NCBI GenBank assembly: GCA_026986905.1
Contig: JALSNQ010000018.1
Coordinates: 1-32,051, forward strand
Length of the DNA stretch: 32,051 nucleotides
Direction: 5' to 3'
DNA from: Thermofilaceae archaeon
Lineage (GTDB): Archaea > Thermoproteota > Thermoprotei > Thermofilales > Thermofilaceae
Every line of letters starts with the position of its first letter. The stretch's first letter is position 1. The translations under genes were made by a program, and so were the position numbers. A model generated the notes under the pieces. The model was not told the DNA's origin. It did not search any database and worked only from the letters and a program-made list of their open reading frames with translations. This document shows positions 1-32,051 of the stretch, piece after piece.

Positions 1-42
1 TATGACTATGAGGGCTAGGAAAAACGCTTCAGCAACCCTCAC
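1..42 (-). CDS. start of a further pilin-like membrane protein (partial, runs off left edge)
   Basis: Only the first 14 codons are inside the window: a GTG at 42-40 opens a frame reading MRVAEAFFLALIVI. A short charged head followed at once by a hydrophobic run matches the other pilin-like genes just upstream. The frame overlaps the end of the preceding gene by 14 bases, the same tight packing seen elsewhere in this operon, and a G-rich stretch (GGGGGCGG) lies a few bases before the GTG. A chance open frame of this length cannot be excluded. Confidence 0.35.
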   Translation of the reverse strand, partial: MRVAEAFFLALIVI

Positions 43-328
43 CGTGTACCGCCCCCGTCGAATTATATAGGAGGAGGCACATGCCTCCCCCGGAGCCCGT
101 ATAGCTTATATTGGCTGAGCGGAGTGCCTCCTCGGGTATCGGCGTCGGATAGTATAGCGTTATATTGCTTCCAGGGGGTACTCCACGCTTTACAATTTCT
201 CTCAGAGTATCTGCCACTATTAACGCGGGGGCGGCCTGTGTAGCGCGCCACAGTGGGACGACTATAAGTGAGATCACCAGTAGCGAGGCTGCAAACTCCG
301 CCGCCGTAAAAACTGCGTCGTCCAGCAT
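29..328 (-). CDS. small pilin-like membrane protein of the pilus operon
   Basis: A 99-residue protein of unknown function. The N-terminus (MLDDAVFTAAEFAASLL) is a single hydrophobic helix of about 20 residues after a short polar head, as in type IV pilin-like subunits. The rest is a small extracytoplasmic domain with three N-x-S/T sequons (NIT, NIS, NST) and two cysteines. I choose the ATG at 328: it overlaps the upstream stop as TGATG, with a GGTG element 5-8 bases before it. A GTG at 334 would add two residues, but it falls inside that GGTG. Next to last visible gene of a minus-strand operon beginning at 6203. A minor pilin or pseudopilin is an inference; there is no canonical peptidase site. 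Confidence 0.55.
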   Translation of the reverse strand: MLDDAVFTAAEFAASLLVISLIVVPLWRATQAAPALIVADTLREIVKRGVPPGSNITLYYPTPIPEEALRSANISYTGSGGGMCLLLYNSTGAVHGEGC

Positions 329-873
329 CAACACCGACTTATCACATGGCTTATTAGGACGACACGCGTAGGCTTCTCACTAACAAATTTTTGCCAGGGG
401 GTTGTCACATCGACGGCCCAGGCGTCTAGAATAGTCTTGTTGGTGGATGTTTCTATGCATGAAGCCTGGCCTGTGAAGTTTGCAGTGTAATACTCCGCGA
501 TAACAATGTCCCCCATATTTTTCAGCGATATCCTAGATGAGAGGCCGCAGAATGTGCCGTTACCCCAAGGTGCTAGGGTGCTGTTAAAGGCGCTTGGGTT
601 TAGAGTTAAACCCCTGCATCCCTGAACCGTAATCCTCACGAGGCGAAGAACGTATTTTCTCGGGCCTAAACGCATTTCAGCGGGAAACATTTCTACATAT
701 ATTCCTCCTTCAACCGAGGCGCCCCCCTGGGAGATACGCGAGGACGTTTCTTCGAGATCTTCCACCGTGTACGGCCTCTCTGAAGCGTGAATAAGTCTCA
801 TGGAATACACGTAGACAACCGCGGTGGCGGCAGAGACAACGAGCAGTAGCAACGCTAGGCTTAGGGGGCTCAT
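328..873 (-). CDS. pilin-like secreted/membrane-anchored protein
   Basis: A 181-residue protein I do not recognise by family. It opens directly with a hydrophobic helix (MSPLSLALLLLVVSAATAVVYV), followed by a helix-forming segment with charged residues and then a beta-rich domain, the plan of archaeal type IV pilin-like subunits. Four cysteines (in QGCRG, TFCGL, ASCIE and the last residue) and sequons (NST, NGT, NFT, NKT) suggest an oxidised, glycosylated outer domain. It starts 1 base after the stop of the 709-residue protein, with GGTGG as ribosome-binding site, and its TGA overlaps the next ATG. Probably a minor pilin of the same surface structure. A lone anchored surface protein is the alternative. 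Confidence 0.6.
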   Translation of the reverse strand: MSPLSLALLLLVVSAATAVVYVYSMRLIHASERPYTVEDLEETSSRISQGGASVEGGIYVEMFPAEMRLGPRKYVLRLVRITVQGCRGLTLNPSAFNSTLAPWGNGTFCGLSSRISLKNMGDIVIAEYYTANFTGQASCIETSTNKTILDAWAVDVTTPWQKFVSEKPTRVVLISHVISRC

Positions 874-874
874 G

Positions 875-3004
875 CTACCACCTCTGGATCAGCGGTATTA
901 TGACCGAGTCTGTGTGGTTGAGGGGGGGCGGCACCCACACGATCCTTACCCTTAGGTTCCGGGTCGGCCTGCCTATGTCGACAATGAAGTTCGTCCCGTT
1001 CCAGGCTGCCCTGAACCACTCCTTCCACTCCTCCACGTAGAGCCAGACCTCGCCCGGGCCCCCGTTCCAGGGCTCCGGCTCGAAGTCTTTGCCTACGCGC
1101 CACACATACGGCCTGCTGAAGACTATGTAGCCCCTAGAGTCATCCCAGGCTAGGGGCTTCACGCCCCCATAGTAGAGGGTTAAGGGGGGCTCGGCTTGTA
1201 GAGGCACTGGGCCTCCAGGCGAGTAGCGCGCGTAAAGCCTTATGCTGGGCGTACTGGGCTCGAGGCGAGCCACAGCGCCCAGTGAGACAGCTATCTCAGG
1301 TACATCCCTAGGCGACTCGAAAACCGCGCTGCCCAGGCGGAGAACGTAGACTAGATGCTCCCTCACCGGGGTGCCGGGACAGCACTCGTATACGGGTCTT
1401 AGCTTGATCACGAATCCACTCCTGTTATACACCACGCCCTCAACGGGGAGAATTAGCCTAGTAACATTGTACAGTTTGCACCCTGAGTCGACACATAGCT
1501 TCACGGGGCCAATACTGAGTGGAGACTCCACGGCAAGCAGCCAGCCCCCCGAGTCCTTTGCCACAGGGAGCGTATGGACGCTAGACATGTTTACGAAAAT
1601 ATAGCCGCTTGGGCCGCGGCGTATGTCCCGCCACGTAGCATTCCGCGGAACAATTACTTTGATCGGCAGCTGAGCACTCCACAGCCCCCGTCCGCTTAGG
1701 TTAACGAGCAAGGCAGTAAATCCTCCTTTCAGGCTATGCGCCCCGGGGCCTAGGCCCACGGGTAGTAAAAGGGCGCCGGGCAGTATGGGGGACAGGTTTG
1801 CTGTAAGATACACGTACACGCTGTAGGGCTCACCCCCGTCAGTCGCGTTGGGAGTGAAGGCTACTACGGGCGGCTCTCCTGCAACTATAGTCCTGTTACC
1901 CCGCTTCACGACAACCCTGTAAGCTCTAAGGGATACCGGCTCGGCATAGTCGACCCAAACCTTCACCCATCCCGCCTGCCAGGAGTAATAGCCGACAACA
2001 TGCACGCGTATCCTCATGGTAGTGGAGTTCACCCATGTAACGTTTATCCAGCTACCACCAACACCCCTCTCCCAATGGGCTAGAAAGGGCTTGATAGGCG
2101 CCGTCCTATTGAAATGCAGATATATGTCTCCACTCCCCCTCCCGAAAACAGTAAGCCTGACCTGCCTATACGGGAAGCCACCCCTATAATCTCCACCATA
2201 GGACTTGTAGAACTCTAGGCGCCCAGAACTCCTCCTAGCAACAACCTTTTTCAGCACGTCAAAGTCTGACGCATTAAAAGACGCCGAGGAGACGCCGACA
2301 TACCAGCGAATCCGAGGCTCTCCCCTCCACGAGCTACCATTACCCATCCAGCGGACACCCCTAAACACGTAGAAGGGGAAGACGTCGGCGCCACCGGCAT
2401 CGCCAACCACATAGAACCTCGCATCAGTATAATGGCCCCGACCACCGCCTCCCTCACCGCCCCCGCCACACATACCCTGAGCGACAGAGGCGTGCTCGTA
2501 TAGGGAGGCGGCTATTGTGCAGGAGGAGGTCTCACAGTTGTAGATTATGCTCCAGGCCCAAGGGTTCACATAGGCCCTAGCCTCCCCGTTGATTATTGGA
2601 CCAAACCTCTTATCCCTGCAGAAGCTACAGCTACTCGAATTGCTTTTGCAGGAGCCTGAGAGCCCGTCAAGGGAGGCGCCGCTACTAGTAGTAGCCCCGC
2701 CTCTCCACTTCAGCTTAGTGGTGGCACTCCCATTCGTTACGCTGACAGAGACCTTCGCCCCGCCATAGACCTTGTAGTAGCCCCCAGAAGTGTCATTGAA
2801 GACCTCCGACTTCACGGCGCCATATCTAATCCACACCTGAAAGGAACCTGTATGTGGTTCATACGGCCTGATAATCTTCTTTTTAGTAGCAGACTTGCTG
2901 ACGCTTATCGGGTGAAACGGCGTCCAGGAAGAGGGTGCCGCAACGTTTACGGCTAGCATGGAGAGGACTGTTAAGAGAACGACTACTGTGAGGGGCCTCC
3001 TCAT
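875..3004 (-). CDS. large secreted cysteine- and sequon-rich surface protein (709 aa)
   Basis: I choose the ATG at 3004 because it overlaps the stop of the upstream gene as ATGA and begins a clean signal sequence (MRRPLTVVVLLTVLSMLAVN); an in-frame start at 3055 would add 17 residues lying inside the neighbour. The mature part looks all-beta, full of aromatic and alternating hydrophobic residues, with about 18 N-x-S/T sequons. Ten cysteines are visible, six of them clustered near residues 115-180, where a glycine-rich loop (CGGGGEGGGGRGHY) also sits. The even cysteine number suggests disulfides. No family is recognised and there is no C-terminal membrane helix. Its place among pilin-like genes suggests a pilus-associated adhesin or tip protein, which is inference. 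Confidence 0.7.
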   Translation of the reverse strand: MRRPLTVVVLLTVLSMLAVNVAAPSSWTPFHPISVSKSATKKKIIRPYEPHTGSFQVWIRYGAVKSEVFNDTSGGYYKVYGGAKVSVSVTNGSATTKLKWRGGATTSSGASLDGLSGSCKSNSSSCSFCRDKRFGPIINGEARAYVNPWAWSIIYNCETSSCTIAASLYEHASVAQGMCGGGGEGGGGRGHYTDARFYVVGDAGGADVFPFYVFRGVRWMGNGSSWRGEPRIRWYVGVSSASFNASDFDVLKKVVARRSSGRLEFYKSYGGDYRGGFPYRQVRLTVFGRGSGDIYLHFNRTAPIKPFLAHWERGVGGSWINVTWVNSTTMRIRVHVVGYYSWQAGWVKVWVDYAEPVSLRAYRVVVKRGNRTIVAGEPPVVAFTPNATDGGEPYSVYVYLTANLSPILPGALLLPVGLGPGAHSLKGGFTALLVNLSGRGLWSAQLPIKVIVPRNATWRDIRRGPSGYIFVNMSSVHTLPVAKDSGGWLLAVESPLSIGPVKLCVDSGCKLYNVTRLILPVEGVVYNRSGFVIKLRPVYECCPGTPVREHLVYVLRLGSAVFESPRDVPEIAVSLGAVARLEPSTPSIRLYARYSPGGPVPLQAEPPLTLYYGGVKPLAWDDSRGYIVFSRPYVWRVGKDFEPEPWNGGPGEVWLYVEEWKEWFRAAWNGTNFIVDIGRPTRNLRVRIVWVPPPLNHTDSVIIPLIQRW

Positions 3005-4503
3005 GGGGCGACACCTATTATCCTGAAGTAGGCCTCTCTGCCCCCGGTAACCCACACTCTCACCAGTAGTGTTCTCCCGCCCCTAGGCCAGGGGATAGGA
3101 GTATCCCTCGCGGCCGGGCCCGTCCCCTTTATCCCGTAGTAGTTGAAGCCGAGGCCTGGCATCATGCTGTACTCGCAGTTCTTCGGCTCAAGCATCCTGA
3201 AGGAGGGCGTCCCGTTGTAGCCCAGCTCCACGCCGTTAGCGCCGACGCCCTCGTATGGGTTGAGGAGCCCGTCCCAGGCGACCCGTATGTCCCCTGCAGG
3301 GCCCTTGCAGAGAATCTGCATCTCTGGCACTACGGGCGGCCAGCCCTCCCCGAAAAGCACGTCAATACCATCCAGTGAGGAATATGAATTGACCCATGTT
3401 CTCCACTTGGGAACCCTTATCTCCACGTAGGCAACCCTCACGCCCCTCGGCAGGAGGAATGGCACCCACAGCATGTTATTGGGAACGTCCTGTGGCACCC
3501 TAAAGACGCACGGTAACGGGTCGTAGGCGCGCACCCAGCCACCCCTTATCTCAAGCCTCTCAGCCGGTCTGCCGGGGCTATACTTGCAGCTACCGTTGAA
3601 ATAGTAGCCGGGCCATAGCGGCACCTTCGCGACGTATGGCAGGTCTCTGAGCCCCGGCAGGTATACCGCTGTTACGTTCGCCGGATGCTTCACCACCAGG
3701 GTGCTACCGTTTATCCCGGGGCTCCACCAGTACCTCCTCCCGCCCTCCTCCACCCAGTACCAGCCAAGCCACCACCTATGCGTCCCGTTTATCACGGGGC
3801 CCTCAATACTATAGTTTAGCCGCACGGGCGGCTCGTAGCATGCAGGCAACCCGGGCAACGCAACGTTAGACTTCACCGTAACTCCCCTGCACACTTTACG
3901 CCAGTAAAGCCTCACAGTAGTATTACCGCTGACAACGACCTGTACCGAAGAATTAATAGGTACAAAGCTCCACCTGCCGGCAACGAGGGGAAGAGAAGTT
4001 ATGTTTATAAAAGCTCCCCCGCGTAGGGCAACTATATCCAGGGATCCCTTATGCTTGGTTCCATTCACGAGGTACGGCGCTGAATAATTAACTATTATCG
4101 ATAGAACGTAATACATGCGTCTCGCTTCAACACTTAAGCTAGCGTTCCTATAGATCAGCACGACACCCTCTTTTGGAGCAGGCGCGTCTCCGAGGAATAC
4201 TGTGGCCACTCTATATCCAGGCTTTGCTACTACACGGTAGCGCCAATGCGATGGGCAAAGCCCTGGGCCGAGCCGCTTCAAGTAAATAGTGAAGCCCGTA
4301 CCGTTTTCCGCGTTTAAGTAGCAACGGCCACCTTCTTTTCCCGGAGAAGGGAGCTTTGCCGTATTTGAATGCTCTCCGCCACCCTTCGTCGTGTTATATT
4401 CAATAGCCGGCTTGTTTCTTTCCGTTAATAAAAGCATTGTCACCGAAGCGGCTGCGACCGTCAATATTATTAGTAAAAATGCGGCGATCAAGCGTCTACC
4501 CAT
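3001..4503 (-). CDS. secreted or N-terminally anchored surface protein (500 aa)
   Basis: The ATG at 4503 is preceded by GGTGAAGGGG, a good archaeal ribosome-binding site. The N-terminus (MGRRLIAAFLLIILTVAAASV...) is a basic head plus a hydrophobic helix that may be a signal peptide or a permanent anchor. The remainder is beta-rich, with about 14 N-x-S/T sequons and eight cysteines outside the helix. No catalytic motif or recognised domain is seen. The stop overlaps the start of the 709-residue secreted protein by 4 bases (ATGA), so the two are probably made together and may pair on the cell surface. Upstream is a tiny pilin-like gene. It could be a large minor-pilin-like subunit, since its hydrophobic helix sits at the extreme N-terminus. 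Confidence 0.7.
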   Translation of the reverse strand: MGRRLIAAFLLIILTVAAASVTMLLLTERNKPAIEYNTTKGGGEHSNTAKLPSPGKEGGRCYLNAENGTGFTIYLKRLGPGLCPSHWRYRVVAKPGYRVATVFLGDAPAPKEGVVLIYRNASLSVEARRMYYVLSIIVNYSAPYLVNGTKHKGSLDIVALRGGAFINITSLPLVAGRWSFVPINSSVQVVVSGNTTVRLYWRKVCRGVTVKSNVALPGLPACYEPPVRLNYSIEGPVINGTHRWWLGWYWVEEGGRRYWWSPGINGSTLVVKHPANVTAVYLPGLRDLPYVAKVPLWPGYYFNGSCKYSPGRPAERLEIRGGWVRAYDPLPCVFRVPQDVPNNMLWVPFLLPRGVRVAYVEIRVPKWRTWVNSYSSLDGIDVLFGEGWPPVVPEMQILCKGPAGDIRVAWDGLLNPYEGVGANGVELGYNGTPSFRMLEPKNCEYSMMPGLGFNYYGIKGTGPAARDTPIPWPRGGRTLLVRVWVTGGREAYFRIIGVAP

Positions 4504-4549
4504 GCCCCTTCACCGAGATACTATTTTTGAGTAGCATAAATGGCCGCAC

Positions 4550-4690
4550 CTACGGCGGCGTGACGAGCGCCCCATTACGGGAGATAACTAGGAGGGGAGG
4601 CATCCTATAAGCCGTTACGGCTAGAAGTAAAAGTGCTATAATAGCTGTGATTGATAAGAGGTAAATCGCCGCTGTCAACGCCTTCTCCAT
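4550..4690 (-). CDS. 46-residue pilin-like membrane protein
   Basis: A very short gene: an ATG at 4690 and a TAG at 4552-4550 enclose 46 codons. The product starts MEKALTAAIYLLSITAIIALL and is essentially one membrane helix with a tail of about 18 residues. Support comes from a GGTGA ribosome-binding site whose last three bases are the TGA of the platform-protein gene, 6 bases before the ATG, and from its position in the only gap of the operon. It resembles the N-terminal helix of a type IV pilin without the globular domain. It could be a minimal pilin, an assembly factor or a small membrane subunit. Confidence 0.6.
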   Translation of the reverse strand: MEKALTAAIYLLSITAIIALLLLAVTAYRMPPLLVISRNGALVTPP

Positions 4691-4696
4691 GGCCGT

Positions 4697-5833
4697 TCAC
4701 CTTGGCGCGAGTAGTGGGCCTAGGACTAGGCCGGCGTATGTCGCGAGCAGCATTACGGGCAGGTATAGTGGGAAGTATAGGGGGTTCCCCTCGCGCATGC
4801 TCGCCGTCGCCACGCTGTAGGACAGGGAGTTTACTGCCAGCACGAGGTCGAGGTAGGGCTTCACGCGCGCAAACGAGACGGGCGAGATGCTCAGCCCGGC
4901 CACGCTCACCGCCGGGAGAGAGGAGAAAACGCTCGACACCATGGAGAGCCCCAGGGCAAGCACGGACACCCCCACTATCCCGTTGAGCAGGGAGAGCATG
5001 GTTCGGGCCCTGACATCGCCGAGCAGGCGCCTATAAGACTCGAAGTACTCCACAAGCCAGCGGAGCCCCTCCTCGTCTCTCCCGAAGCGGCCGTAGAGCA
5101 TGAGGATCTCCCTCAGCACCCTGCTCACACGGAGCCGCACCGGCTCCTCGAAGGCGTCTAGGCCCAGGCACCTGAATATATGGAAGGGGCAGCGGAGCGC
5201 CTCTACCAGCAGCCTCCTGTCCCCTTCAAGCTCGCCTAGAATCTCCCTCGCCTCCCTATACGTCAACGCCGCGGAGGGCGCAGAGGCGGCGACGACTAGG
5301 AGGAACACCTCTTCGCCGACGCGTATCAGACCTCCAGCCTCTAAGAGGAGGGGCACAGCCATGAGGGAGAGAGCCGCCAGCGCCCGCCTCCCAGGTGGCG
5401 GGAAACGCAGCTCTACGGGGATCTTAGCGTAGGCCGCGGCTCCAACTAGGCCCCCGATGGCCGAGAAGGCGACGAGAAGGGGCGCAGCCTTGCCGGGGCT
5501 AACCATGAACACGAGCCCCACAACTATTAGGGGGAGCGAAACCGTGAAGAGCATCATCAGCTCCCCAAGCTGCTGTATGAGCTCCTCCGTCGTCTCAACC
5601 CTGACCCTGAGCTCCGAGAGTTTGTTCTCGATGTAGTTGCGTAGCCCCTCCCTTGTGCCGCTTAGCTCGTCGCGCCTAGCTATCTCGAGTATCCCGTCGC
5701 CCCCTCCGATGTCGGAGGACTTTTCTAGGCGCTTGAGCGTCGCTGAGGGGGGCAGTGGGCTGCTATATAGGATTATGGCAAGGTCGAGGCTGGAAAAAAC
5801 GGTTTTTTCGCCGGGTCGCCCGTTGAGAGGCAT
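4697..5833 (-). CDS. polytopic membrane protein, candidate GspF/TadC/FlaJ-like pilus platform
   Basis: A 378-residue protein with a soluble head of about 90 residues, then several hydrophobic segments (roughly 92-111, 116-136, 150-170, 174-195), a cytoplasmic charged helical stretch near 200-272, and further helices near 275-300 and 350-376. This order, soluble helical domain then membrane helices repeated twice, is that of the type II secretion F / TadC / FlaJ family, the inner-membrane platform that works with an assembly ATPase. The pilin gene lies 4 bases upstream and more pilin-like genes follow. I see no signature that proves the family, and no matching ATPase gene lies within the window; it could be beyond the left edge. 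The ATG at 5833 has only a weak ribosome-binding site. Confidence 0.55.
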   Translation of the reverse strand: MPLNGRPGEKTVFSSLDLAIILYSSPLPPSATLKRLEKSSDIGGGDGILEIARRDELSGTREGLRNYIENKLSELRVRVETTEELIQQLGELMMLFTVSLPLIVVGLVFMVSPGKAAPLLVAFSAIGGLVGAAAYAKIPVELRFPPPGRRALAALSLMAVPLLLEAGGLIRVGEEVFLLVVAASAPSAALTYREAREILGELEGDRRLLVEALRCPFHIFRCLGLDAFEEPVRLRVSRVLREILMLYGRFGRDEEGLRWLVEYFESYRRLLGDVRARTMLSLLNGIVGVSVLALGLSMVSSVFSSLPAVSVAGLSISPVSFARVKPYLDLVLAVNSLSYSVATASMREGNPLYFPLYLPVMLLATYAGLVLGPLLAPR

Positions 5834-5837
5834 GGCG

Positions 5838-6203
5838 TTACACTTTCGTGTAGGCTAGGGCTATTTCTCCGCTCGGCGTGCGTACTATTATCTGGCTGGG
5901 GGGCTGAGTTGTGAAGGTGGCAGTGCACTGGAGCAGCTGCCCAGACGCGGTGCAGCTAGTCGAGGAAGCGCCGACCACAGTTATGTTGCCCGGGCCCACG
6001 GCAGCGGTTCCCACGTTCTTGAGGGTAAAGTACAGCTTCCCGCTGCCGCTGTCATACGTGGGCGTACCCACGACGACCAGCATGGGACTACTTGTAACAC
6101 TCCTCGTAGCACTCATCACGAACCACACTACAAGCCCCGCAGCAGCGACAAGCCCTATGGTGAGCAACGCGGCAGTAATACTAAACGCGCCCCTACGCCT
6201 CAA
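5838..6203 (-). CDS. type IV pilin-like protein, probable major pilin
   Basis: A 121-residue protein with a textbook archaeal pilin N-terminus: a basic head MRRRG followed by AFSITAALLTIGLVAAAGLVVWFVM, so a class III signal peptidase (PibD/EppA type) could cut after Gly5. After the helix comes a small beta-sandwich-like domain of alternating hydrophobic residues with a conserved-looking NVGTAAV turn, one NIT sequon and two cysteines. The start is a TTG at 6203; no in-frame ATG or GTG occurs before the upstream stop at 6239-6237, and a TATA-like box 30-40 bases upstream puts the transcript start close by. First gene of the minus-strand pilus operon. Bacterial-type Glu5 is absent, as in many archaeal pilins. 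Confidence 0.7.
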   Translation of the reverse strand: MRRRGAFSITAALLTIGLVAAAGLVVWFVMSATRSVTSSPMLVVVGTPTYDSGSGKLYFTLKNVGTAAVGPGNITVVGASSTSCTASGQLLQCTATFTTQPPSQIIVRTPSGEIALAYTKV

Positions 6204-6232
6204 GGCTCTCAGCCGCAGAGGATTCCCGCACG

Positions 6233-6242
6233 ATTTTTAAGC
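6233..6242 (-). promoter_or_regulatory. TATA-like box of the pilus operon
   Basis: On the minus strand this reads GCTTAAAAAT, about 30-39 bases before the TTG start at 6203. With the usual archaeal spacing the transcript would begin near 6210, leaving a leader of only a few bases. No other promoter-like sequence is evident before the genes that follow, which are packed with overlaps. Confidence 0.45.
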
Positions 6243-6266
6243 CTGGACAGCGAGAAAGATTTACAG

Positions 6267-6277
6267 GTTATAAACCA
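6267..6277 (+). promoter_or_regulatory. TATA box for the leaderless nucleotidyltransferase gene
   Basis: GGTTATAAACC is centred about 28 bases before the ATG at 6300, so transcription should start at or next to the start codon. No ribosome-binding site precedes this ATG, consistent with a leaderless message. The box is nearly palindromic and lies about 30 bases from the divergent pilus promoter, so the two could interfere or be co-regulated. Confidence 0.55.
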
Positions 6278-6299
6278 TGATAATATAGTTGGGGCTATA

Positions 6300-7484
6300 A
6301 TGCTATCTACTGCTGTCGTTCTGGCCGGCGGAAAAGGCACGAGGCTTAGGCCTTTAACATTAACAATGCCGAAACCCCTCGTGCCTATAGGCAACGTGCC
6401 TATACTTGACCATATCCTGACCCTGCTTAGAATAAACGGGTTAAAGAAAGTAGTTATAGCAGTAAATTATCTCGGCGAAATGATTAGGAGACATATAATT
6501 GAAAAATACGATAGTTATGGAATGGAAATAATAATACCCCGCATAACTCCACTCGACACAGCTGACGCTGTCAGAAAATGCCGTGACTTCATCGACGGCG
6601 ACTTCTTAGTCGTCATGGGAGACGTACTCACAAATATGAACCTACGCGAGTTCGCCGAGTTTCACGAAAAGAAGGGGGGAATAGCCACAATAGCTCTCAT
6701 CGAGGTGCAGTCTCTTCTAGACTTCGGAGCAGTAATAATGGGGTCAGAGAACAAAATCATGCACTTCATAGAAAAACCAAGTACACCTGAGATTTACCTC
6801 GTAAGCCTAGCCTACACGAGGATACCCGGGAACCTCACCAAGCTCTACTCAAACCTCGCCAACACGGGTTTTTACGCACTCAGCTACAGGATCCTAGACA
6901 TCCTGGACGAAAACCCGTACCTAATGGACTGGGGGCGCCACGTGTTCCCCTGGCTACTCGAAAACAATTATACCATCTACGGGTGGGACGCGGGCGATAC
7001 ATACTGGGCGGATGTGGGGAGGCCTAGAAATTACCTTACCGCAAACTTCGACTTACTCGAAGGTAAGGTCAAGCCACTCATGCCAAAAGGAAATAACACC
7101 ATGCCCGGCGTATACATAGGCAACAACGTGGAAATAAGCACAAGGGCCTCCATAAGGCCTCCAGTAGCCCTCGGCGACAACGTTAAAATAGGAGAAAACT
7201 CCTCGATAGGCCCCTATACTGTTCTCGGCGACAATGTCAGCGTGGGCAGCAACGCAACAGTGGAAAGAAGTGTAATAATGAATAACACAAAGATAGAGGA
7301 CAACGTGAAGGTTACTTATAGTGTTTTAGCAAAAAATATTTTAGTTATGCAAAATGCTGTGATAAAAGGATTCTCTGTGATAGGAGAGGGGGTCGTTGTG
7401 AAGAGCAACCATACAGTGCAGCCGAACACCGTGCTCGAACCCGAGCTCAGACTTGTAGAAAAGGTGATACGCCATGGCCCATAG
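6300..7484 (+). CDS. sugar-1-phosphate nucleotidyltransferase with left-handed beta-helix domain
   Basis: Transfers an NMP from an NTP to a sugar 1-phosphate to make an NDP-sugar, most like the GDP-mannose or UDP/dTDP-glucose pyrophosphorylase group; base and sugar cannot be fixed from sequence. The Rossmann-like catalytic domain has the signature GGKGTRLRPLT (10-20), PKPLVPI (24-30), metal-binding Asp108 in VMGD, EKP (158-160), NTGFYAL (188-194) and WADVG (236-240). The usual LGTA loop reads LDTA (85-88). From about 271 the protein has hexapeptide repeats typical of a left-handed beta-helix. All main catalytic elements look intact. The gene overlaps the next by 11 bases, so the two products are probably made in step. 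It may supply activated sugar for surface glycans. Confidence 0.85.
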   Translation: MLSTAVVLAGGKGTRLRPLTLTMPKPLVPIGNVPILDHILTLLRINGLKKVVIAVNYLGEMIRRHIIEKYDSYGMEIIIPRITPLDTADAVRKCRDFIDGDFLVVMGDVLTNMNLREFAEFHEKKGGIATIALIEVQSLLDFGAVIMGSENKIMHFIEKPSTPEIYLVSLAYTRIPGNLTKLYSNLANTGFYALSYRILDILDENPYLMDWGRHVFPWLLENNYTIYGWDAGDTYWADVGRPRNYLTANFDLLEGKVKPLMPKGNNTMPGVYIGNNVEISTRASIRPPVALGDNVKIGENSSIGPYTVLGDNVSVGSNATVERSVIMNNTKIEDNVKVTYSVLAKNILVMQNAVIKGFSVIGEGVVVKSNHTVQPNTVLEPELRLVEKVIRHGP

Positions 7485-8832
7485 GTCACTGCCAATATAC
7501 CATAACAGGATATACGGGGTGGCGAATTCCCAGCTTACACCCGAAATAACCGCGGAACTCGGAGCCGCGCTCGGCACGATGCTAGGCGAAGGCTCCCTAG
7601 TCGTCACCGCGAGGGATCTCTACCCTCCCTCGCGAATGCTTAAAAGATCTTTTTCCGCAGGCCTTATGTCGACGGGCATATCAGTCATAGACTTCCACGA
7701 CGCAACCCTACCGGAGCTCTCCTTCGCCATAAAGCGTTTCGGAGCCAAAGCTGGCATACACTTCTCGGTGGCCCCCCATAGAAACGACAGTGTCCAGATA
7801 AAAATACTCGACTCAAACGGTATAGAGATAAGCTATGACAAGCTGAACGACATACTCATGCTTTATGAGACAAAGCACATCGTGAGGACGATTCCTCCAC
7901 GCATAGGGTGGGTCTCCTACGCCGAGTATATACACGACATCTACACGGCCTCACTCTCAAGCTTCCTAGACACAGCCCCGATAAACGCCGCCAGGCCCCA
8001 AGTAGCGGTCGACGTAAATTTCGGCCCGGCGACGGACGTACTACCCATGTTGTTCAGCGAGATAGGCGCTAGGTTCATACTGATAAACTCCCATAAACCC
8101 TCGCCTAGAAACCCGCCTAGGCAGCTACCCTCAAGGGAGTCCTTGAAGATGCTCTCCAACATCGTAGAGGCATCAGACTCTCTCTTCGCAGCAGCACTAT
8201 CCTCGGACGCCTCCCAGGTATTCATTGTCGACGACAAGGGGCGTATAATCGACCCCGACTTAATGATAGGAGTCTTCGCGATGATGCTGCCGAGAGGCGC
8301 GAAGCTCGCCGTCAGCGAGTCTACCTCCCGGATAGTAGATAAAATAGCGGAGGTACAGAAGATCACTCTCCTAAGGGTAAAGGGGATGATAGGCGACGTC
8401 GCCAGGGCTGTACGGAGACTCAAAGCCACCCTCGGCGCCACCGACGCGGGCGAGTTCATTTTCTCACAGTTCACCTTTTCCTCGGACGGCATACTATCTA
8501 TAGGAAAGCTCATCGAGACGCTCACGATCGAGGATATACGGCTTTCAACAATAGTTGACTCCCTCCCAAGCCTACCGACATTTCACCTAGAAATAGACAT
8601 AGACGATAAGCGGTACTCGTCCCTTATAGACTACATATACTCCAACCACCCGGAGATCGTGCTTACGCCTCTCCATGTAAAGTACAAGGTTGGGGACACG
8701 TGGATTAAGCTGGGCTACGACGAAGAAAACGGTAAGCTCAGAGTGGAGACAGAGGACACGTCGAAGGAGGGGAGAGAAACAGTAAAGAGGGTTGTGGACG
8801 AGCTTGAGGAACTAACCCAGACATTCATATAA
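7474..8832 (+). CDS. phosphohexomutase-fold protein with degenerate active site (probable pseudoenzyme)
   Basis: The 452-residue chain follows phosphomannomutase/phosphoglucomutase (alpha-D-phosphohexomutase) from end to end: RIYGVANSQLTPE (12-24) matches GIRGVVNxxLTPE, ARDLYPPSRMLKR (46-58) matches GRDTRxSSxxLKx, and DDKGRIIDPD (253-262) follows the metal loop. The catalytic motifs are lost. In a gap-free match, TASHNP reads SVAPHR (98-103), putting Ala100 at the phosphoserine site. The metal loop DGDADR reads SSDASQ (243-248). The sugar loop GGExSGH reads GATDAGE (321-327). The C-terminal RxSGTEP loop is not recognisable. The ATG at 7474 has a strong site (AAGGTGAT) and overlaps the nucleotidyltransferase by 11 bases. 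It is probably a regulatory or scaffolding partner of that enzyme, not a mutase. Confidence 0.8.
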   Translation: MAHRSLPIYHNRIYGVANSQLTPEITAELGAALGTMLGEGSLVVTARDLYPPSRMLKRSFSAGLMSTGISVIDFHDATLPELSFAIKRFGAKAGIHFSVAPHRNDSVQIKILDSNGIEISYDKLNDILMLYETKHIVRTIPPRIGWVSYAEYIHDIYTASLSSFLDTAPINAARPQVAVDVNFGPATDVLPMLFSEIGARFILINSHKPSPRNPPRQLPSRESLKMLSNIVEASDSLFAAALSSDASQVFIVDDKGRIIDPDLMIGVFAMMLPRGAKLAVSESTSRIVDKIAEVQKITLLRVKGMIGDVARAVRRLKATLGATDAGEFIFSQFTFSSDGILSIGKLIETLTIEDIRLSTIVDSLPSLPTFHLEIDIDDKRYSSLIDYIYSNHPEIVLTPLHVKYKVGDTWIKLGYDEENGKLRVETEDTSKEGRETVKRVVDELEELTQTFI

Positions 8833-8836
8833 ATAC
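8827..8836 (+). promoter_or_regulatory. TATA box for the leaderless AGOG gene
   Basis: The AT-rich box CATATAAATA at the very end of the preceding gene is centred about 23 bases before the GTG at 8854. No ribosome-binding site precedes that GTG, so a leaderless transcript is the simplest reading. Confidence 0.45.
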
Positions 8837-8853
8837 TGATTCCATCAATAGCC

Positions 8854-9705
8854 GTGGCCGTGGAAATAGAGTTTAACGAAAAAAGGGCAGAAGAAGTAGG
8901 CTTAAGGCTCGGCTCCCATCCAGGGCTCCCACAAATCTTTATGGAGGCAGACCCCCAGTACCAGGCTGTAAAGGACATCCTAGAAAATCTCGGGCTCGTC
9001 GAGGGAATGCTTTACGTTGTAGGAATAGCCCTTATAAGCTACATGCTGACCACGCGCGGCGAAGAGCACTGGAGGACAGCGGCGAGATACTCTAAACTAG
9101 GGTTTCCACGGGGACTCATAGAGTTCGTAGAGAAGTCTAACAGCACTGCCCTCTATAGGAGGGCTAAGAGGAAGAGACTAGAAAAATATCTCAAACACGC
9201 CTCACCGTCTCTGAAGCCTCTCATCGAAAAAAAGGCTAACCCCGATGCCATAGTTAAAAGGCTTTCTTCACTTCTCGACGCGCGCGGCGAGTCGAAGACG
9301 ATCACATTTGCGGCAAAGATGGCATACTATGTCTACAGCGCAGCCAGCATACGCGTAGAGCCCCCCTCTACACCCATGCCGGTAGACTACCGTGTATGCC
9401 TAGTAACGGTTACCTCGGGCATTGCTAGAACCGGGATCCCTCCGAGAAAGGCGGCGCGTATACTTAGATCATCCTATACCCGGAGAGTAAGAGAGACTTG
9501 GAGCAGGGTGTCTTCATCCGCGCGAATAAAACCGGTACTACTCGACAATATAGTCTGGCTCGCCGGGAGGTGTATTGATGAAAACCTCGACGATCCCGGG
9601 GGCATATCTGCGTGCCTACAGCGCAGGGTGCCGTCCTCCAAGAGATACCTGGACGCCCTCAGGGAGCTGTGGCTAGCCCTCACGCGGCCTCCTATAAAAG
9701 ACTAG
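8854..9705 (+). CDS. AGOG-type 8-oxoguanine DNA glycosylase / AP lyase
   Basis: A helix-hairpin-helix superfamily base-excision-repair enzyme that removes 8-oxoguanine and cuts the abasic strand; this archaeal branch (AGOG) is typical of hyperthermophiles. The 283-residue length fits, the chain is all-helical, and the segment SKTITFAAKMAYYVYSA (147-163) matches the family's catalytic-lysine helix, making Lys148 the likely Schiff-base nucleophile and Asp178 in VDYR the likely activating aspartate. The GTG at 8854 is chosen for its distance from the TATA box; another GTG lies two codons downstream at 8860. The 3' end overlaps the convergent GTPase gene by 33 bases. Identification is from remembered family motifs. 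Confidence 0.8.
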   Translation: MAVEIEFNEKRAEEVGLRLGSHPGLPQIFMEADPQYQAVKDILENLGLVEGMLYVVGIALISYMLTTRGEEHWRTAARYSKLGFPRGLIEFVEKSNSTALYRRAKRKRLEKYLKHASPSLKPLIEKKANPDAIVKRLSSLLDARGESKTITFAAKMAYYVYSAASIRVEPPSTPMPVDYRVCLVTVTSGIARTGIPPRKAARILRSSYTRRVRETWSRVSSSARIKPVLLDNIVWLAGRCIDENLDDPGGISACLQRRVPSSKRYLDALRELWLALTRPPIKD

Positions 9706-10449
9706 CCTACCAGCCTGCCAGTCCCTCAAAACTATACGGGCAGCCTCATCGACCCTAGCCACGCCGCCCTTCCCGAGCAAGCCCCTCCTCTTAGCGAGAG
9801 CCTCCAGGAATAGGTATGGGTCATCCGCTCGAACACCGTACTTCTCCTCGAGTATCGATGGCGCCTCACCCATTATCTCCCCTATAAGCCTTGCGGCGGC
9901 AACCACTGGATCCTCTAGCGCTTCAGGCCTCAACGCGCCCCTCAAAGCTAGATCCTCCCTAGACCCCCTCGGGATAACACCCGGCGTGTCTATCACCCTA
10001 AGCCAGGTCGCCGCCCGCATCCTCGTGGCGTGCTTCGTGAACCCAGGTATAGGCGAAGTGCCTGCGCCGTGTCTCCCCCTTAGAACGTTGATGATCGTCG
10101 ACTTCCCAACGTTAGGCATCCCCGTCACAGCCACTACGACGACCTCTTTACCCCTGTCAGCCGCATCCCTTATAGCCTTCCACAGAAACCTCGTACCCAT
10201 CCTCTTAGCGGCACTAATATACACTGCACGCATACCCCGTCTCCTAAAATACTTCACCCACTTCTCGGCAACCTCCCTGGGGACGAGATCCGACTTATTC
10301 AACACGACGACAACGGGCTTACCCATCCGGCTAGCCATCAGCTCTAGGGCCCGGCTCCTAGTACCCAGGGGGTCGCGGACATCTAGCACCTCTAATACCA
10401 CGTCGGCCCCCTTGATGACCCTCCTTACAATGGCCCACTCGCTAGACAC
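9673..10449 (-). CDS. circularly permuted GTPase of the YlqF/RbgA (MMR1-HSR1) family
   Basis: A 258-residue GTPase with motifs in permuted order: G4 NKSD at 51-54, G5 SA at 79-80, then G1 GMPNVGKS at 110-117 and G3 DTPG at 154-157. Thr138 in the PGFTKH segment is the likely G2. This order defines the YlqF/YawG/Nog2 group, whose characterised members assist assembly of the large ribosomal subunit, so a ribosome-biogenesis role is likely by family. A C-terminal helical domain follows (about 160-250). The start is a GTG at 10449, about 29 bases from a TATA-like box and without a ribosome-binding site. Its end overlaps the convergent glycosylase gene by 33 bases. Confidence 0.88.
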   Translation of the reverse strand: MSSEWAIVRRVIKGADVVLEVLDVRDPLGTRSRALELMASRMGKPVVVVLNKSDLVPREVAEKWVKYFRRRGMRAVYISAAKRMGTRFLWKAIRDAADRGKEVVVVAVTGMPNVGKSTIINVLRGRHGAGTSPIPGFTKHATRMRAATWLRVIDTPGVIPRGSREDLALRGALRPEALEDPVVAAARLIGEIMGEAPSILEEKYGVRADDPYLFLEALAKRRGLLGKGGVARVDEAARIVLRDWQAGRLVFYRRPREG

Positions 10450-10473
10450 GGCTATGAGTTAGAAAAACGGGTT

Positions 10474-10482
10474 GATAAAAAG
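10474..10482 (-). promoter_or_regulatory. TATA box for the leaderless GTPase gene
   Basis: On the minus strand this reads CTTTTTATC and is centred about 29 bases before the GTG at 10449, so the message would start with at most a few untranslated bases. It lies in the 49-base gap downstream of the hydroxyacid dehydrogenase gene, which is transcribed in the same direction. Confidence 0.45.
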
Positions 10483-10498
10483 GGTTCAGGGTTTGGGT

Positions 10499-11512
10499 TT
10501 AAATCATTTTGACCTGTTCTAGAGGCCTCACCTTAAGAACCTCCTTGTTAACGAGCGCAGGCGGCATCTCGCCCTTAAGGACTGCGATAAGGTTCTTAGC
10601 CGCCAGCTCGGCCATCCTGCGGCGTGCCTCGATAGTCGCGCTAGCTATGTGGGGGGTCAGGATCACGTTGTCAAGCTTAGTCAACGGGTGATCCGCAGGC
10701 AGGGGCTCCTGCTCAAAGACGTCTAGGGCGGCTCCGGCGATCCACTTCTCTTTGAGGGCCTTTACGAGGGCCTCTGTGTCCACCACTGGACCACGAGCCG
10801 TGTTTATGAGGTATGCGGTCTCCTTCATCATCTTGAGCTCCTTCTCACCTATCAGGTGGTAGGTTCCCTTCGTCAGGGGCACGTGCAGTGTGACTATGTC
10901 GGACTCCTTGAGTATCCTTTCGAGGTCGGCGTACTCGACGTCGAGTATGCTCTCGATATCCCACCTCCTGCTAATATCGTAGTACAGCATCTTTACGCCG
11001 AAGCTGGAAAGCCTCTTTGCAACCGCGACGCCTATCCTGCCGAAGCCCACGATGCCCACGGTCTTCCCCTTAAGCTCGGGGCCGACGAGGAAGAAGGGGT
11101 TCCAAGGCTTGTTCCACTCTCCGGAGCGTATTATCTTGTCCGCCTCGAGTATCCTCCTCGTAATCGCGAAGATAAGCCCGACGGTAAACTCTGCTACGGC
11201 ATCCGTGAGGACGCCCGGGGTGTGCGTTACATAGATGCCCCTCTTCGTCGCCTCCTTGATGTCAATGTGGTCGAAGCCTACGCTGTAAGTGCTTATCACC
11301 TTAAGGTTGGGGGCCGCGTCCATGACCTCGGCGTCTATCTTATCCGTGAGAAGGCAGAGGAGGCCGTCTTTGTCGCGGACCTTCTCTATAAGCTCCTCGC
11401 GTGAGGGGGGCCACTCCTTAGAGTTGTGGATCTCGACGTCGCAGCACTCCTTTATCATCGAGAGCCCTGGCTCTGGAATGATCCTGGTCACGTACACTTT
11501 TGGTCTGGGCAT
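10499..11512 (-). CDS. gyaR: D-isomer-specific 2-hydroxyacid dehydrogenase (glyoxylate/hydroxypyruvate reductase type)
   Basis: An NAD(P)-dependent enzyme reducing a 2-oxo acid to the D-2-hydroxy acid. All family marks are present in 337 residues: nucleotide-binding GFGRIG (156-161), catalytic Arg240 in NTARGP, Glu269 in FEQEP and His288 in TPHIAS. It most resembles the archaeal glyoxylate reductases (GyaR), but related enzymes also use hydroxypyruvate or ketogluconate, so the substrate is open. The ATG at 11512 has a GGTGAAGG site 4 bases before it. The 160-base gap to the upstream hydrolase gene carries its own promoter-like sequence and a perfect palindrome. Its position beside the inositol-type genes hints at use of a sugar-derived keto acid. 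Confidence 0.85.
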   Translation of the reverse strand: MPRPKVYVTRIIPEPGLSMIKECCDVEIHNSKEWPPSREELIEKVRDKDGLLCLLTDKIDAEVMDAAPNLKVISTYSVGFDHIDIKEATKRGIYVTHTPGVLTDAVAEFTVGLIFAITRRILEADKIIRSGEWNKPWNPFFLVGPELKGKTVGIVGFGRIGVAVAKRLSSFGVKMLYYDISRRWDIESILDVEYADLERILKESDIVTLHVPLTKGTYHLIGEKELKMMKETAYLINTARGPVVDTEALVKALKEKWIAGAALDVFEQEPLPADHPLTKLDNVILTPHIASATIEARRRMAELAAKNLIAVLKGEMPPALVNKEVLKVRPLEQVKMI

Positions 11513-11545
11513 ACGCCTTCACCAGTAATAGTGGGCTAAAAACCA

Positions 11546-11555
11546 CTAATAAGTT
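11546..11555 (-). promoter_or_regulatory. gyaR: TATA-like box for the hydroxyacid dehydrogenase gene
   Basis: The minus strand reads AAACTTATTA, about 34-43 bases before the ATG at 11512, which would give a leader of roughly 12 bases just long enough to carry the GGTGAAGG ribosome-binding site. Confidence 0.35.
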
Positions 11556-11564
11556 TTTCTTTTT

Positions 11565-11580
11565 ACAAATATATATTTGT
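11565..11580. repeat. perfect 16-base palindrome, candidate operator
   Basis: ACAAATATATATTTGT equals its own reverse complement. It sits 10 bases upstream of the TATA-like box of the hydroxyacid dehydrogenase gene. Its core (CAAATATAT...TTG) recurs in the dyad at 13954-13978 between the divergent dehydrogenase and epimerase genes, so both may bind one regulator. AT-rich palindromes also arise by chance in archaeal promoters. Confidence 0.4.
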
Positions 11581-11587
11581 TAACCGG

Positions 11588-11641
11588 AAAAAACAAAAAC
11601 ACTTGTAAGTAACCCTCCCACAAGGCCTCTAAAAAACAAAA
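11588..11641 (-). terminator. T-rich archaeal-type terminator after the IolN-like gene
   Basis: Read on the minus strand this stretch downstream of the TAA at 11674-11672 contains two oligo-T runs, TTTTGTTTTTT (11641-11631) and TTTTTGTTTTTT (11599-11588). Such U-rich runs without a stem are the usual archaeal termination signal. The region separates the upstream dehydrogenase/hydrolase unit from the hydroxyacid dehydrogenase gene. Confidence 0.4.
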
Positions 11642-11671
11642 GAGCGGGAAAACAAGGGCTTTATTTTATTT

Positions 11672-12583
11672 TTAATACTTAAAGTCGCCGGGGTTAGGCC
11701 AGACCTGCGGCACCTTGCCGGGCGGATACGTCTCGTGGAGCCACTCCACGAACTCTTTAATCCTCTTTATGGCCTCCTCAACTATTACCTCTCCCTTCTC
11801 CCTACTGGCCTTACTCGGGAAGCCTACGCTGCCCTTCGGGTAGTGGTGTATCTCCATGTAGTGGCTCACATCGTACCATGCAAACGGCTTGTTGTAGACG
11901 TTTCCAGCCTTGTCAACCCACTTCTCTGGAAGTACGCCGACAAGCTTCTCGGCGTCGGACTCCTTTAGCTTGGACGTGTCAACGAGCTTCGGCGCCACGT
12001 ACCACAGCACACTAGCCTCGACCTCGTCTGCGTGCACGAAGGGGGTCTCTATCTTAACGCCGGGCTTGAGCTCTGTCCCAGCCCTGAGGATATCCCTTAC
12101 CCACGCCCACCAGCTCGTAACCATTATCAGGGCGTGGACTCCTTCCTCTATTATCGCCTTGTCCTTAACTATGGGCAGCACGTATTCCTGCCCGTGGCTG
12201 TTGAAGAGAATAATCTTCTTGAAGCCAGCATTGCTTAGCCACTTCACGACGCTTGTAACATAGTCTATGTAGGCCTCCTTCTTCACGGGTATCGTTCCCG
12301 GCATCCCGTAGTGGTGGCTTGGATGGCTTCCATAGAATATGGGCGGCGCAACCGTAACGCCTGTGTCGTATGCAACCCTCTCGGCAATGTAGGTTCCGAT
12401 GATGGTATCCTCGCCTGTGGCCTGGGCTAGGCCGTGGCACTCCACGGAGCCTGCCGGCACGAATACTATGTCGTTCTTCTTAACCCTCTCCTGTAGCTCA
12501 GCCATCGTCATCTGATCCAGGTATATCTTCTCCCCGAACTTGTTGTATACGGGTCTTGCAAACCTGGACTCATACTCCACCAT
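11672..12583 (-). CDS. iolN: creatininase-superfamily hydrolase, IolN-like
   Basis: A 303-residue metal-dependent amidohydrolase-fold protein of the creatininase superfamily. Likely metal ligands are Glu48 and His50 in PAGSVECHG, Asp59 in GEDT, His130 in FNSHG and the glutamate in HADEVEAS. In Thermotoga maritima a member of this family (IolN) opens the ring of 3-dehydro-scyllo-inosose to 5-keto-gluconate. The neighbours here are homologues of the other two special enzymes of that route, so the same reaction is inferred. I choose the ATG at 12583, which has GGGTGA 6 bases before it; the GTG at 12592 lies within that site. The gene follows the zinc dehydrogenase by 39 bases and is probably co-transcribed. 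Other creatininase substrates remain possible. Confidence 0.7.
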   Translation of the reverse strand: MVEYESRFARPVYNKFGEKIYLDQMTMAELQERVKKNDIVFVPAGSVECHGLAQATGEDTIIGTYIAERVAYDTGVTVAPPIFYGSHPSHHYGMPGTIPVKKEAYIDYVTSVVKWLSNAGFKKIILFNSHGQEYVLPIVKDKAIIEEGVHALIMVTSWWAWVRDILRAGTELKPGVKIETPFVHADEVEASVLWYVAPKLVDTSKLKESDAEKLVGVLPEKWVDKAGNVYNKPFAWYDVSHYMEIHHYPKGSVGFPSKASREKGEVIVEEAIKRIKEFVEWLHETYPPGKVPQVWPNPGDFKY

Positions 12584-12622
12584 ACTTCTCACCCCATTTT
12601 TACATACCTAAAAAGGGGGAAA

Positions 12623-13828
12623 TTAAGGCTTCAGCGTGATCTTCCCGTCTATCCTCTTATGGGCCCTCTCAAACGCCTTGTAGACCTCGTCCAACTTGAA
12701 CCTAGACGTGATTATCTTAGTCATGTCTATGCGGCCAGCGGCCATCAGCCTTATCACGTTGCCGAAGGTCCTCCAGCCAGAGTGGCCCTGGCTGCCGAAG
12801 AGCTGCGCCCTCCTCACCTGGAAGACCTCGATATAGATGGGCACCTCCCTCGGGGCACGGCCTATCCACGCTATCTTCCCGCCTATGGCAAGGCTCTTCT
12901 GCATCTGCGGCAGCGTGTGCTGCGGCGCGCCAGCCGCCTCGACGTGCATGTCCGCGCCGGCTCCGCCAGTAACCTCCATTATCTTCTCCCATGGCTGCAC
13001 ATCGTTCTTTATGAGCTCTACTGGGTTGAAGACGTAGTCTGCGCCGACCTTCTTAGCCAACTCCTGCCTCACAGGGCTGATCTCGAACACTATTATTTTG
13101 CCGGCTCCAGCGGCCTTAGCGAGGGAGATAGCCCCTAGGCCTATGGGCCCGGCACCCCACACGACAACGTAGCTGCCCGGCTTGAATCCGCCGGCCCTGT
13201 TGAACATCGCGTGATACGCGACGGAGGTCGGCTCGACGAGGCTTCCGGCCTCGAAGGCCTTGTCCTCGCTCCCATAGCGCTCTACGAGGCTGTCGATCTT
13301 CCACACGTACTTCTCCTTTACTACGACGTAGTCAGCCATCGCTCCGTCGTGCGTGAAGCCTAGTTCGCCGTACTCTAGGTTGCCGGGGTCATTTAGCAGT
13401 ATACAGTGGTTTAGGTAACCGGCACGGCACGCGTCGCATTCTCCGCACCAGAACATCTCTTCGCTGGTCACAAGGTCTCCCGGCTTCACCCACCTAACAG
13501 CGGAGCCTACTTTTTCCACCACGCCGCTGAACTCGTGGCCAATGACTACGGGGAATTTCGTTAGACCCGGATATATTATATAGCCCTCCTCGTCTGTTTC
13601 GAGGAAGTGTATGTCGCTCCCGCATATCCCGACAGCCTTAACCCTTATGAGTACCTCGTCAGGCTTAGGCTCGGGAACCGGGTAGTCTGTACGGTAGATG
13701 AGCTTCGGATTCTTCCAAACCTTGTTTCCCTCCCTTACCTTACGAGTCTTCATCTCTTCAGGTGTGATATTGTAGCCTGGCCGCGGCGCAAACTCCGCAT
13801 CTACTATAACGGCCCTCATTGTGGCCAT
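12623..13828 (-). CDS. iolM: zinc-dependent alcohol dehydrogenase family protein, IolM-like (scyllo-inosose 3-dehydrogenase)
   Basis: A medium-chain zinc dehydrogenase of 401 residues. Catalytic zinc ligands are Cys69, His98 and Glu99; the structural zinc site is Cys128, Cys131, Cys134 and Cys142; the cofactor motif is GAGPIG at 225-230. A long N-terminal extension (1-45, with PRPGYN and KVWKNPKL) matches my memory of Thermotoga IolM, which oxidises scyllo-inosose to the diketone. I choose the ATG at 13828: GGTGG lies 5 bases before it and a TATA box upstream. The frame stays open to 13963, but those 45 extra codons are AT-rich intergenic sequence. The next gene is the IolN-like hydrolase, and the IolO-like gene is divergent. 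Another polyol or sugar substrate cannot be excluded. Confidence 0.75.
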   Translation of the reverse strand: MATMRAVIVDAEFAPRPGYNITPEEMKTRKVREGNKVWKNPKLIYRTDYPVPEPKPDEVLIRVKAVGICGSDIHFLETDEEGYIIYPGLTKFPVVIGHEFSGVVEKVGSAVRWVKPGDLVTSEEMFWCGECDACRAGYLNHCILLNDPGNLEYGELGFTHDGAMADYVVVKEKYVWKIDSLVERYGSEDKAFEAGSLVEPTSVAYHAMFNRAGGFKPGSYVVVWGAGPIGLGAISLAKAAGAGKIIVFEISPVRQELAKKVGADYVFNPVELIKNDVQPWEKIMEVTGGAGADMHVEAAGAPQHTLPQMQKSLAIGGKIAWIGRAPREVPIYIEVFQVRRAQLFGSQGHSGWRTFGNVIRLMAAGRIDMTKIITSRFKLDEVYKAFERAHKRIDGKITLKP

Positions 13829-13858
13829 TTTTCCACCGAGAGAAGCCACCTCTATTAC

Positions 13859-13868
13859 CCTTATAAGG
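13859..13868 (-). promoter_or_regulatory. TATA box (CCTTATAAGG) for the IolM-like gene
   Basis: A perfect 10-base palindrome with a TATA core, 31-40 bases before the ATG at 13828. Transcription would start near 13838, leaving a leader of about ten bases that holds the GGTGG site. Confidence 0.5.
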
Positions 13869-13953
13869 CTTGATGGGAACATATAAATTTCCAGGGAGAA
13901 GATGTACTCTTGAAAGAAATGAATAATAACGTATATTATTTTAAATTTAATAA

Positions 13954-13978
13954 TTTTTATCAAATATATTGTTAAAAA
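13954..13978. repeat. 25-base imperfect dyad, candidate operator
   Basis: The arms TTTTTATCAA and TTGTTAAAAA are inverted repeats with one mismatch, separated by ATATA. Nine of ten arm positions pair. The dyad is central between two divergent promoters and shares the CAAATATAT..TTG core with the perfect palindrome at 11565-11580. A shared catabolic regulator is plausible; no regulator gene for it is recognised in the window. Confidence 0.4.
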
Positions 13979-13994
13979 TAAAAATCATGTGTAT

Positions 13995-14003
13995 GTTTAA
14001 ATC
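13995..14003 (+). promoter_or_regulatory. TATA-like box for the IolO-like gene
   Basis: GTTTAAATC is centred 37 bases before the ATG at 14036, giving a leader of about ten bases with a weak GGTAGAG ribosome-binding site at 14025-14031. Confidence 0.4.
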
Positions 14004-14035
14004 GCAACAAGGAACTCATTGACTGGTAGAGAAAA

Positions 14036-14860
14036 ATGAGGCCCTTCAAACTCTCCATGGTTGTCGCCCCACCCCAGGCAAAATTTGAGGCTGTAGTGAG
14101 GGAAAGCTTGGAGAAAGCTCTAAGGACGCTCAGTGAAATAGGATTCGATGGGGCCGAGATTAGCATACTCGACCCGCCGGAGCCGGGCCCCCTCAAGAGC
14201 CTCCTAGATGAATACGGCTTGGAGGTGCCGGCTCTCAGCACGGGGCTGAACTATATACACTACGGCCTAAGCCTGACCAGCCCTGATCCGGAGAAGAGGG
14301 AAAAAGCCGTGGAACGTCTCATAGAGATAGGTAGACTGGGCGCGGCCCTGGGAGGGGCAGGCGTGATAATAGGGCTTATGAGGGGGCGGCTCGTGGCAGG
14401 CGTCGATAGGGAGAAGGCCTATAGCCTCCTCGTGGATAATACGAGGAGGGTCGCGGAAGCATGTGAAAAGATTGGTGTAAAGGTGTTCTTCGAGCCACTC
14501 AACAGGTATGAAACGCAGCTGGTAAACACGGTGGCCGAGGGGCTACGCCTGTTAGAGGATGTGGGCTCCGACAACCTCTACCTACTCCTGGATACTTTTC
14601 ACATGAATATAGAGGAGCCTGTGATAGAGGATTCTATCAGGATGGCCGGCGAGAGGATAGGACACTTCCACGTCGCGGATAGTAACCGCCTCGCCCCTGG
14701 CATGGGCCACCTAGACTTTGCAAGCATACTTCACGCGCTCTGGGATGCAGGGTATAGGGGCTACCTCTCCGCCGAGATAATAGTGAAGCCCGACCTTGAG
14801 GCTGCCGCCATGACGACCTATCGGACGCTGAAGACCGCTATGAGCGGTATAGGTGGATAG
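14036..14860 (+). CDS. iolO: sugar isomerase/epimerase TIM-barrel protein, IolO-like (5-keto-L-gluconate epimerase)
   Basis: A 274-residue AP-endonuclease-2-type TIM barrel. Metal ligands are Glu153 (FFEPLNRYET), Asp186 (LLLDTFHMNIEE), His212 (HFHVADSNR) and Glu247 (LSAEI). The segments SLTSPDPEKREKAVER, VIIGLMRGR, EPLNRYET and DTFHMNIEE match closely what I remember of Thermotoga IolO (TM0416), which epimerises 5-keto-L-gluconate to D-tagaturonate. The divergent IolM- and IolN-like genes complete the same three-step segment. It starts at an ATG with a weak ribosome-binding site and is followed without a gap by an RNase Z-like gene. A related keto-sugar 3-epimerase activity is the alternative. 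Confidence 0.8.
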   Translation: MRPFKLSMVVAPPQAKFEAVVRESLEKALRTLSEIGFDGAEISILDPPEPGPLKSLLDEYGLEVPALSTGLNYIHYGLSLTSPDPEKREKAVERLIEIGRLGAALGGAGVIIGLMRGRLVAGVDREKAYSLLVDNTRRVAEACEKIGVKVFFEPLNRYETQLVNTVAEGLRLLEDVGSDNLYLLLDTFHMNIEEPVIEDSIRMAGERIGHFHVADSNRLAPGMGHLDFASILHALWDAGYRGYLSAEIIVKPDLEAAAMTTYRTLKTAMSGIGG

Positions 14861-14861
14861 G

Positions 14862-15593
14862 GTGAACGTGCTATTCGTCGGAACCTCTGGGAGCACGTTC
14901 CATAGGGGCAACATGCCTCCTTCGATACTGGTTGAAAATAGGCTGCTCTTCGACTGCCCCGCCCCCTGCCCCTATGAGCTTTCTCGCAGAAAGCTCCTTG
15001 AACGCCTCGAGGCAGTCTTCCTCACTCACCTTCACGCGGATCACGCGCTAGGTGTACTTGATCTAGCATGGCACGCATGGATAGCCGGGCTGGAACCCTT
15101 TACGGTGATCCTCCCCCGGGGTGCTGGCAGCGAGCTTAAGTCCCTTTTAGCGCGGCTCCATCCCTCGAAAAGCGGGGAGCTGCTTGCCCACCTTGAGATT
15201 TTGGAGGCAGGAGCGGGGGAAGAGGTGTATGGCGTAGAGGCTGTACCCGCGAGGCACGGAGTCCCCGCCTTGGGCTACAGGACGGGAGGCTTCTGCTACA
15301 CCGGAGACACATCGCCGGTTAAAGAGCATGTAGAATATTTCCGCGGCTGCAGCCTACTGGTTCACGAGGCCACTTACCCGCCGGGGATGGAGAGGGAAGC
15401 CGTAGCGGATGGGCACTCCACTCCTCTTCAGGCAGCGGAGACCGCCGTGGCCGCCGGTGCTAGGCGGCTAGCGCTCATCCACATCCCGACTGCGAGGCTG
15501 GGATGGGAGGCCAGGGATCGATACGTCAGAGCAGCGAGGAGTATTTTCAAGGAGACGTATGCTCCGCTGCCAGGCGATGAGGCAGAGATCTGA
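14862..15593 (+). CDS. metallo-beta-lactamase-fold hydrolase, RNase Z-like
   Basis: A zinc hydrolase of 243 residues with motif HLHADH at 56-61, a later ARH histidine, YTGDT, HEAT (in VHEATYPPG) and HST (in DGHSTP). HEAT and HST motifs mark the tRNase Z branch, which trims tRNA 3' ends. The usual exosite arm that grips tRNA, expected in the middle of a protein of about 300 residues, is not evident, so the substrate may differ. I prefer the GTG at 14862, 5 bases after AGGTGG; an upstream GTG at 14853 would add three residues and overlap the epimerase. It is coupled to the epimerase gene, which makes a small-molecule hydrolase conceivable, but nothing in the sequence proves it. Confidence 0.7.
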   Translation: MNVLFVGTSGSTFHRGNMPPSILVENRLLFDCPAPCPYELSRRKLLERLEAVFLTHLHADHALGVLDLAWHAWIAGLEPFTVILPRGAGSELKSLLARLHPSKSGELLAHLEILEAGAGEEVYGVEAVPARHGVPALGYRTGGFCYTGDTSPVKEHVEYFRGCSLLVHEATYPPGMEREAVADGHSTPLQAAETAVAAGARRLALIHIPTARLGWEARDRYVRAARSIFKETYAPLPGDEAEI

Positions 15594-15604
15594 GTGAAAA
15601 TAAA

Positions 15605-15618
15605 GGGGATATATCCCC
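15605..15618. promoter_or_regulatory. perfect palindrome containing the iorA TATA box
   Basis: GGGGATATATCCCC is its own reverse complement and is centred 24 bases before the ATG at 15636, exactly where a TATA box for a leaderless message should be. A protein bound to the flanking G/C arms would block promoter recognition, so this may be a repressor site built around the TATA element. Confidence 0.5.
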
Positions 15619-15635
15619 GCCGCGATTAATACATA

Positions 15636-17498
15636 ATGGTAAAACACGTTATCGACGGCGAGGCCGGTGAGGTAAAACTTTTACTCGGCAACGAGGCCAT
15701 CGCGCGTGGAGCCTTGGAGGCGGGCGTCTCGTCCGCGACCGCTTATCCGGGAACCCCGTCCACCGAGATACTTGAATCGCTCGCCTCCGTCGCTGAGAAG
15801 TACGGCGTCTATGTAGAATGGAGCGCTAACGAGAAGGTGGCGCTGGAGATAGGCATCGGGGCATCTATGATGGGGCTAAGAGCGATAGTCGCCATGAAGC
15901 ATGTGGGCGTAAACGTGGCATCAGACCCCCTGATGAGCCTCGGCTATGCAGGCGCGGTGGGGGGCCTCGTGGTCGTTACAGCTGACGACCCCAACGCCTA
16001 TAGTAGCCAGAACGAACAGGACAACAGGCTATACGGCGTGCACAGCTATATCCCCGTGTTTGAGGCCTCAAGCCCCCAGGAGGCAAAGGATATGACAAGG
16101 GATCTCTTCGAGTTATCGGAGAAGTACGCCACGGCGGTTTTTCTGAGATCCACGACTAGGCTGTCGCATACGCGCGGCCCGGTGAGGCTAGGAGATGTTC
16201 GTGAGAAGAATAAGGCCGCCTTCCACAGGGATCCGGCTAGGTGGGCTCTGCTCCCACCGTACAACCTCGAGAAGCACGGCGAGGCTGTGAGGCGTATAGA
16301 GAGGCTTAGCAGGGATCTAGAGAGCTTCCCCTACAATAGGGTCGAGGGCGAGGGGGATGTAGCCATAGTCACGGGGGGCGTCGCCTACAACTATGTTAAA
16401 GAAGCATTAGAGAAGCTGGGCATAGGCGCAGAGGTGTTCAAGGTCTCGTCAACCTATCCCCTGCCCAGGGGCCTCGCGTTGAGGGCCCTGAGGAGGGAGA
16501 AGGTCATAGTTGTAGAGGAGCTGGAGCCCATACTGGAGTGGCAGCTGAAGATAATGGCCCAGGAGGAGGGGGCAAGCTCTAAGATCCTCGGTAAGGAGTT
16601 CTTCCCCCGTGTGGGGGAACTCAATACAAGGATCGTCGCAGAGGGGTTGGCGAGGGCCCTGGGAGTAGAGTATAGTGAGGAGGAGCCCCCGAAGGTAGAC
16701 GTACAGCTCCCCAGACGGCCGCCGACAATGTGTCCAGGCTGCGGGCACAGGTCTACGTATTACGGCGTATGGCTGGCGTCCAAGAAGCTGAAGGTGAAGC
16801 CGATATATCCAAACGACATTGGGTGCTACACGCTAGGCTTCTTCCCGCCCTTCCAGATGGCTGACTTGACCTGGTCCATGGGGTCCTCCATAGGCATAGG
16901 ATCCGGGATAGCGAGGTTCAGCGACGAGCCGGTCATAGCCTTTGTTGGCGACTCAACGTTTTTCCACGCCGGGATGCCTGGCCTCGTGAACGCGGTGTAT
17001 AACGGCATACCCCTCGTACTCGTCGTGATGGACAACAGCATTACCGCCATGACAGGGCATCAGCCCCATCCCGGCAGCGGTGTCGGCCCCCTCGGGGAGC
17101 CGAGGCCTAGCGTGAAGATCGAGGACGTCGCCAGGGCGCTCGGCGTAGAGCACGTCAAGGTGGTCGACGCCTACGACGTTAGAGGCGTTAGAGACGCTGT
17201 AGTGGAAGCGGTGGAGTACGCTAGGGCTCAGCGGAAGCCCGCCGTTATAGTATCTAAGCGGCCGTGCGCGCTTATGGTTGCCCGCGAAGCCGTAAAGAGG
17301 GGGGTGGAGCTACCCGTATACGTTATTGACCAGGAGAAGTGCATAAAGTGTGGTGTGTGTACCGACAGGTTTGCCTGCCCGGCGATCGTAAAGGAGAACG
17401 GAGTCTACAGGATCCTCCCGGAGCTCTGCGTAGGCTGCGGCGTGTGTGCGCAGATATGTCCTGTAAAGGCAATCCACGTGGGGGGTGAAAGGCGGTGA
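15636..17498 (+). CDS. iorA: indolepyruvate:ferredoxin oxidoreductase subunit alpha
   Basis: Large subunit of the enzyme that oxidatively decarboxylates aryl pyruvates (from Trp, Phe, Tyr) to aryl acetyl-CoA, reducing ferredoxin. At 620 residues it has the normal length and domain order: an N-terminal pyrimidine-binding domain (AYPGTPSTEI, EWSANEKVA), a transketolase-C-like middle part, a thiamine-diphosphate domain with CPGCGHRS (Cys366, Cys369) and GDS (438-440), and a C-terminal di-cluster ferredoxin domain with Cys569, 572, 575, 581 and Cys598, 601, 604, 608. All ligands look intact. The ATG at 15636 lies 24 bases from the TATA palindrome and has no ribosome-binding site. The stop overlaps iorB by 4 bases. 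Confidence 0.93.
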   Translation: MVKHVIDGEAGEVKLLLGNEAIARGALEAGVSSATAYPGTPSTEILESLASVAEKYGVYVEWSANEKVALEIGIGASMMGLRAIVAMKHVGVNVASDPLMSLGYAGAVGGLVVVTADDPNAYSSQNEQDNRLYGVHSYIPVFEASSPQEAKDMTRDLFELSEKYATAVFLRSTTRLSHTRGPVRLGDVREKNKAAFHRDPARWALLPPYNLEKHGEAVRRIERLSRDLESFPYNRVEGEGDVAIVTGGVAYNYVKEALEKLGIGAEVFKVSSTYPLPRGLALRALRREKVIVVEELEPILEWQLKIMAQEEGASSKILGKEFFPRVGELNTRIVAEGLARALGVEYSEEEPPKVDVQLPRRPPTMCPGCGHRSTYYGVWLASKKLKVKPIYPNDIGCYTLGFFPPFQMADLTWSMGSSIGIGSGIARFSDEPVIAFVGDSTFFHAGMPGLVNAVYNGIPLVLVVMDNSITAMTGHQPHPGSGVGPLGEPRPSVKIEDVARALGVEHVKVVDAYDVRGVRDAVVEAVEYARAQRKPAVIVSKRPCALMVAREAVKRGVELPVYVIDQEKCIKCGVCTDRFACPAIVKENGVYRILPELCVGCGVCAQICPVKAIHVGGERR

Positions 17499-18094
17499 GA
17501 ACAGGGGTCGTGCTGGCAGGCGTAGGAGGCCAAGGCGTTCTAACGCTTAGCCGCGTACTCGGGGAGGCCCTCCTAGACAAGGGCTATGACGTGAGGATAG
17601 GCGAGGTGCACGGGCTGTCGCAGCGCGGCGGCTCCGTGGTGGTATTCCTAAGGTACGGCGACAGGGTTTACGCCCCCACCGTGGCTCCGGGCGAGGGAGA
17701 CGTGATGGTTGCACTGGAACTAATCGAGGCGGCACGCCGGATACGCTACCTGCGGCGCGGCGGCCTAGCCGTGGCCAACCGCCTCGTCCTGCCCCCGCCC
17801 ATGAGCGGTGAGCCGCCAAGCATTGAAGACCTCGTGGAGTCAATGAGGCGTGCCGGCGTCCGCACGGTGGTTGTCGACGGCATGAAGGTCGCTGAACGTG
17901 CCGGAAGTTCTCTTTCGCTCAACATGGCTATGCTAGGCGCCCTAGTCGCCACGCGGGAAATCGACCTAGAGCTAAGCGAGGCTGAAAACGCCGTTAGAAG
18001 GATATTCAAGGGGAGAATCCTCGAAGTAAACCTGGCGGCTCTAAGGGGAGGATATAAAGCCCTTAAAGAGCTCTCCGAGGAGTGCGAGGGCTAG
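17495..18094 (+). CDS. iorB: indolepyruvate:ferredoxin oxidoreductase subunit beta
   Basis: The small, gamma-type subunit of IorAB (199 residues). The Rossmann-like fold begins with VVLAGVGGQGVLTLSRVLGEAL and continues with GEVHGLSQRGGSVVVFLRYG, both hallmark segments of the pyruvate:ferredoxin oxidoreductase gamma domain that helps bind CoA and shape the active site. The GTG start overlaps the iorA stop (GTGA), so the two subunits are made in equal amounts. The 3' end overlaps the convergent flavoprotein gene by 54 bases, an unusually long overlap in which both proteins' C-terminal residues are encoded. Confidence 0.92.
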   Translation: MRTGVVLAGVGGQGVLTLSRVLGEALLDKGYDVRIGEVHGLSQRGGSVVVFLRYGDRVYAPTVAPGEGDVMVALELIEAARRIRYLRRGGLAVANRLVLPPPMSGEPPSIEDLVESMRRAGVRTVVVDGMKVAERAGSSLSLNMAMLGALVATREIDLELSEAENAVRRIFKGRILEVNLAALRGGYKALKELSEECEG

Positions 18095-19168
18095 TAGGGG
18101 GCTCCTCGAGAAAACCCTCACACCCAGCGAGAGTAGAGCCGTGGACTGGAAATCCATGTCGCCCCTAGCCGACAGGGCCTCCCCTCCCCCCGCCCTTTTT
18201 ATTGCCGAGAAAAGCTTCTCGTAGCCCCTATCATCTAGCCTGGATAGGAAACGCCTTATAGCCAGCTGAACCCTGACTTCCCTGCCCATCCTTCTACGCC
18301 ACATTTTCTCATAACGGGCGAGCCCGCCGGAGGAGTATGCGTCAGCCAGCATGCGCGCGGCTATTGACAGGTATACTACTCCGCCGCCCGTAGTCGGCTT
18401 AGTCTGGCCAGCCCTGTCCCCGATCCTAGCCATCCTCCCGGAGACAAAGGGGTAAAGGGGGCCTCCAGCGTACACTAAGCCCCCCATCACGCCCAGCCTA
18501 CGGCCGAGGCGGAAGAGCCCCCTCGCATCCGTGGCGGCTAGGCGGTCAAGCCTCTCCTTTACGCCGCTCCTCGAGGCTACGCCCAGCCTCACGCGGCCCT
18601 CCCCGAGAGGCACAGCCCACGCGAAAAAACCGTCCGAGTAGGCGTTGCCGAAGAACAGGTGTACGGTATCCCACTCCCCGGCAGAAGCCTCGAAGTCGTA
18701 CTGAAGTGCTGGAAAACTTAGCGGCAGGGGGCCCGGTAGCCCCCGCGCATCCACTACAAGCTCGGGCTCTAGGAGGCGGCCTCCAGCCTCTACCGCTTCG
18801 CCGTGCAGCTCCGCTCTAACGCCTAGATGAACCCTCGCCCCTGCCTCTTCGGCCAGTCCCAGGAGCTCCTCCTCCAACAGCACCCTGTCGACAACGTAGG
18901 CAACAGGCCTCTCGCGTTCAACCCTGATGCCCTCACCAGTGGGAGGCCAGAGAACCGCTCCCCTCACCTCGCCTATAACCGCGTCGCGGGGCGCCTCCAC
19001 GTACTCTGTGAAGCCCCTCTTACTGATGAGGCCCGTGCAGTGCTGTGGACGCCCCACCGAGGGATGCTCCTCGTAGACCTCGACAGTATACCCCCTCTGA
19101 CTCAGGAAACGCGCCGCCTGCAGGCCCGCCGGGCCTCCACCCATCACCACGATTTCAGCGGCGGCCAC
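18041..19168 (-). CDS. geranylgeranyl-reductase-family FAD oxidoreductase
   Basis: A 375-residue flavoprotein of the group that saturates double bonds of archaeal isoprenoid lipids. It has the FAD motif GGGPAG near residue 10, a PQHCTGLIS segment at the usual cysteine position, and the family-diagnostic second FAD segment GDRAGQTKPTTGGG followed by a helix. I choose the GTG at 19168, just before the first beta strand (AAAEIVVMGGG); an in-frame start at 19249 would add 27 residues with no family counterpart and overlap the upstream gene far more. At 19168 the overlap with that gene is 14 bases. Several paralogues are usual in archaea, so whether the substrate is phospholipid, quinone or prenyl diphosphate is open. 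Confidence 0.8.
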   Translation of the reverse strand: MAAAEIVVMGGGPAGLQAARFLSQRGYTVEVYEEHPSVGRPQHCTGLISKRGFTEYVEAPRDAVIGEVRGAVLWPPTGEGIRVERERPVAYVVDRVLLEEELLGLAEEAGARVHLGVRAELHGEAVEAGGRLLEPELVVDARGLPGPLPLSFPALQYDFEASAGEWDTVHLFFGNAYSDGFFAWAVPLGEGRVRLGVASRSGVKERLDRLAATDARGLFRLGRRLGVMGGLVYAGGPLYPFVSGRMARIGDRAGQTKPTTGGGVVYLSIAARMLADAYSSGGLARYEKMWRRRMGREVRVQLAIRRFLSRLDDRGYEKLFSAIKRAGGGEALSARGDMDFQSTALLSLGVRVFSRSPLLALALLGELFKGFISSP

Positions 19169-19745
19169 TGCCCCTTCCCCGCTCAAGCGCGGAGAGAAAA
19201 GCCTTTGCGTACAGCCTGTACGCGGCGACGTCGCCGCCCAATGCTCCAAGCACCCGCTGATCCCCCGAGACTATGAGTCTTGAAAGCTTCTCCCCTATCT
19301 CCAGTACATCGAGGCCATTATAGGTGTGCTTAAGGGATTCAAGCTCCTCTAGTACCTGGAAACCCCTCCTCGCAGCAAACCCCCTTAAGAGGACAAAGCT
19401 CCTCCTAATCCTAGAGGCCAGGGACTTTGCACGTTCACGGCCTCTCCCGGTGAGAAGGAACGCGGTCACGACCCTGTCCCCCCGGTACTCGACTCGTCTC
19501 TCCACGAGGCCTTCTCTCTCCATCTCCGCTAGGAGCCTGTCAACTTTCCTCGAATAGGGGGCCAAGAGTAGGAGCTCCTCCCCCGAGTCGAAGTAGGGGT
19601 AGAGGAACAGGACCGTGTGCAGCGCCTCGACCCCATATATCGGCTCGCCGCCAAGATAGAGCAGCAGTAGAATCGCGTCGCCCAGGCTTAGCTCTAGGAC
19701 GCTGCCGACCCCCATCTGGGACAAGACCTCATTCTTCCACTCCAC
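19155..19745 (-). CDS. winged-helix protein with C-terminal helical domain
   Basis: A 196-residue protein of unknown target. Residues about 18-110 look like a winged helix-turn-helix: a helix SLGDAILLLLYLGG, a recognition-type helix near RKVDRLLAEMEREGLVERR, and a wing strand RVVTAFLLTGRGRE. The rest is helical. The same pattern, with the phrase EGLVE and the ending xLTxxGRE, occurs in the winged-helix protein at 26393-26893, so the two are probably paralogues. The start is a GTG at 19745 with a strong GGAGGTG site 7 bases before it. The gene lies between a membrane-anchored surface protein (gap of 3 bases) and the flavoprotein. It may be a transcription factor or a winged-helix adaptor. Confidence 0.6.
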   Translation of the reverse strand: MEWKNEVLSQMGVGSVLELSLGDAILLLLYLGGEPIYGVEALHTVLFLYPYFDSGEELLLLAPYSRKVDRLLAEMEREGLVERRVEYRGDRVVTAFLLTGRGRERAKSLASRIRRSFVLLRGFAARRGFQVLEELESLKHTYNGLDVLEIGEKLSRLIVSGDQRVLGALGGDVAAYRLYAKAFLSALERGRGSGRR

Positions 19746-19748
19746 GGC

Positions 19749-21620
19749 CTACACCTCCACTATCCTTTCACTCTTCCTGCCCCTCCTGGAGAGAGCCACG
19801 ATGAAAGCGGCTACCGCGACCACGCCCGCGGCAATGTAGATGTATTCCATTTTCACGTAGCGGCCCTCAACCTTAACCACATCTACGCTTATGACACGGT
19901 AGGTGTCGCCTAGCAGGAGTATCTTGTGCTCGTATAGCCCGTCTACACGAAGAACATAGGCGCCCTTGGGGAGATAGCCTAGGTCGGCCCTCCCCGCGTC
20001 GTCTATGACCGCTGTAGACCTTATAGACCCGTTAAGCACTGTTACACGTAGCCCGCTCAGCGGACGCCCAAGAGCGTCTACAAGTTTAACTTGAAGCCTG
20101 TATACGGGGAGGGCGAAGGAAAAGTCCGTCTGATCGGGCGCCACGGTGATATTCGCGGCGTATATCCTTGCGCCTTTAAGCTCGATGGAGACATTGTACA
20201 CCCCGTAGGGCACGCCCGGTATCATAGCCTCCCCGCTCGACGCCGCAGCACGGTATAGTAGGCCCATGCCCTCCAGCGTCACGTTAAACGATGGCAGGAG
20301 ACCACCAGCATTAATCCTCACGACCTTTACGTGGACGGTAGTGGTCTCCGTTATCACGTCGATTATGGAGTCGGATTCCAGCGTGAAGCTCCTCTTACCC
20401 ACCACGCGGCTCCCAATGTAGACCACTGCCGTGTAGAACCCCTCCGGTAGAGGACACAGCCTGGCCGTACCGTTGTCCATGGTACCCGAGGCAACGGGCG
20501 CGCCGCCTCTGTAGAGCACGTACCTTGCCCCTCTTACAGCATGCCCCTGCGAATCATACGCGCGTATAATTAGGGAGTGGAAGGGGGGGTTTATCATGAG
20601 CACCGGCGGCGGCGTGTCAACCCTGTAGTCGAGCACCGCGACAGCCCCTCTATAGAACCTTACTACGATGGTTGTGTTCTCCGCTAAATCGTATACGTGC
20701 TCGTCGACCTGCTTCCCCCCAGGCGGTAGGAGCACGCTGTAGGAGAGCCTGCCCCCGCAAACCTCGCCCGATGCCACGAGCACCTGCACGCGGTGCATGT
20801 GCACTGAGAAGCTAGCTGCTCCAGACGTTATGTTGCCCATGTAGACGTGGGGCGGGTCGCCTGCTACAAGGTTCGGGCCCACACCTCTAACGCTTATCGC
20901 CTCCGGGTAGTTTGCGTAGGCTAGGCGGAACTTGTAGGGGGGCACCACCACGTTGGCCTTCCCGGCGACGTAGTATAGGGGTGTATAGGAGGCGTACACG
21001 TACGCGCCCTTTAACGTGAAGTTACTATAGGGGACTATTATCTCGTAGGTTCTAAACTCTCTTCCAGCCACCTTTACTATGCTAACGTTGAGGACGAAGA
21101 AGCCCTTATCGAGGACGTCGCTGAGCCTCTGCTGGCTGGGCACCATAAGCGTCAGCCTCGCGCCCGCTCTCCCAAAGCCCGGGAGAGGAGGTACGCTCAC
21201 CTTCACGTCACCCTCAAGCTCCTTTTCAGGCAGGGGGGCGAAGACCCCTATAAACGGGAACATGGGGTTGCTGAGCTCAAACTTTACAGTAACCCTGTGT
21301 ATACCCCCGTCTAGCGCCACGGCGTAGGCGCCCCAGAGCATACCGGCGCCCTTCCCCGGTATGTAGCGCTTACCGTCGACGTAGACGAGGCTTGGCCTTA
21401 AAGGCGTGGAAGGATCCTCCCTTATAACGGCGACCCTTGCCCCGACAGTCTTGAAGGTTGCCGTGCCGTAGACCACTGGATAGTACTTTGAAACCCATTT
21501 CTCGCCGTCATACAGCAAAACCTCTACGTATGCCGTCTCGCTGGCTGGAACCGCCACGAGCAGCGCCGGCCCCCAGACGAGTAACGCCACGACCAGCAGC
21601 GCGGCTATTCGTCCCCGCAA
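19749..21620 (-). CDS. membrane-anchored secreted protein with Ig/carboxypeptidase-regulatory-like repeats
   Basis: A 623-residue surface protein. It has a signal sequence (MRGRIAALLVVALLVWGPALLVAV), a long beta-rich outer part, one membrane helix near 593-612 and a basic tail (SRRGRKSERIVEV), so it sits in the membrane facing outward. The last third contains repeats of the kind found in carboxypeptidase-regulatory domains: PLPEGFYTAVVYIG, GVPYGVYNVSIELKG and YLPKGAYVLRVDG, each a short strand pair after a DxxGxx turn. Eight or so sequons are seen. The start is a TTG at 21620; an ATG at 21630 is out of frame. First gene of a three-gene minus-strand unit. Binding or structural role inferred; no enzyme motif. 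Confidence 0.65.
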   Translation of the reverse strand: MRGRIAALLVVALLVWGPALLVAVPASETAYVEVLLYDGEKWVSKYYPVVYGTATFKTVGARVAVIREDPSTPLRPSLVYVDGKRYIPGKGAGMLWGAYAVALDGGIHRVTVKFELSNPMFPFIGVFAPLPEKELEGDVKVSVPPLPGFGRAGARLTLMVPSQQRLSDVLDKGFFVLNVSIVKVAGREFRTYEIIVPYSNFTLKGAYVYASYTPLYYVAGKANVVVPPYKFRLAYANYPEAISVRGVGPNLVAGDPPHVYMGNITSGAASFSVHMHRVQVLVASGEVCGGRLSYSVLLPPGGKQVDEHVYDLAENTTIVVRFYRGAVAVLDYRVDTPPPVLMINPPFHSLIIRAYDSQGHAVRGARYVLYRGGAPVASGTMDNGTARLCPLPEGFYTAVVYIGSRVVGKRSFTLESDSIIDVITETTTVHVKVVRINAGGLLPSFNVTLEGMGLLYRAAASSGEAMIPGVPYGVYNVSIELKGARIYAANITVAPDQTDFSFALPVYRLQVKLVDALGRPLSGLRVTVLNGSIRSTAVIDDAGRADLGYLPKGAYVLRVDGLYEHKILLLGDTYRVISVDVVKVEGRYVKMEYIYIAAGVVAVAAFIVALSRRGRKSERIVEV

Positions 21621-21692
21621 GTCTCTTCATCCCAACTTTAGGTAAGCGGCGATAATGAATGTGACCTTTACGGAAACAGCTGCGGTGAAAAT

Positions 21693-23351
21693 ATGACGGA
21701 GACCGTACAGTATCCCAGGGTTAGAATGCACTGGGTGGAAGAATTAGCCGAGAAGGTCGCGAAGCGCCACCGCGGCGGCGTGTTTACAGGCAACGGCGGC
21801 CTCTCGGTCTCCGGTCTCCAACACGTGGGCAGGCTTAGGGGAGAGGTAACTCTCGTGGACACGCTGCTAAGGATACTCGAGGAGAAGGGGCTGGAGACAC
21901 GGCACATGCTTACCCTCTATACGATGGACGCCTGGAAGGGCAAGGAGGCCCAGCTACGCCAGTTCAGCGATCCCGAAGAGGCGAAGAACTACGTCGGATG
22001 GCCCCTCTACGCTGTACCGGATCCCCATGGGTGCCATGAGAGTTGGGTAGAGCACTACTGGGAGGACTTTGGAGGAGTGCTAGACCGCTTCGCCAGAAAC
22101 GTCGAAGTCGTGACTACAAAGGAGCTCTATGAGAGTAATCCCCGCATGAAGGAATTCGTGTCCCTTTCGGTCGGGAAGCACCGGGAGAAGATCGTGGAAA
22201 CAATAAACAAGTACCGGGGGGAAAAGAAGCTCCCGAAGAACTATATACCCTTCCAGCCGGTCTGTGAGAAATGCGGCCGCATAGACACCACGGAGGCCCT
22301 GGAGGTCGACCTGAAGAACTACCGCGTCAAGTACAGGTGCCGGCACTGCGGCCACGAGGGATGGCAAAGCCTCGAGAAGGGTAAGCTTAACTGGCGCGTA
22401 GAATGGGTGGGCGTCTGGTATACCCTCAAGGTAGACTTCGAGCCCTACGGGAAGGACCACGCCACGCCGGGTGGCTCGAGGGATAGCTGCGTCGACCTCG
22501 CGGAAAACATCTACGGGTTCGCGCCGCCCAGCGGTACAGCCTACGAGTGGGTGGGATACAGGGTTAGGGGGAAGGACATGGGCGATATGGGTTCAAGCGA
22601 CTTTATAGGATTCACCCCGAGAGAGTGGGTCGAGGTCGCCGAACCGGAGGTGCTCCGCTACCTGTACCTGAGCGCGCCACCCATGAGGCGCATAGTGCTG
22701 AGCCTAGAGGAGGTGCCCCGCTACTATGACGTGTTCGATAAGGCTGAGCGCGTATATTATGGCTTGGAAGAAGTTGAGGACAGCGAGAACGTGTCAAAGT
22801 CGTACCGCTACGCCTATCTAAGCGCCCCTCCCCCAAACCCGCCTTTCCAGTTGAGATACCTGCACGCTGTCATACTCTCGCAGCTGCTGCCGGGCGGGGG
22901 TGAAGATATAGACGAGGTGATAAAGAGGCTCCGAGAGACTAAACAGCTTAGGGGAAGCCTCACAGAATACGACCTAAAGAGAATAAAGACGAGGATAAGG
23001 CTCGCGAAGCGGTGGCTTGAGAAATACGCGCCCAGCTACTACAGGATACACCTCGTCGAAGAGCCGCCCATCGAATCGCTCAAAGAAGTCGTAGATAGCG
23101 ATGTGGAAGCACTACTCCAGCAGTTGTATGAATCGCTCTCCCGCCTCGACACGTGGGATGAGGCTAGCATAAAGGAGGCGATGATGGGGTTGAAGAAGAC
23201 GCGAAGCCTTGAAAGGCGCATGTTCAAGGCCCTCTACCTGGGATTCTTCGGAAAGCCCTATGGGCCTCGCATCGCGCCTTACCTCGCTATGCTTAATAGA
23301 GAAGCAGTCTTACAGAGAATAAAGAAGATGCTCGAGGCAACGGGTAGATAG
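21693..23351 (+). CDS. lysK: class I lysyl-tRNA synthetase, archaeal type
   Basis: Charges tRNA-Lys with lysine. At 552 residues it follows the class I archaeal enzyme: HIGH-type motif HVGR at 44-47, PDPHGCHESWVEHY (109-122), a zinc ribbon with Cys191, Cys194, Cys216 and Cys219, the substrate segment GKDHATPGG (253-261), and a C-terminal helix-bundle anticodon domain. Unusually, the KMSKS loop (KMSSSKG in well-known members) reads DMGSSDF at 298-304, so both lysines are aspartate while the flanking WVEVAEPEVLRYLYL is normal. The ATG has GGTGA 4 bases before it. It is the only tRNA synthetase visible here and is followed 2 bases later by a small membrane-protein gene. It is likely functional but worth noting. 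Confidence 0.92.
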   Translation: MTETVQYPRVRMHWVEELAEKVAKRHRGGVFTGNGGLSVSGLQHVGRLRGEVTLVDTLLRILEEKGLETRHMLTLYTMDAWKGKEAQLRQFSDPEEAKNYVGWPLYAVPDPHGCHESWVEHYWEDFGGVLDRFARNVEVVTTKELYESNPRMKEFVSLSVGKHREKIVETINKYRGEKKLPKNYIPFQPVCEKCGRIDTTEALEVDLKNYRVKYRCRHCGHEGWQSLEKGKLNWRVEWVGVWYTLKVDFEPYGKDHATPGGSRDSCVDLAENIYGFAPPSGTAYEWVGYRVRGKDMGDMGSSDFIGFTPREWVEVAEPEVLRYLYLSAPPMRRIVLSLEEVPRYYDVFDKAERVYYGLEEVEDSENVSKSYRYAYLSAPPPNPPFQLRYLHAVILSQLLPGGGEDIDEVIKRLRETKQLRGSLTEYDLKRIKTRIRLAKRWLEKYAPSYYRIHLVEEPPIESLKEVVDSDVEALLQQLYESLSRLDTWDEASIKEAMMGLKKTRSLERRMFKALYLGFFGKPYGPRIAPYLAMLNREAVLQRIKKMLEATGR

Positions 23352-23353
23352 GA

Positions 23354-23716
23354 ATGGCGTACCAGGACATCGACGACTACAGCTATCTGGGAGAGGGCGA
23401 GAAGCCGAGCGGCGTGCTGCTGGCAATGACGGCAGCCCCGCTAATACTAGACGCAGCTATATTCCTGCTCACCGACGGGTTTAGCACGCATCCCCATTTC
23501 CCTCATTTTCTCTACATGATAGTGACCATAGCGTTGGCGATCATAGCAGTAGTCGTCTCCATATTCGCCTACCTGCTGGCTAGAGACGAAGAGCCCGAGT
23601 GGGGCGACGTGCTGCCCTTCAAGGTGGTTGAAGGGGTAAACCTCGCTTCGCTCCTAGTAGCACTCCTCTTCGCATTCCTAATAATCTACATGTATTATCT
23701 CAACCCGGCAAAGTAG
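23354..23716 (+). CDS. small three-helix membrane protein
   Basis: A 120-residue protein I do not recognise. It has an acidic, tyrosine-rich head (MAYQDIDDYSYLGEGEK), then three membrane helices at about 20-40, 53-76 and 92-116, with a charged loop (RDEEPEWGD) between the second and third. No enzymatic or transport motif is visible. The ATG lies 2 bases after the lysK stop, so it is co-transcribed with the synthetase, but nothing in it suggests translation. It converges on the coiled-coil gene with only 11 bases between the stop codons. Confidence 0.65.
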   Translation: MAYQDIDDYSYLGEGEKPSGVLLAMTAAPLILDAAIFLLTDGFSTHPHFPHFLYMIVTIALAIIAVVVSIFAYLLARDEEPEWGDVLPFKVVEGVNLASLLVALLFAFLIIYMYYLNPAK

Positions 23717-23727
23717 TAGTGAAAAAC

Positions 23728-25617
23728 TCACTGCGCCGAGCAGCCCTCCTTAGCTTTTTTAAGCTCCTCCTCGAGCCTCCTCTTCTCCTCCTCTAAGCGG
23801 CGCACAGCCTCCTCTAGCTCTGCCAACCTCGCCTCCTTCTCCGCTAGACGTCTCTCGCGCTCCTCAAGCTCGGCCTTCTTAGCCTCCAGCCTCTCCCTGA
23901 GTTCGGCGAGCGCGTTCTCCTTCGCGGCCACCATCCTCTGATATCCCACGAGTTCACGCTCCTTGTCGAGAAGCCTCTTCTCCCACTCGGCTAGCCTCTC
24001 ATGCTCCCTCAGCAGCTTATCCCTATAAGGCTCGAGCTCCTCGCGAATCATCCTCTCCTTTTCCCTTATCTCATCCTCTAACTGCTTAAGCCTAGCCTCT
24101 TTCTCCTCAAGCTCTCTGCGCACCTCCTCCAGCTTTGAGTAGAGCTTATTCACCTTAACCTCCTTCTCGGCAAGCTCCTTCTCCTTAGCCGTTAACGCCT
24201 CAACCTTCTCCGTATAAGCCTTCTCCCGTTCTCTGAGATCCTCCTCCCACTTTCTAAGCCTCTCCTCCAATTCTTTAAGCACGTTCTCCTTGTTCGAGAG
24301 CTCTATGCGGAGCCTCCTAAGCTCCTCGTCCTGACTCGCGAGTCCCTCTTCGTAACTCTTAAGCTCTGCCTCCTTCCTTGCAAGCTCAGCGATCTTCTTG
24401 TTTATCTCGGCCTCCCTGTCCTCGAGGAACTTTATGTGCTCTATTAGCTCCCTAACCCTATCCTGGAGCTCTGCCAGAGCCTTGTTGCCCTCTTCGCCGA
24501 CCTTCGCTATAATTTCGCTCTTCTCCTTTAGATCGCTTAGACCCGATTCCAGTAGTTCGCCGTGCTTAGAGAGGCCCTGCTCTAGGAGAAGCCTATTTTC
24601 ACGCTCCCTTTCATCGAGTAGGGAGAGTAGCTCCTGCATCGACCCGCTTATAATGTTCTTTACCTCCTCTAGGCCGCTTTTCAACAGCTGGGAGAGCTCA
24701 CCCCTCCCCGTCTCGATGGAAGATTTTATGTCTCCAAGCCCCTTCTCCAATGAACCGCTTATTTCCCCTAAGCCGGCCTCTATCACACCCTTATGCTCCT
24801 CCAAGCCGTGTGTTAGCGCCTCATTTAGCTCAGATAAGCCGTTCTCGAGAGTAGCAGATATATTCTCTGCGATATCGCTTATCTTCCTAGTAGCCTCTAG
24901 GAAGGCCTTCTCCTTTTCCCCTACAAGCCTCTCCCTCTCAGCGAGCCTCTTCTCACGTTCCTCGACATCCCTGATACGCTCGTTCAATAGCTGGGCTTTC
25001 GCGGAAAGCTTAGAGTACTCGTCTACAAGCGATGTATACTTCTCTACCGCTTCCTCGAGCTTGCCGTAAATCTCGGCTAGCTTAGTGTTCGCCTCTTCGA
25101 ATACACTTCTCCCCTTATCTATCATCTGCCCAAAAGCTTCCTGTCTCTGCGCATCCCTCTCCTCAACGGATAATATAGTCTTCTCGAGGTGCTCTATGAC
25201 CGCCGAGACATTGGCCAGGGAATCCTTCACCATGTCAAGGGTCTCCGAAACCGTGGAGAGACCCTGGATACCGCTCCTAAGCTCCTTCTCAGCCTGCTCG
25301 AGCCTACTTATCTCGTCCTGGAGAACCTGCGTCGCCCTAACTATATCGCCGCGGGCCCCCTCAATGCTCACAGCCTGCCTGTTTACAAGCTCTACAAGGT
25401 CGGCAAGCGTGTTCTTCTGATCCTCGAGGATCGCCGCGAGCCTCGCCTGTAAAGCCTCCACTTCACGCGATACCTCGGCCGACAGCTGGTCCCTAAGGCC
25501 CTCGGGGAGCGCCTCCAGCCTAGCCCTAAGCGCGTCGACGCTTTCCTTGAGCTCCTCGACCTCTGACAACACGTCGGCTAGTGTTATCTCCTCCTTCTTT
25601 TTCCTGAAAAACGCCAT
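23728..25617 (-). CDS. long coiled-coil protein with 11-residue glycine repeat (629 aa)
   Basis: Almost the entire chain is predicted coiled coil: long heptads rich in E, K, R and L, especially 380-620, with no Walker motif or other ATPase signature, so it is not an SMC or Rad50 protein. The head is MAFFRKKKEEITLADVLSEV and the tail KEGCSAQ. Residues 257-361 break the heptad pattern: glycines occur exactly every 11 residues (260, 271, 282, 293, 304, 315, then 348 and 359 in the same phase) in units like AGLGEISGSLE. Such hendecads form right-handed coils or membrane-surface helices. The ATG at 25617 has its own TATA-like box upstream. A structural role in nucleoid, envelope or cell shape is a guess. 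Confidence 0.7.
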   Translation of the reverse strand: MAFFRKKKEEITLADVLSEVEELKESVDALRARLEALPEGLRDQLSAEVSREVEALQARLAAILEDQKNTLADLVELVNRQAVSIEGARGDIVRATQVLQDEISRLEQAEKELRSGIQGLSTVSETLDMVKDSLANVSAVIEHLEKTILSVEERDAQRQEAFGQMIDKGRSVFEEANTKLAEIYGKLEEAVEKYTSLVDEYSKLSAKAQLLNERIRDVEEREKRLAERERLVGEKEKAFLEATRKISDIAENISATLENGLSELNEALTHGLEEHKGVIEAGLGEISGSLEKGLGDIKSSIETGRGELSQLLKSGLEEVKNIISGSMQELLSLLDERERENRLLLEQGLSKHGELLESGLSDLKEKSEIIAKVGEEGNKALAELQDRVRELIEHIKFLEDREAEINKKIAELARKEAELKSYEEGLASQDEELRRLRIELSNKENVLKELEERLRKWEEDLREREKAYTEKVEALTAKEKELAEKEVKVNKLYSKLEEVRRELEEKEARLKQLEDEIREKERMIREELEPYRDKLLREHERLAEWEKRLLDKERELVGYQRMVAAKENALAELRERLEAKKAELEERERRLAEKEARLAELEEAVRRLEEEKRRLEEELKKAKEGCSAQ

Positions 25618-25645
25618 AGCTACCCTGTGCTATACTTAAGTCTCC

Positions 25646-25656
25646 GATATAATAAG
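25646..25656 (-). promoter_or_regulatory. TATA-like box for the 629-residue coiled-coil gene
   Basis: The minus strand reads CTTATTATATC, 29-39 bases before the ATG at 25617, within the 64-base gap after the 229-residue coiled-coil gene. It suggests that the longer gene can be transcribed on its own. Confidence 0.45.
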
Positions 25657-25681
25657 TAAATCTTGGAAAATAGCTTTTAAC

Positions 25682-26371
25682 TCAGCGCTCCCCAACCTCC
25701 GAGAGGGGAGCGGCTGCACCCCCCTTAAGGATCCTCTCTATAGCCGCGAGCCGCGTCAAAACCTCGCCGAACATGGCCTGCGTCTCCCTGTTTGCAGCCA
25801 CGAGATCCGTCTCAAGCCTGTCGACACGCGATGAGAGCTCCGCTATCAACGCCTCCATCTCCGAGACCTTGCTCCGGACAGAGCTTGTCTCGGCCTTCAC
25901 GTTGTTGGCGGTATCCTCTGAAAGGAGGCTTAGCTCCCTCATCTGGGCTCTAAGCGATGCAACGTCCGCATTCAATTCCTCGATACTCTTTTGAAGCTTC
26001 TCCATTCTACCCGTTATTCTCTCCAAGTAGAGATCGAGCGAAATCTTGATGTCCTTCGCGAACTTAGAGTTCGTGTCTTCGAGGCGGGATAGGAGGCCCT
26101 CTATCTCGCCCTCAAACTTCTCCCTCTCCTCGTGCATTATGTCCAAGTGCTTCTGCAGCGCGTCCTCCAAGCCGCCTATGGTCTTCTGCAGCTCTTCTAC
26201 GCGATCGTTCAGGTAGCTTACTGTGAGCTTGAGAGCGTCTATACCGTTGTTAAGCTTCCTCAACGCCTCAACGAGTACGTCGAGGTCCCCGGGGCCGATT
26301 TCAACCATCTCGATGTCGTCTTCTCCGGCCGCCACAACCCTCCGCCTGAAAAGACTAGTATCTCGCCCCAC
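25682..26371 (-). CDS. coiled-coil protein (229 aa)
   Basis: A helical protein with a basic head (MGRDTSLFRRRVVAAG), an acidic stretch (EDDIEMVEIGPGDLD) and then continuous coiled coil from about 30 to 215 with no catalytic motif. No family is recognised. The start is uncertain: a GTG at 26371 gives the full length, while a second GTG at 26335 follows GGAGG closely. The gene begins 21 bases after the end of the winged-helix gene and is followed by the longer coiled-coil gene, so the three probably act together. It could be a partner that joins with the 629-residue coil, or a phage-tail-like or cytoskeletal filament component. This is inference. Confidence 0.6.
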   Translation of the reverse strand: MGRDTSLFRRRVVAAGEDDIEMVEIGPGDLDVLVEALRKLNNGIDALKLTVSYLNDRVEELQKTIGGLEDALQKHLDIMHEEREKFEGEIEGLLSRLEDTNSKFAKDIKISLDLYLERITGRMEKLQKSIEELNADVASLRAQMRELSLLSEDTANNVKAETSSVRSKVSEMEALIAELSSRVDRLETDLVAANRETQAMFGEVLTRLAAIERILKGGAAAPLSEVGER

Positions 26372-26392
26372 TATTAACTCTAATCCAGGAGA

Positions 26393-26893
26393 TTACTGGG
26401 GCCCCGCCGCAGAAACCTTAGCCGACTTTACCTCTTCCACAAGCTTGGATAGCTTCTCCTCAAGCTCCGCCGAAAGCTCCGCCACGGCTTCACGCCCCTT
26501 CTCGCTCAGCTTGTAGTACGGCTTGTACAGCGTGAGATAGTTCTCGCCGACCACGTAGAGTGTCTCCACGAGCCCCTCCTCAACCAGCGTGGAGACGAGG
26601 TCGTCGAGCTCCTTAGAGATTGGGGGTCTGCCATAGAACTTAAATCCCAGCTTAACCCCATACTTGTTCTCCAGCAGGTACACCAACTCGTGAAGCCTCC
26701 TCTTGCTCACGGCCTTACCGTATATAGCGAGCAGCCTAAGGATTACCTCGCGGGATCCCTCCTTCTTCCTCCTTCTACGGGCCCTCTTGGCACGCTTCAC
26801 CTCGCCCCCCTTACCGGGAACGCCGCCCTCCTCACCGGGTTTTGAAGACTCCCCCCTAGATCTACGCTTCCTGGGCAATAGAAGACACCTCAC
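26393..26893 (-). CDS. winged-helix protein with basic N-terminal tail
   Basis: A 166-residue protein. The first 48 residues are strongly basic and low in complexity (GEVKRAKRARRRRKKEG), suited to nucleic-acid contact. Residues about 48-135 form a winged helix-turn-helix (REVILRLLAIYGKAVSKRR, ISKELDDLVSTLVEEGLVE, wing and YYKLSEKGRE), and the C-terminus is a short coiled coil. It resembles the winged-helix protein at 19155-19745. The GTG at 26893 is about 27 bases from a TATA-like box (leaderless); a TTG at 26878 after AGGTGAGGTG is an alternative start. First gene of the unit that includes both coiled-coil genes. DNA binding is likely; a role as regulator or chromatin anchor is inferred. Confidence 0.6.
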   Translation of the reverse strand: MRCLLLPRKRRSRGESSKPGEEGGVPGKGGEVKRAKRARRRRKKEGSREVILRLLAIYGKAVSKRRLHELVYLLENKYGVKLGFKFYGRPPISKELDDLVSTLVEEGLVETLYVVGENYLTLYKPYYKLSEKGREAVAELSAELEEKLSKLVEEVKSAKVSAAGPQ

Positions 26894-26907
26894 CTATATC
26901 AGAGACG

Positions 26908-26925
26908 TATACTTTTAGCTTTAAC
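26908..26925. promoter_or_regulatory. overlapping divergent TATA-like boxes
   Basis: Between the winged-helix gene (minus) and the zinc-finger gene (plus) only 44 bases remain. GTATACTTTTA (26908-26918) suits the plus-strand TTG at 26938, and its partner GCTAAAAGT on the minus strand (26922-26914) suits the GTG at 26893. The two boxes share bases, so only one may be occupied at a time. Confidence 0.4.
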
Positions 26926-26937
26926 GGGATCAGCCCC

Positions 26938-27198
26938 TTGGAGAAATGCGAGATATGCCTCACAAGGCCCGCCGAGTATACGTGCAGCCTGTGCGGTAGA
27001 AGGGTCTGCAGAGAGCACTACGACGAACATAAGGGCATATGCCACGCATGCAGGGAGACGCTGTGCCAGGTGTGCGGCTCTAAGCTAGCCATAGGCTACT
27101 GTAAATACTGTGGGAGACTCGTATGCGAGGACTGCAGCGTGGAGGAGGGGGCTGCGCTTGTATGCAAGGAGTGCGCGGCAAAGAGAGGCCTACTTTAA
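26938..27198 (+). CDS. tandem zinc-finger (B-box-like) small protein
   Basis: An 86-residue protein with 15 cysteines. Pairs at C4/C7, C16/C19, C35/C38, C43/C46, C55/C58, C63/C66 and C76/C79, together with Cys24, His27 and His31, can bind about four zinc ions in two cross-braced fingers. The first (CEIC...CSLC...CREHYDEH...CHAC) is like a B-box or AN1-type finger; the second repeats the CxxC ladder. Such proteins usually mediate protein contacts, sometimes in ubiquitin-like pathways; none is seen here. The start is a TTG at 26938 with no ribosome-binding site, about 25 bases from a TATA-like box. Its end overlaps the convergent membrane-protein gene by 9 bases. Confidence 0.65.
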   Translation: MEKCEICLTRPAEYTCSLCGRRVCREHYDEHKGICHACRETLCQVCGSKLAIGYCKYCGRLVCEDCSVEEGAALVCKECAAKRGLL

Positions 27199-27807
27199 GC
27201 GGGCCACTATGTATCCCTTCTTACGCTCGACAACCCTTATACCTGTGTAGTCGTCGTAGTAAAGCTTCAACTTAACTTCGCCGGGCTCTATACCGGCCTT
27301 CCTCGCCTCCCCTCTAAGCCTGGCTACAAGTATGTTAACCGCTTTTTGCAGCAAGGCCTCGTGCTTCTCGAGGACGTCGCCAGCCCCGGCATATATCGCC
27401 TTCACCTTCGCTGTAACGTAGAGTTTGAGAACATAGGATATGTTAAGCATGACGAGCGTCGCCAATAGGATATAAAACGTGAGAGCCTCGCTCGCCCCTA
27501 TGAACATTAGTACGGAGGCCCCTACGAGGCCTGCAAATGAGGCCGTAAGAAGCTGGGAGGCTACGCTATCATACCTCCTCAGCCTGGGAAAAAGCGGCGA
27601 GTTTAGCGGTACGGATGCTATCTCCTCAACGGCTTTCACAACGTCACTCCAGGGCTCGTCCTCGTACCCAAGGTCTTCGAGTATCTTCTTCGCCTCCAGG
27701 CCGTTGAACCTCCTCCTAGCTCTTAGGGAGTCGAGTAATTCTATCAGTTTTTTTATCTTCTTGGCCCGGCTCCGAGCCACCTCCACGGGGGAGTACTTCC
27801 GGCTCAA
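27190..27807 (-). CDS. two-helix membrane protein of unknown function
   Basis: A 205-residue protein with a basic, helical N-terminal part (1-80), two adjacent membrane helices near 84-104 and 108-130, and a C-terminal cytoplasmic domain of mixed helix and strand (VKLKLYYDDYTGIRVVERKKGY). With a hairpin in the membrane both ends face the cytoplasm. No family is recognised. The TTG at 27807 follows GGTGAA by 6 bases, and that site overlaps the stop of the CBS-protein gene, so it is co-transcribed with it. A membrane tether or sensor partner of the CBS protein is possible. Confidence 0.6.
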   Translation of the reverse strand: MSRKYSPVEVARSRAKKIKKLIELLDSLRARRRFNGLEAKKILEDLGYEDEPWSDVVKAVEEIASVPLNSPLFPRLRRYDSVASQLLTASFAGLVGASVLMFIGASEALTFYILLATLVMLNISYVLKLYVTAKVKAIYAGAGDVLEKHEALLQKAVNILVARLRGEARKAGIEPGEVKLKLYYDDYTGIRVVERKKGYIVARLK

Positions 27808-27813
27808 AAGGGT

Positions 27814-28623
27814 TCACCGGGTCTGCGTCCTCTCCATTCTACCCAGCTCGTCGGCTAGGAACAGGGTGAGGATATCGGTCTTGGTCACTATTCCGCTGAG
27901 CTCCTCGCCGTCCATCACCAGCACGGCTTTCTCGCCGCCAGCTAGCATCTGCGCCGCCTGCGCGGCACTCTCATCCGGGTGGAGGCTAGCGACGCTTCTC
28001 CTATACACGTCCGAGACCAGCGTCAACCTCGCCTTATGCTCCCTGTACCGCCACTCGACCTTCTCGTAGACCACGGCCATGTGGAGCAGCATGTCGACGT
28101 CGGTGACCAGCCCCACTACCCTGCCGCTATCCATGACTGGGAGAGCCGAGTAGCGGTACTTCATCAGGATGTCCCTTGCCCTGAGAAAGCTTTCGTCCAG
28201 GCCCACGGAGATAACGTTCCGGCTCATGACCTGGGACACGCTTATATTGCCGTACCTCTTGGCAACCGCCGCGACTATATCCTGCTTGGTGACTATCCCG
28301 TCGCCTACGAGAAGGAAGCCTATCTCCTCCTCAACCATCTTTTTAGCGGCGTCGACGAGGCTCCCCTCCGGGGGCACGCCTATGATCGGCTGGTTGGCGA
28401 AGCTGCTGGCCCTCAGGTGAGAGAGGTCAACGTTCCAGGTTCTCGCGGAGCCCAGCTTGAAAAGCATGTCCTTCTCTGAGAGCACGCCCCAGTATTCTCC
28501 ATCCCTTTTCAGCAGCACATGGCTTATCCCATGCCTCCTAATGGCCTCCAATACCTCGCTCAGCGAGGCATTCTTGTCGAGCACTACGGGCTTCCTGTTT
28601 ACCACGCTGCCCAGATCCGACAT
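27814..28623 (-). CDS. four-CBS-domain regulatory protein
   Basis: A 269-residue protein made of four CBS motifs in tandem (roughly 8-56, 72-125, 130-184 and 205-260) and no attached enzyme domain. Typical segments are HGISHVLLKRDGEYWGVLSEKDML, GIVTKQDIV, YSALPVMDSGRVVGLVTDVDML and AVLVMDGEELSGIVTKTDIL. Paired CBS motifs bind adenine nucleotides (AMP, ATP, SAM) and report energy or methyl-donor state; the ligand here is unknown. The ATG at 28623 is about 27 bases from a TATA box and has no ribosome-binding site, so it is probably leaderless. The following gene encodes a two-helix membrane protein. Confidence 0.88.
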   Translation of the reverse strand: MSDLGSVVNRKPVVLDKNASLSEVLEAIRRHGISHVLLKRDGEYWGVLSEKDMLFKLGSARTWNVDLSHLRASSFANQPIIGVPPEGSLVDAAKKMVEEEIGFLLVGDGIVTKQDIVAAVAKRYGNISVSQVMSRNVISVGLDESFLRARDILMKYRYSALPVMDSGRVVGLVTDVDMLLHMAVVYEKVEWRYREHKARLTLVSDVYRRSVASLHPDESAAQAAQMLAGGEKAVLVMDGEELSGIVTKTDILTLFLADELGRMERTQTR

Positions 28624-28645
28624 GTGTGTAGGAGATTTATGGGAC

Positions 28646-28654
28646 GTATTAAAT
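28646..28654 (-). promoter_or_regulatory. TATA box for the leaderless CBS-protein gene
   Basis: The minus strand reads ATTTAATAC, centred 27 bases before the ATG at 28623, in the 43-base gap after the uracil-DNA glycosylase gene. Transcription would begin at or beside the start codon. Confidence 0.5.
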
Positions 28655-28666
28655 GTTCCCGGGGGC

Positions 28667-29317
28667 TTAGAGGAAGTCGTCGAGCGTGTAGCCTCTACGG
28701 GCCCCGCCAGACACCTCTCTTATAAGCCTCGCTATCTCGTCGAAGTCTTTTTCCAGGAGATCCCTCAGCTTGGGATTGTAGAGGGCCGCGGCTGGGTGAA
28801 GCGTAGGGAAGAATACGGCCTCCCCCCACGGGGCCTTACCCCTGTAGACCCTTCCACGTATAGACATTATTGGCCCGGGCTTTTTGTTTAGGTAACGCTC
28901 TAGGACGTGCCTGGCGCTGTGCCTTCCAAGCATGACGACAAGCCTGGGCTTTATCGCGGATAGCTGCTCGTCGAGGTACGGCATACATGCCGCGATCTCA
29001 TTGGGCCTGGGATCCCTGTTGCCTGGGGGCCTGCACTTGACTATATTCGTAATGAATACCTCCGCCCTCGAGAGACCCCTCTTCTCCAGCATCTCCGTCA
29101 AGAGCCTACCAGCAACGCCCACGAAGGGGCGGCCCTTTAGATCCTCGTTCCTGCCCGGGGCTTCGCCTATAAACACTACTCCCCTGCAGGGATCCCCCTC
29201 CCCGGGCACGGTATTCGTCCTAGACTCCCAGAGAGGACACTTCCTGCACGTAGCTATGCGCTGCGCGATTTCGTCTAGCCTGCGCTCGGCATCACACCTT
29301 GACGTCGAGGAATGCAT
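28667..29317 (-). CDS. type-4 (Fe-S) uracil-DNA glycosylase
   Basis: Removes uracil from DNA, a major cytosine-deamination defence at high temperature. The 216-residue protein has motif GEAPGRNED (51-59), FVGVAG (65-70), the family segment TNIVKCRPPGNRDP (90-103) and the C-terminal LHPAA. The four [4Fe-4S] ligands Cys24, Cys27, Cys95 and Cys111 are all present. I choose the ATG at 29317: GGTGAG lies 6 bases before it and it overlaps the upstream dehydratase small-subunit gene by 26 bases; an in-frame start at 29380 would add 21 unlikely residues. It is the last gene of a unit with both phosphomevalonate dehydratase subunits, an arrangement with no evident biochemical link. Confidence 0.92.
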   Translation of the reverse strand: MHSSTSRCDAERRLDEIAQRIATCRKCPLWESRTNTVPGEGDPCRGVVFIGEAPGRNEDLKGRPFVGVAGRLLTEMLEKRGLSRAEVFITNIVKCRPPGNRDPRPNEIAACMPYLDEQLSAIKPRLVVMLGRHSARHVLERYLNKKPGPIMSIRGRVYRGKAPWGEAVFFPTLHPAAALYNPKLRDLLEKDFDEIARLIREVSGGARRGYTLDDFL

Positions 29318-29699
29318 CCTGCTCACCGACGTGCATCTCAGCCCTCCACCCACTCTCCAACCTTGAGGGGTCGACGCCATCCATGAGGGGTATGCCGGAG
29401 ATTAAGCAGCCGATTATTATGATCGGCTCGCTGGCCAGGTTCACTATGCCGGCCGGGGCAAGCCCTCGCTTGGCTAAACGTAGGAGAATATACGAGCCGA
29501 CGGTGCTCCCCTTCCCGTGGGGAAAAACGAGTATACGGCCGGCAACGCTCTCCCCCTCCAGCTCATGCCCCTTCTCGACTACTACGCCGCTCTCCGGGTC
29601 AACGCCCCCATAAAACGATATAGGCTCCCTCGAGACCAGGAGCGTGCCCTCTGCCTCACCTTCGACCAGAGGCCTGCCCCTAATCCTCACCTCCACCAC
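29292..29699 (-). CDS. phosphomevalonate dehydratase small subunit (aconitase X swivel domain)
   Basis: The swivelling domain of aconitase X as a separate 135-residue chain. Typical segments are FYGGVDPESGVV near 30, RILVFPHGKGSTVGSYIL (55-72), with the conserved serine/glycine loop, and ASEPIIIIGCLISGIPLMD. With the large subunit it dehydrates (R)-5-phosphomevalonate to trans-anhydromevalonate 5-phosphate in the archaeal mevalonate pathway to isoprenoids. The first in-frame start is the GTG at 29699, with further GTGs at 29696 and 29690, all within a GGTGGTGGAGGTG run, so the exact start is uncertain. It overlaps the large-subunit gene by 20 bases and uracil-DNA glycosylase by 26. Confidence 0.88.
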   Translation of the reverse strand: MVEVRIRGRPLVEGEAEGTLLVSREPISFYGGVDPESGVVVEKGHELEGESVAGRILVFPHGKGSTVGSYILLRLAKRGLAPAGIVNLASEPIIIIGCLISGIPLMDGVDPSRLESGWRAEMHVGEQDAFLDVKV

Positions 29700-30870
29700 C
29701 CGTCACGTAGTCTAGCAGTTCACGCCTGCTCATAAGCTTCACAGCATAGCCCTGGGCCGAGAGGTAGTACGCGGCCTTAGCTGAGTCGACAGCAACACCG
29801 CTGCCCAGAAAACTCCTTAGAGGAGACACCACCATGCATGTGTCGTAGAATATCCTAGCCCCGGCCTTCTCTGCACGCTTCTCGAGATCACCTAGCCTGC
29901 CCTTAAGCGCCCTAGCCGTAAACAACACGAGAGGCCTCCTGGCACCGCCGCGGCGCTCGATGTACGAGACTATATCCTCGAGTTCCCTACTGGAGAGGTG
30001 GGGGCAACCCAGCGCCGCGGCCTCAGGCTTTCCGTTAAAATATTCGAGAACCTCCTCCATGTCGCGTTTATCAACTGGTACCTCCTCCGCCCCCTCGACT
30101 ATGCGGGGCTCTTCCGGCGACACGCCGGGAATATACACGAGCCCCGTACCCCCGCTGGCGCCAACTGCAGCCAAGAATAGCTTTGCCTCCCAGGAACCCA
30201 TGGGCGGCAGGCCCTTGGCGACCGCCACCCTCTTTCCAGCAATTCTACCTAGGAGATACCCGGCTGCTTGGTGATAACCCTGGGCCACGAGGTCCCTTAC
30301 ATCCTCGAAGTCCACCACGAGGCTCGCCCTCCTGCCCTCGTCCGTGTGCAGCCCCACATATGGGGCCCGCCCCACTATCGCCTCGAATAGCGCTAGGGGG
30401 CCGCCCTCTCTATTGGTTCTCGCACCAAGGATGGAATTCGCGTAGAGCACAGCATTGCTCTCAGCCCAGGCCAAGTGTTCGCCCAGCCCCACCTTCCCGT
30501 AGAGATAGGGTGTACAGGTGAGCGCGGCCTCCACGCCCATGCTTATAAGGGCCTTCACGACCCTGGCCTGCTTCTCGGCGAAGCCCTCGTCTACACCCAT
30601 TTCACGCCAGTGCTCCATGTCCATGCCTGCCGGGTTAACGGTTGTTCTAACGGAGACCCTAGCACCCTTTGCCGCCAGCTCTTCCAGGAACTCTAGGCCC
30701 GCATCCCCGATATTCTTGTAGGATATGCCTGAGACATGGGCCCAGGTGACGGGTACGAGCCTTTCCGCGCCTAGCGCCTCGCCTACCTTCACCACCGCTC
30801 TCATGGCAAGCCTCACAGCCTCCCCGTATTCTCCGTCCAGCGCCTTCTCCTCGTAACTCGTGAGCTCCAT
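29680..30870 (-). CDS. phosphomevalonate dehydratase large subunit (aconitase X catalytic domain)
   Basis: The catalytic subunit of the archaeal phosphomevalonate dehydratase (396 residues), an Fe-S enzyme. Likely cluster ligands are Cys119 (ALTCTPYLYG), Cys289 (LGCPHLSS) and Cys345 (YDTCMVV). Other family segments are WAHVSGISYKNIGDAGLEF (43-61), TVNPAGMD (77-84), WAESNAVLYANSILGARTNREGGP (135-158) and GLHTDEGRR. It starts the unit at an ATG with no ribosome-binding site, about 36 bases after a TATA-like box. Its presence implies the dehydratase-type mevalonate route, not the eukaryotic phosphomevalonate kinase one. Small bacterial AcnX proteins can act on hydroxyproline derivatives, but the split subunits fit the archaeal enzyme. 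Confidence 0.9.
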   Translation of the reverse strand: MELTSYEEKALDGEYGEAVRLAMRAVVKVGEALGAERLVPVTWAHVSGISYKNIGDAGLEFLEELAAKGARVSVRTTVNPAGMDMEHWREMGVDEGFAEKQARVVKALISMGVEAALTCTPYLYGKVGLGEHLAWAESNAVLYANSILGARTNREGGPLALFEAIVGRAPYVGLHTDEGRRASLVVDFEDVRDLVAQGYHQAAGYLLGRIAGKRVAVAKGLPPMGSWEAKLFLAAVGASGGTGLVYIPGVSPEEPRIVEGAEEVPVDKRDMEEVLEYFNGKPEAAALGCPHLSSRELEDIVSYIERRGGARRPLVLFTARALKGRLGDLEKRAEKAGARIFYDTCMVVSPLRSFLGSGVAVDSAKAAYYLSAQGYAVKLMSRRELLDYVTGGGGED

Positions 30871-30901
30871 ACGGCGTCTAGCTAGGAAGTAAGCCTTCTA
30901 A

Positions 30902-30911
30902 GCCTTATAGC
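30902..30911 (-). promoter_or_regulatory. TATA box of the phosphomevalonate dehydratase unit
   Basis: The minus strand reads GCTATAAGGC, 32-41 bases before the ATG at 30870, which gives a leader of about ten bases without a recognisable ribosome-binding site. It is 20 bases from the divergent plus-strand box at 30931-30939. Confidence 0.45.
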
Positions 30912-30930
30912 TTCCACGTATCCCGGGATA

Positions 30931-30939
30931 GATAAAAAG
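30931..30939 (+). promoter_or_regulatory. TATA box for the leaderless secreted-protein gene
   Basis: GATAAAAAG is centred about 23 bases before the ATG at 30958, so the transcript would begin at the start codon; the bases between show no ribosome-binding site. Confidence 0.45.
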
Positions 30940-30957
30940 AAGTACATATTCCACAAA

Positions 30958-32051
30958 ATGAATGCTATGCGCACCCCACCTGCCGGAAGGCCTATGACAC
31001 TACTAATGATGGCCCTCTTCATCGTGACGCTTCTAGGGCCGCTCATCGCATCCCAGCCAGCCTCCCTCAGCGAGATAGCCACGTACTCGTCAAATACCAG
31101 GATAGCGTCAGTCGACTTCTCGCCCAGCCTTAGGCTATACGCCGTGGCGAAGGAAAACGGTGAAATAGAGGTTCTGGCGAGCAACATGACCCCTCTCGCA
31201 GACTACAAGGTTCCCAATCCCTACTTCATCCAGGCAAAGTTTCTCGGAGGCCTCCTCGCGGTTGTATGGGAGCATGGAGGCTATACATTAACCCTTATAA
31301 ACGTGTCAGACTGGTCGAGGAGAGACATAGAGCTCGTCGGCGACACGGGCCAGCTCGTTGCAGCGCTGCGGTTTAATAGGAGCCTATACCTCTTCCTCTT
31401 CAAAAAAGCCCTCCTCGCAGTGGATGTAAGCAGAGGCGCCGTCGTAAAGGCCGGCGACACACCCTTTACCATCGTAAACACCGGAGTCACCCTCTTCAAG
31501 ATAAATGGCTCCAGAATAGCGCTGGTGGACGTAAACACGAGGTGCCCCTTCTGTATCCGCAACAACGATAAGGAACTCGTGATATTCGACCAAAAACTGA
31601 GGATAATTAATAGGATCACCCTACACCACTTCCTCTACGCATACCCCGTATCCAACGGTTCCGAAATACTAGTCATAAGAGATAACGGGAAAGGAGAGTT
31701 CTGGAGCCCCTTCCCCCTCTCCCACATGCTCGGAAAAACGCCTATACACGTGTATACGCCAGGTAGGGAAAAAATCGTGTTCACCCGGGGCGCTGCCGCT
31801 ATCTACAGCTCCTCGGGCAACACGCTGACTATAAAAATATTTTATCCGGCCACCCTCACGTGGAGAAGGGTTACAGCCCCACTCCCAGGTGTAAAGAAAA
31901 TAGCGAAATCCGAGGCCTCCCTCTCAGAGGAGGGGCTGGCGGCCCTGCTGCTAAAGGGCATCGGCGCTTCGTACCTAGTCGCTGCGGATGGTATGGAGGG
32001 GGTTAAGGGCTACGTTAAGCTGCCCCCCTCAGCGGACCTTGCCGGCGTTAG
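30958..32051 (+). CDS. secreted or anchored beta-propeller-like protein (partial, runs off right edge)
   Basis: An uninterrupted frame of 364 codons from the ATG at 30958 to the window end, with no stop. The head MNAMRTPPAGRPMTLLMMALFIVTLLGPLIAS contains one hydrophobic helix, a signal peptide or anchor. What follows is a succession of short strands with recurring patterns such as SVDFSPSLRLYAVAKENGEIEVL, AKFLGGLLAVVWEHGGYTLTLINV and SRIALVDVNTRC, as in WD40/YVTN-type propeller blades. A CPFC pair sits in that last blade and could form a disulfide. No catalytic motif is seen in the visible part. It is divergent from the dehydratase unit. The full length and any C-terminal anchor lie outside the window. 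Confidence 0.65.
   Translation, partial: MNAMRTPPAGRPMTLLMMALFIVTLLGPLIASQPASLSEIATYSSNTRIASVDFSPSLRLYAVAKENGEIEVLASNMTPLADYKVPNPYFIQAKFLGGLLAVVWEHGGYTLTLINVSDWSRRDIELVGDTGQLVAALRFNRSLYLFLFKKALLAVDVSRGAVVKAGDTPFTIVNTGVTLFKINGSRIALVDVNTRCPFCIRNNDKELVIFDQKLRIINRITLHHFLYAYPVSNGSEILVIRDNGKGEFWSPFPLSHMLGKTPIHVYTPGREKIVFTRGAAAIYSSSGNTLTIKIFYPATLTWRRVTAPLPGVKKIAKSEASLSEEGLAALLLKGIGASYLVAADGMEGVKGYVKLPPSADLAGV

Follow-up and report, generated by a model that had tools for sequence, protein, structure and literature searches.

The 32,051-nucleotide stretch of Thermofilaceae DNA analyzed here (the window) encodes a 452-residue protein of the phosphohexomutase fold (positions 7474-8832, forward strand) that, judged by its sequence, is a conserved pseudoenzyme, and the gene lies directly behind that of a sugar-1-phosphate nucleotidyltransferase (NTase). 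From their relationships, the two genes can be recognized as the split representatives of a wider family that combines an NTase with a pseudomutase and in which these two parts are otherwise joined in one polypeptide. The catalytic set of mutases, i.e., the phosphoserine, three metal-binding aspartates, the arginine of the IRG motif, and the phosphate-loop arginine, is kept by all 17 active mutases that we compared and by none of 28 NTase-associated mutase domains, split or fused. At a probability of roughly 60%, we propose that this pseudomutase corresponds to the C-terminal domain of the fused relatives, here encoded on its own and acting in trans, and most likely serves the NTase as a non-catalytic, structural or allosteric subunit.

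An overlapping pair of nucleotidyltransferase and mutase-fold genes

The NTase gene (6300-7484, forward strand; 394 residues) and the uninterrupted reading frame of the pseudomutase overlap by 11 bases (7474-7484, forward strand), and overlaps of 4-11 bases are found in most orthologues. Inside the 3' end of the NTase gene and 5 bases ahead of the pseudomutase ATG lies the Shine-Dalgarno-like AAGGTGAT (7461-7468, forward strand), which agrees with the sequence expected for archaea; about 10 of 12 orthologues have GGTGA or something close to it. The NTase is of the LbH type, with Pfam matches to NTP_transferase (1e-43), LbH_EIF2B, and Hexapep, and its nearest solved relatives are a UTP-glucose-1-phosphate uridylyltransferase (8x7s) and GDP-mannose pyrophosphorylases. 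By motif it is predicted to be catalytically intact, with GGxGxRLRPxTxxxPKP, GD108, EKP158-160, N188/G190/Y192, and W236/D238 invariant across split and fused relatives. An earlier, sequence-only reading of the window had already described an intact pseudomutase frame, an intact NTase, the 11-base overlap, and the ribosome-binding site, all of which are confirmed in the sequence. As a separate observation, the stretch from EKP to NxGxY is longer by ca. 17 residues in split-form NTases, which also have DTAD(A/S)V where fused forms have GTxG; both differences may matter for the choice of substrate or for contact with a partner.

The fold of the pseudomutase was assigned from Pfam matches, alignments, and a structure match. 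The Pfam models PGM_PMM_I, II, and III (PF02878, PF02879, and PF02880) match above their cut-offs and in this order, followed by a domain IV for which the corresponding Pfam model (PF00408) gave no match. NCBIfam equivalogs for GlmM score below their curated cut-offs (TIGR03990 with 188 versus 439 bits; TIGR01455 with 119 versus 448 bits). Residues 13-381 align with few gaps to archaeal PGM/PMM and GlmM structures, among which the PGM/PMM of Thermococcus and Pyrococcus are the nearest solved relatives. With an AlphaFold2 model as the query, the best Foldseek match was the PGM of T. kodakarensis (448 columns, E 1e-30); this model, built from a four-row alignment (pLDDT 66.7, pTM 0.59) and unsure in its domain orientation, is good enough to identify the fold and too weak to place the new motifs described below on an interface.

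Loss of the catalytic set

We compared the active site of the window protein with those of 17 mutases whose catalytic set is complete, most of them from Thermofilales or other Thermoproteota, and with 15 split orthologues. Its phosphoserine loop reads SVAP for TxSH, within HFSVAPHR (residues 96-103; 7759-7782, forward strand), so that Ala100 stands at the serine and Pro101 at the histidine position. The metal loop DGDxDR is degenerate as SSDASQ (residues 243-248; 8200-8217, forward strand), where D245 is the sole aspartate kept, and the sugar loop GxExSGH as GATDAGE (residues 321-327; 8434-8454, forward strand). A tyrosine occupies the position of the IRG arginine, and the RxSGTEP phosphate loop is absent. 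All 15 split orthologues have lost the histidine of the phosphoserine loop, the first and third metal aspartates, the IRG arginine, the sugar-loop glutamate, and the phosphate-loop threonine, and D245 is invariant. The phosphoserine-column serine is still there in 8 of 15, the arginine and serine letters of the phosphate loop are present in 2 of 15, and the lysine at the NGxK position is kept in about two thirds of the split rows. The full catalytic set is restored in none of the 15 rows.

The degenerate loops were thus found as the earlier reading had given them (Ala100, SSDASQ, GATDAGE, and a missing RxSGTEP). Its verdict that all catalytic motifs are lost holds for the catalytic set but goes too far at the metal loop with its one surviving, invariant aspartate. 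The check that it suggested, whether the substitutions are shared by orthologues adjoining the same NTase, comes out positive for the loss of the catalytic set but not for the exchange of serine for alanine, which is no family trait given the eight orthologues with a serine. An alternative alignment giving back a catalytic serine was also considered and rejected: the nearest candidate, Ser98, varies among S, T, and A from one orthologue to another, and the remainder of the site has been lost.

New, nearly invariant segments of the split pseudomutases include ARDxYPPSRMxKR and IGWVTYAEYIHDIY. In the window protein, the conserved new motifs are ARDLYPPSRMLKR (residues 46-58; 7609-7647, forward strand), with an SRMxKR that is common to most fused relatives and different in active mutases, and IGWVSYAEYIHDIY (residues 144-157; 7903-7944, forward strand), which is confined to the split form. 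New invariant polar residues are R47, D48, S53, R54, K57, R58, Y149, E151, Y152, and H154. NG86 estimates of dN/dS against the same congener come to 0.06 for the pseudomutase and to 0.13 for the NTase and are approximate because dS is about 1.3. The pseudomutase is under purifying selection, and conservation of this strength excludes chance or decay; together with the breadth of orthologues, it supports the earlier view that this is not a decaying gene.

Strict pairing across the Thermofilales

Pseudomutase orthologues were found in 18 of 27 Thermofilales genomes. Adjacency can be tested in 16 of them (the contig ends in the other two, G011 and G018), and in 15 of these 16 the NTase orthologue lies directly upstream; conversely, a pseudomutase stands behind all 15 full-length strong NTase orthologues. 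This adjacency and the gene overlap bear out the claim that the pseudomutase is genetically tied to the NTase. The two are separate genes in all Thermofilales that have the pair. Other neighbors differ between genera and therefore give no functional clue, leaving the pair as the only unit conserved across the order. An AGOG-type N-glycosylase/DNA lyase gene (8854-9705, forward strand) follows 21 bases after the pseudomutase in the window, an order shared with one other genus only.

The exception is genome G016 (L108:7222-8850), in which the pseudomutase is apparently intact, the upstream NTase is missing, and the outer neighbors are as in related genomes. This is the main observation against an obligate partnership. 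The absence may be an assembly fault because a 10-N scaffold gap lies inside the pseudomutase gene, and it reflects either real loss or misassembly.

Fused relatives and shared ancestry

The sequence-only reading had considered a mutase-fold pseudoenzyme serving an NDP-sugar synthase to be, as far as its author knew, a new arrangement; the novelty is not supported, since the same pair exists as one fused polypeptide in other Thermoproteota, Actinomycetota, and Campylobacterota. When the class and phylum were searched with a profile, NTase-LbH-mutase single reading frames of ca. 830-865 residues were recovered from at least 10 other Thermoproteota genomes, belonging to three other families of the class and to further Thermoproteota. 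The same architecture was found by tblastn on plasmid records in Nonomuraea and Streptomyces (Actinomycetota) and in Sulfuricurvum (Campylobacterota). These bacterial fusions number four and, if they carry an annotation, it is that of a sugar phosphate nucleotidyltransferase; all stem from plasmid-collection records that undersample the bacterial range. None of the 13 fusions keeps the catalytic set in its mutase domain. Catalytic loss among NTase-associated mutase domains is graded: serine persists in some split orthologues (see above), certain archaeal fusions have lost the serine loop and still have a metal loop of the form DEDADR or DADADR (L054, L055, and L082), and in another fusion (L061) the loss is wholesale.

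In a mutase tree computed without the catalytic loops, support is 100/100 for the split form, 91/84 for the fused form, and 83/95 for the two together against active mutases, a moderately supported join with a long stem (1.2). Independently, the NTase tree recovers the split form at 97/97 and the fused form at 98/99; the two are separated with 100/99 from 10 of 11 other NTases, and the position of one long NTase row is unsure. Moreover, the two genes are divided where the fusions have their LbH/mutase linker. The Thermofilales pair thus shares its ancestry with the fusions, having the same NTase clade and a related degenerate mutase domain, in two polypeptides rather than one. Because split and fused forms group in both trees and the boundary falls at the linker, the association of NTase and mutase is most likely older than the difference between the two forms.

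Relation to known systems

The CDD group cd05805, which we take to be MPG1_transferase, would have the same fused NTase-LbH-mutase make-up and is presumably linked to this family. One study left this group out of consideration as enzymes acting on other sugars (PMC9426568). In 2018, SCO1388, a fusion from Streptomyces, was reported to appear bifunctional, though its disruption alone did not cause the phage resistance that served as that paper's sign of lost GDP-mannose pyrophosphorylase activity (PMC5982138). The Streptomyces fusions compared here are plasmid homologues and do not include SCO1388 itself. With SCO1388-type fusions, the Thermofilales pair shares the domain order, the NTase clade, a mutase domain without the catalytic set, and, for most of them, SRMxKR; unlike these single polypeptides, it consists of two overlapping genes. 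In the open-licence literature, we found no paper on inactive mutase domains fused to NTases. Within the literature searched, it appears unrecognized that the mutase half is degenerate in all fusions compared and that in Thermofilales a gene of its own encodes it.

GlmM is an active mutase. Its complex with CdaA (structures 7ojs, 7olh, and 9g69) is a likeness in that a mutase fold acts as protein partner of another enzyme, but this partner is a c-di-AMP cyclase unrelated to the NTase. The vertebrate inactive phosphoglucomutase PGM5 (aciculin) is likewise a phosphohexomutase-fold protein and has no measurable activity (PMC7761743). However, the active site of PGM5 is conserved, glucose-1-phosphate is bound, and the role of the protein in muscle is structural, whereas the loops of the pseudomutase are largely lost and its candidate partner is an NTase. 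The non-catalytic paralogue GMPPA binds the sugar nucleotide of its pathway and controls the LbH NTase GMPPB (PMC11228364). If the subunit model is right, the Thermofilales pair would similarly combine an LbH NTase with a non-catalytic candidate partner, but GMPPA is a dead NTase while the partner here would be a dead mutase, i.e., an enzyme type from one step upstream in the pathway.

Proposed role and alternatives

A subunit of the NTase is the simplest reading of the pseudomutase because the pair is the sole conserved unit and because the same domain is covalently joined to the same NTase elsewhere. The same genome encodes a separate intact mutase (L001), which would carry out sugar-phosphate interconversion with no contribution from the pseudomutase. 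The latter would bind the co-translated NTase, probably via the left-handed beta-helix that forms the covalent joint in fused relatives. In the version that we favor, by analogy to GMPPA/GMPPB, the old mutase cleft would sense a sugar phosphate or nucleotide sugar and tune the NTase accordingly. The physical complex, the sensing of a ligand, the direction of regulation, and the substrate of the NTase are all what we infer.

Within this subunit model, the strongest alternative to a sensor is a purely structural subunit that stabilizes or oligomerizes the NTase, e.g., at high temperature, and senses no ligand. The thermophilic lineage would fit such a role, and so would the variation of cleft residues among orthologues beside nearly invariant segments at residues 46-58 and 144-157, yet we consider it less likely than not. 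The same domain is found in Streptomyces, Nonomuraea, and Sulfuricurvum, which are non-thermophiles, so that stability at high temperature is not by itself an explanation of the family. Leaving the subunit model, the pseudomutase may have been repurposed for another reaction or partner (as a hydrolase, a sugar-binding carrier, or the partner of a glycosyltransferase) and share no more than an operon with the NTase. The new invariant polar residues, the invariant D245, and the G016 pseudomutase without an NTase are what one might expect in this case, but in both bacteria and archaea the domain is covalently fused to this same NTase clade, and no other neighbor gene is conserved across the order, which makes repurposing improbable.

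More remote is a sluggish mutase that uses another serine or a different phosphoryl chemistry, for which the serine in 8 of 15 orthologues and the frequent NGxK lysine could be invoked. We give it very little credence, given the alanine at the serine column of the window protein, the variability of neighboring Ser98, the loss of the metal, sugar, and phosphate loops together with the IRG arginine, and the complete mutase elsewhere in the genome. Finally, the source genome is a metagenome-assembled genome (MAG) that is 57% complete, which would leave room for a decaying paralogue or an assembly artefact. This explanation is refuted by an orthologue with 87% identity from another MAG of this genus, orthologues in the single-contig genomes G020, G023, and G026, and the low dN/dS, and we assign it practically no weight.

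More generally, the mutase half looks dead in every case compared, and this matters more than the Thermofilales gene alone. It suggests a fused family, one member of which has been called bifunctional, with only one working active site, and pathway reconstructions that count the apparently dead mutase half would be wrong. More tentatively, and at somewhat less than even odds, the whole NTase family, fused or split, may be controlled by a dead mutase-fold sugar-phosphate sensor that is a copy of the preceding pathway enzyme. If this is true, the proteins described as bifunctional mutase/pyrophosphorylases would be monofunctional NTases under allosteric control, and regulator and enzyme could be taken apart in the Thermofilales pair. 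The naturally split genes of Thermofilales offer a clean system for asking whether a dead enzyme of the preceding step acts as regulatory subunit of a sugar-nucleotide synthase.

Other observations

Upstream of the pair, four successive reading frames on the reverse strand of the window (875-6203) have no Pfam match. The one at 5838-6203 (reverse strand) has a pilin-like hydrophobic N-terminus and that at 4697-5833 (reverse strand) many hydrophobic stretches; this region may be a divergent operon of the type IV pilus or archaellum-like kind.

Two other Thermofilales loci (L123:462-3398, reverse strand, in G006, and L124:2284-5208, forward strand, in G005) encode an otherwise catalytically intact phosphohexomutase with an intein of ca. 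540 residues that matches Pfam Intein_splicing (2e-17) and LAGLIDADG_3 and has a helix-turn-helix. Its insertion point is precisely the phosphoserine loop, which would make the catalytic serine the +1 residue after splicing.
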